A DNA stretch of 62,310 bases from Chthoniobacterales bacterium (GTDB taxonomy: Bacteria; Verrucomicrobiota; Verrucomicrobiia; Chthoniobacterales; JAATET01), in assembly GCA_036569045.1 (NCBI GenBank), contig DATCRI010000086.1, positions 1-62,310 on the forward strand, given 5' to 3'. The notes beneath the pieces were generated by a model that saw only the letters and a list, made by a program, of their open reading frames with translations, had not been told where the DNA came from and searched no databases. A program made the translations under genes and the position numbers. Positions 1-62,310 of this stretch are shown here, piece after piece; within the stretch, counting starts at the first letter, position 1, and the number at the start of each line of letters is the position of its first letter.

Positions 1-122
1 GGGAACAAATCCCCGCCTCGACCACGCGGCGAGTCGAAGGCCTCCGCGAAGAGCGTCACCCCATTTTCGACCACGGCCACGCTCCCGCGCGCCGTCGAGC
101 AATCGAAGGCCAGCACCCTCAC
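1..122 (-). CDS. tsaB: tRNA t6A biosynthesis protein TsaB, N-terminal part (runs off the window)
   Basis: Only about 40 N-terminal codons are present. The visible start reads [20 protein letters not shown], which has the ASKHA-fold N-terminus typical of TsaB (the LALDTST-like strand). TsaB is the catalytically degenerate TsaD paralogue that scaffolds TsaD and TsaE in N6-threonylcarbamoyladenosine synthesis at A37 of ANN-decoding tRNAs. The GTG at 122-120 overlaps the TGA of tsaE (121-119), so the two genes are translationally coupled; a second GTG lies at 116. The neighbour tsaE and the more distant tsaD in this window support the call. The C-terminal part cannot be assessed. Confidence 0.85.
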   Translation of the reverse strand, partial: MRVLAFDCSTARGSVAVVENGVTLFAEAFDSPRGRGGDLF

Positions 123-577
123 GCGCCGCGCTCCCACTGAATGCTCCGTCCGTCGCCAACCACCGCAAACCGCAACCGCCAGGCGTCCGCCGGCAGCAGC
201 TCCGGAAAACGGTCGCCCCATTCGATCAGCAGCGTCTCGCCGCCGTCGAGGTAATCGTCCCAGCCAAGCCCCGTGACCTCCGCCGCGTCCTCGAGCCGAT
301 ACCAGTCGAAATGCACGACCGGCCAGCGCCCGCCGGCGTATTCATGCACGAGCGTAAACGTCGGACTGCTCACCTCGCCCGCATGACCGAGGGCCTCGGC
401 AAATCCCTTCGCGAATTGCGTCTTCCCCGCCCCGAGCGGACCTTCGAGCGAAAGCACCGCTCCCGCCTCCAAAGCCCGGCCGAATCGCGCCCCCAGCGCC
501 TGCGTTTCCTCGGGCGTGGCGCACAGCGCCTCGCCGATGATTTCGGGAACGGGATCGTCCGGTTTTGCGTTTGTCAT
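119..577 (-). CDS. tsaE: tRNA t6A biosynthesis ATPase TsaE
   Basis: A 152-residue cytoplasmic P-loop ATPase that drives turnover of the TsaBD complex in t6A37 tRNA modification. Walker A is GPLGAGKT at residues 46-53. It is followed by the family motifs SSPTF (about 70-74), HFDWYRL (about 89-95) and LIEWGDR (about 117-123). The length matches the family norm of about 150 residues. It is divergent from pgi, with 29 bases between start codons, so both promoters must sit in or overlap that short gap. The stop overlaps the start of tsaB. Confidence 0.96.
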
Positions 578-606
578 GCGTCGGCGAATCTAGTTTCTTC
601 GACGCC

Positions 607-2190
607 ATGGACTCAACCTCGCTCTGGGCACGTTTTCAGAAGACTTTTCTCCGCTACGAGGACCTTGGCTTTTCGGTCGACATCAGCCGGATGAACTTCC
701 CGGATGATTTCTTCGCGACGATGCAGCCGAAGATCGAGTCCAGCTTCGCCGCGATGATCGAGCTCGAGGCCGGCGCCATTGCAAACCCCGACGAGAACCG
801 CATGGTCGGCCATTACTGGTTGCGCGACGCGAGCCTCGCCCCCACTCCGGAGGTGAAGGCCGAAGTCGAGGTCACCAAGGACGACATCCTCGCCTTCACC
901 AGGGCGATCCACGCCGGCGAGATCGTCGCCGCCAACGGGCAGAAATTCACCGAGCTTCTTTCCATCGGCATCGGCGGCTCGGCGCTCGGACCGGAATTCA
1001 TTTCCGACGCCCTCTGGGAGCCGTCGAATCCCATCAAGCTCCACTTCTTCGACAACACGGATCCCGACGGCTTCGACAAGGTCTTCGCCCAGATCGGTGA
1101 CAAGCTCGCGACCACGCTCGTCGTTGTCATTTCCAAGTCCGGCGGCACGAAGGAATCCCGCAACGGCATGCTCGCCGCGCAGGCCACTTTCAAGGAAGCC
1201 GGCATCGACTTCGCGAAGCAGTTCGTCGCCGTCACCGGCGTCGGCAGCGAGCTCGACAAGACCGCCGTCGCCGAGGGCTGGCTGCGCCGCTTCCCGATGT
1301 TCGACTGGGTCGGCGGACGCACCTCCGTGATGAGCGCCGTGGGCCTCGTTCCGCTCGCGATCCAGGGCATCGACATGCAGGCCCTGCTCGACGGCGCGAA
1401 GGCGATGGATGCCAGGACGCGCGTCGCCGACCTCGGCAAGAACGCCGCCATGCAGCTCGCGCTCATGTGGTGGTTCGCCGGCGACGGCCAGGGCAAGAAG
1501 GACATGGTCGTCCTCCCCTACAAGGATCGCCTCCTTCTTTTCAGCCGCTACCTCCAGCAGCTCGTGATGGAGTCGCTCGGCAAGGAACTCGACCTCGACG
1601 GAAAGATCGTGAACCAGGGCATCGCCGTCTACGGCAACAAGGGCTCCACCGACCAGCACGCCTACGTCCAGCAGCTTCGCGACGGCGTGAACAATTTCTT
1701 CGTGACCTTCATCGAGGTCGCCAAATCCGCCGACGCGGGCGAGATCGAGGTCGAGCCCGGCGTGACCAGCGGCGACTACCTGCAGGGCTTCCTTCGCGGC
1801 ACCCGCAGCGCGCTCCACGGGGGCGGCCGCGACTCCATCACGGTCACCATTCCCAAGGTCGACGCCTTCAACCTCGGCGCGCTCATCGCCCTCTACGAAC
1901 GCGCCGTCGGATTCTACGGCACGCTCGTGAACATCAATGCCTACCACCAGCCCGGCGTGGAAGCCGGCAAGAAGGCCGCCGCCGAAGTGCTCACCATCCA
2001 GGCGAAAGTCGCCGCCTCGCTGAAGGCCGCCGCTGGCGCCGCCAGGACCGCGGACGAACTCGCCGCCGCCACCGGCGCCGATGCCGAGACGATCTTCCAC
2101 AGCGCGCATCACCTCGCGGTGAACCACGCCGGATTTACCGCCACGCCCGGCGCCACCCCGGCCGCGGACACCTTCGCTTTCGTCGCATGA
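607..2190 (+). CDS. pgi: Glucose-6-phosphate isomerase
   Basis: Interconverts glucose-6-phosphate and fructose-6-phosphate in glycolysis and gluconeogenesis. It shows the sugar-phosphate-binding segments [13 protein letters not shown] and [16 protein letters not shown] and the PGI signature [19 protein letters not shown]. The ATG at 607 is preferred because the protein then begins [20 protein letters not shown]; the upstream in-frame ATG at 565 would run into the tsaE start region. It has 527 residues, typical of the longer bacterial form. The stop overlaps the next ATG as ATGA (2187-2190), so the small lipoprotein gene downstream is probably co-translated. Confidence 0.97.
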
Positions 2191-2576
2191 AACGTCTCGC
2201 CGCGCTGTTGCTGACCGCGGCCGTGCTTTGCGGCGTCGCCGCGTGCGACAATCCGCAGAAAGCCGTCGACCAGCTTCGCCAGGAGATCGCCGCCTACAAG
2301 GCGAACCCGACCGACGACGCGCAGGCAAAGATCGAGGCCGATCTCGCCGCCCTCGATACGCAGATCGAGCAGCTCGCCGCGAAGGGGAAGACCACGGAAG
2401 CGGCCGGCTACCGCGCCACCGCCGAAAACCTTCGCGCCGATTACCGCGCCGCCCGGATGGTTCGCGCCATGAAGGATGCGCAATCCGCGATCCAGGGTTT
2501 CGGCGAGGCCTTCAAGGAAGCCGGCCAGAGCATCGGCGACGCCTTCCGCAACCCGGAGAAGAAAGACTCCCAATGA
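2187..2576 (+). CDS. Small predicted lipoprotein with a helical charged body
   Basis: 129 residues. The N-terminus [20 protein letters not shown] is a classical type II signal peptide ending in a lipobox, GVAAC, with Cys20 as the lipidation site. The remainder is Ala/Lys/Glu-rich and predicted helical, with heptad-like spacing ([20 protein letters not shown]) that suggests a short coiled coil. No catalytic motif is visible and I do not recognise a family. It overlaps pgi and the following gene by four bases on each side, so it is the middle gene of a three-gene unit. A periplasm-facing structural or envelope role is an inference from the lipobox only. Confidence 0.8.
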
Positions 2577-2809
2577 GATCCGCTCCCCGGCGCCTCTCGC
2601 AAAGATACGAAACCGCCGCCGCCGGCGCCATCGTGGCCGGCGTCGCCAGCATGGGGGTTCTCGCCATCGGGGCCTTCGCCGTGGGCGCCGTCGCCATCGG
2701 CGCAGTCGCCGTGGGGCGCTTTGCCATTGGTCGCCTCGTCATCCGCAGCCTCCGCGTCAAGCGCCTCGAAGTGGACAAACTCATCATCCACGAGACCGGC
2801 GACCGATAG
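2573..2809 (+). CDS. Small protein built of eleven five-residue repeats
   Basis: 78 residues, starting at the ATG that overlaps the lipoprotein stop. After a basic N-terminus (residues 1-17), residues 18-72 divide exactly into eleven pentads: GAIVA, GVASM, GVLAI, GAFAV, GAVAI, GAVAV, GRFAI, GRLVI, RSLRV, KRLEV, DKLII. A five-residue period with an inward small or hydrophobic position resembles pentapeptide-repeat (right-handed beta-helix) folds. The first part is hydrophobic enough to be mistaken for a membrane helix and the last three pentads are charged. The ribosomal coupling and intact frame argue for a real gene. Function unknown. Confidence 0.65.
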   Translation: MRSAPRRLSQRYETAAAGAIVAGVASMGVLAIGAFAVGAVAIGAVAVGRFAIGRLVIRSLRVKRLEVDKLIIHETGDR

Positions 2810-2836
2810 CAGAGGACGCCAAATTGGCCGCCGACG

Positions 2837-4534
2837 CTACTCCACGGTGAACCACTGGACCTCGACGCGGCGTTTCTGGTCGGAGGAGTCGCCCACGGGT
2901 TCCTCCCAGCCACGCCCGACGACCTCGATGCGGGCGGGCGCAATTTTCTCCCGCTCGACGAGGAGGCGTTGAATTTCCGCCGCGCGATTCTTGCTCAGCT
3001 CCATCGCCTTGAGAGCCATCTTCCGCACGAAAGCCTCCCCGCCCTGCCGGCGAAATTCCGGGACCATGGCATCGTCCACGTGCCCACGCAGGAGCACCGT
3101 CGAGCCGGGCGAGACCTGCAGCAGTTTGCGAATGTCGTCCAGTCGCTCGAAGTTCTTCGTCTCGTTCAGATCGAGCACGGAGGAATTCGGCTCGAAGAAA
3201 AATCGAATGTCCTTGCTGAGGAGGGGATTATCTTCCACCGCCGCGAGATTTCCGGACCGGAGCGGCACAATCTCCATCTTCTGGTCGGCATACGCCCCGG
3301 ATTTTTCCAGCGCCTGCAGCGCCGCGAGGTCCAGGAAACGGCTGGCGTCCACGGGATCAGGGATAAGCTGCGGGCCGTAGGCATACACCGCCGACTGGTA
3401 GATTCCTCCGTAGCTGCCCGCGGAATCGATCGCGCCGGAGAAGAACGCGAGATCTTCAGGCAGGTTCGAAAAATGCACCTTGTCGAGCTCCTCTCGCGTC
3501 TCGGCCGCGGACCAGCCGAAAGCCTTCGCCACGACGGGAATCTGCGCGTCGCGCTGGGTGCGCAGAAGTTGCGCACCATGGATCGTGCCGTCCACGAGAC
3601 CGGCAACGATCGCGGGATTGGCCTGCGCGAACGGTTTGTTCACGACGAGGATATCCGCAACGATCAGCAGGTTGCGATTCGTCACGAGCACATCCGCGCG
3701 GCCGCCACTGGCCTCGGCGACCTCGGTCGTCTTCGGCGCCCAGGTCACGCAGCCCGCCAGCCGATTGGCGCCGGACTTGATGTCCTCGAGAAACAGGTCG
3801 CCGGCAGCGAAGGCATCCTCGCAGTAGATGAGGTTGATTTTTTCGGGGTCCGGCGTCTCGTCGAGACTCGACAGCATCGCGATCCCGATTCCCGCCTCCT
3901 GCGCGAGATAACGAATGAAGAAATCGGCCTCGGTGAACTGCGAGGTCGCGATGACCTTCCCCTTCAACCCGTTCACGCGACGGATGTCGGATCGCACCAC
4001 GACGCCATCCGCCCCGCGCGAAAACCCAATCTGCACCGGCACGACGACGTTGAACTGCCGCCCGTAGACCGCGAGCACATCCACCGTCGTCGCCGAGGCC
4101 GCCATCTTGCCGGCATTCAGCGCGCTCCAGCTCTCCTCCTCGCTCAACGCGATCCGCACCTTGAAGCCGTGCTTTTTGAAAAAATACGAGTTCTCGTTCG
4201 GCGCCAGCCCGCCATTGGCGGCAATCAACCCCGCATACCCGGCATACTCGCTCAGTTCGATGTCGATGATGTTGTCCTTCGGCAGGTAGGGTGCCGCGGG
4301 ACCGAGCTTCGGAGCCTCCGCAAGCGCCTCGATCGGGGCCACGGCTTCATCGTTCGCCGTCGCGGTGGGATTCGCCACGGTCGGCGTCGAGGAAGTCACG
4401 GTCGGCGCTGGCCCGGGGGCCGGCGCAGACGCTCGTTCGCGAAGCACGAAAAATCCCCCGAGGATAAGCCCCGCAACGAGCAGGAGGCTGAGAATGACGC
4501 CGAGCGGAGTGAGAGCGGGCTTGTCGGATTTCAT
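2837..4534 (-). CDS. Membrane-anchored periplasmic substrate-binding domain fused to OmpA-like domain
   Basis: 565 residues from the ATG at 4534; an upstream in-frame ATG at 4624 would overlap the preceding gene. One N-terminal transmembrane segment (about residues 9-30) is followed by a Pro/Ala/Thr linker. Next comes a NitT/TauT- or PstS-like type 2 periplasmic-binding fold (about 75-410), then a C-terminal OmpA-like peptidoglycan-binding domain. The OmpA part contains FFFEPNSSVLDLNE, a GHVDD segment, NRAAEIQRLL and GRGWEEPV. No ABC permease or ATPase gene is near, so import seems unlikely. As the last gene of the PspA/AAA operon, four bases after its neighbour, it may act as the periplasmic sensor or cell-wall tether of that system (inference). 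Confidence 0.88.
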   Translation of the reverse strand: MKSDKPALTPLGVILSLLLVAGLILGGFFVLRERASAPAPGPAPTVTSSTPTVANPTATANDEAVAPIEALAEAPKLGPAAPYLPKDNIIDIELSEYAGYAGLIAANGGLAPNENSYFFKKHGFKVRIALSEEESWSALNAGKMAASATTVDVLAVYGRQFNVVVPVQIGFSRGADGVVVRSDIRRVNGLKGKVIATSQFTEADFFIRYLAQEAGIGIAMLSSLDETPDPEKINLIYCEDAFAAGDLFLEDIKSGANRLAGCVTWAPKTTEVAEASGGRADVLVTNRNLLIVADILVVNKPFAQANPAIVAGLVDGTIHGAQLLRTQRDAQIPVVAKAFGWSAAETREELDKVHFSNLPEDLAFFSGAIDSAGSYGGIYQSAVYAYGPQLIPDPVDASRFLDLAALQALEKSGAYADQKMEIVPLRSGNLAAVEDNPLLSKDIRFFFEPNSSVLDLNETKNFERLDDIRKLLQVSPGSTVLLRGHVDDAMVPEFRRQGGEAFVRKMALKAMELSKNRAAEIQRLLVEREKIAPARIEVVGRGWEEPVGDSSDQKRRVEVQWFTVE

Positions 4535-4538
4535 GACT

Positions 4539-5360
4539 TTATGGGGATGATGTTGATGACCAGGGAGCTTCGATTTCGGGGCTGAAAACACTTTGCTGCT
4601 CGGAGATCCACCGGCGGGTTTCATCGAGTTCCCCGGCCACCCGGTCGATCTGGGAACCGATGCTTTCCGGACTGGTCGCCAGCCTCACCTCGTCGCCGAT
4701 CAGCGCCACCTGCTCCTCGATGCGAGCGAGTTCGGAATCGGAGAAGGCCAGTCGGCCCGTGCCCTCCGCGAGCGCTCCGCGCCGCCGCTCCAGAATCTCG
4801 ACCTGCCCGAGCAGGCTGCGGCGATGCTCTTCGCCGAGCCCCGGATCACCGGCTTGTGCGCGCAGCTTCTCGATTCGTTTGCCCAAGGATGCCGGGTTCA
4901 CGTTGCTCTCCTGGAGCAGACGTTCCATGGCGGCCTGCGTCGTCAGCAAATGGAGATGCAGCGCGAGCAGACGGTCGAGGCCATCGCGTTGCAGGCGCCC
5001 GATGGCCGAGTCTTCGTCCATGCGCTGCTCACGCAGGATGGCGTCGCATTTCGCGCGCAGATCGAGAAAGCGCTGTCGTCGCGACTCGTCGAGTTGAGCG
5101 ATGGCCGACCGCAGCCGCGACTCCTCGCTTTCCTCCGACGCCGCGCGCAATCGCGCATCGATCACCGCGCGAAATCGCGGCAGATGCGCCAGCCCCAGCA
5201 GGTAGGCAACCTCCAACCCTGCGCCAATCAGCCAGAATCCCGGATTGAGCAATCCAACCACCACGATGCCCGCCACCCCGATCCAGTTTGGCGGAATCGG
5301 CATGCCGAGCGGCCGCGCATTGAACGCCGCAACGACGTAGTCCTTCAGGCTCGCATTCAT
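4539..5360 (-). CDS. Membrane hairpin plus long coiled-coil protein of the PspA/AAA operon
   Basis: 273 residues. Two closely spaced hydrophobic segments (about 25-38 and 42-58) form a likely membrane hairpin. They are followed by about 200 residues rich in Glu, Arg and Leu with heptad character, predicted as a cytoplasmic coiled coil. No enzymatic motif is visible and I do not recognise a named family. The start is fixed by an ATGA overlap with the stop of the AAA ATPase gene. Position between the ATPase gene and the anchored OmpA-fusion gene suggests it links the cytoplasmic PspA/AAA machinery to the inner membrane, but that is inference. Confidence 0.85.
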   Translation of the reverse strand: MNASLKDYVVAAFNARPLGMPIPPNWIGVAGIVVVGLLNPGFWLIGAGLEVAYLLGLAHLPRFRAVIDARLRAASEESEESRLRSAIAQLDESRRQRFLDLRAKCDAILREQRMDEDSAIGRLQRDGLDRLLALHLHLLTTQAAMERLLQESNVNPASLGKRIEKLRAQAGDPGLGEEHRRSLLGQVEILERRRGALAEGTGRLAFSDSELARIEEQVALIGDEVRLATSPESIGSQIDRVAGELDETRRWISEQQSVFSPEIEAPWSSTSSP

Positions 5361-7039
5361 GGGGCTCCGGCTCCCGCGCGAAACACCTCGGGCACGAAAG
5401 CAGCATCCGTCGCCTCCGCGACCGCGAGGCCGATCTGAAATTTCATGATCTCCTCCGCCACGGGCGGCTGGTAGTCCGCCAGAGAAGTCGCGAGCGCCGC
5501 CTCCAGCGTCTCCCCGCCGGCATGAACCTGCCGATAGAGCTTCAGCGCGAGCGCCTCCGCCGCCCCGGGCGTCAGCCACGTCGGAACATCCGCCTCGAAT
5601 TTCGAGAACCAGTCCTCGGCGATCGCCAGATCGACACGCCGGGCAAGCGCACGCAGCAGCGCAAAGCTCTCGCGCTTCGTCGCGGTCGGAAAGATCGGAA
5701 TCTTCACATCCAGGCGCCCGGGGCGCTTGAGGTCGACCTCGATGAGGTCGGGCCGGCTCGACGCGAGGATCCACACGATGCGCCCGCGGTTGCGACGATC
5801 ACTCATCTCCTGCGCAAACATCGAATAAACGCGCCCGGAGAGGCCCGCATCATTGCTGCCGGAATCGCGCCGGCCAAGCGTCTGGTCCGCCTCGTCCACG
5901 AAGACAAAACAGCGCCCCACCGACCGCAGCAGCCGGAAGAGCCGCTCGAGATTTCCTTCCGTGCTGCCCACCCAGCGATCCCGAAAATTGCCGAGCTTGA
6001 TGACCGGCACGCCAGCCTCGCCCGCAAGGCACTCGACCGCGTAGGTCTTGCCCGTGCCGACGGGGCCGCAAAACAGGTAACCCATCGGCATGGCCCGCAG
6101 GTCGCCGCGGTTCCAGAGCTCGAGGTCCTGACGCAGCCACTTCTTGAGAGCCGGCTGTCCCTCGAAATCCTCCAGCGTGCGAGATGGCTCGATGAACTCG
6201 ATGAGATCGCCGCCCTCCGATTCGATGAGCGCCTTTTTGATTCCCGCGATGTCGCCCGGCACCAGCGGGGCCTGCTGCCGTCGGCGGATTTTCAACAGAC
6301 GCCGGATGGCTTTCACCGAGGCTCCGGTCAACTGCTCCGCCAGCGTCGTCTCCCGTCCCCGGAAGTCGCCAAGTGTCACGTCATCCGCGGCCTCCCGCAG
6401 GATCTGCGCAATCATTCCGGCATCGGGCAGCGGAACCTGAATCGCCGCGGCATCGGGATTGTCCGCGAGAAGCGGGTGCAATTCGCTGAGATTCTCGCTC
6501 ACCAGAAAGGTCGCGACGGGAGCGGCGCGGAGAGCCTCTTCGCGCGACCAGTCGCGCATGACGAGAGCGATCGCGTTCAGCTCGTGGTTCAACGCGTGCG
6601 GCGACGCGGGCGCGAGCAGGTTCGCCGATTGCACGAGCACCGCGACCTGAGGCCCCTTCTGGCCGAGCGCTCCGAGGTTCGCCACGTAGCGCAGATAATG
6701 CGTGATCGTCTCGATGGCCAGGCGGGGAATCTTGCGCCCCTCGAGATTCTCGATCGCTCCTCGCCATTTGGAAAACGTCTCTCCGCCCTTCAGCACCCGC
6801 AGGCCGTTGCCGAGATCGTAGGCCAGCACGACCTCGAAGCCCGGCAACAGAGCCCCGAGCAAAAAGTCCTCGAGTCCGCCGGAAGGTCGCCCGTCTTCGA
6901 GCGGGAACTCGTCGGCGACATTGCCACAGAGCAAAAACTGATTTGCGGCTTCGCTTTTGTAGAGCAGGGCGAGTTCCGCCGCCCAGCTCGGCAGTTCCCC
7001 CTTCTCCGGGGCGCTCGATGGCGAGGATTCGCTCTTCAC
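5357..7039 (-). CDS. Classical AAA ATPase with degenerate N-terminal half, partner of PspA
   Basis: 560 residues. The C-terminal AAA module has Walker A GPVGTGKT (325-332), Walker B FVFVDEADQ (378-386), a pore-loop-1 motif RWVGSTEGN (Trp356-Val-Gly) and the second region of homology with Arg439 and Arg442 in LKRPGR as arginine-finger candidates. The WVG pore loop is like that of Vps4/katanin- and FtsH-type substrate-threading AAA proteins. Residues about 30-290 look like an ATPase-like half without a P-loop, an architecture reminiscent of Ycf46. The gene begins ten bases after pspA and its stop overlaps the next start. Family assignment beyond AAA is tentative. Confidence 0.92.
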   Translation of the reverse strand: MKSESSPSSAPEKGELPSWAAELALLYKSEAANQFLLCGNVADEFPLEDGRPSGGLEDFLLGALLPGFEVVLAYDLGNGLRVLKGGETFSKWRGAIENLEGRKIPRLAIETITHYLRYVANLGALGQKGPQVAVLVQSANLLAPASPHALNHELNAIALVMRDWSREEALRAAPVATFLVSENLSELHPLLADNPDAAAIQVPLPDAGMIAQILREAADDVTLGDFRGRETTLAEQLTGASVKAIRRLLKIRRRQQAPLVPGDIAGIKKALIESEGGDLIEFIEPSRTLEDFEGQPALKKWLRQDLELWNRGDLRAMPMGYLFCGPVGTGKTYAVECLAGEAGVPVIKLGNFRDRWVGSTEGNLERLFRLLRSVGRCFVFVDEADQTLGRRDSGSNDAGLSGRVYSMFAQEMSDRRNRGRIVWILASSRPDLIEVDLKRPGRLDVKIPIFPTATKRESFALLRALARRVDLAIAEDWFSKFEADVPTWLTPGAAEALALKLYRQVHAGGETLEAALATSLADYQPPVAEEIMKFQIGLAVAEATDAAFVPEVFRAGAGAP

Positions 7040-7048
7040 GCGCGGCGT

Positions 7049-7783
7049 TTAACCCATCGTGCGCTCCGCTTCGGGGGCGGATCCGTCCGGTTCCGGCGAA
7101 GTGCCGAGCGAAATGCCTTCCTTCGCCGCGAAGTCGGCCAGCGCCTGATCGGCCAGCGCCTTCTGCTCCGCTTCCTTGATCTGAATGTCGCCCATGTCGA
7201 TGGAATCCTTCGCCACGCGCGCGCGTCCGGAGGCAACCTGCCGCTCCTCCTCGACCATCTCGTGCAGCCGATTGAGCGTGTCACCCGCGCCGCCGATCGC
7301 CCCGATCATTCCCGACGCCATCTCGTTCATCTCGGCGGTGGCACGCTTGATCTTCAGATCCGTGAGCGCGTATTTCAGCGATTCGATCTTGTCCCGCGCA
7401 GCCTTCACCGCAACATCCCGCGCCTTCAGCAGATCCTGATAGGTCTTCTCCGCAGCCTCCAGCTGCTGGCGATTTTCCGCAAGTTGCGCACTGACCGTCT
7501 GCAGGCGCAGCGCGTATTGCCCGGCGGCGTCGCGATTGCCGGCTTTCAGGTTCGCTCCCGCCTTCGCGCGAAGATCCCTTTCCTCGCCTTCGAGTTTCTT
7601 CACCTGCGTCATCAGGCGCTCGCACAGCCCGGCGTGGGAGGCCAGCCCCTGATTGTAATTCGCGATCTGCTTGCGCAAATTCTCCTTTTCCACCTCGAGG
7701 AGCGCTTCGGGATTGGCCTTCTCCAGACCGGACACAAACAATCCAAGAAATCCGCGGAAGAGGTTGGCAATGCGGGTGAACAT
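7049..7783 (-). CDS. pspA: PspA/IM30 (Vipp1) family membrane-remodelling protein
   Basis: 244 residues from the ATG at 7783, giving the typical start MFTRIANLFRGFLGLFVSGL, an amphipathic membrane-binding helix. It is followed by the PspA helical body (about 25-215) with long charged helices and the family-like stretch RATAEMNEMASGMIG. A Pro/Glu-rich tail ends the protein. PspA/IM30 proteins are bacterial members of the ESCRT-III superfamily that polymerise on stressed inner membranes. Here pspA leads an operon with an AAA ATPase, a membrane coiled-coil protein and an anchored OmpA fusion. No pspF, pspB or pspC gene is present, so control differs from the enterobacterial phage-shock system. 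Confidence 0.9.
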   Translation of the reverse strand: MFTRIANLFRGFLGLFVSGLEKANPEALLEVEKENLRKQIANYNQGLASHAGLCERLMTQVKKLEGEERDLRAKAGANLKAGNRDAAGQYALRLQTVSAQLAENRQQLEAAEKTYQDLLKARDVAVKAARDKIESLKYALTDLKIKRATAEMNEMASGMIGAIGGAGDTLNRLHEMVEEERQVASGRARVAKDSIDMGDIQIKEAEQKALADQALADFAAKEGISLGTSPEPDGSAPEAERTMG

Positions 7784-7827
7784 TCCGGATTGATTAGCCG
7801 ATCCCGCCCATCTTGACAATGCACGCT

Positions 7828-9654
7828 TCAGCGCCCGAGCTGCTCACGCGAGACTTCGCCGAAGTAGATTCCACGCGGCTCCCGGCGCCACCAGTCGTGA
7901 GTTTCCCGGCTTTCGACGAATGTCGTGAAGCGATAGTTGTCGAGGCGGGCTCGCACGTAGCGCGGCGGCTTTCCCCCAAACGGATCTCCCGCGAGCAATG
8001 CCAGCACCTCCGGCCGGCCCTCGAGCAGACGCGCGACAAATGGCCCCATCCATGGCGCTGACGAGACGTCCTGCATTGCGGCGAACCACATCTGCCAGTC
8101 GAGGCGCGGCAAATAGGGGCCGGTGAACGGCGGCCGGCGCCCCAGCGGTCCCGGCTTGAACCTGAAGACGTAGGGCCGCCATTCCACCCCGTCTTCGCTG
8201 CCCTCGATCGTGATCTCTGGCCGATCGGTCGTCATCACCGCGAAGAGCCCGTAGCCATTGACGCTGCGGAACGGCGCCACCCAGTCCCGCGCTCGCGCCA
8301 GCGGTTCGAGCACCCTCGGCATCGTTCGAAAAGCCTGAGCCAGCGGCACCAGACTCAAAGCCAGATAGGCAGCCGCGAAGGGAAGAAGGACCCATCGTGG
8401 CCAACCCACCTGAGCCGTTGCCCGCGAAGCGTCTCGCAGCGGGCGAGGCCACCCGGCATCGTCCACCAGCAGCAGCACGAGTGCCGCCACGAGCACGTTG
8501 AAAAATCCGTAGTTGCCCGTCAGCTCGATGAGAATCTGCAGCCCGAGAATTCCCGCCGCGGCAATCAGCCGCGGCCGCCGCGGGAGGAACATGAGGAACG
8601 GAAACCCCAGCTCGATCGCGAGCACGCCGGCGGATGACAGGCACTGAAACCACGCCGGCGCCTGCGCAGCGAGCCACGAGATCGGATTCGGAAGCGGCTG
8701 CGTGAAATAATGAAAATCCAGCGCCGTCAACCCGGCCCACGTCGGGTCGCCGCTCGAGAGCTTCACGACGCCCGAGGAGAACATCACCCGGAATAGCAGC
8801 CAGCCGAGCAGGAAATGCGCGAGCCGGCCCGGCCGACGAAACGTCAGATTCGGTCGCCACGCCCACGGCGCGACAAGGATCGCCAGCAGCCCCGTCTCGA
8901 GCAGCAACGCGTCCCATTGAAAGGCGTAGAAATCCTGCCCCGCGACGACGAGCGAAAGATACGCCACCCACGCCCCGGCCAGCGCCAGCGGCTGGGCAAT
9001 GCCGAGAACAACGAGCGCCGCGCAGCCGATTCCCACGCCGACGAGAGCGAACACCATTCCGTCACTCGCATTCAGCCACAGCACGGTCGGCCATCGCCAC
9101 CAGGCCTCCGAGCCAAACACCTGCGCCACCTGCGGCAAGACTTCCCGAATCGGCAGGATGCCGTGCTCGCCAATCAATCCCCTCGCCTGCACGCCGAAGG
9201 AAAAGAACGCCACCGCGTAGATCAATCCCAGCAGGCGCAGAAAAAGCGTTGTCGCCACGCCGTAGGTCGGCGGCGTGACATCCCGCCCCCACAGCAGGCG
9301 TGTGGCCCGCGAGAATATCCCGCGATTGCGGGCGACAAAGCCATACGCAGCATCCGCTCCCCCGCGGAGCCCCGGAACTCGGCCCAAGGCCCATACGATC
9401 GTCCGCGCCAGCCGGGAGGCCGTCGCGAGCGACCGGAACACCGCCTCCGCCGCCTCGTAGCGTCGGCCATCGCAATCGATGAACTGCACCGACCTTGCGA
9501 AGGCCTCCGCCGGAACGTCGGGAAACTCGGACGCCGCCTGTTGCGACGAGCGATACTCCACGCGGTCACCCGTCGTGGCGCGCCACCGCTCGATCCATAG
9601 GGTGCAAAACCGGCAATCGCCGTCGTAAATCATCAGCGGGCTGTCGCGCTTCAT
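7828..9654 (-). CDS. DCC thiol-oxidoreductase domain fused to lipase maturation factor-like membrane domain
   Basis: 608 residues. Residues about 1-115 are a DUF393/DCC domain with the thiol motif YDGDCRFC (10-17), a thioredoxin-like redox centre. From about 130 onward come multiple transmembrane segments and a C-terminal soluble part matching the lipase maturation factor (LMF) family. Visible LMF landmarks are QWDALLLETG in the membrane part and RFKPG followed by WQMWFAA in the soluble part. Eukaryotic LMF1 assists lipase folding in the ER; the bacterial role is not established. It is divergent from the rhomboid-like gene, with a 46-base gap. Confidence 0.88.
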   Translation of the reverse strand: MKRDSPLMIYDGDCRFCTLWIERWRATTGDRVEYRSSQQAASEFPDVPAEAFARSVQFIDCDGRRYEAAEAVFRSLATASRLARTIVWALGRVPGLRGGADAAYGFVARNRGIFSRATRLLWGRDVTPPTYGVATTLFLRLLGLIYAVAFFSFGVQARGLIGEHGILPIREVLPQVAQVFGSEAWWRWPTVLWLNASDGMVFALVGVGIGCAALVVLGIAQPLALAGAWVAYLSLVVAGQDFYAFQWDALLLETGLLAILVAPWAWRPNLTFRRPGRLAHFLLGWLLFRVMFSSGVVKLSSGDPTWAGLTALDFHYFTQPLPNPISWLAAQAPAWFQCLSSAGVLAIELGFPFLMFLPRRPRLIAAAGILGLQILIELTGNYGFFNVLVAALVLLLVDDAGWPRPLRDASRATAQVGWPRWVLLPFAAAYLALSLVPLAQAFRTMPRVLEPLARARDWVAPFRSVNGYGLFAVMTTDRPEITIEGSEDGVEWRPYVFRFKPGPLGRRPPFTGPYLPRLDWQMWFAAMQDVSSAPWMGPFVARLLEGRPEVLALLAGDPFGGKPPRYVRARLDNYRFTTFVESRETHDWWRREPRGIYFGEVSREQLGR

Positions 9655-9700
9655 TTCGAAATTATCTTACGCCGGGGATTTCCTCGACTACAGTCCGCGC

Positions 9701-10474
9701 ATGTCGTTTTTGGACAAACTCGAAAAGCCGCTCGGCTCGCTCGCCGTTCCCGGGCTCATCCGTTACATCGTCGCGCTCAACGCCCTCGTCTTTCTCCTCG
9801 TCACGCTCAACCCGCCTTACCTCGGTCTGCTCACGCTCGATCGGCAGGCCATTCTCGATGGCCAGGTGTGGCGCCTGCTCAGCTGGATCTTCATTCCAAA
9901 CACCTTCAGTTTCCTCTGGGTGCTCTTCTACCTGATGTTCACCTGGTGGATGGGCGACCTCATCGAAAGCACCTGGGGCACGTTCCGGTTGAATGTCTAC
10001 TACGTTGTCGGCTACCTCGGCTGCACGGCCTCCGCCCTGATTTTCGGCCAGTCTCTCGGCAACATCGCGCTCAACAGCTCGCTCCTCTTCGCCGCCGGCA
10101 CGCTGGCGCCCGAATTGCAGATCATGCTCTTCGGCGTCATTCCCCTCCGGTTGAAGTGGGTCGCCATGATCAGCGCGGTCCTGCTTCTCGTCGGCGTCGT
10201 TACCGCGGACTGGGGCGCGCGCTTCGCGGTTCTCGTCGCGTTCAGCAACTACTTCCTGTTTTTCGGCCCCACCTTCTTTCGGCAGATTTCCACCAACCGC
10301 GAAAACGCCAGCCGCCGCGAAAAATTCGAGAGCGCCAAACTTCCGGAAACCGAAAGCCTCCACCGCTGCGAAGTCTGCGGCCGCACGGAGCGCTCGAATC
10401 CCGAACTCGACTTCCGCGTGTCGGCGGACGGCCACGAATACTGCACCGCCCACCTGCCCCGGCGGACGGACTAA
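9701..10474 (+). CDS. Rhomboid-like membrane protein with C-terminal Cys/His motif, probably non-proteolytic
   Basis: 257 residues with about five or six hydrophobic segments in the first 200. It shows rhomboid-fold hallmarks: an early helix followed by GQVWRLLSWIFIPN and then LFYLMFTWWMGDLIESTWG. The GxSx catalytic serine motif is not seen; the matching region reads ALNSSLLFAAG. No catalytic histidine is seen in the last helix, so a pseudoprotease is likely. The C-terminus carries CEVC and CTAH pairs (about residues 222-250) that could bind zinc. It ends tail-to-tail with the M16 peptidase gene, overlapping by four bases. Confidence 0.75.
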   Translation: MSFLDKLEKPLGSLAVPGLIRYIVALNALVFLLVTLNPPYLGLLTLDRQAILDGQVWRLLSWIFIPNTFSFLWVLFYLMFTWWMGDLIESTWGTFRLNVYYVVGYLGCTASALIFGQSLGNIALNSSLLFAAGTLAPELQIMLFGVIPLRLKWVAMISAVLLLVGVVTADWGARFAVLVAFSNYFLFFGPTFFRQISTNRENASRREKFESAKLPETESLHRCEVCGRTERSNPELDFRVSADGHEYCTAHLPRRTD

Positions 10475-11730
10475 GCCAGCCAGCTCGCGATCGGCGTCTT
10501 CTCCGGGATGGCGCCAATCACCGTCATCGTGATGTTTTCCGGCCGCAGCGATTGGCGAGCGACGCGTTGAACATCCTCGGCCGTCGTCGCCCGCAGTCGC
10601 GCGTGCGGCACCTCGGCATCTTCGACCCTTCCGTAAAATACCGTGGCATAGCCAATGCGCGAATTCTGCGCTCCCGTTCGCTCGAGCGACATGCGGCTCG
10701 AGCCGATCGCGTATTCCTTGGCTCGATCCAGTTCGGTCTTTCGGATCGGTTCCTCACGCAGACGCCGAAACTCCCGGCTAAGCAGGCTGAGTGCTTTCTC
10801 GAGATTCCGGGCATCGAGCCCGATGTAGAAATTGAGCACGCCTGTGTCTTCGTATTGGCTGACGTTCGAGCTCACCGAGTAGCAGAGCCCGCGCTTCTCA
10901 CGGAGCTCCTGGAAAAGTCGCGAGCTCACGTTGCCCGCCAGCAGGACGTTCAGCAGCGACGTCGCGTAGCGATCCTCACTGTGCAGCGCGCAGCACGGCA
11001 CTGCAAAGGCGACATGGACCTGCTGCGTATCGCGCTCGATGATGCGGATGTGGCTTTTCGAGAGCTCGGGTGCGGCCTTCGCGCGGCTGCGGCGACCTTT
11101 CGGCATCGGCCCGAGGAGCTTTTCCACGCGGGCCAGCACGTCCTCGTGTCGCACGGCGCCCGCCGCGCTCACCACGGTATTGCCGGTGTGATAGTGGGCG
11201 CCGCGATAGCCGAGCAGGTCTTCACGCTGAAGGGTGCTGATGCTTTCGAGCGTGCCGGTGAGCGGGCGACCGAGGGCGTGACTTGGCCAGAGTTCCTCCC
11301 ACAGAAGTTCCTGCACGAGCTCGGACGGCTCGTCCTGATACATCTGAATCTCCTCCGCGATCACCGCGCGCTCGCGGCGAATGTCGGGACCGGCGAAACG
11401 CGGCTCGAGCACCATGTCGCAGAGCACGCTGCTGAGCTTGTCGAAATGGTCCGCAGGCGCCGCGCCATAGTAGACGGTGTGGTCGTGCGTCGTCGTCGCG
11501 TTGAGGTAGCCGCCCACGGCCTCGACTTCCTGCCCGATCTGCCGCGCCGTCCGCCGGCGCGTGCCCTTGAAGAGCATGTGCTCGATGAAATGCGAAATTC
11601 CGGTCAGCCGCGCCGGCTCGTGCCTCCCCCCGACCGCCGCCCAGATGCCAAAGGTCGCGGATTGCGCATGCGGCATCTCACACGTCACGACGCGGAGGCC
11701 ATTGGAAAGTTTCGATAACTGAATGCTCAC
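10471..11730 (-). CDS. M16 family zinc metallopeptidase (processing-peptidase-like)
   Basis: 419 residues. The inverted zinc motif HFIEH (His47, Glu50, His51) and the third ligand Glu127 in AVIAEEIQM are spaced as in active M16 peptidases (HxxEH plus a Glu 76 residues later). Both M16 halves are present, the second carrying the Arg/Tyr-type segment ELREKRGLCYSVSS. The size matches the bacterial mitochondrial-processing-peptidase-beta-like group. The start overlaps ispD by ATGA, so the two are co-translated. Substrate unknown. Confidence 0.93.
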   Translation of the reverse strand: MSIQLSKLSNGLRVVTCEMPHAQSATFGIWAAVGGRHEPARLTGISHFIEHMLFKGTRRRTARQIGQEVEAVGGYLNATTTHDHTVYYGAAPADHFDKLSSVLCDMVLEPRFAGPDIRRERAVIAEEIQMYQDEPSELVQELLWEELWPSHALGRPLTGTLESISTLQREDLLGYRGAHYHTGNTVVSAAGAVRHEDVLARVEKLLGPMPKGRRSRAKAAPELSKSHIRIIERDTQQVHVAFAVPCCALHSEDRYATSLLNVLLAGNVSSRLFQELREKRGLCYSVSSNVSQYEDTGVLNFYIGLDARNLEKALSLLSREFRRLREEPIRKTELDRAKEYAIGSSRMSLERTGAQNSRIGYATVFYGRVEDAEVPHARLRATTAEDVQRVARQSLRPENITMTVIGAIPEKTPIASWLA

Positions 11731-12437
11731 GTAAAACTGGTCGCCGCGCGGGACTGGAGGATGAATTCCGCCACCGCCACGTCGCGGGGAAAAGTCACTT
11801 TAAAGTTCCAATCGCAATTCTCCACCAGAAAGACTTTTCCGCCCATTCGGCGGAGAGCCGAAGTTTCATCCGTCACGCTCGCACCCGAGGCTCGCACGCC
11901 TTCCATCGCGCGTCGCAGATCCGGGAGGCGAAACACCTGCGGCGTCTGCATGCGCCACAGGCCCTCTCGCTCCACGACCTCCGCGCAATTCCCGAGGTCA
12001 TCCGCGCGCTGCAGCGTATCGATCACCGGCTCGGCCGCGGTCGCCGCACCGTGCGCCACGGCCGCTTCGAAACACCGCGTGATCAGCTCCGGCGTGATGA
12101 GTGGCCGCGCGGCATCATGCACCGCGACGAACTCCGCATCCGCCCCGAGAGCCTCGAGCCCGTTCCAGACGGACTCCTGACGCGACGCGCCGCCGGCCAC
12201 GATTGTCGTCACCTTTCCCGCATCCTTCAATACGGCGCGCACCTCCGCCTCGCGCTCCCGCGCACAGACGATCACGATCTCCCGCACCGCCGCGCAGATC
12301 TGGAACGCCCGCACCGCGTGCCGGATCAGGGGCTCGCCGGCGATCGGCGTGAGAATCTTGTCGAAGCCCATCCGGCGGCTGGAGCCCGCGGCAACGAGCA
12401 CCGCCGAGAGGTTCGGCGCTGGCAACGTCCCGCCCAT
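11727..12437 (-). CDS. ispD: 2-C-methyl-D-erythritol 4-phosphate cytidylyltransferase
   Basis: Third step of the non-mevalonate isoprenoid pathway: CTP plus methylerythritol phosphate gives CDP-methylerythritol. The CTP-binding motif AVLVAAGSSRRMG with Lys in DKIL lies near the N-terminus. VAVHDAARPLI and the TDE of ASVTDETSALRRMG complete the active site. 236 residues is the family norm. Its start lies one base after the yqeY stop and its own stop overlaps the M16 gene, so yqeY-ispD-M16 is a single unit. IspF is not fused or adjacent. Confidence 0.96.
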   Translation of the reverse strand: MGGTLPAPNLSAVLVAAGSSRRMGFDKILTPIAGEPLIRHAVRAFQICAAVREIVIVCAREREAEVRAVLKDAGKVTTIVAGGASRQESVWNGLEALGADAEFVAVHDAARPLITPELITRCFEAAVAHGAATAAEPVIDTLQRADDLGNCAEVVEREGLWRMQTPQVFRLPDLRRAMEGVRASGASVTDETSALRRMGGKVFLVENCDWNFKVTFPRDVAVAEFILQSRAATSFT

Positions 12438-12438
12438 G

Positions 12439-12891
12439 TCAGGCGAGCGACTGCTGCACCGCGGCGCTCAGCGTCCTGCCATCCACGCGGCCGGCCGCCT
12501 TCGCGCTGGCGATCTTCATCACCGCCCCCAGTTCTTTCTTCGAAGTCGCGCCCGCTTCAGCGATCGCCTCACGCACCAGGGCCGCGAGTTCATCGGCACC
12601 GAGAGCCTGCGGCAAATAGGTCGAGAGAACGGCGATCTCCGCCTTCTCCTTGTCCGCAAGTTCGGTGCGCCCCGCCTTTTCGAAACTCTCGATCGAGTCC
12701 TGGCGCTTCTTCACCTCCTTGCGAATCACCGCGCTCGCCTCGGGATCGTCGAGCACCGTGCCGGCGCCGCCCTTCTCGATGGCGGCATTCATCAACGCGG
12801 ACTTCAACATCCGCAGCACGCCGAGCTTCGCCGCTTCCTTCGCGCGCATCGCATCCTTGATGTCGCTATCGATCTGACTTTGTAAAGACAT
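12439..12891 (-). CDS. yqeY: GatB/YqeY domain protein
   Basis: 150 residues matching the stand-alone YqeY family, related to the tRNA-binding tail of GatB. Recognisable stretches are LGVLRMLKSALMNAAIEK and ELGAVMKIASAKAAGRVDG. YqeY is thought to interact with tRNA or amidotransferase but its function is unproven. It is divergent from gltX, consistent with a Glu-tRNA connection. The 121-base gap holds a pair of inverted AT-rich motifs described separately. Confidence 0.9.
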   Translation of the reverse strand: MSLQSQIDSDIKDAMRAKEAAKLGVLRMLKSALMNAAIEKGGAGTVLDDPEASAVIRKEVKKRQDSIESFEKAGRTELADKEKAEIAVLSTYLPQALGADELAALVREAIAEAGATSKKELGAVMKIASAKAAGRVDGRTLSAAVQQSLA

Positions 12892-12912
12892 GTCTCGAGC
12901 CTAAAGGGGGAA

Positions 12913-13002
12913 GACAGAATTTACAGAATTAACGGAACCGGGGGAATCGGCTTCCCGTGTTCGCCGCGAAAAAGTAATCCTGTAAATTCCGTTAATTCTG
13001 TC
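12913..13002. repeat. Inverted AT-rich motif pair between yqeY and gltX
   Basis: The segment 12923-12937 (ACAGAATTAACGGAA) is the exact reverse complement of 12987-13001. In addition, GACAGAATT at 12913 pairs with the AATTCTGTC ending at 13002. A second module, AATTTACAG at 12918-12926, is inverted as CTGTAAATT at 12980-12988. The same core recurs between rpsB and tsf at 31387-31430, so it looks like a dispersed extragenic palindrome rather than a single operator. Confidence 0.7.
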
Positions 13003-13012
13003 AAAAGCCACG

Positions 13013-14335
13013 ATGTCCGTTCGCACCCGCTTCGCTCCCTCGCCCACCGGCTACCTTCACGTCGGCGGCGCCCGCACCGCCCTGTTCAACTGGCTCTTCG
13101 CCCGCAAGCATGGCGGCACCTTCGTCCTGCGCGTCGAGGATACCGACGCCGCGCGCAATACCGCCGATGCCTACGAAGTCATCTACCAGGGCCTGCGCTG
13201 GCTCGGCCTCCAGTGGGACGAAGGCCCGCAGATCGGCGGCGACTTTGGCCCGTATTTCCAGAGCGAGCGAAATTCCATTTACGAGAAACACTTCGCCACG
13301 CTCGACGCGAAGGGCCTGCTCTACGAAGACGGCGGCGCCATTCGCTTCCGCTCCCCGCGCAAGACCGTCACCGTCGAGGACCTCGTCTGCGGCAGGATCG
13401 CCTTCGACATGTCGAACCCGATGACGCATCCGGACATGACGATCCGTCGCCCCGACGGATCGTGGATTTTCCATTTCGTCAACGTCGTCGACGACATCGA
13501 GATGCAGCTCAGCCACGTCATCCGAGGTGAAGATCACCTCTCGAACACGCCGAAGCACGTGGAACTCTACGAGGCGCTCGACGCGAAGCCCCCGCAGTTC
13601 GCCCACATTCCGCTCATCCTCAATCACGAGGGCAAGAAGCTGAGCAAGCGCGATGGCGGCTCCAGCATCACGTATTTCATCGATGGCGGTTATGCGCCCG
13701 AGGCCGTGGCGAACTACATTTCGCTCCTCGGCTGGTCGCCCAAGGACAACCGCGAATTCCTCAGCGTCGACGAAATCAGGGACCTCTTCTCGCTCGAGAA
13801 CATCAACCGCCGCAGTGCAATCTTCGATCTCGACAAATGTTTCTGGCTCAATGGCCAGCACCTTTTGAACATGAGCCTCGAGCGCTTCATCGAGCTCGCG
13901 ATTCCCTTCCTCGACAAGGCGGGCGTCGCCTACGGCAGCCCGGAGGCGCTCGCTCCCGTGCTCGCCATCGTGAAGCCAAAGGTCAAGCACCTCTCCGACA
14001 TTCCCGACTGGATCGGCTACTTCTTCACCGACGACTACGCCTACGATCCCGCCGCCGTCGACAAGGCGCTCCGCAAGCCCGGCGCGCTCGATCGCCTCGC
14101 CCAGCTTCGCGACGCCTACGCCGGCGTGACCGACTGGACGCACCCCGCGCTCGAAGCCTCGCTCAAGGAAACCGCCGAAAAGCTCGGCGCGAAGAATGGC
14201 GAATTCATCCATCCCGCGCGCGTCGCCGTGAGCGGCCGCGCCGTCGGCCCCGGCCTCTACGAAATGCTCGAAGTCCTCGGCCAGGCTCGCGTTCTCGCCC
14301 GCTTCGACGCCACGATTGCCCGCTTTCAGGCATGA
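13013..14335 (+). CDS. gltX: Glutamyl-tRNA synthetase
   Basis: Class I aminoacyl-tRNA synthetase charging tRNA-Glu. The HIGH-type motif is PSPTGYLHVGGART (9-22) and the KMSKS-type motif is KLSKR (209-213). At 440 residues it is somewhat short for bacterial GluRS (about 465-500), the shortfall lying in the C-terminal anticodon-binding part. Whether it is discriminating for tRNA-Glu cannot be read by eye. The stop overlaps the aroE start as ATGA. Confidence 0.97.
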   Translation: MSVRTRFAPSPTGYLHVGGARTALFNWLFARKHGGTFVLRVEDTDAARNTADAYEVIYQGLRWLGLQWDEGPQIGGDFGPYFQSERNSIYEKHFATLDAKGLLYEDGGAIRFRSPRKTVTVEDLVCGRIAFDMSNPMTHPDMTIRRPDGSWIFHFVNVVDDIEMQLSHVIRGEDHLSNTPKHVELYEALDAKPPQFAHIPLILNHEGKKLSKRDGGSSITYFIDGGYAPEAVANYISLLGWSPKDNREFLSVDEIRDLFSLENINRRSAIFDLDKCFWLNGQHLLNMSLERFIELAIPFLDKAGVAYGSPEALAPVLAIVKPKVKHLSDIPDWIGYFFTDDYAYDPAAVDKALRKPGALDRLAQLRDAYAGVTDWTHPALEASLKETAEKLGAKNGEFIHPARVAVSGRAVGPGLYEMLEVLGQARVLARFDATIARFQA

Positions 14336-15255
14336 GCGAAGTCTTCGCCGCATCCGATCTGCTTGCCGGTGGCGAGGTCTTCCGCGGCCTCACCCCGCCC
14401 GCGCGCCTCTCGGTCTTTGGCGATCCCGTCGCGCATTCCAAGTCACCTGCGTTTCACAACGCCGCGTTACGCGCCGCTGGCATCGACGCCCAATACGTTC
14501 GGATTCACGTCCGCCCCGAGGACGCCGTTGCCGCCTTTCGCGCCCTGCCCGCCGCCGGATTTCTCGGCACGAATGTCACGCTTCCCCACAAGGCCACGGC
14601 GCTCGCGACCGTGAACGAAGCCGACGACTACGCCCGGAAATCCGGCGCGGTGAATACCGTGCTCGTCCAGGGCGAGCACCTTCACGGCTTCAATACCGAT
14701 GGCCCCGGTTTCGTGCGGGCGATCCGCGAGGAATTCTCCACCGACGTGCGCGACCTGCGCATCATGCTCCTCGGCGCGGGTGGCGGCGCCGGCCGCGCGA
14801 TCGCCGTTCAGTGCGCCTTCGAGGGCTGCGAGCGTCTCGTGCTCGTCAACCGCACCGTCGAGAAAGCCCGCGATCTCGCCGCGGAACTCGCTCCTTACTT
14901 TCGTTCCGATCGGCTCGTCGGCCCGGTGGATCGCCTCGTCGCAATCCCGCACGACCTCGCGGCGATTCGCACGCAACTCGAGCACGTCGACCTCGTCGTC
15001 AACGCGAGTTCCATCGGCATGCGGCACGCCGACCCGGCGCTCATTCCCGCGTCACTGCTCACCGCCAACCTCATGGTTTACGACGCCGTCTACTCCACCG
15101 GAAAAACCCGGCTCGTCCTCGATGCGGAATCCAGCGGCGCCCGGGCGGCCGGCGGACTCTCGATGCTCCTGCACCAGGGCGCCCTCAGCTTCGAGATCTG
15201 GTTCAACCGTCCCGCACCGCTCGCGGCGATGAGGGCCGCCCTGCTCAAGGCTTAG
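14332..15255 (+). CDS. aroE: Shikimate dehydrogenase
   Basis: Reduces 3-dehydroshikimate to shikimate with NADPH in aromatic amino-acid synthesis. The substrate motif SKSP is at 36-39, NVTLPHK at 81-87 with catalytic Lys87, and NTDG at 121-124. The dinucleotide loop GAGGGAGRA is at 148-156 and MLLHQGA lies near the C-terminus. Compared with E. coli AroE, which begins just before the SKSP strand, it carries about 24 extra N-terminal residues. The start is supported by the ATGA overlap with gltX. The 3' end overlaps ribF tail-to-tail by four bases. Confidence 0.96.
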   Translation: MSEVFAASDLLAGGEVFRGLTPPARLSVFGDPVAHSKSPAFHNAALRAAGIDAQYVRIHVRPEDAVAAFRALPAAGFLGTNVTLPHKATALATVNEADDYARKSGAVNTVLVQGEHLHGFNTDGPGFVRAIREEFSTDVRDLRIMLLGAGGGAGRAIAVQCAFEGCERLVLVNRTVEKARDLAAELAPYFRSDRLVGPVDRLVAIPHDLAAIRTQLEHVDLVVNASSIGMRHADPALIPASLLTANLMVYDAVYSTGKTRLVLDAESSGARAAGGLSMLLHQGALSFEIWFNRPAPLAAMRAALLKA

Positions 15256-16178
15256 CCCAGCACCTCGCGCGCCTGGGCGACGTCACTCGCGATCTGCGCC
15301 TTGAGCGCTTCGAGGCCGGAGAACTTCTGCTCGCCTCGCAGAAACCGGATGAAATCGACGTCCAAATCGCGGCCGTAAAGATCCCCGGTGAACTCGAAAA
15401 GGTGCACCTCGAGTTTCCTCTCGGCGTCCCCGCCGGTGACCGTCGGCCGATATCCGATATTCGCCACCCCCTTCCACGTGCGGCCGTCGAGGGCGACGCG
15501 CACGGCGTAAACTCCGTCCGGCGGAAATTGTTCGTTATGAGCGCGCAGGTTCGCGGTAGGAAATCCGATCTCGCGTCCCAGCCTTGCTCCCGCCTCGACC
15601 GTTCCGAGAATCGTGTAATCGCGACCGAGCAGGCGCCGGGCAGCGGCGAGATCCCCGCGCTCGACGGCCTCGCGGATCCGCGTGCTACTCACCGTCCCGC
15701 CGTCCATCTGCACGGCGCCCACCTCCGCAACCGAGAAATCGAGTTCCCCGCCAAGGGCTCGGAGCAGAGCCACGTTGCCGCTGCGTTTCGCTCCGAACGC
15801 CCAGTTCTCGCCGACGCAAATCTGCCGCAAAGGCCGGGCCGCCGCCGCGAGCCCACGAATGAAAACCTCCGGCGGTTGCGCCGCGAAATCGAGATCGAAC
15901 GGCACGACGAGCAGGTAGGGAAAGCCCTCCGCCTCGATCAGGCGGGCCTTGTGCGCAGCCGAGGTCAGCAAGCGCGGAGCGTGCCCGGGCCGGAGCACCC
16001 GCAGGGGATGCGGCTCGAAAGTGAGCGCCACGGGCGTGCCGTCGACGGACTTCGCGTCCTCCAGCGCGCGACGGAGCACGGCCTGATGACCGAGATGAAT
16101 CCCGTCGAAGACGCCAATCGAAAGAACGACCGGACCGCGCAGGCGGCTGAGTTCCCCGATGGACCGCAGGATCTCCAT
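15252..16178 (-). CDS. ribF: Bifunctional riboflavin kinase/FAD synthetase
   Basis: Makes FMN from riboflavin and then FAD. The N-terminal adenylyltransferase domain has GVFDGIHLGHQ (22-32) and SSTRIREAVERGD. The C-terminal flavokinase domain has the PTAN motif in GREIGFPTANL. 308 residues is typical. It follows truB by four bases and ends the nusA-infB translation cluster, a common position in bacteria. Confidence 0.97.
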   Translation of the reverse strand: MEILRSIGELSRLRGPVVLSIGVFDGIHLGHQAVLRRALEDAKSVDGTPVALTFEPHPLRVLRPGHAPRLLTSAAHKARLIEAEGFPYLLVVPFDLDFAAQPPEVFIRGLAAAARPLRQICVGENWAFGAKRSGNVALLRALGGELDFSVAEVGAVQMDGGTVSSTRIREAVERGDLAAARRLLGRDYTILGTVEAGARLGREIGFPTANLRAHNEQFPPDGVYAVRVALDGRTWKGVANIGYRPTVTGGDAERKLEVHLFEFTGDLYGRDLDVDFIRFLRGEQKFSGLEALKAQIASDVAQAREVLG

Positions 16179-16182
16179 TCCG

Positions 16183-16908
16183 CTACGCCCCGCGCAACCG
16201 CGACACGTCCGGCAGACTCAGCACGCGCTCGACGATCTGCTCGCGCGGCAGCGTTTTGAGCTCGTCGATCGTGATCGCGCCGTCGACCGTGAACCGGCCC
16301 GATTTCGTGCGACGCAGCGCGCGCAAATGCGCCCCGCAGCCGATTTCCTGCCCGATGTCGTGCGAATACGTGCGCACGTAGAACCCCTTGCTGCACACGA
16401 CGCGGAAATCGATTTCCGGCAGGCGCAGCGCCAGGATCTGGTGTGCGTAGACATGCACGAAGCGCGGCTCGCGCTCCACCGTCTTGCCCTGCCTGGCGAG
16501 CTTGTAGAGAGGCACGCCATCTTTCTTGATCGCGCTCACCATCGGCGGCGTCTGGTAGAAATCGCCGTGAAATTTCGCGAAGGCCGCATCGATCTCGGAG
16601 GCACTCAGCTCGGGAACGGGCCTCGTCTCGGTGATCTCGCCGTCGGAATCCTGGCTATCCGTCACCTCGCCCAGTTTGAGCGTGCCGGCATATTCCTTAT
16701 CCTCGCTCATGAGGAGATCCTGGATCTTCGTGCCACGGCCGATCGTGATCAGCAACAGTCCCGTTGCCAGCGGATCGAGCGTGCCGCAATGGCCGACCTT
16801 CTTCGTGCCGAGCGACCGCCGGACAATCCCGACGACGTCGTGGGAAGTCATCCCGGCCGCCTTGTCGACGCAGAGAACGCCGTCAATCGATTCGTCCGAC
16901 TTCATCAC
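16183..16908 (-). CDS. truB: tRNA pseudouridine-55 synthase
   Basis: Converts U55 of the tRNA T-loop to pseudouridine. The catalytic motif is GHCGTLDPLATG with Asp45 as nucleophile. At 241 residues it is the short form without an obvious C-terminal PUA domain. The ATG at 16908 lies inside the end of nrnA (26-base overlap); an alternative ATG at 16905 is equally possible. Placement between nrnA and ribF is the common bacterial order. Confidence 0.95.
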   Translation of the reverse strand: MMKSDESIDGVLCVDKAAGMTSHDVVGIVRRSLGTKKVGHCGTLDPLATGLLLITIGRGTKIQDLLMSEDKEYAGTLKLGEVTDSQDSDGEITETRPVPELSASEIDAAFAKFHGDFYQTPPMVSAIKKDGVPLYKLARQGKTVEREPRFVHVYAHQILALRLPEIDFRVVCSKGFYVRTYSHDIGQEIGCGAHLRALRRTKSGRFTVDGAITIDELKTLPREQIVERVLSLPDVSRLRGA

Positions 16909-17863
16909 ACAACACCTTCAAAAATTTTTCCTCCGCGTCCTTCAATGGACCCGCCATGCGAGCGCCGGACGCGAGGGCATGACCGCCGCCACCGAAGACG
17001 CCGCAGACTTTGCAGACATCGACCCGCGGATCCTTCGAGCGGGAACTCACGCGAACCTTGCCGCCCTCGAGTTCCTCGAAAAATACGGCTGCGACGACGG
17101 AGTCCACCGAGCGCAGGTGATCGATGATGCCTTCGTTGTCCTCGGGCAGCACCCCGAGCCGCGCGACGTCATCCTGCGTGAGCGAGAAGCTCACCACGCG
17201 GCCGTCTTCACTGAACTTCGCGTCGTTCAACGCATGGCGCAGCAGTTCGAGCCGGCGACGCGGCTGGCTGTCATACATCGCCTGCGAAAGCGCACCGACA
17301 TTGACTCCGGCCTCGATCAACTCCGCGCCCACGCGGTAGGTCGTCGCGGTGGTGCTGGGATATTGGAACGAGCCCGTGTCCGTCGAAATGGCTGCAAAGA
17401 GATTGGCCGCAATCGCGGGGGTGATTTCCGCGCCGATCTCCTTGAGAAATTCGAAGACGATCTGTCCCGTCGCCGGGGAACTGCTGTCGATGTAATTCAC
17501 CGCGCCGTAGCGACCATTGCTGATGTGGTGGTCGATGTTGACGAAGAGCGCAGGCTCCTCGATGGCGTCGAGCACCGTGCCGAGGCGATTCTTCACCGAG
17601 GTGTCGAGCGCGACGAATGCGTCGAACTTCCGGCCGGCGCCCTCGGGTTTCGAGACGAGGTCGGCCTCGGGCAGATAGCGAAACTTGTCGAGCATGCCGT
17701 CCTCGTTCCAGGCGGTGACTTCCTTGCCCAGGCTTTTCAACCAGAGGGCGAAGGCGATGGTGGAGCCGAGGGCGTCGCCATCGGGCCGCAGGTGGCTGGC
17801 GACCAGCACGGTGCGCGCCGGTTCCAGGGCGGCGGCGATTTCCCTAAACGTGGGGTTCTTCAT
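16883..17863 (-). CDS. nrnA: DHH/DHHA1 phosphoesterase (NrnA-type oligoribonuclease/pAp phosphatase)
   Basis: 326 residues. DHH-family metal motifs are LRPDGDALGS, the aspartate in FVALDTS, and IDHH in VNIDHHISNG. The DHHA1 domain ends with the substrate-binding FGGGGHALASGA. NrnA-type enzymes degrade short oligoribonucleotides and dephosphorylate pAp. The ATG at 17863 is chosen because it gives MKNPTFREIAAAL; the in-frame ATG 42 bases upstream lies well inside rbfA. It overlaps rbfA by 20 bases. Confidence 0.93.
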   Translation of the reverse strand: MKNPTFREIAAALEPARTVLVASHLRPDGDALGSTIAFALWLKSLGKEVTAWNEDGMLDKFRYLPEADLVSKPEGAGRKFDAFVALDTSVKNRLGTVLDAIEEPALFVNIDHHISNGRYGAVNYIDSSSPATGQIVFEFLKEIGAEITPAIAANLFAAISTDTGSFQYPSTTATTYRVGAELIEAGVNVGALSQAMYDSQPRRRLELLRHALNDAKFSEDGRVVSFSLTQDDVARLGVLPEDNEGIIDHLRSVDSVVAAVFFEELEGGKVRVSSRSKDPRVDVCKVCGVFGGGGHALASGARMAGPLKDAEEKFLKVLCDEVGRID

Positions 17864-18224
17864 CAGAGGGTTTGGCGGGCTGGTCGGGAATGAGGCCAAG
17901 CTCATTCATGATCGAGATCACGCGGGTGCCGCGCTCGAGAGCCTCGTCGAGTTTGAAATTCAGATGCGGGGTGTGCTTCATCACGATCCGCTTGGCGAGC
18001 TCGCTCTGGAGCATCGCCCGGCTTTTCGTGAGGGTTTCGATCGCCTCGCGGCGCTGGTTGTCGTTCCCGATCACCCCCATGAAAACATGCGCCTGCTTGA
18101 GGTCGGGCGTGATGTCCACGCCGCTCACGGTCACGAGCGGCGAGGAAAACTTCAGCTCGCGCCCCATGATGACACCAAGCTCGCGCTTGAGCACTTCGCA
18201 GACTCGTTCGAGGCGATATTTCAT
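17844..18224 (-). CDS. rbfA: Ribosome-binding factor A
   Basis: A 126-residue 30S maturation factor that binds near the 16S 5' helix. Recognisable features are the N-terminal RVCEVLKRELGVIM, the VTVSGVDITPDLKQAHVFM strand-turn, and the C-terminal KRIVMKHTPHLNFKLDE. The start at 18224 gives MKYRLERV; longer reading upstream enters an 80-base spacer after infB. Its order in infB-rbfA-nrnA-truB is the conserved one. Confidence 0.96.
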   Translation of the reverse strand: MKYRLERVCEVLKRELGVIMGRELKFSSPLVTVSGVDITPDLKQAHVFMGVIGNDNQRREAIETLTKSRAMLQSELAKRIVMKHTPHLNFKLDEALERGTRVISIMNELGLIPDQPAKPSDEEPHV

Positions 18225-18304
18225 AAGGAAACTTTCATCACGGACCGCCCGGATGGCACGGATAAATTCATCCGGGCGCCTCCGGGAGCCGCGTGGATTC
18301 TGGA

Positions 18305-20449
18305 TCAGAGCGTCTGCGCGAACTTCTCGAGAGTGTAGGCCTCGATAATGTCGCCGACCTCGTAGTCGTTGAAATCGCCAAGCTTGATGCCGCATTCGAG
18401 GCCGGCACGCACTTCCTTGACCTCGTCCTGGAAGCGGCGAAGCGTCGCGAGGCCGCCGTCGTAGATCGGCTGGCGCTTGCGGAGCACGCGGGCGCGGGCG
18501 TTGCGCGGGATGCGGCCGTCGAGCACGACGCAACCGCCGACCTTGCCCTTGGTCAGGTCGAACACCTGTTTGACCTCGGCATGTCCGACAATGCTCTCGC
18601 GCGTCTCCGGATCGAGCAGACCCGCCATGGCTTCCTTCACCTGGTCGAGCAATTCGTAGATGATGCTGTAGAGCTTGATCTGCACGCCCTCCCGCTTCGC
18701 CGCAGGCGAGGCGCTCGCCTCGACCTTGACGCCAAAGCCGATGATGACGGCATCCGAGGCACTCGCGAGAAGCACGTCGGACTCCGTGATCGGACCGACC
18801 GCGGAATGGAGAATCTCGAGCGTGATCTTCTTGCTCTTGATCTCGCCGAGCGAGTTGACGAGGGCTTCCAGCGAGCCCTGCACATCGGCCTTGAGCACGA
18901 TCTGGAAACTCTTCTTCTGCTCGGCGGCAAGGGTCTCGAACAGATTTTCGAGGCGGGTGCGCTTCGGCGCCGTGAGCTTCTGCGTGCGCAGGGCTTCGAG
19001 ACGCTCTTCGCTGAGCGTGCGAGCGTCGCGTTCGCTGGCCATGACGACGAGTTCGTCACCGGCGTGGGGCAATCCGCTGAAGCCGAGCACGTTCACGGGC
19101 GTGGCCGGGCCGGCTTCCTTCACGGGCTTGCCGAGATCGTTGATGAGCTGCTTGACCTTGCCGCCGTAGTTACCGCAGATGAACGCCTGCCCGACCTTGA
19201 GCGTGCCGGTATTCACGATGACGGTGGCGGTCGGACCGCGACCGGCCTCGACCTGCGCCTCGATGACCGTGCAACGCGCGTCGTCGCCGGGATTCGCCTT
19301 CAGTTCGAGCACTTCGGCCTGAAGCATCATGTTCTCGAGCAGGTTATCGATACCGATGCCCTTGGTCGCAGAAACCTCGCAGCAAATCGTGTCGCCGCCC
19401 CAGTCTTCGGGAACGAGGCCCTGCTCCTGGAGCTGGGCTTTCACGCGATCGACGTTCGCCCCGGGCAGATCGACCTTGTTGATCGCGACCATGATCGTCA
19501 CTTTCGCGGCCTTGGCGTGATTGATTGCCTCGATCGTCTGAGGCATGAGGCCGTCATCCGCCGCCACGACGAGCACGACGATGTCCGTCACGTTCGCGCC
19601 GCGGGCGCGCATCGACGTGAAGGCCGCGTGGCCCGGCGTGTCGAGGAAGGTGATGCTACTGTCGCCGTGCTTCACGCTGTAGGCGCCGATATGCTGAGTG
19701 ATGCCCCCCGCTTCGCCGGCCGCCACGCGGGCTTTGCGGATCGCGTCGAGCAGGGACGTTTTGCCGTGGTCGACGTGCCCCATCATCGTGATGATTGGCG
19801 GACGGAGCTGAAGTTCGGCCGGCTTGACCTGCGCAGCCGCCTTCTTCGGCGGCTCGACGACGACAGGCTTCATCGTATGAACGCCCTCGCCCGTCTTGCG
19901 CTTCTCGCGCTCGAAAATGGCGCCGTGCTTTTCGCAGACCTTCGCGGCGACATCCGGCTCGATCGACTGATTGATCGACGCGAAAATGTTCAGTTCCATC
20001 AGGTCGGCGATCAGCTGGAACGGTTTGAGTTCCAGATGCGTCGCGAGATCCTTGACGATGATCGGAGGCTTGATGTGGATGACCTTGCGGGTGTCGACAG
20101 GCTCCTCCGCGACGGGCTCGGGAACGGCCTCGACGGCGGCCGGGGCCACCTCGGCAACCGGCTGAGGCGCCGGCTCCTCGACCTTCGGCGCAGGCGCCGA
20201 GATCTTGCTGATCGGAGGGAGAAAGGACTTGGTCTTGCGTTCGCCGTCAGCGTCAGTCGCCCGAACTTTTTTGACCTTGGGCTCGATCAACGAGAGCGCC
20301 TCCGCCGGCGGCTTGGGCGGAACGGGCGCGGCCGCCGGCTCAGCGGAGACGGAGGGTTTGGAGCGGGCGGACGAGGATCCCCCCGCCGGACCGCGGGACT
20401 TGGCGGCCGACTTCGATTCGGTCTTGGAGTTGCTGACTTTGGATGGCAT
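18305..20449 (-). CDS. infB: Translation initiation factor IF-2
   Basis: 714 residues. A low-complexity Pro/Ala/Lys-rich N-terminus (1-120) is followed by an IF2-N-like domain and then the GTPase. G1 is GHVDHGKT (224-231), G3 is DTPGH and G4 is NKVD. IF2-specific domains II-IV include [12 protein letters not shown] and the C-terminal fMet-tRNA-binding region. It recruits initiator tRNA to the 30S subunit. It follows nusA by 39 bases. The N-terminal region is short compared with E. coli IF2. Confidence 0.98.
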
Positions 20450-20488
20450 TGAAATTCGACTGGAGCGGCCGCGTTCTCATGACGCGGA

Positions 20489-21751
20489 CTAGGCTACGGC
20501 GCTGGGGCCGGCGGCGTGGGCCTTGGCGGCCTCGAGGATACGCTCGGCGGTCTCGAGATCGCACTCGAGCACGCCTGCGATATCGTCCGCTCCGCAGAGC
20601 ACGATCACTTCGATGGCGTTCATTCCGCTCTTGGTGAGCAGGTCGGCCTGCTCCTGGTTGATGCCGAGCTGGTCGGCGAGCGAGTGAGCGGCGTGAGCCT
20701 TCTGATTTTCAAAGGCCTCTTCCTTGCTCTTGTCCTCGTTGATATCGATGTCCCACCCGGTGAGCTTCGCGGTGAGGCGGGCGTTCTGACCACGGCGGCC
20801 AATCGCCTGAGAAAGTTCGTCCTTGCTGACGGTCACGGCGATCTTCTTGTTCGCGGTGTCGAGCGTGATGCTGTGAATTTTTGCGGGCTTGAGGGCCTCC
20901 TTCACGAGTTCCTGCGGATCCGCATGCCAGCGAATGATGTCCACCTTCTCGTTGTTGAGCTCGCGGACGATATTCTTCACGCGAGCCCCGCGCATGCCGA
21001 CGCACGCGCCGACAGGATCGACCTTGTCGTCGGAGCTGTGAACCGCGACCTTGGTGCGCGCCCCGGCCTCGCGGGCGATCGCCTTGAGTTCCACGGTGCG
21101 ATCACCGATTTCACTGACCTCGACCTCGAACAGGCGACGGACGAAATTCGGATGGCTGCGAGACAGAATGATCTCCGGGCCGCGGGCGCCGTTGGCGACC
21201 TCGACGACGTAGGCGCGGATGCGATCGCCGACGCTGTATTCCTCGGTCGGAACGCGCTCACGCGAAGGCATCGTCGCCTCGAAACGGCCGAGGTCGATGA
21301 TCACGTCGGAACGCTCGAAACGGCGCACCGTTCCGCTCACGATCTCGCCGGCGCGATCCTTGAACTCCTCGTAGATCATGTCCTTCTCGATCTGACGAAT
21401 GCGCTGCATGATCGCCTGGCGGGCAGTCTGCGCGGCAATCCGGCCGAAATCCTTCGGCGTCACTTCGATCTCGATCTCATCGCCGATCTGCACATCCGGA
21501 TTCACCTGGCGAGCCTTGGCCAGCGTGATCTCGTCATGCATGTTCGTGACCTTCTCCACGACCAGAGGCTTCGCAAACGCGCGGATGTCGCCGGTCTTGG
21601 AATTGATGTCGATGCGCAACTCACGCGCCATGGAGAACGTCTTTTTCGACGCAGTCAGCAGGGCGCCGGAAATGGCCTCGACGAGGACGTCGCGGCTGAT
21701 TCCTCTTTCGCGCTCGAGGTAATCGAGCATGGTGAGCATTTCGGCGTTCAT
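20489..21751 (-). CDS. nusA: Transcription termination/antitermination factor NusA
   Basis: 420 residues: an N-terminal RNA-polymerase-binding domain, an S1 domain (about 130-200, beginning GEIVSGTVRRFERSDVIIDL), two KH domains with GACVGMRGARVKNIV and QAIGRRGQNARLTAKLTGW, and a C-terminal helical tail. It modulates pausing and termination. It is the first gene of the translation cluster here; the usual upstream rimP is absent and ylxR is not found between nusA and infB. The gap to nth is 131 bases and must hold both divergent promoters. Confidence 0.97.
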   Translation of the reverse strand: MNAEMLTMLDYLERERGISRDVLVEAISGALLTASKKTFSMARELRIDINSKTGDIRAFAKPLVVEKVTNMHDEITLAKARQVNPDVQIGDEIEIEVTPKDFGRIAAQTARQAIMQRIRQIEKDMIYEEFKDRAGEIVSGTVRRFERSDVIIDLGRFEATMPSRERVPTEEYSVGDRIRAYVVEVANGARGPEIILSRSHPNFVRRLFEVEVSEIGDRTVELKAIAREAGARTKVAVHSSDDKVDPVGACVGMRGARVKNIVRELNNEKVDIIRWHADPQELVKEALKPAKIHSITLDTANKKIAVTVSKDELSQAIGRRGQNARLTAKLTGWDIDINEDKSKEEAFENQKAHAAHSLADQLGINQEQADLLTKSGMNAIEVIVLCGADDIAGVLECDLETAERILEAAKAHAAGPSAVA

Positions 21752-21826
21752 ACGGAATTGATGTAAAGTCGTGGGAAAGTCGGAGCCTTGCGGCGGAACT
21801 GGAAACTATGCAGGACAGAAACAGAT

Positions 21827-21846
21827 CGGTCAAGTCCGCTTGACCG
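21827..21846. promoter_or_regulatory. Perfect hairpin/dyad in the nusA-nth divergent gap
   Basis: CGGTCAAG at 21827-21834 and CTTGACCG at 21839-21846 form a perfect eight-base inverted repeat around the four-base loop TCCG. There is no following T-run, so it is not an intrinsic terminator. It lies 37 bases before the nth ATG and 76 bases before the nusA ATG. It could be an operator or part of the 5' leader of nth. Confidence 0.45.
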
Positions 21847-21882
21847 CACGCGCCGGGCCCCGTAGGCAGAGCGATTCGTCCG

Positions 21883-22518
21883 ATGACCCGATCCCAGCGC
21901 GCCACCGAACTCGTCCGTCGACTCCCGGAAATCTATCCCGGCGCGCACTGCGAACTCACGTTCACGAACCCGCTGGAACTCCTCGTCGCCACAATCCTCT
22001 CCGCCCAGTGCACGGACAAGCGGGTCAACCTGGTCACCCCTGCCCTCTTCGCCCGTTGCCGCTCGGCTGCCGATTTCGCGGCCATTCCCCTCGAGGATCT
22101 CGAGGCCCTGATTCGGAGCACCGGATTTTATCGCAACAAGGCGCTCTCGATTCGGGGAGCCGCCTCCGCGATCGTCGAAAAACACGCCGGAAAGGTTCCC
22201 CGCACCATGCAGGAACTCATCGCCCTCCCCGGCGTCGGTCGAAAAACCGCCAACGTCGTGCTGGGCAACGCCTTCGGGATCAACGACGGCGTGGTCGTCG
22301 ATACCCATGTCGGCCGGCTGTCGCGTCGGCTCGGCCTCACGAGGGAAACCGATGCCGTGAAAGTGGAGACGCAGCTGGTGCGCCTCATCCCGCGCGCGGT
22401 GTGGACCGATTTCAGCCACTGGCTGATCTTCCACGGCCGGCGGCGCTGCACCGCCCGGAACCCGGACTGCGCCGCCTGTGAACTCTCCGACCTCTGCCCC
22501 AGCGCCTTTCGCGTTTAG
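21883..22518 (+). CDS. nth: Endonuclease III (DNA glycosylase/AP lyase)
   Basis: Removes oxidised pyrimidines in base-excision repair. The helix-hairpin-helix ELIALPGVGRKTANVV carries the catalytic Lys, and VVDTHVGRLSRRLGL supplies the catalytic Asp. The C-terminal [4Fe-4S] loop has cysteines spaced C-x6-C-x2-C-x5-C (from CTARNPDC on), exactly the family pattern. 211 residues is standard. It is a single-gene unit divergent from nusA. Confidence 0.97.
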   Translation: MTRSQRATELVRRLPEIYPGAHCELTFTNPLELLVATILSAQCTDKRVNLVTPALFARCRSAADFAAIPLEDLEALIRSTGFYRNKALSIRGAASAIVEKHAGKVPRTMQELIALPGVGRKTANVVLGNAFGINDGVVVDTHVGRLSRRLGLTRETDAVKVETQLVRLIPRAVWTDFSHWLIFHGRRRCTARNPDCAACELSDLCPSAFRV

Positions 22519-22535
22519 CGCTTAAGAAAGACGCG

Positions 22536-22994
22536 TCAGGATTTCGGGACGGACTTCTTGATCCAGTCGATCATCGCCTCCGGGCCACCCGGAAGATAAC
22601 CGACATGGCGGGCGATCTCTTTGCCGCGCCCATCGATCAGGACCAACGTAGGAAATCCCTCGACGCCAAATTTTGCAGCGAGTTCCTCATTCTGCTTTTT
22701 CACCGAGGCCGCCTGGGCCTTCCCCTGCGGAAAATCCACTTCGAGCAAAACGAGGTTATCCTTCGCAAATGCGGCGAATTCCGACTTGGAAAAAGTGTCT
22801 TCTCCCAGGCGGATGCACCATGTGCACCAGTCCGAGCCCGTGAAATCCGCAAGAATGGGCTTGTTCGCGGCCTTGGCCTCTTTCAGGGCCGCTTGGTAGT
22901 CGGTCGACCAACTCGCTCCTTCGGCTGCCTGAACGGCTCCCGTGACGGTGAAAATGGCGAGAGCGGCGAGGAGGGAGAGTGAGCGTTTCATCAT
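22536..22994 (-). CDS. Exported thioredoxin-like protein
   Basis: 152 residues. The N-terminal signal peptide (about 1-23, ending VQAAEG) is followed by a thioredoxin fold with the redox motif GSDWCTWC and the cis-Pro segment VEGFPTLVLID. This resembles the thioredoxin_7/DsbD-gamma-like group of periplasmic thiol proteins. The start is set at the first of two adjacent ATGs (22994 or 22991), with a GAGGAT sequence upstream. It is the last gene of a long minus-strand run, 46 bases after tsaD. Confidence 0.88.
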   Translation of the reverse strand: MMKRSLSLLAALAIFTVTGAVQAAEGASWSTDYQAALKEAKAANKPILADFTGSDWCTWCIRLGEDTFSKSEFAAFAKDNLVLLEVDFPQGKAQAASVKKQNEELAAKFGVEGFPTLVLIDGRGKEIARHVGYLPGGPEAMIDWIKKSVPKS

Positions 22995-23040
22995 GCGCCG
23001 TTGGACATCCTCGCTGGCGCCGACGTTCAATCTGCGCCCG

Positions 23041-24054
23041 TCAGGCGGCCATACGGCCAAAGGTTGCCAGGTCGATTGCCGGCGACACATCGGCGTTGAG
23101 CTGACTCACCGCTTCCGTCCGGGCGAACCGCAGCGCGGCCACATACGCGATCATTGCCGCGTTGTCCGTGCGCAACTCGCGTGGCGCCAGCTGCACGGTC
23201 AATCCCACCTGATCGGCCCGAGTCTGCATCATTTCCTGAAGGCGTCGATTGGAACTTACCCCGCCACTCAACGCGACCACCTTGCGCCCGCTTTCGAGCG
23301 CCGCCGTCACGGTTTTTTCGACCAGCACGTCGAGCACCGCCGATTGGAAGGACGCGCACACATCGGGTAGCGAAACCGACTCGCGGTCGAGGAGATACCG
23401 CACCGCCGTTTTCAGGCCGCTGAAACTGAATCGAAAGTCTCCGGAATGCAGCATGCCCCGGGGAAGATCGTAGCGGGTCGCGTCTCCATCGCGCGCAAGT
23501 CGCTCGATTTCCACCCCGCCCGGATATCCAAGTCCGAGCAATTTCGCGACCTTGTCGAAAGCCTCGCCGGCCGCGTCGTCGAGCGTCGTGCCCAGCACTC
23601 GGCAATCGCCGAATCCCGCCACATCGACCAGAAGAGTATGCCCCCCGCTCACGACCAGCCCGAGATGGGGCGGCACTTCCTCCTCACCAAAGAATGGCGA
23701 GAACAAATGGCCCTCGACGTGATTGATCGCCAGAAACGGCCGATTCCGACCGATCGCCAGCGCTTTCGCGTGCGCCATTCCCACGAGAAGCGCCGTGGGC
23801 AATCCGGGTCCGGACGTCGCCGCAAACGCGTCGATCTCCTCGATACCAACGCCCGCCCGGTCGAGCGCCCCACGCACAATTTCCGGCAACGCGGCGAGAT
23901 GATTGCGCGAGGCCACCTCGGGCACGACTCCGCCATATTGCGCGTGCAGCGAGGCCTGCGACCACACCTCGCTCGCGAGGAGCTCATCCCTGCCCCGCAA
24001 CACGGCGGCCGCCGTCTCGTCGCACGACGTTTCGATCGCAAGAATCAAAGCCAT
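23041..24054 (-). CDS. tsaD: tRNA N6-adenosine threonylcarbamoyltransferase
   Basis: Catalytic subunit of t6A37 synthesis. The start MALILAIETSCDETAAAVL is the family N-terminus; longer in-frame reading upstream lacks family features. Metal ligands His112 and His116 are in INHVEGH, VVSGGHT follows, and the C-terminal ALSGGVSSNRRLQ and RTDNAAMIAY are present. 337 residues is standard. Partners tsaE and tsaB are at the left edge of the window, not adjacent. It is five bases downstream of the S41 protease gene. Confidence 0.97.
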   Translation of the reverse strand: MALILAIETSCDETAAAVLRGRDELLASEVWSQASLHAQYGGVVPEVASRNHLAALPEIVRGALDRAGVGIEEIDAFAATSGPGLPTALLVGMAHAKALAIGRNRPFLAINHVEGHLFSPFFGEEEVPPHLGLVVSGGHTLLVDVAGFGDCRVLGTTLDDAAGEAFDKVAKLLGLGYPGGVEIERLARDGDATRYDLPRGMLHSGDFRFSFSGLKTAVRYLLDRESVSLPDVCASFQSAVLDVLVEKTVTAALESGRKVVALSGGVSSNRRLQEMMQTRADQVGLTVQLAPRELRTDNAAMIAYVAALRFARTEAVSQLNADVSPAIDLATFGRMAA

Positions 24055-24059
24055 CCGGA

Positions 24060-25364
24060 TCAGCCCTTGTTCGGAGAGCCCGTGGCGCGGCCCGTGTAGA
24101 GCAGCACGCCCGTCAGCGCGTCGACCGCGCGATCCAGCTGCGGATCCTGCACGCGGTTCTTGTCCTGCGCCACCCCGGGCATGTCCTTGCGGCGGCGGCT
24201 TTGGTAAAGCTGCGCCTCTTCCTCGAGCGTCAGCGCGCACCGAATGTCGGGCGTCACGCCATGCTCGTGAATCGGCCGTCGGCTCGGCGTGAAATACTTC
24301 GCCGTCGTGAATCGCATCGCCGAGCCATCCGGCAACGACACCACGCTCTGCACCGAGCCTTTGCCAAACGTCGTTTCCCCGACGAGAATGGCGCGGCGCA
24401 GGTCCTTGAGGGCTCCCGCCACGATTTCCGAGCCACTCGCACTGGAGCCATTGATGAGGATCGCGAGCGGGTATTTCCGCGGGCCGCCCTTCACCTCGCG
24501 CGTTGTGTATTCGCGCGCCGGCGAGCGCCCCTCGGTCGAGACGACCTTCGTATTCGGCGGCAAAAATTCCGAGCATACATCCACCGCGCTGCCGAGCAGC
24601 CCGCCGGGATTGAACCGCAGATCCAGCACCAGCGCCTCCATGCCCTGCTTTTCGAGCTTCCCGAGAGCGGCGTCGAGTTCCGCTGCGGTCGGCTCGTTGA
24701 ACTGCGTCAGCCGCAGGTAGCCAATCTTGCGCGCGCTGCCGCTGGTCGACGGCAGGATCATCGCATCGACGACGCTCGGCACCTTGATCACCGCGCGAGC
24801 GATCGTGAATTCCTTCAGCTCATTCGTCACGGGCCTCGAAATCGTCAGCGTCACTTTTTCGCCCGCCTCGCCGCGCAGCATGTCCACCGCGTCCGACATC
24901 GACATGCGGTCGGTCGCCGTGCCGTTGATCTTTCGAATCTGGTCGCCGGGCTGCAACCCCGCTTCGAAGCCCGGCGTGCCCTCGGCGACGCCGATGAGCG
25001 TCAGCAGGCCATCCTTCGTCGTCACGGTTACACCAAGTCCGCCAAACTCGCTCTTCGTATCCTCCTGCATCCCCTTGAAGTCCCGGGGATCCATGAAGGC
25101 GCTGTGCGGATCGAGCTCCGACAACATTCCCCGCAGCGCGCTGTAGGTGAGCTCGCGAAACGAGATCTTCTTGTCGTTCACGTAATCCTGCCGGATCAGC
25201 TGCATCGCCCGCGCGAGCACGTGCATGTTTTCGTAGGGAGAATCCTCGCCGCTCTTCGGGTCCGCCCCCAGCGGCTGCTCCGCGGAATCGTCCTGCGCGT
25301 GCAAAATTCCCGGTCCCCAACCGACGACCAGTCCGCACAGAATCGCGACAAATGCCTGCTTCAT
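24060..25364 (-). CDS. Carboxy-terminal processing protease (S41 family, PDZ)
   Basis: 434 residues. The signal peptide (1-23, ending LHAQ) exports it to the periplasm. A PDZ domain (about 105-190, with FGGLGVTVTT and PGFEAGLQPGDQIRKING) precedes the S41 catalytic core. The catalytic dyad is Ser310 in NGSSASGSEI and Lys335 in TTFGKGSVQ, with the 25-residue spacing seen in Tsp/CtpA. It probably trims periplasmic or lipoprotein substrates. Its start overlaps birA by ATGA. Confidence 0.95.
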   Translation of the reverse strand: MKQAFVAILCGLVVGWGPGILHAQDDSAEQPLGADPKSGEDSPYENMHVLARAMQLIRQDYVNDKKISFRELTYSALRGMLSELDPHSAFMDPRDFKGMQEDTKSEFGGLGVTVTTKDGLLTLIGVAEGTPGFEAGLQPGDQIRKINGTATDRMSMSDAVDMLRGEAGEKVTLTISRPVTNELKEFTIARAVIKVPSVVDAMILPSTSGSARKIGYLRLTQFNEPTAAELDAALGKLEKQGMEALVLDLRFNPGGLLGSAVDVCSEFLPPNTKVVSTEGRSPAREYTTREVKGGPRKYPLAILINGSSASGSEIVAGALKDLRRAILVGETTFGKGSVQSVVSLPDGSAMRFTTAKYFTPSRRPIHEHGVTPDIRCALTLEEEAQLYQSRRRKDMPGVAQDKNRVQDPQLDRAVDALTGVLLYTGRATGSPNKG

Positions 25365-26029
25365 GGCCGGAAACTAGCACAAACCGCCGGCCGCGAAAGC
25401 GCCGCGTAGGTATCGAGAATCCCGGCGTCGGGCTCCTTCGCGGGATCGTAGACGGAAGCAATTTCCGCCAGCACCGCCGCAGCCACGAGATCACGATCCC
25501 ATGTCCTCCCGCCCTCGATCGCCAGCGAAGTCGCACTGGTTTGCAATTCCAGCGGAAAATCGCCGGCCGCGTGGTTCACGTTGATCCCGATCCCCACCCC
25601 GACGAACACCTCCCGCCCCGTGCGCGCCTCGCTCAGGATTCCCGCCAGCTTTCGCCCCGCGCAGAACACGTCGTTCGGCGCCTTGAGCCGAATTTCGAGC
25701 CCCGTGTGCGCCGCGAGCGCGCGCACCGTTGCCACCGCGATCAACGGAGTCATTTGCGCGAGATTCGCGACCGGCCAGCGCGGCCGCAACAACAGCGAAA
25801 ACCAAAGCCCGAGGCCGGGCCGCGAATCCCATCGCCGACCGAACTGCCCCCGCCCGCGCGTCTGCGTCTCGGCAAAGACCGCCAGTCCCTCGGCTTCGCC
25901 GCCCTCCGCGGCGCGCAGCACGAGGTCGTTCGTCGACTCCGTTTCGCGAAACACCGACGCCCGCCAGAAGCCTCCCGCAGGCGCGATCCGGTCGCGATCC
26001 AGCAGCGCAAAATCCTCAGGCATCAGCAA
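25361..26029 (-). CDS. birA: Biotin--[acetyl-CoA-carboxylase] ligase
   Basis: Transfers biotin via biotinyl-AMP to carboxyl-carrier proteins. Motifs: ETESTNDL, the biotin loop TRGRGQFGRRWDS, LKAPNDVFCAGRKLAGIL (KAPND where KWPND is usual), and GIGINVN. At 222 residues it has no N-terminal DNA-binding helix-turn-helix, so it is the non-repressor type. Starts at 26029 (MLMPEDF) or 26023 are both possible; either overlaps the nadC 3' end. Confidence 0.94.
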   Translation of the reverse strand: MLMPEDFALLDRDRIAPAGGFWRASVFRETESTNDLVLRAAEGGEAEGLAVFAETQTRGRGQFGRRWDSRPGLGLWFSLLLRPRWPVANLAQMTPLIAVATVRALAAHTGLEIRLKAPNDVFCAGRKLAGILSEARTGREVFVGVGIGINVNHAAGDFPLELQTSATSLAIEGGRTWDRDLVAAAVLAEIASVYDPAKEPDAGILDTYAALSRPAVCASFRP

Positions 26030-26843
26030 GCAACTCGAGCGACAGATCGAGCGCCGGCGCCGAGTGAGTCAGCGCGCCGATGGATACGAAATCCACGCCG
26101 GTTTCCGCCGCCGCGCGAATATTTTCCAAGGTGATGCCGCCGCTCGCCTCGAGCTGCACCCCGGTCGGCCGCAGGGCCACGGCTTCCCGCATCATCGCGG
26201 GCGGCATGTTGTCGAGCAGCACGACATCGATTCCCGGCGTTCTGAAAAATTCGCGCACCTGCTCCAGCGTATCGGCCTCGACTTCGACGCGCAGGCCGGC
26301 CGCCTTCGCCGCCGCGATTCCCGCCGCGAGCGCCGGCGCATTGAGACCGCCGGCGAGGTGATTGTCCTTCACCATCACCATGTCGTAGAGCCCCGCGCGG
26401 TGATTCGTTCCCCCGCCCGCTCGCACGGCATCCTTCTCGAGCAGGCGGAAGCCCGGCGTCGTCTTGCGCGTATCGAGCAGCCGACAATTCGTGCCCGCAA
26501 TGGCGTTCGCATACCGCCGCGTCTGCGTCGCAACGCCCGAAAGCCGTTGTAAAAAATTCAATGCCGTGCGCTCGCCGGTAAGGATGGACCCCAGCGAGCC
26601 TTCCACTCGCAACACTTCGGAGCCCGGCGCAAGCGCGGCGCCGTCCGCAAGCACGGCCTCCACCAAGAGGGCGGGATCGACGCGTCGGAAGACCTCGCCG
26701 GCAACCTCGATACCAGCAAGCACGCCAGCCTGCCTGGCAATGATCCGGGCGCGACCGCGTCGGGCGGAATCCGTAAAATGCCGCACCGTGACGTCGCCCG
26801 GTCCGATGTCCTCGCTCAATGCGAGATCGATAAGATCGCTCAT
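26016..26843 (-). CDS. nadC: Nicotinate-nucleotide pyrophosphorylase (carboxylating)
   Basis: Quinolinate phosphoribosyltransferase of de novo NAD synthesis. Motifs: LNFLQRLSGVATQT, DTRKTTPGFR with the active-site Arg and Lys residues, GGGTNHRAGLYDMVMVKDNH, and VEVEADTLEQ. The end SGGITLENIR...GVDFVSIGALTHS is the phosphate-binding region. 275 residues is the family norm. It overlaps birA by up to 14 bases and rnd by four. nadA and nadB are not nearby. Confidence 0.97.
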   Translation of the reverse strand: MSDLIDLALSEDIGPGDVTVRHFTDSARRGRARIIARQAGVLAGIEVAGEVFRRVDPALLVEAVLADGAALAPGSEVLRVEGSLGSILTGERTALNFLQRLSGVATQTRRYANAIAGTNCRLLDTRKTTPGFRLLEKDAVRAGGGTNHRAGLYDMVMVKDNHLAGGLNAPALAAGIAAAKAAGLRVEVEADTLEQVREFFRTPGIDVVLLDNMPPAMMREAVALRPTGVQLEASGGITLENIRAAAETGVDFVSIGALTHSAPALDLSLELLADA

Positions 26844-27904
26844 GCCATCGGCGCCGGGACTTCCAGCCCGAGCAACTCTCGCTGCCAGCGCATCAGCGCC
26901 GGGGAAGCGGGATCGATCGAGGTCGCTTCGAGAGCACCTCTCGAAGCAAGGATCGCCGGATCGATCTGAAGGTCCGCCGCGATGCGATCACGCACCGCCT
27001 TGAGTTCATCGAAGCGCTTCAACTGCTCGTTCGTGCGCCGCTTGCCGCGCTTGCGCTCCAGCTTCGGCCACTCCGCCTCCGGCACCTGCAGCGCCAGAGC
27101 GAGCGCAACCTCGAAGCTGCGCCGCCGCCGATTCGCCATGCGCGGCGTGGAAAACGGCCGGCCGGAGCTCGCGCAATCCGCCACCCGCAGCAGATCTTCG
27201 TTGCCAATCACGTGAAACGGCGGCCGGTCCCACGCGCGCGATTCCGCGTCGCGCCAGAACCACAGCACGCGGAGCACCGACTGCGCCCGCGGGCTCAACC
27301 GCGCCGAGCCGGAAATGCGCCACGCATTTTCCTCGTCGCGTTCTCGCACCTCGCGCGAGGCGGCGACCATCCGATCGCGCGATTCGGTGAACCACGCCCA
27401 GCGCCCCAGACGATGCAGTTCCGCCTCGATGCGCTCGGCGAGTTCGAGCAGATACCGCGTGTCGTTGATCGCGTAGTCGATCATCTCCGGCGGGAGCGGC
27501 CGGCGCGCCCAGTTCGCCTTCTGTGACGATTTCGAAAGCTGCACGCCAAAGTGCTTTTCGACGAGAGCGCCAAGGCCAAGCTGATCCACCCCGCACAGCC
27601 GCGACGCGATCATCGTATCGAAAATCTCGCGAGGCTCGAACGTTCCCACGCGGCGCAGCATCCGCAGGTCGTAGTCCGCACCGTGGAAGACCACTCGCTT
27701 GTCGGACACCGCGTCGAGCAAAGGCTGCATCGGCACATTGGCGAGCGGATCCACGAGCGCATGCTCGGTCGGCGTGCTGATCTGAATGAGGCAAAGCTTC
27801 TCGAAATAGCAGTGCAGGCTGTCCGCCTCCGTATCGAAGGCAATGACGGACAGATCGGTAATGCGGTCGAGAAGTTCCTCGAGGCCGGCGGCGTCGGTAA
27901 TCAA
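26840..27904 (-). CDS. rnd: Ribonuclease D
   Basis: 3'-5' exoribonuclease active on tRNA precursors. DEDD-family motifs: IAFDTEAD (Exo I), VVFHGADYDLRML (Exo II) and the Exo III part in YAINDTRYLLEL. An HRDC domain lies in the C-terminal half. 354 residues is normal. It overlaps nuoC by four bases and nadC by four bases, within the same transcription run. Confidence 0.95.
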   Translation of the reverse strand: MITDAAGLEELLDRITDLSVIAFDTEADSLHCYFEKLCLIQISTPTEHALVDPLANVPMQPLLDAVSDKRVVFHGADYDLRMLRRVGTFEPREIFDTMIASRLCGVDQLGLGALVEKHFGVQLSKSSQKANWARRPLPPEMIDYAINDTRYLLELAERIEAELHRLGRWAWFTESRDRMVAASREVRERDEENAWRISGSARLSPRAQSVLRVLWFWRDAESRAWDRPPFHVIGNEDLLRVADCASSGRPFSTPRMANRRRRSFEVALALALQVPEAEWPKLERKRGKRRTNEQLKRFDELKAVRDRIAADLQIDPAILASRGALEATSIDPASPALMRWQRELLGLEVPAPMA

Positions 27905-28503
27905 GGCTCGGCGACAAACTTGTCCTTCGGCGGCAACGGAGGAAGGTGGCGGGCTCGGGGTTCGCGCACCTGGGTGGTGCCATCCGTGGGGGCCGTGACG
28001 AAAGGACCGCCCTGCAGCGGCGCGACATCGGTGAAGGCGACATCCGGCACATCGCTTGGGAGACCTTCAAGGGGAAAATCCTTGCGCAGCGGGTAGTGCG
28101 GGTAGCCTTCCCACATCAGGATGCGGCGCAGGTCGGGGTGTCCCTTGAAACGAATGCCCATCATGTCGTAGGCCTCGCGCTCATGCCAGTTCGCGGTCGG
28201 CCAGAGATCGGAAACGGTGGGCGCCTCGGGTTCTCCCTCGGGCAGACGGTATTTCAGACGCAGGTGCTGGCCGGCGGCCATCGAGTAGAGTTCGTAAACG
28301 ACCTCCCAGCGCGGCTCGCTTTCGAAATGATCGACCGTCGCGAGGTCGACGAAGTAATCGAAGCCCAGCACGTCACGGCAGAACTGCGAAATCTCGTGAG
28401 CCCGCTCCGTCTTGACGGTCAGCGACATCTCGCCGCGGAATTCCTTCTTTTCGAGAATCGCGTCGGCGAACTCCGCCTCGAGCCTGGAAACAACCATTTC
28501 CAT
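27901..28503 (-). CDS. nuoC: NADH-quinone oxidoreductase subunit C
   Basis: 200-residue peripheral-arm subunit of complex I (30 kDa family). The signature region reads NWHEREAYDMMGIRFKGHPD followed by RILMWEGYPHYPLRKDFPL. It is not fused to NuoD. It starts three bases after nuoB and its stop overlaps rnd. No other nuo gene follows, so this two-gene nuoBC block is separated from the rest of complex I. Confidence 0.96.
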   Translation of the reverse strand: MEMVVSRLEAEFADAILEKKEFRGEMSLTVKTERAHEISQFCRDVLGFDYFVDLATVDHFESEPRWEVVYELYSMAAGQHLRLKYRLPEGEPEAPTVSDLWPTANWHEREAYDMMGIRFKGHPDLRRILMWEGYPHYPLRKDFPLEGLPSDVPDVAFTDVAPLQGGPFVTAPTDGTTQVREPRARHLPPLPPKDKFVAEP

Positions 28504-28506
28504 CGC

Positions 28507-29031
28507 CTACGCCGCCTCCACGGGTTTCTTGCGCTGATCCGCGATCGCGTGCTCGCCCATGATCTTGTGCTGCAGCTTCATCAGCCCATCGAGCAACGCC
28601 TCGGGGCGGGGCGGACACCCGGAAATATAAACATCCACCGGCAACAGGTGGTCGATGCCCTGCAAGACCGCGTAACTGCGATACATGCCGCCACTGGAGG
28701 CGCAGGCCCCCATCGCGATGCACCATTTCGGCTCGGGCATCTGATCCCAGATCCGTTTCACCGCGTAGGCCATCTTGTAGGTCACCGTGCCCGCGACGAT
28801 CATCACATCGGACTGCCGGGGCGAAAAGCGCATCACTTCGGCGCCAAACCGGGAAATATCGAACCGCGCGGACGAAGCCGCCATCAGCTCGATCGCACAG
28901 CAGGCCAGCCCCATCGGCATGGGCCACAAAGAGTTGCCGCGCATCCAGTTGATCGCCGCATCGAGCCGGGTGAAAATGACGTTTCCCTCAACCTTCGAAT
29001 CGTAGGCAAGCGGGCTGGTCACATTGCTCAT
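28507..29031 (-). CDS. nuoB: NADH-quinone oxidoreductase subunit B
   Basis: 174 residues; binds the terminal [4Fe-4S] cluster N2 that passes electrons to quinone. The ligand cysteines are all present: Cys44-Cys45 in GLACCAIE, Cys110 in [10 protein letters not shown], and Cys139 in [10 protein letters not shown]. It is the first nuo gene here; upstream is a LysM lipoprotein gene 59 bases away, not nuoA. Confidence 0.97.
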
Positions 29032-29090
29032 ATGCGGAGGCTATTTGACCCGATCGACGAAGCAAGGTGGAAGTTGCCGCCAGCCGACTC

Positions 29091-29828
29091 TCACTGCGGA
29101 ATGATGAGAGTCTGCCCGACTTTCAGGTTCACCCCGCCGTTCAGCTGATTTTGATTCGCATCCGCAATATCCTTGTAACGCTGCGAATTCTTGTAAAACC
29201 GCCGGGCGATGCTCGCGAGCGTGTCGCCCTTCTGGACCACATAGGTCCGCGTCTCCTTGCCGACGGCCTTCTCCGCTGTCGCTGTCCTCGGAACAGTGGA
29301 AAACCCTTTTGCGTCCCGAGGAGCCTTCCCTGCTTCCTTGGCGGTCGGCCGTTTGCGCGCCTCGGTCAGTTCGGCCTGCACCCTGGCAAGCTGCTCCTGG
29401 AGGCGAAGATTCTCGTTCTTCAACCGCGCCGCCTCGCGCTTGGTCATGATGCCACTCTCCGCTGCGCCCGCGGCCATCTCGAGCTCGATGCGACTGATGA
29501 ACTGCGCGACCTCCTTTTTGCTCGCGGCGTCATCCGACATCTTCAGATAGCGGCGAAAATGGTGCAGCGCCGAGATCGGGTCCTTGAGCTTGTCGTCGTA
29601 AATCAGGGCAAGGCTGTAGTGGATCCTGGCCGAAGCCGGAGTGCCATCCAGCAGCGACTCGTAGAGTTTGACGGCCCGGGAATAATCGCCGGCCTTCTGG
29701 GCTTCACTCGCCTGCTCTTCGACCTTGGCCTTCGCAGCCGGGAGGGAAAACTGATCGCAGGCGGACAATCCCAGCACCAGCGCACCGACGGCCACCGCCG
29801 AAAACGAACGAAAAAACGGCATGCTCAT
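29091..29828 (-). CDS. LysM-domain lipoprotein with TPR-like and coiled-coil parts
   Basis: 245 residues. A lipoprotein signal ends LGLSAC (Cys24). It is followed by a TPR-like helical part (about 35-110, e.g. GDYSRAVKLYESLLDGTPAS), a coiled coil (about 128-160) and a C-terminal LysM module (about 195-243: YVVQKGDTLASIARRFYKN and a final LKVGQTLIIPQ). LysM binds peptidoglycan, so the protein probably bridges a membrane and the wall. It may help place envelope proteins (inference). The start at 29828 or at 29822 cannot be decided. Confidence 0.87.
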   Translation of the reverse strand: MSMPFFRSFSAVAVGALVLGLSACDQFSLPAAKAKVEEQASEAQKAGDYSRAVKLYESLLDGTPASARIHYSLALIYDDKLKDPISALHHFRRYLKMSDDAASKKEVAQFISRIELEMAAGAAESGIMTKREAARLKNENLRLQEQLARVQAELTEARKRPTAKEAGKAPRDAKGFSTVPRTATAEKAVGKETRTYVVQKGDTLASIARRFYKNSQRYKDIADANQNQLNGGVNLKVGQTLIIPQ

Positions 29829-29897
29829 GGTATTGCCGAAGGAAATTTCGAAGCGCGAGCGAAAACCGGCCCGACCTTGCTTCCGACCTTTGTCGTT

Positions 29898-30368
29898 TTA
29901 CCGGCGGCGGTTGAAATTTGCGGCGACGCGGGCGGCCTCGCGGGATTCGTCCCGCTTTTTCACATCGGCGCGCTTGTCGCCGGCGACCTTGCCCTTCCCC
30001 ACCCCGATCTCGACCTTCACGCGGCCGGACTTCCAATAGAGCCGAAGTGGAATGAGCGTCCGGCCGCTGACGTTGGACTCGCTGAAAAGCTGCTCGATCT
30101 CACGACGATGGAGCAACAAACGCCGCTTGCGCTTCGGCTCGTGCTGTTCGTGGCTGGCCCGTTCGTAGGGCTGAATGTCCACGTCGAAGACGTAAGCCTC
30201 GTTCTTCTCGATGCGGGCGTAAGAACCCCGCAAATTGACGTGGCCGGCCCGGATGGACTTGACCTCCGTGCCGAGCAACTCCAGCCCGGCTTCGAAGCGG
30301 TTCTCGATCTGGAAATCGTGGAACGCCTTCCGGTTGGAGCAAATTTCCGCGGACATCACGCCGGGCAC
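29898..30368 (-). CDS. smpB: SsrA-binding protein
   Basis: A 156-residue tmRNA partner in trans-translation rescue of stalled ribosomes. Recognisable features are NRKAFHDFQI, GLELLGTEVKSIRAG, NLRGSYARI, and the C-terminal KGKVAGDKRADVKKRDESRE tail. The start may be 30368 or the ATG at 30356. It sits 15 bases after rpoZ. The tmRNA gene itself was not found in the window. Confidence 0.96.
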   Translation of the reverse strand: MPGVMSAEICSNRKAFHDFQIENRFEAGLELLGTEVKSIRAGHVNLRGSYARIEKNEAYVFDVDIQPYERASHEQHEPKRKRRLLLHRREIEQLFSESNVSGRTLIPLRLYWKSGRVKVEIGVGKGKVAGDKRADVKKRDESREAARVAANFNRRR

Positions 30369-30383
30369 CGCGCGGGCGGCGCG

Positions 30384-30596
30384 TTAAATCGCGTCGAGTT
30401 CGACGGGATCCTGAAACGTGAGCTTGCCGGCGAGGATTTCCGCAAGCGCCACGTCGGCGAAGGTCATGCGAGGCTCGACTTCCACGTGGGGACGAACTCC
30501 GCTGCTGAGCTGGCGCACACGGCGCGAGACGACATTGATGAGAACCTGCTTGTTCTCAATGACCTTGTTGGCGTCCTCAAGGAGTGTGTAATTCAT
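30384..30596 (-). CDS. rpoZ: RNA polymerase omega subunit
   Basis: 70 residues from the ATG at 30596, beginning MNYTLLEDANKVIENKQVLI. Omega-like features are the N-terminal helix and the VVSRRVRQL segment corresponding to the conserved (V/A)xxRARQL. An acidic C-terminus follows. Omega stabilises the beta-prime subunit. Reading upstream to 30698 would cross a palindrome and gives no family-like sequence. It lies between tsf and smpB, close to the other polymerase genes in this window. Confidence 0.8.
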   Translation of the reverse strand: MNYTLLEDANKVIENKQVLINVVSRRVRQLSSGVRPHVEVEPRMTFADVALAEILAGKLTFQDPVELDAI

Positions 30597-30671
30597 AGAT
30601 AAATGGCGGAGCCGGGAGAGCTGTTCAGTAGATGCTTCGGTGCGGGATCGGTCAAGGCGGATCGTGAAGCC

Positions 30672-30693
30672 GGGCGGATCGATCGATCCGCCC
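30672..30693. repeat. Perfect 22-base palindrome between tsf and rpoZ
   Basis: The 22 bases from 30672 read the same on both strands (arm GGGCGGATCGA). It lies 17 bases beyond the tsf stop in the direction of transcription and about 75 bases before rpoZ. No T-run follows on the minus strand, so it is not a canonical terminator. An RNA hairpin for processing or 3'-end protection, or a dimeric protein site, are possible. Confidence 0.6.
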
Positions 30694-30710
30694 CGCATCG
30701 CGAAAGGCCC

Positions 30711-31337
30711 TTATTCGGCGGCGGCGGTCGCTTCGTCAGTCGCGAGTTCCTCGCCCACCTGATAGCGGACGAAGCGACGAATGATGATGTTTTCGCCGAG
30801 TTCCGCGATCTTGCTGTTCACGTAGTCCTTGATCGTAAGATCGGGATTCTTGATGAACGCCTGCTCGAGAAGGCAGATCGTGCTGTAGAACTTGTCGACC
30901 TTACCATCGACGATTTTTTCGACGATGTTGGCCGGCTTGCCCTGAACCTGCGCGCGAAAGATGTCGCGCTCGCGCTCGACGATGGCGGAATCGACCTGCT
31001 CGCGGGAGACGCAGGTGGGATTCGCTGCAGCGATGTGAAGCGTGATGTCCTTCACGAACTCGCGGAAGTTTTCGTTCTTGGCGACGAAATCCGTCTCGCA
31101 GTTGATTTCGACGAGCACACCGACCTTGCCCTGAAGGTGAATGTAGGAGGCGCAGACGCCTTCCTTCGCGGCGCGACCGGCCTTCTTGGCGTTGCCGGCC
31201 ATGCCCTTCTTGCGAAGAATTTCATCTGCCTTGACGAGGTCGCCGCCCGCTTCTTCGAGCGCGCGTTTGCAATCCATCATGCCCACGTTGGTTTTGTCGC
31301 GGAGCTGCTTGACGAGTGCGGAAGTGATTTCGGCCAT
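30711..31337 (-). CDS. tsf: Elongation factor Ts
   Basis: Nucleotide exchange factor for EF-Tu. N-terminal UBA-like domain with VKQLRDKTNVGMMDCKRAL, then the signature VGVLVEINCETDFVAKNENF. At 208 residues it is a short EF-Ts (E. coli about 283), missing part of the second core subdomain as in several other phyla. It follows rpsB in the usual order, with a palindromic repeat in the gap. Confidence 0.96.
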   Translation of the reverse strand: MAEITSALVKQLRDKTNVGMMDCKRALEEAGGDLVKADEILRKKGMAGNAKKAGRAAKEGVCASYIHLQGKVGVLVEINCETDFVAKNENFREFVKDITLHIAAANPTCVSREQVDSAIVERERDIFRAQVQGKPANIVEKIVDGKVDKFYSTICLLEQAFIKNPDLTIKDYVNSKIAELGENIIIRRFVRYQVGEELATDEATAAAE

Positions 31338-31386
31338 GAGTTTTAAAATCGAAAAGTGGGAAGGATGAGGTTTTCAGACGAAGACG

Positions 31387-31430
31387 CGGACAGAATTCCG
31401 GAATTTCGACAATTCCGTAAATTCTGTCCG
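31387..31430. repeat. Nested palindrome between rpsB and tsf
   Basis: CGGACAGAATT at 31387-31397 is perfectly inverted as AATTCTGTCCG at 31420-31430. A second inner pair is CGGAATT at 31399-31405 and AATTCCG at 31411-31417. Together they make a near-continuous hairpin of about 18 base pairs. The core GACAGAATT/AATTCTGTC matches the repeat pair upstream of gltX. No T-run follows on either strand. Confidence 0.7.
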
Positions 31431-31446
31431 TAGATCTTCGGGGAGA

Positions 31447-32190
31447 CTACTCCGAGACAGCGGAGAGGTCGGCGTCCTGCGCCTTGGCGCTGACACCACG
31501 AGCGCTCGCGATGGCGTCGACGAGCTTCTGCAGGATCACGCGGATCGAGCGAATCGCGTCGTCGTTGCCGGCGATTGGGAAGTTCACGCGCTCGGGATCG
31601 CAGTTCGTGTCGACGATCGCGACGATCGGCACACCGAGGCGGTTGGCTTCGGCGACGGCGATCTCCTCGCGATTCGTGTCGATGATGACGAGCGCGTCGG
31701 GCAGCTTGTCCATCTCGAGCACGCCTTCGAGATTCTTGCGCATGCGGGAGGCCTCACGCTTGAGCGCGGCCATTTCCTTCTTACCCACGCCGCTGCCGGT
31801 CGGGTTCTTTTCGAGTTCGTCGATCTCGCGGAGGCGCTTGACGCTCTTGCGGATGGTCGTGAGGTTCGTGAGCGTGCCGCCGAGCCAGCGCTGGTTCACG
31901 TAGAACTGGCCGCTGGCGATCGCCGCTTCCTTGACGGCTTCCTGGGCCTGCTTCTTGCATCCAACGAAGAGAACCTTGCCGCCGCCCTTGACGAGGTTGT
32001 GCAGGTAGGTCGTGGCCTCCTCGAGCTGCTCGACGGTCTTGCCGAGATCAATGATGTAGATGCTGTTTTTTTCCTCGAAGATGTAGTCCTTCATCTTCGG
32101 GTTCCAGCGTTTGGTCTGGTGGCCGTAGTGGACGCCAGCCTCCAGGAGTTCGGTCATCGTTTCCATTTTGGAAGAGTTGCTAGTTGTCAT
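31447..32190 (-). CDS. rpsB: 30S ribosomal protein S2
   Basis: 247 residues. The S2 signatures are LLEAGVHYGHQTKRWNPKM near the N-terminus, then QRWLGGTLTNLTTI, and PDALVIIDTNREEIAVAEAN. It begins 12 bases after the rpoC stop, so it is read through from the rpoBC transcript; this is unusual because S2-EF-Ts genes normally have their own operon. Confidence 0.98.
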   Translation of the reverse strand: MTTSNSSKMETMTELLEAGVHYGHQTKRWNPKMKDYIFEEKNSIYIIDLGKTVEQLEEATTYLHNLVKGGGKVLFVGCKKQAQEAVKEAAIASGQFYVNQRWLGGTLTNLTTIRKSVKRLREIDELEKNPTGSGVGKKEMAALKREASRMRKNLEGVLEMDKLPDALVIIDTNREEIAVAEANRLGVPIVAIVDTNCDPERVNFPIAGNDDAIRSIRVILQKLVDAIASARGVSAKAQDADLSAVSE

Positions 32191-32202
32191 GCCGGTCAGT
32201 GG

Positions 32203-35200
32203 TTAGATGGCCTCTTGCTCGAGTTCGACGGGTTCCGGTTCGGCGATAGCTTCGCCGAGCGAGACCAGCTCGAACTCACGGTTGGCCGGGAAACCTGTGC
32301 CGGCGGGGATCAGGTGGCCCATGATTACGTTTTCTTTGAAACCGCGCAGGCGGTCGGATTTGCCCAGTGTCGCAGCCTCGGTGAGGACACGGGTGGTATC
32401 CTGGAACGATGCGGCGGAGATGAAGCTGTCGGTCTCGAGCGAGGCCTTGGTGATACCGAGCAACACGGGGGAAGCCTCGGCGGGCTTGCCGCCCTTCTCG
32501 ATCACGGTGGCGTTCTCCTGCTCGAAGGCGAGGCGGTCGATCTGATCGCCCCAGAGGAGCGTCGTGTCGCCCGGATCGGTGATCTTCACCTTGCGGAGCA
32601 TTTGACGGACAATGATTTCGATGTGCTTGTCGTTGATTTCGACACCCTGGAGACGGTAGACCTCCTGCACTTCGTTGAGCAGGTGTTCCTGAAGTTCCTG
32701 AGGTCCGCAGATTTCGAGAATCTCGTGTGGGACAACCGGACCTTCCGTCAGCTGCTGGCCCTTCTTCACGAAGTCGCCCTTGAAAGCGATGATGTGCTTG
32801 CTGAGCGGGATGAGATGTTCCTCTTCCGCGCCGGTTTCCACATCGCGAACGATGAGACGGCGCTTGCCGCGAACGGTGCCCCCGATGTCAACGACACCGT
32901 CGATCTTGGCGATCTCGGCAGCGTCCTTCGGACGACGGGCTTCGAAGAGTTCGGCCACACGCGGCAGACCGCCGGTGATGTCCTTCGTCTTGGCGATCTT
33001 ACGCGGGGTCTTGGCGAGACGCGTGCCGGCCTGCACCTTGGATTTCTCCTTCACCTCGACGTGAGCGCCAGCAGGAATCGAGTAGCTGGCGAGAACTTCG
33101 CCGCTCTTCTCGTCCACGATGACGATCTGCGGATGGAGGTCTTCCTTGTGCTCGATGACGACCGTGCCCATGACGCCCGTGGTCTCGTCGATCTCCTTGC
33201 GGATCGTGACGGCCGGAATCATGTCGCGGAATTCGATCTTGCCCGACTTCTCGGTGATGATCGGCACGTTGTAAGGATCCCACTGGATGAATGTGTCGCC
33301 CTTGGAGACGTGATCGCCGTCGGCGACCGAGATGACCGAGCCGACCACGACATTGTAGCTCTCGATTTCGCGGCCGTCCTTCGCATGAAGGGTGACGGAG
33401 CCGTTCTTGTTCAGGACGATCCACGTGCCATCGAGCGCCTGCACCGTGCGAAGGTCGTTGAACTTCACCTGGGCGTCGTTCTTGGCCTTGATGATCGGCT
33501 GCTTGAACGTCTGGCTGGCGGTGCCGCCGACGTGGAAGGTTCGCATCGTGAGCTGCGTGCCGGGTTCGCCGATCGACTGGGCGGCAATGATGCCCACCGC
33601 GTCGCCGAGCTTGACGTCGCCGCCAGTCGCGAGATTACGGCCGTAGCAGCGTTTGCACACCCCGCGCTTGGATTCGCAGGTGAGCACGGAACGGATCTTG
33701 AGCTGCTCGATGCCGATCTTCTCGATCGCGTAGGACGGAGCCTCGTCGATGATCTGGCCGGCCTTGATGATAATGGAACCGGAAACAGGATCTTTCACCG
33801 TTTCGCAGCTGGCGCGGCCGACGATACGGGCCGGCAGCGCGACAACCTCTTCGTCACCTTCGTAGATCGGGCGAACGATGATGCCGTTCACGGTGCCGCA
33901 ATCGTCTTCGGTGATGATGACGTCCTGCGCAGCGTCGACGAGCTTGCGGGTCAGATAACCCGAGTCCGCCGTCTTGAGCGCGGTGTCGGCGAGACCCTTG
34001 CGGGCGCCGTGCGTGGAAATGAAGTATTCGAGCACCGACTGGCCTTCGCGGAAGTTCGAGATAATCGGACGCTCGATGATTTCGCCCGAGGGCTTGGCCA
34101 TGAGGCCGCGCATGCCGGCAAGCTGCTTGATCTGCGTGCGATTACCGCGAGCACCGGAGTCCACCATGATGAACACCGGGTTCATCTCGGGGCGTCCGTC
34201 GTTGTGCTGGAGCGTGCGGAACAGGGCGTTCGCGACTTCTTCACCCGTGTGGGTCCAGACGTCCTGCACCTTATTCTTACGCTCGCCGTCGGTGATGATA
34301 CCGCGGTGGTATTGCTTCGAAACCTCGGCAATCTCCTTGTAAGCCTTCTCGACGAGACCGGTCTTCTCCTTCGGAATGATCATGTCAGACACACCGATGG
34401 AAATGCCCGCACTCGTCGCGGCGCGGAAGCCGGCGATCTTGAGGCGGTCGAGGGTTTCGACGGTCGCGGCCTGGCCGGAGACCTGGTAGCAACGCCAGAT
34501 GATGTCGGAGAGCTGCTTCTTGCCGCAGACCTTGTTGAAGAAGCCAAGCTGCTTCGGCCAGATCTGGTTGAAGGTCACGCGACCGGCGGTCGTCTCGAGG
34601 ATGCGCACATTGGCATCGCCGTAGACCGTCTTCACCCCGAAGTCGGGGTTCTTGAAGCGAATCGGGCTGTGGGTCTTGATCGAGCCTTCGCTGAGCGCGA
34701 ATTCGACTTCCCAGGCCTCCCCGAAGAGCGGGGTGCGACCCGTGTCGGGGATTTCACCCGGACGCGGCATCTGCGTGAGATAGTAGCAACCGAGCGGAAT
34801 GTCCTGCGAAGGCGTGGTGATCGGCTTGCCGCTCGAGGGCGAGAAGATGTTGTTCGGCGCGAGCATGAGCAGGCGCGCTTCCATCTGGGCCTCGATCGAA
34901 AGCGGAACGTGCACGGCCATCTGGTCACCGTCGAAGTCCGCGTTGTAAGCGGTGCAGACGAGCGGGTGAACGCGAATGGCCTCGCCTTCGATCAGGATCG
35001 GCTCGAAGGCCTGGATCGAGAGACGGTGCAGGGTCGGCGCGCGGTTCAGGAGGACCGGATGGCCCTTGGTGACCTCGTCGAGAATGTCCCAGACTTCGGG
35101 CGTCTGGCGCTCGATGAGCTTCTTGGCGCTGCGCACGGTGTGCACGTAGCCGAGTTCCTTGAGGCGACGAATGATGAACGGCTCGAACAGGACGAGCGCC

Positions 35201-36324
35201 ATCTTCTTCGGAAGACCGCACTGGTTGAGCTTGAGTTCCGGTCCGATGACGATGACCGAACGGCCAGAGTAGTCGACACGCTTGCCGAGAAGGTTCTGGC
35301 GGAAGCGGCCGCCCTTGCCCTTGAGCATGTCGCTGAGGGACTTGAGCGGACGATTCGCGGCCCCGGTGACGGCGCGACCGTGACGACCGTTGTCGAAGAG
35401 CGCGTCCACGGCTTCCTGAAGCATGCGCTTTTCGTTGCGAATGATGACTTCCGGCGTCTTGAGTTGCAGGAGCGTCTTGAGACGGTTGTTGCGGTTGATG
35501 ACGCGGCGATAAAGGTCGTTGAGGTCGGACGTCGCGAAACGGCCGCCTTCCAGCGGAACGAGCGGACGCAGATCCGGAGGGATAACCGGCAGCACCTGCA
35601 GGATCATCCACTCGGGACGGGTCTTCGAGGTCGCAAAGCCCTGGACGAGCTTGAGGCGCTTGGCGAGCTTCTTCCGGAGCTGCTTGCTCCGCGTCGAGGT
35701 CATCGCCTGCTCGATCTCATCGTTGAGGGAGGCCAGATCGAGCTGCTCGAGAAGCTTCTTGATCGCTTCCGCGCCCATGCCGGCGACGAAGTTGTCGCCA
35801 TACTGATCCTCGGCTTCGCGGAATTCCGCTTCAGTGAGGAGCTGGCACTTCTGGAGCGGGGTGTTGCCCGGATCGATGACGATGTAGTCCTCGTAATAGA
35901 TCACGCGCTCGAGCTGGCGGCTCGTCATGTCGAGCATGAGGCCGATGCGCGAAGGCATGCACTTGTAAAACCAGATGTGCGAAACCGGAACGGCGAGTTC
36001 GATGTGCCCCATGCGCTCGCGGCGCACGCGGGACTGCGTCACTTCGACACCGCAGCGGTCGCAGACGGTGCCCTTGTGCTTGATGCGCTTGTATTTCCCG
36101 CAGGAGCACTCCCAGTCGCGGGTCGGACCGAAGATACGCTCGCAGAAAAGGCCGCCCTTCTCCGGCTTGAACGTCCGGTAGTTGATCGTTTCGGGATTCT
36201 TGACTTCGCCCTTGGACCACGCGCGGATGGACTCCGGCGAGGCGACGGTAATGCCGACCTCGTCAAATCCCTCCGATTTCTCGAAGGCCGCGCCGGTCAA
36301 CTCTCTCAAGCTGTTTTGAATCAT
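32203..36324 (-). CDS. rpoC: RNA polymerase beta-prime subunit
   Basis: 1373 residues. The N-terminal zinc site has cysteines in [20 protein letters not shown]. The catalytic Mg loop is [12 protein letters not shown]. Other landmarks are the bridge-helix/trigger-loop region ([19 protein letters not shown]) and the second zinc site with [13 protein letters not shown]. The length is close to the E. coli protein (1407). It follows rpoB by 30 bases. Confidence 0.99.
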
Positions 36325-36354
36325 AGCTATGCTTTTTTCTGATTTGGCGGGCTT

Positions 36355-40152
<3,798 letters not shown>

Positions 40153-40353
40153 GGGCAGTGGGTGAACGATTGGAACGATTGGGACGGACTTCCGCCGGGG
40201 TCAGACTAACGAGTGCGAGTCGCCGCCAGCGAAAACGACAAAACGCCCGCACGACGAATACCATTCGTCTTTGCGAGGCGGAAACTGGCGGCGGCGCGGA
40301 ATCGCTGGATCAGAACCTTGGGCAAAAGGGTGAGGGTAGAAAGTAGGACTGCG

Positions 40354-40421
40354 CCGGACGAAGGGCAATAAATTTCTAGATTTTCTTCGAAAAATTTTAT
40401 TGTTGGCCCCTTCGTCCGAAC
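40354..40421 (-). promoter_or_regulatory. Long hairpin between rplL and rpoB
   Basis: CGGACGAAGGG at 40355-40365 pairs with the CCCTTCGTCCG ending at 40418. An inner AT-rich stem (CAATAAA at 40366-40372 with TTTATTG at 40396-40402) extends it. It starts about 15 bases past the rplL stop in the direction of transcription. There is no T-run on the minus strand, so a processing site or partial attenuator, as known between rplL and rpoB in other bacteria, is likelier than a terminator. The remaining 200 bases of the rplL-rpoB gap hold no gene that I can see. Confidence 0.6.
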
Positions 40422-40432
40422 GCAGGGATGAA

Positions 40433-40816
40433 TTACTTGATTTCGACGGTGGCGCCGGCGGCTTCGATCTTCTTCTTGATCTCTTCCGCTTCTTCCTTCG
40501 TCACGCCTTCCTTGAGGGCCTTCGGAGCGCTTTCGACGAGGGCCTTCGCTTCCGCGAGACCCAGACCGGCGACCGCGGCACGAACTTCCTTGATGACGGC
40601 GATCTTGTTCGCGCCGGCACCAGTGAGGATGACGTCAAAGCTGGTCTTCTCTTCCACAGCGGCGGCTTCACCACCACCAGCAGCCGGACCGGCGGCAACC
40701 GCGACGGGAGCGGCGGCGCTGACGCCCCACTTCTCTTCGAGCTGCTTAACGAGGTCGGCGATTTCGAGAACGGTAAGACCGCTCAGCTTGTCAACGAGTT
40801 CAGATGTATCTGCCAT
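40433..40816 (-). CDS. rplL: 50S ribosomal protein L7/L12
   Basis: 127 residues, with an N-terminal dimerisation helix ([20 protein letters not shown]), an Ala/Gly-rich hinge (about 35-55), and a C-terminal factor-binding domain ([20 protein letters not shown], then [20 protein letters not shown]). Forms the stalk that recruits translation GTPases. The start is preceded by 137 bases after rplJ with a small hairpin (CCCTGA/TCGGGG about 40844-40859). Confidence 0.98.
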
Positions 40817-40953
40817 GGTGTTCTTTCTTTGGTGTCGTCGCGCCCCGAAGCCTCAGGGCATTTAAGAATCCGCAGCCGCGAATCCGACGAGGAACCGATT
40901 GTGTTTTGTGTTTGGGTGCTCGCAGCGCGTGGCTTCTACGCGATGCGAAAGGG

Positions 40954-41466
40954 TTACTGGGCGGCGTCGGCCTTGGCCTGGAGGACGCGCGCGAGGCTGG
41001 CGCCGGGCTCGTTGAGCACGCGGACGAACCGACTGGCCGGGGCCTGAAGCAGACCAAGGAGGGTGGCCTGAAGGACCTGCTTCGAGGGCAGATCGGCCAG
41101 GGCCGCAACCTGGGCGGCGTCGAGAGCGGCGTTATCAAGGACGCCGGCCTTGACGACAGGCTTCTGGAATTCCTTGGCGAAGGTCTTGAGAATCTTCGCG
41201 GCGGCGCAGATGTCGGATTCCCCGGTGACGACGGCATTCTGGCCGGCGAGGGACTTGGAGAGGTCGGGCATGCCGAGCTCCTTGGCCGCAATCTTGATGA
41301 AGCTGTTCTTGACGACGTTCAGCTTTGCACCGCTACCCGCAAGGCGATTGCGGAGTTCGGCGAAATGCGGAACGGTCATGCCGCTATAATCGGCAACAAT
41401 GAGGAAGGGCGAACCCTGGAACTTCGAGCGGAGGTCCTCGACGACGGTGGCTTTCTCAGGTCTCAT
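40954..41466 (-). CDS. rplJ: 50S ribosomal protein L10
   Basis: 170-residue stalk base protein that anchors L7/L12 dimers. N-terminal features are MRPEKATVVEDLRSKF, then FLIVADYSGMTVPHFAELRN and LNVVKNSFIKIA. The C-terminal helical L12-binding tail ends at residue 170. The rplA-rplJ gap is only 39 bases, too short for the long L10 leader seen in E. coli, so autoregulation, if any, must use another element. Confidence 0.97.
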   Translation of the reverse strand: MRPEKATVVEDLRSKFQGSPFLIVADYSGMTVPHFAELRNRLAGSGAKLNVVKNSFIKIAAKELGMPDLSKSLAGQNAVVTGESDICAAAKILKTFAKEFQKPVVKAGVLDNAALDAAQVAALADLPSKQVLQATLLGLLQAPASRFVRVLNEPGASLARVLQAKADAAQ

Positions 41467-41505
41467 GGAGTGAGTAAATGGTTGATGGTTGAGAGTTGAG
41501 AGGCC

Positions 41506-42207
41506 TTAGTTCTTGAGGAACGGAGCGGCATCGACGGTGAGGCCGGGCGACATGGTGGCGCTGAGCGTGATCGCTTCGACGAAAGCCCCCTTGGCCGTGG
41601 CCGGACGGGACTTGATCACCGCAGAGATGACCGCGCTGCCGTTTTCGAGAAGAGCGTCTTCGTTGAAGGAGAATTTTCCGACGGGAACGGCGATGTTTGC
41701 GTTCTTGTCGAGCTTGAACTCGACGCGGCCGGCCTTGACTTCCTTGATCGCGGTGGCGGTGTCGTCGGTGACAGTGCCAGTCTTGGGATTCGGCATGAGG
41801 CCGCGCGGTCCAAGGACCTTGCCGAGCTTACGCACTTCGGACATCGCGGCGGGCGTGGCGACGGCAACGTCGAAATCCTGGAAACCACCCTGGACCTGCT
41901 TGATGAGGTCTTCAAAACCGACGTATTCGGCACCGGCGGCGCGAGCGGCCTCCGCGGCGGAACCCGTGGCGAACACGAGAACGCGCACGGATTTGCCGGA
42001 GCCATGCGGCAGCGGACAGGTGCCGCGGACCATCTGGTCGCTCTGCTTGGGATCAACCCCGAGCTTGAAGGAAAGCGTGACCGTCTGGTCGAACTTGGTG
42101 GCGGGAAGCGTCTTGAGGAGCTTCACGGCATCCCCGAGCGCGTATTTCTTCTTGGCGTCCACCAACTCAGCGGCGGCGCGGTAACGTTTGCTACGTGTCT
42201 TTTGCAT
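41506..42207 (-). CDS. rplA: 50S ribosomal protein L1
   Basis: 233 residues. Landmarks: KTLPATKFDQTVTLSFKLG, LGPRGLMPNPKTGTV and the C-terminal GAFVEAITLSATMSPGL. Binds the L1 stalk of 23S rRNA and can act as a translational repressor of its own mRNA in other bacteria. It follows rplK by 58 bases. Confidence 0.98.
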   Translation of the reverse strand: MQKTRSKRYRAAAELVDAKKKYALGDAVKLLKTLPATKFDQTVTLSFKLGVDPKQSDQMVRGTCPLPHGSGKSVRVLVFATGSAAEAARAAGAEYVGFEDLIKQVQGGFQDFDVAVATPAAMSEVRKLGKVLGPRGLMPNPKTGTVTDDTATAIKEVKAGRVEFKLDKNANIAVPVGKFSFNEDALLENGSAVISAVIKSRPATAKGAFVEAITLSATMSPGLTVDAAPFLKN

Positions 42208-42265
42208 GATGTTTTGCAGTGCCAGCGACCTTCACGGTCTCCTGCGGTTATGGGTTTGAAAAAGC

Positions 42266-42694
42266 TCAGGACTCGACAACTTCGATGCCCATCTGGCGGG
42301 CCGTGCCGCAAAGGGTGCGGTAGGCGGCCTCTTCGCTGTTGGCATTCATGTCCGCGATCTTGATCTTCACGATGTCCATGACCTGCTTCTTGGTGAGCGT
42401 GGCGACCTTGACCTTGTTCGGCTCCTTGGAACCGGCGGCGATGTTCGCAGCCTTCTTGAGGAGGATGCCGGCGGGCGGGTTCTTCGTGATGAACGTGAAG
42501 CTCTTGTCCTTGTAGACCGTGATGACGACGGGAAGGATATCGCCCGACTGCTTCTGCGTGGCAGCATTGAACTCCTTACAGAACGCCATGATGTTCACAC
42601 CCTGCTGACCGAGGGCAGGACCCACGGGAGGCGCGGGGTTTGCCGAGCCGGCTGGAATCTGGAGCTTGATGGTTGCGACAACTTCTTTGGCCAT
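42266..42694 (-). CDS. rplK: 50S ribosomal protein L11
   Basis: 142 residues with the L11 N-terminal [20 protein letters not shown] and the C-terminal rRNA-binding domain. It is needed for the stringent response in other bacteria. It is the first gene of the rplKAJL-rpoBC-rpsB-tsf run. nusG and secE, which usually precede it, are not here: the upstream neighbour is a DUF420 gene. Confidence 0.98.
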
Positions 42695-42739
42695 GATGTA
42701 AAAAGGGTGCGCTGGCGGGCAGCGGGAAAAAGAGTTTGG

Positions 42740-42768
42740 AAAATGCCGGACTTTTCCCGGAAGGTCAA
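42740..42768 (-). promoter_or_regulatory. Candidate promoter for the rplK operon
   Basis: On the minus strand TTGACC (42768-42763) and CATTTT (42745-42740) are separated by 17 bases and lie about 45 bases before the rplK ATG. The -35 matches the consensus at five of six positions and the -10 at three of six. It is the best placed sigma-70-like pair in the 117-base gap. A dyad (CGGAATT/ATTCCG around 42779-42798) sits just upstream of it. Confidence 0.35.
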
Positions 42769-42811
42769 GAGGCTTTTTCGCGGAATTCCAAAAATTCCGG
42801 AGGCCGACGAT

Positions 42812-43249
42812 CTAGAGATTTGCCGGCGGGAACCATTGGTAAAGCCAGAAGTAGACGAGGACGCCGGTGAAGGAAACGTAGAGCCACACAGGCATCGTCC
42901 ACCGTCCCATGCGCCGATGCTTGTCAAACCGGGCCCGCAGGGCCGGGACGACGGTGCAGATGATCATGGGCAAAACGGCGATCGCCAGGACGGTGTGAGT
43001 GCCGAGAAGCCAGTAGTAGAAGGTCTTTGGCCAGCCGGGATGCGTAAAGTAGGTGACGTGCCCGGCCTTCAGAAAGTGGTAGGTGAGATAGCAGGCCAGA
43101 AAGAGCGTTGAGGTCGCGAGGGCCGTGACCATGCACGCGATGTGAGCGCGCTTACGCTCGTGCCGGATGAACCACCAGCCGGAGGCGATGAAGATCGTGC
43201 TGAGGGCGTTGAGCGAGGCGTTGATGGGCGGAAAAACGGAAGGGTCCAT
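42812..43249 (-). CDS. DUF420 (YozB/CtaM-like) membrane protein
   Basis: 145 residues with about four transmembrane helices. Conserved-looking residues include the His in CYLTYHFLKAG and the GTHTVLAI stretch. DUF420 proteins such as Bacillus CtaM are required for assembly of heme-copper oxidases. The ATG at 43249 is chosen (MDPSVFPPINAS); upstream in-frame sequence is the antisense-like extension of the SCO gene. It ends the ctaA-ctaB-SCO operon. Confidence 0.87.
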   Translation of the reverse strand: MDPSVFPPINASLNALSTIFIASGWWFIRHERKRAHIACMVTALATSTLFLACYLTYHFLKAGHVTYFTHPGWPKTFYYWLLGTHTVLAIAVLPMIICTVVPALRARFDKHRRMGRWTMPVWLYVSFTGVLVYFWLYQWFPPANL

Positions 43250-43281
43250 GCAGATCGAGAAAGTAATAACGTCTGTCGGGA

Positions 43282-43914
43282 TCACCGGGATGCACGGGCT
43301 TCCTGGCGAAGGTTTTCGATGTCCTGAAGGAGATTTGGTAGCAGCGCCGGATCGGCAAGGTCGTGGTAGGCCCGAATCCTGCCCGACTGGTCCACGACGA
43401 CGAACTTCTGGGAATGGATCGGAGCCCCCTCTCCGTCCTTCGCAAGCGCAAGGAGCATTCCCCTGGTGGAGAACGTCTCGATCGCGGCGGGGTCGCCGGT
43501 GAGAAAGAACCATCGCGCGGGGTCCGCGCCAAAGCGTTCGGCGTATTTCTTCAGGACGGCAGGCGAATCGTATTCCGGATCGACGGTCACGCTGACGAGG
43601 CGCACGTCATCGGGGCCGACGGCGAGCGCGCGCTGGAGCTCGCTGAGGCGCTCGGTCATCACGGGACACGGGCCGGCGCAACGGGTGAAGATGAAGTCGG
43701 TGATCCAGATCTTCCCGGCGAGGTCGGCGCGCTTGACCGGCGCGCCGGTCTGGGCGGTGAAGGCGAAGTCGGGCGCGGTGGCCAGCTCGGGCAGCGGCGG
43801 GAGGGCCGGGCGGCGAGCGGTTTTCAATTGCGTCCAGGCGAGCGCGAGCACCGCGGCGCCCGCGGCGAAGGCAATGGCCCAGCCGATGCGGGGAATGCGG
43901 GACGGAGTGGACAT
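43282..43914 (-). CDS. SCO1/SenC-type copper chaperone
   Basis: 210 residues. An N-terminal membrane anchor (about 10-27) precedes a thioredoxin-like periplasmic domain. Copper ligands Cys79 and Cys83 are in RCAGPCP and His167 is in APIHSQKF. It delivers copper to the CuA site of cytochrome oxidase. It sits 22 bases downstream of ctaB. The ATG at 43914 is used. Confidence 0.94.
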   Translation of the reverse strand: MSTPSRIPRIGWAIAFAAGAAVLALAWTQLKTARRPALPPLPELATAPDFAFTAQTGAPVKRADLAGKIWITDFIFTRCAGPCPVMTERLSELQRALAVGPDDVRLVSVTVDPEYDSPAVLKKYAERFGADPARWFFLTGDPAAIETFSTRGMLLALAKDGEGAPIHSQKFVVVDQSGRIRAYHDLADPALLPNLLQDIENLRQEARASR

Positions 43915-43936
43915 GCGAAACGGACGGCAAACCCGC

Positions 43937-44833
43937 TTAACCCCGGTGCGTGGCGACGAGCAACGCGAGCAGGACGGGCAGATAGATGATCGAAGTGAAG
44001 AACAACGCGCGGGCGGATTCCCGGGTGCGGACCCGCGCGAACTGGAGGGCGAAGCCCGTGAAGATCGCCCCGCACAGTAGAGATCCGTAGAAATAGAGCT
44101 GCGAATTGAGGCCAATGAACGTCGGCGCGACGCTCACGATCACGAGGCAGAGCGAATAGAGGACGGCCTGGCGCGAAGTGGCACGGCCGTCGGAATCATG
44201 ACTGGTGAGGAAGACGAAGCCGGCGTTTGCGTATTCGTCGCGATACATCCAGGCGATCGCGAGGAAATGCGGCATCTGCCAGAACCAGAGGATCGCGAAG
44301 AGGACCCAGCCGGGCAGACTGGCCTGACCGGTGGCGGCGATCCAGCCGATGAGTGGTGGCAGCGCCCCGGGAATCGCACCGACGAGCGTGTTCAGCGAAC
44401 TCACCCGCTTCATCGGTGTGTAAACGAGGACGTAGATTACGATCGTCGTGAAGGCGAGCACGGCAGCGAGCGAGTCGACCAGCGCGAGGCACGCGACGCC
44501 GAAAATCGAGAAGAAGGCCCCGAACATGAGGGCGTCCTTCGGATGCATGCGCCCGGCGGGGAGCGGGCGGGTGCGCGTGCGGCGCATGAGCGCGTCGATG
44601 TCGCGTTCCCACCATTGATTGAGCGCGGCCGCTCCCCCGGCGCTGAAGGCCGTTCCGACGAGCGTCGCGGAAAGCGCGACCCACGAGAACGTCTCCCGAG
44701 CCTGCCCGAGCAGGTAGCCGACGAGCGTGGTGGCCAGCACGAGCAGCGACAGCCGGGCCTTCACGAGTTCGGCCATATCGCCCAGAAGCGACGGGGCTTC
44801 GGCGGTTTCGGTGGTGCTGGCGGCGGACTTCAT
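43937..44833 (-). CDS. ctaB: Protoheme IX farnesyltransferase (heme O synthase)
   Basis: 298 residues with about eight to nine transmembrane helices. The prenyltransferase motif reads NQWWERDIDALMRRTRTRPL (Asn72, Asp78, Asp81). A second Asp-rich loop lies near YRDEYANAGF. It adds a farnesyl group to heme B to give heme O, which ctaA converts to heme A. The order ctaA, ctaB, SCO is conserved in many aerobes. Confidence 0.97.
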   Translation of the reverse strand: MKSAASTTETAEAPSLLGDMAELVKARLSLLVLATTLVGYLLGQARETFSWVALSATLVGTAFSAGGAAALNQWWERDIDALMRRTRTRPLPAGRMHPKDALMFGAFFSIFGVACLALVDSLAAVLAFTTIVIYVLVYTPMKRVSSLNTLVGAIPGALPPLIGWIAATGQASLPGWVLFAILWFWQMPHFLAIAWMYRDEYANAGFVFLTSHDSDGRATSRQAVLYSLCLVIVSVAPTFIGLNSQLYFYGSLLCGAIFTGFALQFARVRTRESARALFFTSIIYLPVLLALLVATHRG

Positions 44834-44859
44834 GGATGCGGGCTACGGGAATCCACCAA

Positions 44860-45891
44860 TCAGGCGGACACGCGGGAATACTCCGGTGCGCCGGAAAATT
44901 CGAGCGATTCCTTGGCCGACTCTCCCCGCATGGTGAAAAATCGAAAGGTCAGGAGCACGGACGTGACGAAGGTGAGCGCCCCGAGCGCCATGTGCGCGGT
45001 GGCCACGTCGGCGGCTTTGTTCGACCAGATGGTCCAGGCACCCAGAAGAATCTGCACAACGATCACGGTCGCCAGGAGCAGCGTCATGCGGCGCGCTCCG
45101 CCAGTCGTGCCCCGGGTGCGCCAGACCAGCGCCGCGACGAGCGTGAAGATCGCCGCGGCGATGAACCGGTGGGCCATCTGCAGCCAGATGAGTTCCGCAT
45201 TGGTCGGCACCACGTCGAGCGCCGCACGCTTCGCGTTGATGGCCGCGATCGCCGCCGCACTCGTGTCGGGCAGGATTTTTCCATAGGCGAGCGGGAAATC
45301 GGGAATCGAGAGGCCGGCGTGCGCGTGACGCATCGTCGCCGCGACGGCGAGCTGGCTGAGCACCGTGACCGACAACGCGAGCGCGAGTGCCCGGGCGCCG
45401 CGCGGAGCCAGCTCGAGCGTCCATCGGCCCGCGATGAACGAACGGCTCGTAACGACCGCGACAATCGAGATCAGCACGAGAAGAAGCTGCGCGAGGATGC
45501 CGTGCACGATGCCGATCTGCGATTCGTTGAGAATCACGCGCAGGCCGCCAAGCGTGCCCTGCAGGCCGCCAAAACCGAGGGCGCACCAGCCCAACACCCT
45601 CACCCAGCGCCGGGGCTCCGCGATCATCAGCCAGACGACGAGCGCGAGGACGAAGCCGCCCACGCAGCTGGCCATCAGCCGGTGCGTGTGCTCGTAGAAA
45701 ATGGGGCCGACCCACATCGAGACGGGAAAAAGGAACATGTTGTAGCCGAAGGAGGTCGGCCAGTCGGGGACCGCCATGCCGGCATTTCGTGACGTCACCG
45801 AGCCCCCGCTGATCACGACGATCCACGTCCAGACCGCGATAAAAACGGCGAACCAATGGAGAAAGCGGCGGGAAAGCGGCAGGTTGTTCAT
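44860..45891 (-). CDS. ctaA: Heme A synthase (COX15/CtaA family)
   Basis: 343 residues, about eight transmembrane helices in two four-helix bundles. Heme-ligand histidines appear in FYEHTHRLMAS, GIVHGILAQ, MAHRFIAAA and ATAHMALGA. Converts heme O to heme A for aa3-type oxidases. The ATG at 45891 (MNNLPLSRRFLHWF) is preferred over an upstream one at 45915. It starts the oxidase-assembly operon; no coxABC genes are in the window. Confidence 0.95.
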   Translation of the reverse strand: MNNLPLSRRFLHWFAVFIAVWTWIVVISGGSVTSRNAGMAVPDWPTSFGYNMFLFPVSMWVGPIFYEHTHRLMASCVGGFVLALVVWLMIAEPRRWVRVLGWCALGFGGLQGTLGGLRVILNESQIGIVHGILAQLLLVLISIVAVVTSRSFIAGRWTLELAPRGARALALALSVTVLSQLAVAATMRHAHAGLSIPDFPLAYGKILPDTSAAAIAAINAKRAALDVVPTNAELIWLQMAHRFIAAAIFTLVAALVWRTRGTTGGARRMTLLLATVIVVQILLGAWTIWSNKAADVATAHMALGALTFVTSVLLTFRFFTMRGESAKESLEFSGAPEYSRVSA

Positions 45892-45936
45892 GCTGGACGA
45901 GCCGGATGTTTGCACTCGATCCGCCCGGGCGCAACC

Positions 45937-47466
45937 CTAGGCCTTCGCCATGGCGGCCTCGGTTTCGGCGATCAACTTCGCGTAAGTCTCCGAAGGCCGG
46001 TCGCCAAGGTGATCGGTGACGAGACGCTCGGCGTCGTGCGCGTAATCGATCGTAAAGAGCCCGAAACGCGGCGTGTAGCTGCCCCATTCGTAGTTGTCGG
46101 TAAGCGACCAGTGCATGTAGCCGATCAGCGGGCAGCCCTCGCGGCGAATCTTGCCGACCTCGTGGATGTGCCGCCGGAGAAATTCGCTGCGCGTGTGCCG
46201 GTCGCGCCGCTCGCCGAGGTGGGAATTATCCGGCCGACGCCGATAGGCCATGCCGTTCTCCGCGATGAGCACCGGACGCTGAAACTCCTTCGCGTAATGG
46301 GTGCAGAAAAAATGCAGACCCTCGGGCAAGAGGCGCCAGTCCCACCATTTGGCGGTGAGGCTGTCCATCACCCAGGCACGCAGGTTTAGCGGCACGAACT
46401 CGAGATCGGAGAATGACGGCGGGCGAAACATGTGCGCCGCGAAGGGATCGTAATAGTCGATCCCGAGGTAATCGAACACCCGCTCGCGCGGCGACGCCGC
46501 GAGTTCGCGGAGGAAGGGCTCGAGATTCGCGTTTGTGAACGTGCTCCGCGCAATAGCGTTCAGCACGCGATGAAACTGGCGACCGAGCCAGATGGAGAAT
46601 CCGCCGCGGAACGGCAGCTTCGCGGCGCGCAAGGCCCGGCGAAACGCCTCCGCCTTGCGCGCGAACAATGGCTCGAGCGCCGGCGCAGGGTGGCCCGGCT
46701 TCCATCCCCGCTCGCGCAACATGAGCAGATCGTAGATCGCCTGCTCGCTGTAATACGTGTCGCTGCAGAACGTGTTCGTCGTCACAAGCGGCTCGGCCCA
46801 GCCGTTTGCCACGTGCAGATCGTGGATCGCATTGTAGGCACGCACGTGCGCGGCGAGCAGCCGGGAAAGAGCGTCGATGCCGGCCTGCGTGCCCCGTCGT
46901 TTTCCGGGGAAGCCGGGCACGAGATACGTGTTCTGGACGAGGATGTTTGGCTCGTTGATCGTGACGTAATAGCGAATCGGCGCGACGGCGTGCGTGGCGA
47001 CAAGGCGGGCATTGATGCGCTCGACGACGCGTTTCACATAGATCGCGAAGGCGTCGACGGTGCGGTCGAAATGCCAGGCGTCCACGCCCAGCCACGAGGG
47101 ATGCGTGAAATGCTGGAGCGTGACCACGGGCTCGAGGCCGGCCTGGCGACAGGCGGCGATACGGTCCGCGTAGGCATCGATCGCGACGTCGTCGAACGGC
47201 GGGGCGACCTCGAGTTCCTCGAGCAAGGTTGACGGCTGGACGCGAGGCCATTCGATGCCAAGCCGGAAAGCGGTGCATCCCATGCTGCGGGCGCGGGCGA
47301 AGTCTTCCTCGTAGCGCGTCCAGAATTCCGCGGCGTGGCCGGTGCGCTGGACGGTGCCGGCGCGCTCGGCCGCCGCCCAGTTGTTCTGCGGCTCGCCGTC
47401 GCCATTGTATCCGCCCTCGCTCTGGTAGCCGGACGTCGAGACGCCCCACAGAAATTGTCCGCTCAT
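45937..47466 (-). CDS. Glycoside hydrolase family 1 (beta-glucosidase-like)
   Basis: 509 residues. The start MSGQFLWGVSTSGYQSEGG gives the GH1 N-terminal signature. The acid/base is Glu172 in TINEPN and the nucleophile is Glu403 in IAENG. No signal peptide is seen, so it is cytoplasmic. An extra region (about 225-330) rich in Arg and Leu is longer than in typical beta-glucosidases. Substrate cannot be told; beta-glucosides or -galactosides are likely. It is divergent from the Gfo/Idh gene (115-base gap). Confidence 0.92.
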   Translation of the reverse strand: MSGQFLWGVSTSGYQSEGGYNGDGEPQNNWAAAERAGTVQRTGHAAEFWTRYEEDFARARSMGCTAFRLGIEWPRVQPSTLLEELEVAPPFDDVAIDAYADRIAACRQAGLEPVVTLQHFTHPSWLGVDAWHFDRTVDAFAIYVKRVVERINARLVATHAVAPIRYYVTINEPNILVQNTYLVPGFPGKRRGTQAGIDALSRLLAAHVRAYNAIHDLHVANGWAEPLVTTNTFCSDTYYSEQAIYDLLMLRERGWKPGHPAPALEPLFARKAEAFRRALRAAKLPFRGGFSIWLGRQFHRVLNAIARSTFTNANLEPFLRELAASPRERVFDYLGIDYYDPFAAHMFRPPSFSDLEFVPLNLRAWVMDSLTAKWWDWRLLPEGLHFFCTHYAKEFQRPVLIAENGMAYRRRPDNSHLGERRDRHTRSEFLRRHIHEVGKIRREGCPLIGYMHWSLTDNYEWGSYTPRFGLFTIDYAHDAERLVTDHLGDRPSETYAKLIAETEAAMAKA

Positions 47467-47581
47467 GTCCCCTGCATTCGTAGCACGGCAGGCAACCACG
47501 CGGAGAAAACTTCCTGGCCGCCGCCGCACATCCCCTGGGTCTCCACACCCGCGTCGGCCAGTCGGCGTGCGTTTATCCGAT

Positions 47582-48847
47582 ATGGACGATGCCGATCGCC
47601 CCCTTTCCGAATCCCCCGAAGTCGGCCTGAGCCGCCGCCGCTTCCTTCACGGCGCGGCGCTCGCCAGCGCTGCGCTTGCAACGCCGACGGTGTTTGCGCA
47701 AAGCCCGCCCTCCCCCGGCCCCACGCCGGTCGGCAGTCTCTCAGGCCCGGCGGCCCCGCCTCTTGCGGGGGCCGATCCCCTCGCCCCGCCGGACAAGCAG
47801 CCGCCGCATCTCGAGATTCCGATCCCTCACCAGAGACTCGGCTGGGCCATCGTCGGCCTTGGCGAACTCGCCCTCGGTGAGATTCTTCCCGCCTTCGCGA
47901 AGAGCCAGAATTCCCGCCTTGCCGGGCTCGTGAGTGGCCACCGAAACAAGGCGAAGAAAATCGCCGACTTCTACAAACTCCCCGAGGCCTCGATCTACGG
48001 CTACATGGAGTTCGACCGCATCGCGGAGGACAAGGACATCGACGTCGTCTACATCGCATTGCCGAACTCGATGCACGCCGAGTTCACCATCCGCGCCCTC
48101 CAGGCCGGCAAACACGTGCTCTGTGAAAAACCGATGGCCTGCACCGTCGCCGAATGCGAGGCGATGATCGCCGCCGCCCAGACGGCGGGCCGCCAGCTCG
48201 GCGTGGCCTACCGCCTGCATTACGAGCCGATGAACCTGGCCGTCATGGACATGTGCCGGCGCAAGGAATTCGGCGAGATCAAGACATTCTCCGCGAGCCA
48301 TTGCCAGGACGTGAAAGCGCCCAACATTCGTCTCAGCGCTCCGCTCGGCGGCGGTCCCGTCGGCGACCTCGGCATCTATTGCATCAACGCAGCCCGTTAC
48401 ACGATCAACGAGGAGCCGCTCGACGTGATGGCCGTCGCCACGCAGCCGCAGTCCGACTTCCGCTTCCGCGAAGTGCCGGAAAGCGTGAGCTTCCTGCTGC
48501 GCTACCCATCCGGCGTGCTCGCCGCGTGCGAGTGTTCCTTCGGCTCGGCCCGGCTTTCCCATTACCAGGTGCTTTGCTCGAAGGGCACGATCTCGATGGA
48601 CCCTGCATTCTCCTACCGCGGCCTCCGGCTCCGCACGCAGCGCGAACTCTCCGCCGGTCCCGAGGAGAGCCAGCGCTTCCTCGAGCCGGTGGATCAATTC
48701 GCCGCCGAGATGGACGCCTTTTCGCGGAGCATTCAGCGCAACGATCCCTTCCCCACCCCGGGCGAAATGGGACTGCGCGACATGCGCATCGTTCTCGCCG
48801 TCCTCGAGTCGGCCCGTCTCGGGGGCCAGCCCGTGAAGGTCGCCTGA
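47582..48847 (+). CDS. Tat-exported Gfo/Idh/MocA oxidoreductase
   Basis: 421 residues. A twin-arginine signal, LSRRRFLHGAALASAA (residues 16-31), exports a folded NAD(P)-bound protein. A Pro-rich spacer follows, then the Rossmann motif WAIVGLGELALGEILPAF (88-105) and the catalytic-region EKP motif in HVLCEKPMACT (Glu182). This resembles periplasmic glucose-fructose oxidoreductase. A sugar substrate is an inference from the family. The start at 47582 places the Tat motif near the N-terminus. Confidence 0.9.
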   Translation: MDDADRPLSESPEVGLSRRRFLHGAALASAALATPTVFAQSPPSPGPTPVGSLSGPAAPPLAGADPLAPPDKQPPHLEIPIPHQRLGWAIVGLGELALGEILPAFAKSQNSRLAGLVSGHRNKAKKIADFYKLPEASIYGYMEFDRIAEDKDIDVVYIALPNSMHAEFTIRALQAGKHVLCEKPMACTVAECEAMIAAAQTAGRQLGVAYRLHYEPMNLAVMDMCRRKEFGEIKTFSASHCQDVKAPNIRLSAPLGGGPVGDLGIYCINAARYTINEEPLDVMAVATQPQSDFRFREVPESVSFLLRYPSGVLAACECSFGSARLSHYQVLCSKGTISMDPAFSYRGLRLRTQRELSAGPEESQRFLEPVDQFAAEMDAFSRSIQRNDPFPTPGEMGLRDMRIVLAVLESARLGGQPVKVA

Positions 48848-48944
48848 CGATCGGCCCGACCCGGCGGCGATCCTTGGCAAACGCGCACTTGCGCTCCCGC
48901 GGCACTTGTCGCACCCTGCCGACCATCGCCGCAAAAGACCGTTC

Positions 48945-49568
48945 ATGAAATTCTCGCCATCCCGTCTTCTTTCCCCGGCCGCCCTGGCCGTCGTCGCTCT
49001 CGCCCTCGGCGCCTGCGCCACCGTGGAGCCCTCCGGCCACCGCACGTCCTTCACTTACGATCCCGCCGTCACCCCGGCGAAGAATCCGCACAACATCAGG
49101 CTCGCGCTCAGCACAAGCGCCCAGCGTCTCTACGTCGTCGAGAACGGCACCGTCCTCCTCGCCACCCCGGTGTCCGTCGGCAAGCCTTCCGATCCGACCC
49201 CGCACGGAAACTTCACGATCTACTCGAAGCAGGCGACGAAGCGCCGCGTAAGCGAGCCCGGTTCCGGTTACCCGATGACCTACTGGATGGAATTCAAGTC
49301 CGCCTACGGCATCCACTGGGGTTTTGTGAAGCCCGTGCCCTGCACGCACGGCTGCGTGCGCACGCCGCTGAAGGCCGTGAAGAAGATCTACGCGATGATC
49401 CCGGTCGGCACGCCGATCAACATCTCCACCACGCAACCGTGGGATGCCACCATCGGCAAGCAACTGCCCGTCCTCGACGACAGCCGTCTGCCTGATCCGC
49501 CGATGGCTTACCTGCTCAGCCCAAAAGTCTTCGCCGACGCGCAGCAGGGCAAGATGTGGAACTTCTAG
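48945..49568 (+). CDS. L,D-transpeptidase (YkuD) lipoprotein
   Basis: 207 residues. A lipoprotein signal ends LALGAC (Cys24). The YkuD domain (about 50-170) has IHWGFVKP and the catalytic THGCVRT with Cys137 and His135. L,D-transpeptidases form 3-3 peptidoglycan crosslinks or attach proteins to the wall. The gene is a single unit ending in a strong intrinsic terminator. Confidence 0.93.
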   Translation: MKFSPSRLLSPAALAVVALALGACATVEPSGHRTSFTYDPAVTPAKNPHNIRLALSTSAQRLYVVENGTVLLATPVSVGKPSDPTPHGNFTIYSKQATKRRVSEPGSGYPMTYWMEFKSAYGIHWGFVKPVPCTHGCVRTPLKAVKKIYAMIPVGTPINISTTQPWDATIGKQLPVLDDSRLPDPPMAYLLSPKVFADAQQGKMWNF

Positions 49569-49601
49569 GCGATCGCACGATCGACTTGGAAAACCCTTCC
49601 C

Positions 49602-49645
49602 AATCGGCCGCCGTGGAAACCTCCCGGCGGCCGATTTTCTTTTTC
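49602..49645 (+). terminator. Intrinsic terminator after the YkuD gene
   Basis: AATCGGCCGCC (49602-49612) and GGCGGCCGATT (49626-49636) form a perfect 11-base-pair stem with a 13-base loop, followed by TTCTTTTT. It separates the YkuD gene from the convergent small minus-strand gene at 49661. Confidence 0.85.
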
Positions 49646-49660
49646 ACGGCGGTCCCGGCC

Positions 49661-49951
49661 TCAGGATTCGAGCACCGGGTGGTGCAGCGCAGGGTGGTGG
49701 CTGTGCATCTCGAAGATGTCGACCGAGTCCGGCGTCGTGAAGTCGAGCTGGCCCGCCTCGCGCTCGAGCTTCGTGCAGGAATTCTCCGCAGCTTCCGCCT
49801 GGGCGTTGAGGAGCCTGGCGAGCAGGCGGAACCCCTCCGGCGAGCCGGACAGATAAATGGCCCGTTTGCCGGAGTAAGTCGCGCCCGTCAGGATGCGCAG
49901 CGCGCTGGAAACATTCGCGTGGTCGGTGAGGATTTGATGGGACGTATTCAT
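49661..49951 (-). CDS. Small protein of unknown function with His-rich C-terminus
   Basis: 96 residues from the ATG at 49951. The central part (about 28-65: KRAIYLSGSPEGFRLLARLL) resembles the beta-strand/helix layout of some small proteins annotated as Imm32-like, but this is a weak impression. The C-terminus contains a histidine cluster, EMHSHHPALHHPVLES. No toxin gene is adjacent. It lies between the YkuD and amidase genes, suggesting co-expression with the latter only. Confidence 0.6.
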   Translation of the reverse strand: MNTSHQILTDHANVSSALRILTGATYSGKRAIYLSGSPEGFRLLARLLNAQAEAAENSCTKLEREAGQLDFTTPDSVDIFEMHSHHPALHHPVLES

Positions 49952-50019
49952 GGGGAAGGTTCGTTTGCCAAACTTTCGCCCAAGATTCGCCGTGCGAAAG
50001 CGGTTTTCCGACGCTTCCT

Positions 50020-50616
50020 TCAGAGGGCGCGATATTGCAGGATGCCCCTGGCAATCTGCGTGGCCAGCGCCTGCCGGTAATCCTTGCTCCGGGCCAGCGC
50101 GGTATCCTGCGGATTCGTGAGGAAGCCGCACTCCACGAGGGCGGAAACGAGCTTGTTCTTGCGCAGCACGTAGAACGTCGCGGGCTTCACGCCGCGATTC
50201 TCGCCCTTCGTCGTTGTCATCGCGCATCGTTGGATGCAGCGCGCGAGCACCGCCCCTTTCGAGGAGTTGTAGAATGCCTCGATGCCACACGCCCCCCGCC
50301 GCAGGCCCGAGTTGAAGTGAATGCTCACGAAGATCGCATTCCGCTGGGCGTTTGCGATTGCCACCCGCTGCGGCAGCGGGACGAACACGTCGGACGAACG
50401 CGTCATCACCGTGCGCAGCCCCGCCCGCTTCAGGCACGCCTGCACCCGCAGGGCCACGTCCAGGGCCACGTTCTTCTCGGGAATGATGTTCGAGGGAATG
50501 CCGCCGGCATCGTGCCCGCCATGCCCCGCATCGATCACCACGGTCGAGAAGGCGGCGCGGCCGCTCGCGGCCATCGCAAGGAGGTAAATCGCGAACAAAA
50601 ACGACCTCATCAGCAT
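50020..50616 (-). CDS. N-acetylmuramoyl-L-alanine amidase (AmiC type)
   Basis: 198 residues. A short signal peptide (about 1-22) is followed directly by an Amidase_3 domain. Zinc ligands are His32 in VIDAGHGGHD, Glu47 in IIPEKNV and His100 in SIHFNS; the catalytic Glu162 is in VECGFLTNPQD. It cleaves the stem peptide from muramic acid. There is no AMIN domain. The start is 50616 (MLMRSF) or 50610. Confidence 0.92.
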   Translation of the reverse strand: MLMRSFLFAIYLLAMAASGRAAFSTVVIDAGHGGHDAGGIPSNIIPEKNVALDVALRVQACLKRAGLRTVMTRSSDVFVPLPQRVAIANAQRNAIFVSIHFNSGLRRGACGIEAFYNSSKGAVLARCIQRCAMTTTKGENRGVKPATFYVLRKNKLVSALVECGFLTNPQDTALARSKDYRQALATQIARGILQYRAL

Positions 50617-50710
50617 GAGAGCGTTTGTAACGCTTTTCGGGATGAACGGCAGCCTTCTTTGCGACCAATTTCCGTTCATCACTCTCGCCGTTCGACCGCG
50701 AAAGACGACC

Positions 50711-50731
50711 TATGAATCTGAATTATTCATA
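50711..50731. promoter_or_regulatory. AT-rich inverted repeat upstream of the secreted unknown gene
   Basis: TATGAAT (50711-50717) and ATTCATA (50725-50731) are perfect inverted seven-mers around CTGAATT. The segment is much richer in A and T than its neighbours and lies 37 bases before the ATG at 50768. It could be a regulator site or overlap a -10 element (TATTCAT). The divergent amidase gene starts 95 bases away. Confidence 0.45.
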
Positions 50732-50767
50732 TTGCGAATCGTCCAGGAATTTGCATTAAATGGCCTC

Positions 50768-51307
50768 ATGAAAAACCTACTGGCAAAACCCCTTGTTTGC
50801 GCGACGATCGCCACCCTTCTCTGCTCGCCGGCAGCCCTCGCGAAGAGCAACCAACTGTTTGCGTTCGCCGGGAACTATTCCGGCCTCGTCAGCCTCGCGT
50901 CTCCCGGCGGCACCAGCGCCGGCACGGCTGTCGTCGTCATCAAAGTGCCGAAAAACGGAAAGTCGGCTTTCATCAGCTATGCCGCGACGATCGACTCCGG
51001 CGGGTCGACCTCGGTGCTCCCGGCCGACTTCACGCTGGCCAAGAATAAAACCATGTCGACGACGGACCTCGGCATCGGCATTGCCGGCACAAACAACGCC
51101 CACCCCGGCACCGGCAACTGGTCCCAGAAAAAGCGGAAGCTCACGATGTTTGCCACCAACGGCGACATGAATCTCACTGGCATCGGCGTCGTGAAAGATT
51201 CGCGCAAGAAACGGAAACTCACCCTCACCCTCGTGTCGTCCGATGCCGGCGGCTCGAATGTCTTCACGACCGTTCTCAGTGCGAAGAAGCCGAAGGTGAA
51301 CAAGTAA
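50768..51307 (+). CDS. Secreted protein of unknown function
   Basis: 179 residues. The signal peptide (about 1-25, ending SPAALAKSN) is followed by a beta-rich body with several Gly/Ser/Thr-rich strands and lysine clusters (KKRKLTM, SRKKRKLTLTL). It begins with AFAGNYSGLVS, suggesting a small beta-barrel or lipocalin-like start. No catalytic motif is seen. The ATG at 50768 is used because it gives a proper signal sequence. It is monocistronic with a strong 3' hairpin. Confidence 0.75.
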   Translation: MKNLLAKPLVCATIATLLCSPAALAKSNQLFAFAGNYSGLVSLASPGGTSAGTAVVVIKVPKNGKSAFISYAATIDSGGSTSVLPADFTLAKNKTMSTTDLGIGIAGTNNAHPGTGNWSQKKRKLTMFATNGDMNLTGIGVVKDSRKKRKLTLTLVSSDAGGSNVFTTVLSAKKPKVNK

Positions 51308-51318
51308 CCTTCGCAAAA

Positions 51319-51376
51319 GCTCCCGCCCCTCTTCCGGTCGATCGCCGGCCGGAAGAGCGCCCGATCCAACGGGAGC
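51319..51376. terminator. Bidirectional nested hairpin between convergent genes
   Basis: GCTCCCG (51319-51325) pairs with CGGGAGC (51370-51376), and inside it CTCTTCCGG (51329-51337) pairs with CCGGAAGAG (51349-51357). On the minus strand it is followed by TTTT. A second dyad, TCCGGATC/GATCCGGA, follows at 51381-51400. It separates the convergent genes ending at 51307 and 51407. Confidence 0.65.
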
Positions 51377-51406
51377 CTTCTCCGGATCCGTCGATCCGGA
51401 AACCTT

Positions 51407-51799
51407 TCACAGGACCTGACCGAAGCTCACGTCGTAGCCGTCGAGATCCTGGATCCCAAACTCCCGGCAGCCGTAGGGCTGGGTGCAGGGGCCGTAGTCG
51501 ATCGTGGCGCCCCGGGAGACGAACTCCGCGTGGAGGGCGTCGGCATCCGAGACCCAGAAATAGGCCTGGCAGAGCTTGGGCGAGACGGTCCAATGCGGGA
51601 CGACGTGGGCCGGATTCTCGGCCTGCTTGAGCATGAGATACATGCCGTCGCGATGCAGGATCACGAAGGACGGCGGTTCGCCGTAAAATTCGTCATCCGC
51701 AAAACCGAGCGCATCCCGGTAGTGCGCCGCCGCGGCGAAGACGTCCCGCACGAGAAAGACCGGCGCGCTGGCGGTGAGCTTCGGTGTTTGCGGATTCAT
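51407..51799 (-). CDS. VOC (glyoxalase/bleomycin-resistance-like) family protein
   Basis: 130 residues with the paired beta-alpha-beta-beta-beta layout of the VOC superfamily. Recognisable stretches are PVFLVRDVFAAAAHYRDALG and the second half DADALHAEFVSRGATI, then EFGIQDLDGYDVSFGQ. Metal ligands cannot be settled by eye. Function is unspecified; VOC proteins include glyoxalases, dioxygenases and resistance proteins. It starts six bases after the GT28 gene stop. Confidence 0.85.
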   Translation of the reverse strand: MNPQTPKLTASAPVFLVRDVFAAAAHYRDALGFADDEFYGEPPSFVILHRDGMYLMLKQAENPAHVVPHWTVSPKLCQAYFWVSDADALHAEFVSRGATIDYGPCTQPYGCREFGIQDLDGYDVSFGQVL

Positions 51800-51805
51800 C
51801 GCGGA

Positions 51806-52999
51806 TCAGCCTTCGGAGACGGCCTCTCGCATTTTCTTCTCCTCCTTGCGGGAGATGCGGCGTGGCTCGGGCTGGAGCTCGTAAAGGACGGCGTCGGCGA
51901 CGGTGCGAGCCGCGGCGGGACGTCCGAGGCGACGACAATTCGCGGCCATGTAGGCAAGACGCTCGGGATCGTTGAGGAGCGTCGAAAGCTTGTGCGCGAG
52001 GAGCGTGACCTCGGTGCATTTGATGGCGGCGCCGTTCTCGAGCAGCATGTCGGCATTGCGTTCCTCCTGCCCGCCGATGGGATCGAGAATCACCATGGGC
52101 AGCCCGCTCGCTAGGGCTTCGGCGGTCGTGAGGCCGCCCGGTTTCGTGAGGATGAGTGTGGCGATGCCCATCAGCTCGCGCATCTCGGTCGTATAGCCGA
52201 GGACGTGAAAGCGCCCGCGATCGTCCGAGGTCATCTCGGCGATCTGGTTCTTCAGGTCTTCGTTGCGGCCGCAGATCACGACGACCTGGAAAGCCGCGTC
52301 GGCGTCCGTCATGCCGAGCAGGCGCTTGACGACCGCCGCTGCGGGGCTGAGACCGAGCGTGCCACCGGCCAGGAGAAGCACGGGACGGGCGGGATCGAGT
52401 CCATGCCGGGCGAAAACGGCGTCGCGATCGACGGATTGCTCGAAGGCGGGATCGATCGGGATTCCCGAGACCGTGATGCGGTCGGCGGGAAGGCCGAGCG
52501 CCTCCATGTGGATCTTGTCCTCGTCCTGCGAGACGAAGTAATGATGGAACGCGCGGGCAAGCCACATCGCGTGAAAGTGATAGTCGGTCACGACGATCGA
52601 GAGCTTCGTCTCGACGGTCTTGCGGCGCAGCAAGTGCGCGATCACCCCCGCCGGCATGAAATGCGTGCAGATGATGTGGTCCGGATGGAAGTCCTTGATG
52701 AGGCTGATGAGCGGCTGGGCCTGGGCGAGATCGAGCAGCACGCGCACGCGATCGGTCGCCCACGGATCGTCGCTCGTCTCATACCACCAGCCGAGGAAGT
52801 GCGGGGTGACCTCCGACAGCCGCTTGTAGAGGCCCGAGTAAAACTGCTTGTGGAGGGGATTCGTGTGATCGAGCGAATCGTCGGAAAGAACTTCTCCCAC
52901 TTCGGGATGGGCGCGGAATGCGCGATCGAGGGCGTCGGCTGCCTTCATGTGGCCGGAGCCCACCGAGGCCGAAAGGATCATGACACGCTTCTTCTCCAT
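51806..52999 (-). CDS. GT28-type glycosyltransferase (diacylglycerol glucosyltransferase/MGDG synthase-like)
   Basis: 397 residues. N-terminal acceptor domain with SASVGSGHMKAADALDRAFR, and C-terminal UDP-sugar-binding domain with TKPGGLTTAEALASGLPMVI and GGQEERNADMLLENGAA. This pattern is shared by MurG, MGDG synthase and processive UgtP-type enzymes; the SGH start favours the diacylglycerol glycosyltransferase group. It would make membrane glycolipids at the inner membrane. The start at 52999 (MEKKRVMILSAS) follows a hairpin that contains the ribosome-binding site. Confidence 0.9.
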   Translation of the reverse strand: MEKKRVMILSASVGSGHMKAADALDRAFRAHPEVGEVLSDDSLDHTNPLHKQFYSGLYKRLSEVTPHFLGWWYETSDDPWATDRVRVLLDLAQAQPLISLIKDFHPDHIICTHFMPAGVIAHLLRRKTVETKLSIVVTDYHFHAMWLARAFHHYFVSQDEDKIHMEALGLPADRITVSGIPIDPAFEQSVDRDAVFARHGLDPARPVLLLAGGTLGLSPAAAVVKRLLGMTDADAAFQVVVICGRNEDLKNQIAEMTSDDRGRFHVLGYTTEMRELMGIATLILTKPGGLTTAEALASGLPMVILDPIGGQEERNADMLLENGAAIKCTEVTLLAHKLSTLLNDPERLAYMAANCRRLGRPAAARTVADAVLYELQPEPRRISRKEEKKMREAVSEG

Positions 53000-53015
53000 G
53001 GAGGGGATGCCCTCC
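53000..53015 (-). promoter_or_regulatory. Hairpin that pairs the ribosome-binding site of the GT28 gene
   Basis: In the mRNA sense the sequence reads GGAGGG-CATC-CCCTCC directly before the ATG. The Shine-Dalgarno-like GGAGGG is ten bases from the start and is exactly complementary to the CCCTCC that touches the start codon. A perfect six-base-pair stem would hide the ribosome-binding site. Confidence 0.5.
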
Positions 53016-53113
53016 AAAGTGGCGCGTCCGAGCCTGCGGCGCGAGGGAGAAATGCGGCGAACGTGGGGTCGGCCTCGGAAAATGTGACTCCGCCGATCAG
53101 GCCAGGCCATCGT

Positions 53114-53518
53114 CTACCCGACCGTCGCACGCTTTTGCCGCAGGCGCTCCGCCCAGCCCGCGAAGCCGCCCTCGATGCCATCGGCGGCGATGCCATTGTC
53201 CACCGCGATGCCGCATGCCCACTCGGCCAGCTCGAGCTGGCCTTCCTGCTCGTAATTCCGCGCCAGCACGCGGAGGATCTCGCCGTGGGGCTTCACGCCG
53301 GGGCCGAAGGGCTCGGGATCCTTGTAGAATGCGTCGACGTAGACCTCGCTGAGGAAGCGGGCCATCGTGGGCCGGGCGCGCTGCATCACTTCGACGGCGC
53401 GCACGAAGAACTCGCCGCGCTCGGCCGGGTCCTCGAGCTTCTCGATCGCCGCAAGCACCGCCTCGCGGCTGCCGCGCCGCCAGAGCCAGTCCAACCGCTC
53501 GCGTTGTGCATCCATCAC
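53114..53518 (-). CDS. Protein of unknown function, helical
   Basis: 134 residues with several predicted amphipathic helices, e.g. RERLDWLWRRGSREAVLAAI and HGEILRVLARNYEQEGQLEL, resembling tetratricopeptide-like helical pairs. No signal peptide or catalytic motif. It lies upstream of the GT28 gene in the same direction with a 114-base gap. Function unknown. Confidence 0.7.
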   Translation of the reverse strand: MMDAQRERLDWLWRRGSREAVLAAIEKLEDPAERGEFFVRAVEVMQRARPTMARFLSEVYVDAFYKDPEPFGPGVKPHGEILRVLARNYEQEGQLELAEWACGIAVDNGIAADGIEGGFAGWAERLRQKRATVG

Positions 53519-53564
53519 CCTGCAAGCCTCCTACCAGAAAGGCGCGGCCCGGCCAAGCGCCCAC

Positions 53565-54521
53565 TTAGCCGTCGGCGGACGCGCGCCGGCACGCGAGCAG
53601 GATGGCCTCGACGTGGCGATGGTCCGTGCCGCAGCAGCCGCCGAGCACGGTGACGTGCGGCATTTTTCGGAGCAGGTCGCGATGGCGGCAGCCGAGATCG
53701 GCGGGATCGCCCTCGTCGAGATCGGGAGCATCGTTGAGCTCGGCGTGGCTGCGCATCGAGGAGTTTGCGCGGATGCCCCGGATGCGGCGCAGCCACGGTT
53801 CGCCCGCCGTCAGAGCGGCCTCGAAATGCACGGGGTGCGCGCAGTTGATCATGTAATACGCGGGCGGCGCGCTGGTGGCGGCGTCCACGGTTTCGATGGC
53901 CTCGCGGAGCGTCAGGCCGCCGGGCAGCCGGCCGTCGGTCTCGAGAGTGAAGGAGATCACCGCCGGGATGTCCAGTGCCTCCGCGGCCCGGGCGATGCCG
54001 ACAGCCTCCTCGATGTAGTTCATGGTAAACGCGCTCACGAGGTCCGCCCCGGCGTCGCGCAGCGTGCGGACCTGCGCCGTGTGGTAGCGCGCCGCCTCGT
54101 CGGCATTCATCAGCGCGGAGGGGGCATAGCCGTCGCCGCGCGGCCCGACGCAGCCGCTGACGACGATCGGCGTCGCGGCGGTCTCGAATTCCTCGCGAAC
54201 CTCGTGCATGAGGCCGATGCCCTGGCGGTTGGCCTCCGCCAGCGTTTCCGGCGTGTAGCCGAGCTGCGCGCCCCAATCGGGGTTCGCCCGCCAGGTCGGG
54301 CTCTCGAGCACGAAGCCCACGCCGTGCCGCCGCGCGAGGCCGGCATAGGTGCGGTAATATTTCCGCAAGGCCGCGCGGCCCTCCGATGTGGCGAGCAGGG
54401 TGAAGCCCGCAAAGAGCGGCAGATCGATGCCCTCGTGAAAAATGAGGGTTGTTTCCATGCCGCCGTCGGTGAGGAAAAGGTCGCCGGAGAGTTGGGGAAG
54501 GGTCTGTCGGGATGCAATCAT
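53565..54521 (-). CDS. Homocysteine S-methyltransferase family protein
   Basis: 318 residues. The N-terminal FLTDGGMETTLIFHEGIDL and the three zinc-cysteine ligands, Cys227 in MINCAHP and Cys296-Cys297 in LGGCCGTD, match the family of betaine- or S-methylmethionine-dependent homocysteine methyltransferases. It makes methionine from homocysteine. The methyl donor cannot be told. The ATG at 54521 (MIASRQTLPQLSG) is chosen because longer reading enters the 3' end of the frameshifted gene. Confidence 0.92.
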   Translation of the reverse strand: MIASRQTLPQLSGDLFLTDGGMETTLIFHEGIDLPLFAGFTLLATSEGRAALRKYYRTYAGLARRHGVGFVLESPTWRANPDWGAQLGYTPETLAEANRQGIGLMHEVREEFETAATPIVVSGCVGPRGDGYAPSALMNADEAARYHTAQVRTLRDAGADLVSAFTMNYIEEAVGIARAAEALDIPAVISFTLETDGRLPGGLTLREAIETVDAATSAPPAYYMINCAHPVHFEAALTAGEPWLRRIRGIRANSSMRSHAELNDAPDLDEGDPADLGCRHRDLLRKMPHVTVLGGCCGTDHRHVEAILLACRRASADG

Positions 54522-54535
54522 TGGTGTTGGTGAAT

Positions 54536-56360
54536 TCACCCTGTGGGCGTGAGTTCGCCCCTCACATTGTGAGGCGGCGCGTGGACCTGCCATTCGACGG
54601 CGCGCTCGGGCCGGTAGGAGCAGAAAGCGCCGATGCGGATGGAGTTCGCCAGATGCCGGGCCAGCGCGGGATACACCGCCTCGAGCTTTCGGATCGCGCT
54701 CCGGATGCGCCACGTCACCGCGGTGCGCGCCTTCTCCGCGGAATCGCCCGCCTTGCGGAGCCGTCCGCCGAGCCCGGTGGCCCGCTTGATCTCGCGCTCC
54801 AGCTCATCGCGCTCCTCCTCGAAGCGACTGGCGCGCGCGGCGTCGCCGGCCTCCCCGGCCTCGGCGAGGTCGGCCTCGATCTCCCGCAGTCGCGCGCGGT
54901 AGGCGCGACGCGCCTCTTCGTCGATGATCTCGACCCCGGCGGAGCGGACCGCTTCACCGGCCAGATCCACGCTGGCCACTTCGTCCCCGGCCCGCGCCAG
55001 CAGGCGCGCGATGTCGAGGAACCCGCGCAGCTCCGGCATCTGCGCGACCTGGTGCTCGAAGGCAAGCGTCCACAACGTCCCCTCGCGGCGGAAGACATTC
55101 GCGATCGGCCAGGTGAGCACTGCGGGCCGCTCCGGGGCGACGGCCGCGCCCTCCTCGAGCCCCGCGAGCCGCAGCCCCTCCGCGAGGTGCGCGATGTCCT
55201 CGTCGCGCCGGTAGGGATTCACATGCAGGATCCAGCGGAACAGCTCTCCGGAGCCGGCCTCGGCGCCGCAGAGGATCCGGCGGCGGAAGTCCTCGCGAAA
55301 CTCCTCGAGGAAGGCTGTCGCGCGCTCCCGGTCGCCAAGATACGCGCACGCGGCCGCCCGGAAGACCGGCACATCGACGACCATCTGCGGCGGTGTTCTC
55401 GCGGCGACGGCGAGGAACTCCTCGTAGCGCCGCAGCGGGAAAAGCGGCGGCGCCGCGTAGCAGTAATACCACGCCGGACCGAGCGGATTCAGTGCGAGCG
55501 CCCGCTCCGCCAGCTCCCGGCCGAGTTCGGGACTCCCCTGGAAAGTCTGGCAGCTCGCGAGCTGCACGAGCAGCCCGGCGTCGTTCGGCGCCAGCCGCAG
55601 GGCGCGGTCGAAACGCGCGCCCGCCCGGTCGAACTCGCGACGGTATTGCTCGATGCGGCCAAGGATGAGCTGCACGGCCGCATCGTCCGCGTCCAGCGCC
55701 TCGGCCTGCCGCGCGTAGTCGTAAGCGAGCTTCTCCTTCTCCTCCCAGCGGCCCCAGACCTGGCAGCTCCATTCGTTGAAATGAGAAAGCGAGAGCCCAC
55801 CCAGCGCCCGGGCGCAATGCGGGTCCGCCTCGAGCGCGCGCTCGAAGAACCGTCGCCCCTCCTCGTCCGCGTCGCCGATGCCGCGCTGCAGGCATTCCAT
55901 GCCGCGCAACCAGCATTCGTAGGCAGCAAGCGTCGTGATTCGCCGGCGGCGGGCCGCCCCGAGCAGCGACTGGTCGATCTGGCCGGCCAGGGCATTCGCC
56001 ACTTTCGCGGCGATCTCGTCGTGCGTTTCGGGGAGATTCCCGCCGTCATAACGCCCGGCCCAAAGGTGGCGGCCGCTCGCCGCCTCGATCAACTGCGCGG
56101 CGATCCGCAGCGTTCCGCCCATCCGCCGCACGCTGCCTTTCAGTAAATATCCCGCCCCGAGCCGGCGGCCGAGCGCCGCGTCGTCGAGCGCCTCCTCCCC
56201 GGCCGCGAACACCGAGTGCCGCGATCACGCCGAAGGCGGGGAAACGCGCCATCTCGGCAATAAGATCGTGCAGGAAGCCTGTCGCCAGTCGCGCATCCTC
56301 CGGCAGGCCGGAGAGATTCTCGAAGGGCAGCAAGGCCAGCGTGACGTTCGGTCGCCTCAT
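54536..56360 (-). pseudogene. TolB-like/TPR signalling protein split by a frameshift
   Basis: From the ATG at 56360 the first 46 codons (MRRPNVTLALLPFENLSG...PAFGVIAA) are in one frame. The continuation (VFAAGEEALDD, LGAGYLLKGSVRRMGGTLRI, HLWAGRYDG, then TPR repeats) is in the next frame. The switch falls at 56219-56222. The N-terminal part is the TolB/FlgO-like domain seen downstream of adenylate cyclase or winged-helix domains. The TPR region covers about residues 140-420. The C-terminal GLGGRLRKAGDSAEKAR and FCSYRPERAVEW match the tail of such proteins. Restoring the frame would give about 608 residues. It is a true mutation, a phase-variable site or a sequence error. Confidence 0.82.
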
Positions 56361-56495
56361 GGTGGACAACGTCCTCGCTACCGAAAAGGACCGCCAGGGA
56401 AAAGCCGACGGTGACTTTCCGCACGCCCCCGCCGCCATGTCACGAAGTTGTCGCCAGGTTGTGCGCTCCGGCGATGACGGGCAATTCCGCTGCGC

Positions 56496-58337
56496 ATGAA
56501 ATCTTCCCGTTTCCTTTTCACCGCCGCGTTTCTTGGCGCCGCCGCGACCTCCCCTGCCCAAAGCCTCGAGTTCCTGACGCAGACCTCCGTTCCCACTGGC
56601 GCGGAGATTCTTTCCTTTTCCAAGGACGAGAACACCGTCGCCTCCACCGTGGGGTCGGCCGGCGTGCAGCTCTTCACGCTCAATGCCGACGGCAGCCTCA
56701 CCGCCCGCGGCGGCGTGCTCTCCTACGCCGCGGAGTTCTCGAGCGCCCTCGGCGCGGTAAGTTCCGTCGCGCTCGACCCGCTGGGCCGTGGGTTCGGCGT
56801 CGCCTCCCTCATCCCGACGGCGAATGGCACGACCGCGGGCCGCGTCGCCTTCTTCAACTACCGCGCCGGCTCGGTCGCCTCGATCGTCACGCTCGACGTG
56901 GGCTTCCATCCGGACAACGTCTCGTTCTCGCGCGATGGCAAAAAGGTCTTCGTCGCGAACGAGGGAGAATTCACCACCGGCGGCGCGACGGACGCCCCGG
57001 GCTCCGTGAGCGTGATCGACCTCTCCGGCGTCACCAACCTCGCCAGCGTGGCCACGCTCACGAACGCGAACGTCAACACGATCGACTTCCAGGCCGCAAA
57101 CCTCGCGACCGGCGTGACGCTCGACGCGCTGCGCTTTAACGACAACTCCGCCGGCGCGATCGCGAATCGTTTCCGCCACGTCGAGCCGGAATACATCACC
57201 GAGGGCGACGGCAAAATTTATGTGACCCTGCAGGAAAACAACGCCATCGCGGAGCTTTCGCTCACCGGCGCGAACGCGAACAAATGGACCGCGATCCATC
57301 CGCTCGGCACGATCACGCAGACCATCGACGCCTCCGACAAGGACGGCGCCGGCGGCACGGCCCTCGCCCTCGTGGACGATGTCGTGAAAGGCATGCCCAT
57401 GCCCGACACGATGGCGTCGTTCACGGCCGGCGGCACGCGATTCCTCGTCACCGCGAACGAAGGCGACTTCCGCGTGGATGACGGCGACCGCATCCGAGTG
57501 AAGGATTTCACAGGAGTGGAGGCAGGCGTCACGATCGACCGGACAGACGCCGCGTTCGGCCGCCTGCGGGTGCTGAAGGACGTCAGCGATCCCGATGGCG
57601 ATGGCCTGCTCGACGAACCCGTCATGCCCGGCACCCGATCGTTCTCGATCTGGAATGCCACCACCGGTGCGCTCGTGAAGGACTCCGGCAGCCTCGAGCC
57701 GCTTTTGCTCACGCTCGATCCCACCCGGCACAACATCAACGCCGAGTCCGGCACCGCCGTCTTGGACGCGCGCTCGCCGGACAAGGGCCCCGAACCCGAG
57801 GCCATCGCCACCGGCGACATCAACGGCCACCGCTACCTCTTCGTCGGCCTCGAGCGGCAGGACGGCCTGCTGATGTTCGACGCAACAAACCCCGCCGAAC
57901 CGACCCACGTCGCTTACGTGAATAATTTTGCCGAAGGCCTCATCGCGCCGGAGTGCATCCTCTTCATCAAGGGCGCGGACAATCCCACCGGCGAGGCCCT
58001 GCTACTCGTCGGCTACGAGATCAGCGGAACGATCGGCGCCTACAAAGTCACCGGAGCTCCCGCGAAGGCGGAGCCTGCGACCCCCGTCCCGCCCACCCTC
58101 GGCCTTAAGAAAAAGCTCGCGGTCGATGAGGCCGAAGACACCGCGCGGGTGAAAGGCCGGGCCTCCGCCGACACCGTTCGCGTGCTCGTGAACGGCAAGC
58201 GCGCCCGCGGCACGACAAAGTGGCGCCTCACCGTCAAATTCCCACTCGGCAAGGACAAGCTGCGCCTGCGCGTCGTCGCCTACGCCGCCGACGGCACAGC
58301 TTCGGCGCCCTCGTTCATCACGCTGCATCGCCGTTAA
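56496..58337 (+). CDS. Secreted choice-of-anchor I domain (beta-propeller) protein
   Basis: 613 residues. A signal peptide (about 1-22) precedes a large propeller-like domain with SVALDPLGRGFGVA, GFHPDNVSFSRDGKKVFVANEGE, EPEYITEGDGKIYVTLQENNAIAELSLTGA and DKGPEPEAIATGDINGHRYLFVG. This matches the choice-of-anchor I family, often found in exported proteins with alkaline-phosphatase-like or esterase domains. The last 90 residues form an Ig-like Lys/Ala-rich domain; no sorting signal is visible. The enzymatic role is unknown. A strong terminator follows. Confidence 0.85.
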   Translation: MKSSRFLFTAAFLGAAATSPAQSLEFLTQTSVPTGAEILSFSKDENTVASTVGSAGVQLFTLNADGSLTARGGVLSYAAEFSSALGAVSSVALDPLGRGFGVASLIPTANGTTAGRVAFFNYRAGSVASIVTLDVGFHPDNVSFSRDGKKVFVANEGEFTTGGATDAPGSVSVIDLSGVTNLASVATLTNANVNTIDFQAANLATGVTLDALRFNDNSAGAIANRFRHVEPEYITEGDGKIYVTLQENNAIAELSLTGANANKWTAIHPLGTITQTIDASDKDGAGGTALALVDDVVKGMPMPDTMASFTAGGTRFLVTANEGDFRVDDGDRIRVKDFTGVEAGVTIDRTDAAFGRLRVLKDVSDPDGDGLLDEPVMPGTRSFSIWNATTGALVKDSGSLEPLLLTLDPTRHNINAESGTAVLDARSPDKGPEPEAIATGDINGHRYLFVGLERQDGLLMFDATNPAEPTHVAYVNNFAEGLIAPECILFIKGADNPTGEALLLVGYEISGTIGAYKVTGAPAKAEPATPVPPTLGLKKKLAVDEAEDTARVKGRASADTVRVLVNGKRARGTTKWRLTVKFPLGKDKLRLRVVAYAADGTASAPSFITLHRR

Positions 58338-58358
58338 GCCTTCCGAGCCATCTTTTCC

Positions 58359-58397
58359 GCGGGGCGTTCTTTCGAGGGCGCCCCGCTTTTTTTTTTT
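58359..58397 (+). terminator. Strong intrinsic terminator
   Basis: GCGGGGCG (58359-58366) pairs with CGCCCCGC (58379-58386) across a 12-base loop and is followed by eleven consecutive T residues (58387-58397). It isolates the choice-of-anchor gene from the MoeB-like gene that starts 71 bases on. Confidence 0.95.
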
Positions 58398-58467
58398 GCG
58401 CCGCGTCATATCCCCGCCGGCCACTTGCATCGCCCCGGCTTCGCCGCTAAGGTCGTCCGCTCGACTT

Positions 58468-59661
58468 ATGAGCATTCCGAGCATTATTGACCCGTCCCGA
58501 CTGGAAGGACTGGAGCTGAACAACGACGAAGTGGCCCGCTACTCGCGCCATCTCATCATGCCCGAGGTCACGCTCGCCGGTCAGAAGAAACTCAAGGCCG
58601 CGAAGGTCCTTTGCATCGGCACCGGCGGCCTCGGCTCGCCCATCGCCCTTTACCTCGCCGCCGCCGGCGTCGGCACGCTCGGCCTCGTCGATTTCGACAC
58701 CGTCGATTTCTCGAACCTCCAGCGCCAGATCCTCCACGGCACGAAGGATGTCGGCCGCAAGAAGATCAACAGCGCCCGCGACCGCATCAAGGACGTGAAC
58801 CCGAACGTCCAGGTAAACCTGCACGACGCCTTCTTCACGAGCGAGAACGCCCGCGAGATCGTCGAGCAATACGACATCGTGATCGACGGCACGGACAATT
58901 TTCCGACGCGTTATCTTTCCAACGACATCTGCGTCTTTCTCAAGAAGCCGAACATCTACGGCTCCATCTTCCGATTCGACGGCCAGGTCACGGTCTTCGC
59001 TCCGCACCTCGGCGGTCCGTGCTATCGCTGCCTGTATCCTGAGTCGCCGCCGCCGGGCATGGTCCCGAGCTGCGCCGAGGGCGGCGTGCTGGGCGTGCTG
59101 CCAGGCATCATCGGCGTCATTCAAGCCATCGAAGCGGTCAAGCTCATCGTCGGCATCGGCGAGCCGCTCATCGGCCGCCTGCTCCATTTCGACGCGCTCA
59201 AGATGAAATTCCGCGAGTTCAAGGTGCGCAAGGATCCCAAGTGCCCCGTGTGCTCCGAGAATCCGACCATCACCGAGCTCATCGACTACGACACCTTCTG
59301 CGGCATCCCGCAGGCCGCCGCGGCGGAAGAAGCCGAACCACCCGTGCCGGAGATCTCCGTGGAGGAACTCAAGCGCAGGCAGGACGCCGGCGAGAAATTC
59401 GTCCTCCTCGACGTGCGCGAACCCTACGAATACGACATCGCCCGCATCCCCGGATCGAAATTGATCCCGCTCGGCGAGCTGCACGCACGCCTGAGCGAAC
59501 TCGACACGGCGGACGAGATCGTCATCCACTGCAAGAGCGGCTATCGCAGCGCCAATGCCCTGCGCGAGCTGCAGGGTGCCGGCTTCGCGAAGGTCTGGAA
59601 TGTCGAAGGCGGCATCCTCGCCTGGGCCGACCGCGTCGACCCGAGCGTCGCGAAATACTAG
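58468..59661 (+). CDS. MoeB/ThiF adenylyltransferase fused to rhodanese (MoeZ-like)
   Basis: 397 residues. The E1-like adenylation domain has GTGGLGSP (51-58), the DFDTVDFSNLQRQILH region and GTDNFPTRY. A zinc site is formed by Cys185, Cys188, Cys259 and Cys262. Cys202 in PSCAEGG is a candidate thioester cysteine. The C-terminal rhodanese domain (about 295-397) has active-site Cys355 in IVIHCKSGYRS. This class activates the C-terminal Gly of MoaD/ThiS-like carriers and supplies sulfur. The carrier protein gene is not nearby. The ATG at 58468 gives the family N-terminus. Confidence 0.93.
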   Translation: MSIPSIIDPSRLEGLELNNDEVARYSRHLIMPEVTLAGQKKLKAAKVLCIGTGGLGSPIALYLAAAGVGTLGLVDFDTVDFSNLQRQILHGTKDVGRKKINSARDRIKDVNPNVQVNLHDAFFTSENAREIVEQYDIVIDGTDNFPTRYLSNDICVFLKKPNIYGSIFRFDGQVTVFAPHLGGPCYRCLYPESPPPGMVPSCAEGGVLGVLPGIIGVIQAIEAVKLIVGIGEPLIGRLLHFDALKMKFREFKVRKDPKCPVCSENPTITELIDYDTFCGIPQAAAAEEAEPPVPEISVEELKRRQDAGEKFVLLDVREPYEYDIARIPGSKLIPLGELHARLSELDTADEIVIHCKSGYRSANALRELQGAGFAKVWNVEGGILAWADRVDPSVAKY

Positions 59662-59692
59662 GCCCCGCTTCCAGAAGCTCACAGCGGGAAGA

Positions 59693-60409
59693 TCAGCCGA
59701 GCGCTTCCCGCAACCGGGCCTGCGCGGCGCGGCCGAGGGCGACCGGCTCCGGACAACCCGCGAGCCAGACGTGCTCCTCGTCGCGCGACATCCGCTGGGT
59801 GCGTTGAATGGCGCCGACATTGAGGATGAGCGACCGGCTCACGCGCACGAACGGCGGCGTCGGCAAAGTGCGCTCGTAGGCGCTCAGCGTCTGACAAATC
59901 ATCAGCGGGGCCTCACCCGCGATAGAGAAGCGCGTGAAGTCGCCGTCCGCCTCGAGCGCGGCGACTTTTTCGAGCGTCGCCACGACCGTTCGCCCCGGGG
60001 AGCGCAGGCAGATGCGGTCGCTCGCGAGAAAGGATGGCCCGGCCGTCTCGTTCAATCCGCACGCCTCGCGGAGCCGGCTCACCGCCTGGGCCAGCCTTTG
60101 TGCGCGCACCGGCTTCAGCAAATAGTCCACGGCTTCCACCTCGAAGGCACGGATCGCGTGCTCGGAATACGCCGTGACGAACACGACCTTCGGCGGCTGG
60201 CCGCGGCCGCGAAGAAACGCGAAGCCGTCCTCGCCCGGCATACGGATGTCGAGAAACACGGCGTGGGGATTCGTGCGCGCACAGGCCTCGCGGGCCGCGG
60301 CGACATCGCCGGCCTCTGCGACCACTTCCACGCCCCCGATTTCGAGCAGCGATTGCCGCAGCGCCTGCCGCGCCAGCGGTTCGTCGTCCGCAAGGATCAC
60401 GCGGAGCAC
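59693..60409 (-). CDS. LytTR-family response regulator
   Basis: 238 residues. The receiver domain has DD at 8-9, phosphoacceptor Asp54 in HAVFLDIRMPGEDG and Lys99 in YLLKPV. The C-terminal LytTR DNA-binding domain (about 130-235) has the hallmark RVSRSLILNVGAI. It pairs with the LytS-like kinase just upstream, overlapping by 13 bases. Target genes are unknown; the divergent CBM2 gene is a candidate. Confidence 0.92.
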   Translation of the reverse strand: MLRVILADDEPLARQALRQSLLEIGGVEVVAEAGDVAAAREACARTNPHAVFLDIRMPGEDGFAFLRGRGQPPKVVFVTAYSEHAIRAFEVEAVDYLLKPVRAQRLAQAVSRLREACGLNETAGPSFLASDRICLRSPGRTVVATLEKVAALEADGDFTRFSIAGEAPLMICQTLSAYERTLPTPPFVRVSRSLILNVGAIQRTQRMSRDEEHVWLAGCPEPVALGRAAQARLREALG

Positions 60410-61449
60410 GGCTCTCCCTCCAGGCGTAGTTCCGCGGTGACGATCCCGTTCATCTGGCTCAATTCGAATTCCGCCCGGCCGGGATAATGAAACTCCAGTC
60501 GACGCCGCAACGTCTCGAGCCCCACGCCCTCGACGACCTCGAGGCTCTCCGGCAGACGCCCGGGATTACTGACGGATATCGTGAGCCGGTCGCCCTTGCA
60601 GCCCGCGTAGATCCGGATCGCGCAGCGCTCGGCCAGCAGGCCGTGCTTCACCGCATTCTCCACGAGCGGCTGGAGCAGAAAACTCGGCACGAGCCGGCGA
60701 CGGGCGTCGAGTTCCGCCCCCACACTGGTCTCCATCCGCTCGCCGAAGCGCGCCTGCTCGATGCGGAGATAGGCGGCGACGGCGTCGAGTTCCGAGGCCA
60801 GGGGCGCGAGCACGCTGTGCCGATGCTCGAGCGAATAGCGCAGGTAATCGGAGAGCTCATGCACCATCTCTCGCGCCGCCTCGGGATGGATCGGAATTTC
60901 CGAAGCGATCCCGTTGAGCGAATTGAAGAGAAAATGCGGGTCGAGCTGGGCGCGGAGGAGTTGCAGTTCCATGCGCTGCGCCGATTCCGTGGCCGATTGC
61001 GCCCGCGCGGCTTCGCCAAGGGCGCGAGCCCGCGTCTGCAGCCCGAAGTAAACGAGACTCCACGCCAGATACACGAGCGAGATGAAGATGATGCGAAAAA
61101 GCCACTCCTCGCGTGGCGTCCAGCCGGGGCTGTGCCAGCCGGTCATCTCGACGAAACCTCGCGAAATCGCCGCCTGGGAGAAGCCGGCGGCGAGGCTCAG
61201 CGCCACCATCCACACCGCAGTGCGAAAGCGAAAGGGATCCGCCAGCGTGGGCCGCCGATAGATTCCGTAGAGCACCAGAGAGAACAGGAACGCCAGCGGC
61301 TCCTGCATTAGCGTCAGCCCGAGCGCGCGACCGAAGTCCTCGAAAGTGACGTAGCGCACGACAAACTCGAAGGCGCCGAAGATCAGCCAGATGACGATGT
61401 TGATCTTCCAGAACGAAACGGAAAACCATCGATCGAGCCGGGATTGCAC
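60397..61449 (-). CDS. LytS-type sensor histidine kinase
   Basis: 350 residues from a GTG at 61449 (VQSRLDRWFSVSFWKIN). Membrane helices lie in about residues 15-140, followed by a His_kinase domain with QLDPHFLFNSLNGIA (His172), PLVENAVKHGL and the G box GVGLETLRRRLEFHYPG. The ligand or signal is unknown. The reading frame stays open upstream to 61707 but that stretch is Arg/Pro-rich without similarity. The stop overlaps the regulator gene. Confidence 0.9.
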   Translation of the reverse strand: MQSRLDRWFSVSFWKINIVIWLIFGAFEFVVRYVTFEDFGRALGLTLMQEPLAFLFSLVLYGIYRRPTLADPFRFRTAVWMVALSLAAGFSQAAISRGFVEMTGWHSPGWTPREEWLFRIIFISLVYLAWSLVYFGLQTRARALGEAARAQSATESAQRMELQLLRAQLDPHFLFNSLNGIASEIPIHPEAAREMVHELSDYLRYSLEHRHSVLAPLASELDAVAAYLRIEQARFGERMETSVGAELDARRRLVPSFLLQPLVENAVKHGLLAERCAIRIYAGCKGDRLTISVSNPGRLPESLEVVEGVGLETLRRRLEFHYPGRAEFELSQMNGIVTAELRLEGEPCSA

Positions 61450-61709
61450 GCCCGCATCGTGCGAATCGCGCGGCGCAGGGTCAACACCGCAAAGTCTTCC
61501 GCGCGGCGGGTTCAACGACTTTCCGGCCCGATTCGCCGAGTGCGGCGCGACAACCGGGAATTTGCCGGCAAATCGTAGAGTCCGCCATCCGCACCGATGC
61601 CCGATTTCCGTCTTCTGCCCTCCACGCGCGCTCGACAGCGCGAAAAACGCCCCGATCTCGCCGGCCCGAGGGAATTCATTTCCTACCGGGAAGGACAATT
61701 CTTTCAATC
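61450..61709. other. Intergenic region between the LytS gene and the CBM2 gene
   Basis: No convincing gene is seen in these 260 bases. A perfect 14-base palindrome, ATTTGCCGGCAAAT, lies at 61560-61573 and a hairpin (CGCGCT-CGAC-AGCGCG) at 61627-61642. Both promoters of the divergent units should lie here. Confidence 0.6.
61560..61573. promoter_or_regulatory. Perfect 14-base palindrome, candidate operator
   Basis: ATTTGCCGGCAAAT reads identically on both strands. It is 111 bases before the LytS start and 211 before the CBM2 start, a plausible position for a regulator of either divergent unit. Confidence 0.4.
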
Positions 61710-61787
61710 ATGGCTTTCGTAACCTATCGTCGCCGCACCATCGAAAAATCGATTCCGGGTCCTTTTCTCTCACCGATCATTCCATGA
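61710..61787 (+). CDS. Possible 25-codon upstream open reading frame coupled to the CBM2 gene
   Basis: ATG at 61710 is preceded by GGAAGGA about 14 bases upstream and opens a frame of 25 codons (MAFVTYRRRTIEKSIPGPFL then SPIIP) ending in a TGA that overlaps the ATG of the CBM2 gene (ATGA at 61784-61787). The CBM2 ATG has no evident ribosome-binding site of its own, so coupling is plausible. No homology is recognised; it could be chance. Confidence 0.35.
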   Translation: MAFVTYRRRTIEKSIPGPFLSPIIP

Positions 61788-62310
61788 AAACGCTTTTCCT
61801 TGCCGCGCTTCTCCTTGCCTTCCCGTTTGCGGCCTCCGCCCAGAGCGCCGCAAACACGACCTACCAGACAAGTCAGGTGCGCGTGACCTTCACGGTCTCC
61901 GGCGACTGGGGTAGCGGCTTCCAGGGCGACGTCACGATCGACAATCTGACCAGCACCCCCATCCCGAACTGGCAGCTTTCCTTCCAAATGCCGCGCACCG
62001 TCTCGTCGATCTGGAACGCGCGAGTCGTCTCCCGTGTCGGCGAGGTCTACACCTTCGACGCCCAGCCCTATTCCTGGAACCAGTCGATCCCCGCCGGCGG
62101 CCGGGTTAGCTTCGGATTCACCGGAGCCCCCGGGGCGCTGACCGCCCCGCCCACCGGCTTCGCCTTCCAATCCGGGGCATCGACCCCGACCCCGACTCCG
62201 ACCCCGACTCCGACTCCGACTCCGACTCCGACTCCGACTCCGACTCCCACTCCCACTCCCACTCCCACTCCCACTCCCACTCCCACTCCCACTCCCACTC
62301 CCACTCCCAC
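61784..62310 (+). CDS. Secreted protein with CBM2-like carbohydrate-binding domain, truncated by the window end
   Basis: From the ATG at 61784 a signal peptide (about 1-19, ending ASAQ) is followed by a CBM2-like domain (about 25-125). Aromatic and other family landmarks are [20 protein letters not shown] (Trp at GDWGSG), [37 protein letters not shown] Thr-Pro linker of at least 21 repeats then runs to the edge. CBM2 binds cellulose, chitin or xylan, so a glycoside hydrolase or other polysaccharide-active domain is expected beyond the window. The frame stays open to the end. Confidence 0.85.
62183..62310 (+). repeat. Six-base tandem repeat encoding a Thr-Pro linker
   Basis: From 62183 the sequence is a tandem hexamer array, first ACCCCG/ACTCCG, then ACTCCC units from about 62243 to the window end, encoding (Thr-Pro)n with n at least 21. 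The two internal blocks are each homogeneous. Confidence 0.9.

Follow-up and report, generated by a model that had tools for sequence, protein, structure and literature searches.

Polymerisation on the inner leaflet at a damaged or stressed membrane is established for the PspA family, a branch of the ESCRT-III superfamily. In their main text, Ravi et al. (2024) describe PspA in association with a protein carrying two AAA domains, of which the N-terminal copy is inactive, together with a PBPB-OmpA protein and often an ABC transporter, and they suggest an ATP-dependent, ESCRT-like (Snf7/Vps4) role in membrane remodelling (PMC11237479). According to that text, both the association and the Vps4-like suggestion have been published as a prediction since 2024 (PMC11237479). 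PspA itself is reported to hydrolyse ATP weakly, and a motor may therefore not be required (PMC11746142).

Here we describe a locus in a 62,310-nucleotide stretch of DNA from a Chthoniobacterales bacterium (the window, meaning the whole stretch that was analysed). Judged against the main text of Ravi et al., the locus is a transporter-less member of the same kind of operon (PMC11237479). New in this analysis are the strict co-inheritance of four genes, the presence of PspA in every ATPase-bearing genome checked, and a conserved tag in the PspA tail; neither the tag nor strict co-inheritance was found in the main text of that paper (PMC11237479). We propose, with a probability of roughly 0.55, that the locus encodes a patchily distributed, co-inherited membrane-remodelling module in which a dedicated ATPase takes hold of PspA by its tail so as to extract or remodel PspA polymers.

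Results

Four packed genes on the minus strand

The four genes run from position 7783 to 2837 of the window, all on the minus strand, and encode PspA, a two-domain AAA ATPase, a coiled-coil protein with a transmembrane (TM) hairpin (gene 3), and a substrate-binding protein fused to OmpA (SBP::OmpA). The first-pass annotation had described them as separated by a gap of 9, an overlap of 4 and a gap of 4 bases, and recomputation returned the same values. Its domain calls were correct apart from one AAA domain of the ATPase, and no pspB-, pspC- or pspF-like gene is among the four (Pfam, NCBIfam), as it had stated. The first gene, pspA (7049..7783, minus strand), encodes a 244-residue PspA/IM30 protein that passes the curated PF04012 cut-off over residues 2-220 (41.9 bits against 33.9) and is the sole PF04012 member in the genome of the window. 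A profile search at E 0.01 returned no solved relatives of this PspA subfamily.

Upstream, a co-oriented gene (7828..9654, minus strand; PF06762, PF25179, PF04134) encodes a DCC1-like thiol-disulfide oxidoreductase fused to a lipase maturation factor. Its end is 44 bp from pspA and the two genes share a strand; transcription may therefore extend beyond the four genes, although we regard the upstream gene as probably not part of the module. Convergent with the 3′ end of the operon is a plus-strand gene (2576-2809) for a 77-residue protein that contains successive A-[IV]-G-A-[FV] repeats (GVLAIGAFAVGAVAIGAVAVGRFAIGRL) and is without a Pfam match, which is preceded by a gene for a small putative lipoprotein (2192-2575).

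The ATPase has two AAA domains, the first of them degenerate

The second gene (5357..7039, minus strand, GTG start) encodes a 560-residue ATPase with a PF00004 match at residues 322-448 (E 5.9e-23). The protein has a pore loop (FRDRWVGSTEG), a Walker A motif (GPVGTGKT) and a Walker B motif (FVFVDEAD), and W356, G358, K331, D382 and E383 are invariant in 24 relatives. The protein consists of a degenerate AAA domain, D1, at about residues 17-270, and an active classical AAA domain, D2, at about 280-530, to which the Pfam match is confined. Walker A, Walker B, the pore-loop W and G and the RPGR arginines are invariant in D2; D1 is missing Walker A and Walker B and keeps the invariant G39, N40 and D43. 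The first-pass annotation had correctly reported an AAA domain with a WVG pore loop, but the second, degenerate domain had gone unreported.

An AF2 model built from an alignment of 24 relatives (pLDDT 82.5, pTM 0.73) matches tandem AAA proteins over residues 13-440, the best full-span match being Rix7 (Z 18.7, rmsd 4.8, 372 residues). D2 matched Vps4 with a Z of 16.6 over 157 residues, with FtsH, Msp1 and spastin about equal. In profile comparisons the D2 core scores closest to the Cdc48 and FtsH models, and the CdvC model gave 29.7 bits against a cut-off of 650. No MIT domain was matched in the ATPase by Pfam, and the N-terminal half models as a degenerate AAA domain. AAA proteins of the Cdc48, spastin and katanin types have W-x-G as well, so the pore motif is not Vps4-specific. 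The likeness to Vps4 that had been drawn from the WVG loop holds for the presence of the loop but does not extend to orthology: with a degenerate D1 in place of an MIT domain, and with scores nearer to Cdc48/FtsH than to CdvC/Vps4, the ATPase is not a Vps4 orthologue.

A PspF-like transcription activator is ruled out, as the ATPase is a classical AAA protein. A role in anti-phage defence was also rejected: in a PADLOC comparison the ATPase showed weak, generic AAA-core similarity to IetA of the Iet system (39.9 bits, residues 274-469), and no IetS protease was matched among the four proteins.

The four genes are inherited together

A scan of bacterial and archaeal genomes yielded 80 loci with ATPases 48-57% identical to that of the window, drawn from Verrucomicrobiota, Planctomycetota, Acidobacteriota, Abditibacteriota, Myxococcota, Thermodesulfobacteriota, Sumerlaeota and Pseudomonadota. 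PspA is encoded in 61 of 81 ATPase loci (window included; some contigs end early) and was found in 40/40 ATPase-bearing genomes tested, in 12 of which it lies outside the sampled locus. The first-pass annotation had named two findings that would refute its machine hypothesis, a lack of co-conservation of the four genes and an ATPase from families that never neighbour pspA; neither is the case. The layout of the window, PspA-AAA-gene 3-SBP::OmpA, recurs in twelve pseudomonadotal loci, contiguous and with no permease or ABC gene between, and a PspA-gene 3-AAA layout is found in Planctomycetota and others. Where pspA lies elsewhere, the ATPase gene follows one for a giant protein of 1069-1174 residues with 1-2 predicted TM segments (L029:6558-9908, L037:967-4176, L044:6409-9933); the giant protein of L044 is without a Pfam match.

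Co-conservation of the four genes is seen in the proteobacterial Pseudoxanthomonas family. There, 13 of 198 genomes have the ATPase, and the close PspA homologue, gene 3 and SBP::OmpA occur in the same 13, all adjacent and in the order of the window, so that the grouping is more than a chance one. The chance of identical 13-genome sets is about 1e-20, a figure that ignores relatedness and is not used here as a p-value. Within the phylum of the window, any PspA is present in 26 of 194 genomes, and the ATPase or its sister subfamily in 6 of 194. In a quick tree with an uncertain root, the window ATPase did not group with the other Verrucomicrobiota but next to a pseudomonadotal clade, in a set that it shares with 12 Pseudomonadota, a placement compatible with transfer or with deep branching.

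PspAs akin to that of the window carry a conserved C-terminal tag

The tail of the window PspA reads ALADFAAKEGI, a linker, and ERTMG, and we consider the RTMG tag (residues 241-244; 7049..7060, minus strand) a candidate engagement signal for the AAA ATPase. Three elements make up the tail across this PspA group: a helix (KEAEQxALADQALADFAAxEG[IL]), then a variable linker and, close to the C-terminus, a tag of the [KR][ST]MG type. In 26 aligned relatives, M243 never varies and G244 is conserved to at least 90%. Among 80 distinct tails of the group (last 30 residues), [KR]xM is present in 77 and [KRGQ]xM in 79, the sole exception to the latter being a frameshifted copy. The shorter xMG occurs in 64 of these 80 and in 4 of 35 other PspA tails, where the sequence context is different.

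The tag is absent at this place from PspA paralogues in the same genomes and from PspAs of genomes without the ATPase. Two related PspAs also lack it (G093 and G102, with no ATPase at the threshold used); these two, which are more divergent, make up the contrast set of related PspAs without a detected ATPase. One genome (G229) has a tagged PspA although its PspA and ATPase sit on different contigs, and no ATPase lies within the 1.5-kb flanks covered around the tagged PspA in G523, G525, G528, G531, G538 and G592. This distribution is what one would expect if the tail served the ATPase as a docking or engagement signal.

Unfoldase degrons, too, commonly take the form of a short C-terminal tag carried by a flexible linker. 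This, and the nearness of the D2 core to the Cdc48 and FtsH models, would suit an ATPase that acts as a degradation or quality-control unfoldase and removes whole tagged PspA, the tag serving as a turnover signal and the ATPase having no part in membrane scission or repair. We think such a role very unlikely: no protease domain or protease gene is found among the four, and the close solved relatives without a protease (Vps4, Rix7, Msp1) are remodellers or extractors.

Gene 3 and the sister ATPases

Gene 3 (4539..5360, minus strand) encodes 273 residues, with a TM hairpin at about residues 24-59, a long helical coiled coil at about 61-259 (AF2 model, pLDDT 86.7) and a conserved N-terminal motif, YxxAAFNARPLGMPxPPNW (family alignment). 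It matched no Pfam or NCBIfam family, and fold searches returned generic helical or BAR-like matches only (best VIA-align Z 9.8, below the informative level for long helices). No similarity to the PspA profile was detected (hhalign probability 0.2%), and homology of gene 3 to PspA/Snf7 is not supported by these comparisons. Matches to gene 3 inside the ATPase ORF, which appeared at the third profile iteration, were discarded as false positives in alternative reading frames. Within the PspA-linked subfamily, gene 3 is recognisable in 31 of 81 loci, a count affected by the rapid divergence of its homologues and by the shortness of many contigs. In two genomes from the same taxonomic order as the window (G051 and G017), gene 3 homologues are on contigs other than that of the ATPase. 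These homologues lie at L022:8200-9018, L023:9016-9831 and L025:8640-9614, two of them immediately behind the gene of a single-TM protein (~400 residues).

Four Verrucomicrobiota whose genomes gave no PF04012 match have a sister subfamily of ATPases, about 30% identical, alongside gene 3 and SBP::OmpA. Three of these four loci encode a divergent PspA-like protein of 249-251 residues that falls below the Pfam cut-off (L222:12841-13590 and L223:12972-13727, minus strand; L224:2995-3750, plus strand) and aligned with the PspA profile at an hhalign probability of 83.5% (E 8e-6). This divergent family (MFRAFKRLFIWLGLAAEKATETDAINQ...) has a KMGM motif near the C-terminus. Because ATPase, gene 3 and SBP::OmpA stand together in the sister loci without a standard PspA, their association appears to be older than the standard PspA partner, or else PspA diverged there.

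As the closest alternative to a motor for the PspA tail, the ATPase could have gene 3, or a membrane or transporter complex, as its main target and act as an assembly chaperone or gate, with PspA as only a membrane-stabilising companion. The sister ATPase adjoins gene 3 and SBP::OmpA without a standard PspA, three of the four loci having only a divergent PspA-like protein, so the ATPase could act mainly on gene 3; several phyla also have gene 3 placed between the genes for PspA and the ATPase. We nevertheless judge this alternative unlikely, as PspA accompanies the ATPase in 40/40 genomes even when unlinked, gene 3 is recognisable in the smaller fraction of loci given above, and three of the four sister loci still have the divergent PspA-like protein.

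SBP::OmpA is retained where the operon has no transporter gene

SBP::OmpA (2837..4534, minus strand; 565 residues) has a single N-terminal TM anchor, a periplasmic NMT1/SsuA-type ligand-binding domain and a C-terminal OmpA peptidoglycan-binding domain. The OmpA (E 7.6e-12) and SsuA-type SBP (SsuA_fam, E 2.4e-14) matches fall in the same protein (Pfam, NCBIfam). D487 and R517, which we take to be the peptidoglycan-binding Asp/Arg positions of OmpA, are kept in 26 of 26 aligned homologues covering them.

There is no ABC ATPase or permease within positions 2837-7783, and elsewhere the genome of the window has permease fragments only ~30% identical. The earlier remark that no transporter is present is true of the window; in relatives that share these genes, however, the operon also includes an ABC permease and an ABC ATPase. 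Five loci (L059, L068, L070, L075 and L082) are ordered SBP::OmpA-permease-ABC ATPase-gene 3-PspA-AAA, some with one extra gene between; the permease and ABC ATPase were Pfam-checked in L068 and L070, and the L068 permease is below cut-off. In Abditibacteriota-type operons, gene 3 and pspA are separated by an extra gene whose product of 244-249 residues belongs to no known family (L068:8266-9015, L059:7487-8221).

These long operons favour a transport-linked role, in which SBP::OmpA would capture a solute for an ABC importer while PspA and the ATPase remodel the membrane around it, as suggested for long operons in the main text of Ravi et al. (PMC11237479). For the module as a whole this seems to us quite unlikely. 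In the window and in the twelve complete pseudomonadotal loci no permease or ABC gene lies between the four genes, yet the SBP domain is kept (53-60% identical to the window in the pseudomonadotal four-gene loci), and the permease fragments noted above are all that the genome of the window offers.

Discussion

The first-pass annotation had proposed a PspA-disassembly motor with an envelope anchor. That interpretation is partly supported and remains the best one, with the conserved PspA tail in its favour; however, the idea is not new, and the motor is no Vps4 orthologue. Support comes from the distribution and order of the four genes, PspA in 40/40 ATPase genomes and the tail tag in 79/80 tails, as well as from the tandem AAA fold with an intact, Vps4/unfoldase-like D2 and the retained Asp/Arg pair of SBP::OmpA. 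The ATP-dependent remodelling proposed for this gene association in the main text of Ravi et al. points the same way (PMC11237479).

We infer that the ATPase is the motor and PspA its substrate. PspA would polymerise on the inner leaflet at a damaged or stressed membrane. The tandem ATPase, whose D1 is degenerate and may be of a docking type and whose active D2 has an aromatic pore loop, would engage the flexible PspA tail (conserved helix, linker and K/R-x-Met-Gly tag) and pull subunits out of the polymer, leading to recycling or constriction, as Vps4 does for ESCRT-III. We speculate that gene 3 is an adaptor whose TM hairpin and helical stalk bring either the motor or the polymer to the membrane, and that SBP::OmpA, through its inner-membrane anchor and its hold on peptidoglycan, could sense a ligand or the state of the envelope outside.

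More tentatively, and with the odds in our judgement somewhat against it, the ATPase could be a true functional counterpart of Vps4 in bacteria that recognises the helix and a K/R-T/S-M-G tag unique to partnered PspAs and is gated by the ligand-binding, wall-anchored protein. If true, this would be an externally gated ESCRT-III machine in bacteria. The strict co-inheritance of the ATPase, together with a short tail tag on PspA that follows its occurrence, provides a concrete substrate and a minimal mutation, making the "bacterial Vps4" idea directly testable, and cultured hosts are available for a direct test (Pseudoxanthomonas, Pseudomonas benzenivorans and Inquilinus limosus).

With the classical pspFABC system of E. 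coli the locus shares PspA, but its four genes are without PspB, PspC and PspF, and its ATPase is a classical AAA protein and not a sigma-54 activator. Cdc48/p97 and Rix7/NVL share the tandem AAA fold over residues 13-440 of the window ATPase, which differs from them in a D1 without Walker A/B, in that no Cdc48 N-domain was found, and in being bacterial and PspA-linked. The operons in the main text of Ravi et al. have in common with the window PspA, a two-AAA ATPase with an inactive first domain, SBP::OmpA, a TM-segment partner and the suggested ESCRT-like role; the window lacks the ABC ATPase and permease that are optional there, and the TM-segment partner there is a Snf7 homologue, and gene 3 has a TM hairpin but showed no detectable similarity to PspA in the comparisons above (PMC11237479). 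Compared with ESCRT-III/Vps4 (CdvB/CdvC; archaea and eukaryotes), the window has a tandem AAA protein with a degenerate D1 and no MIT domain found, an added periplasmic SBP::OmpA, and a PspA tail motif that by eye is unlike a MIM. What the two share is an ESCRT-III superfamily polymer, a classical AAA protein with a W-x-G pore loop, and the C-terminal tail of the polymer protein as a candidate recruitment signal.
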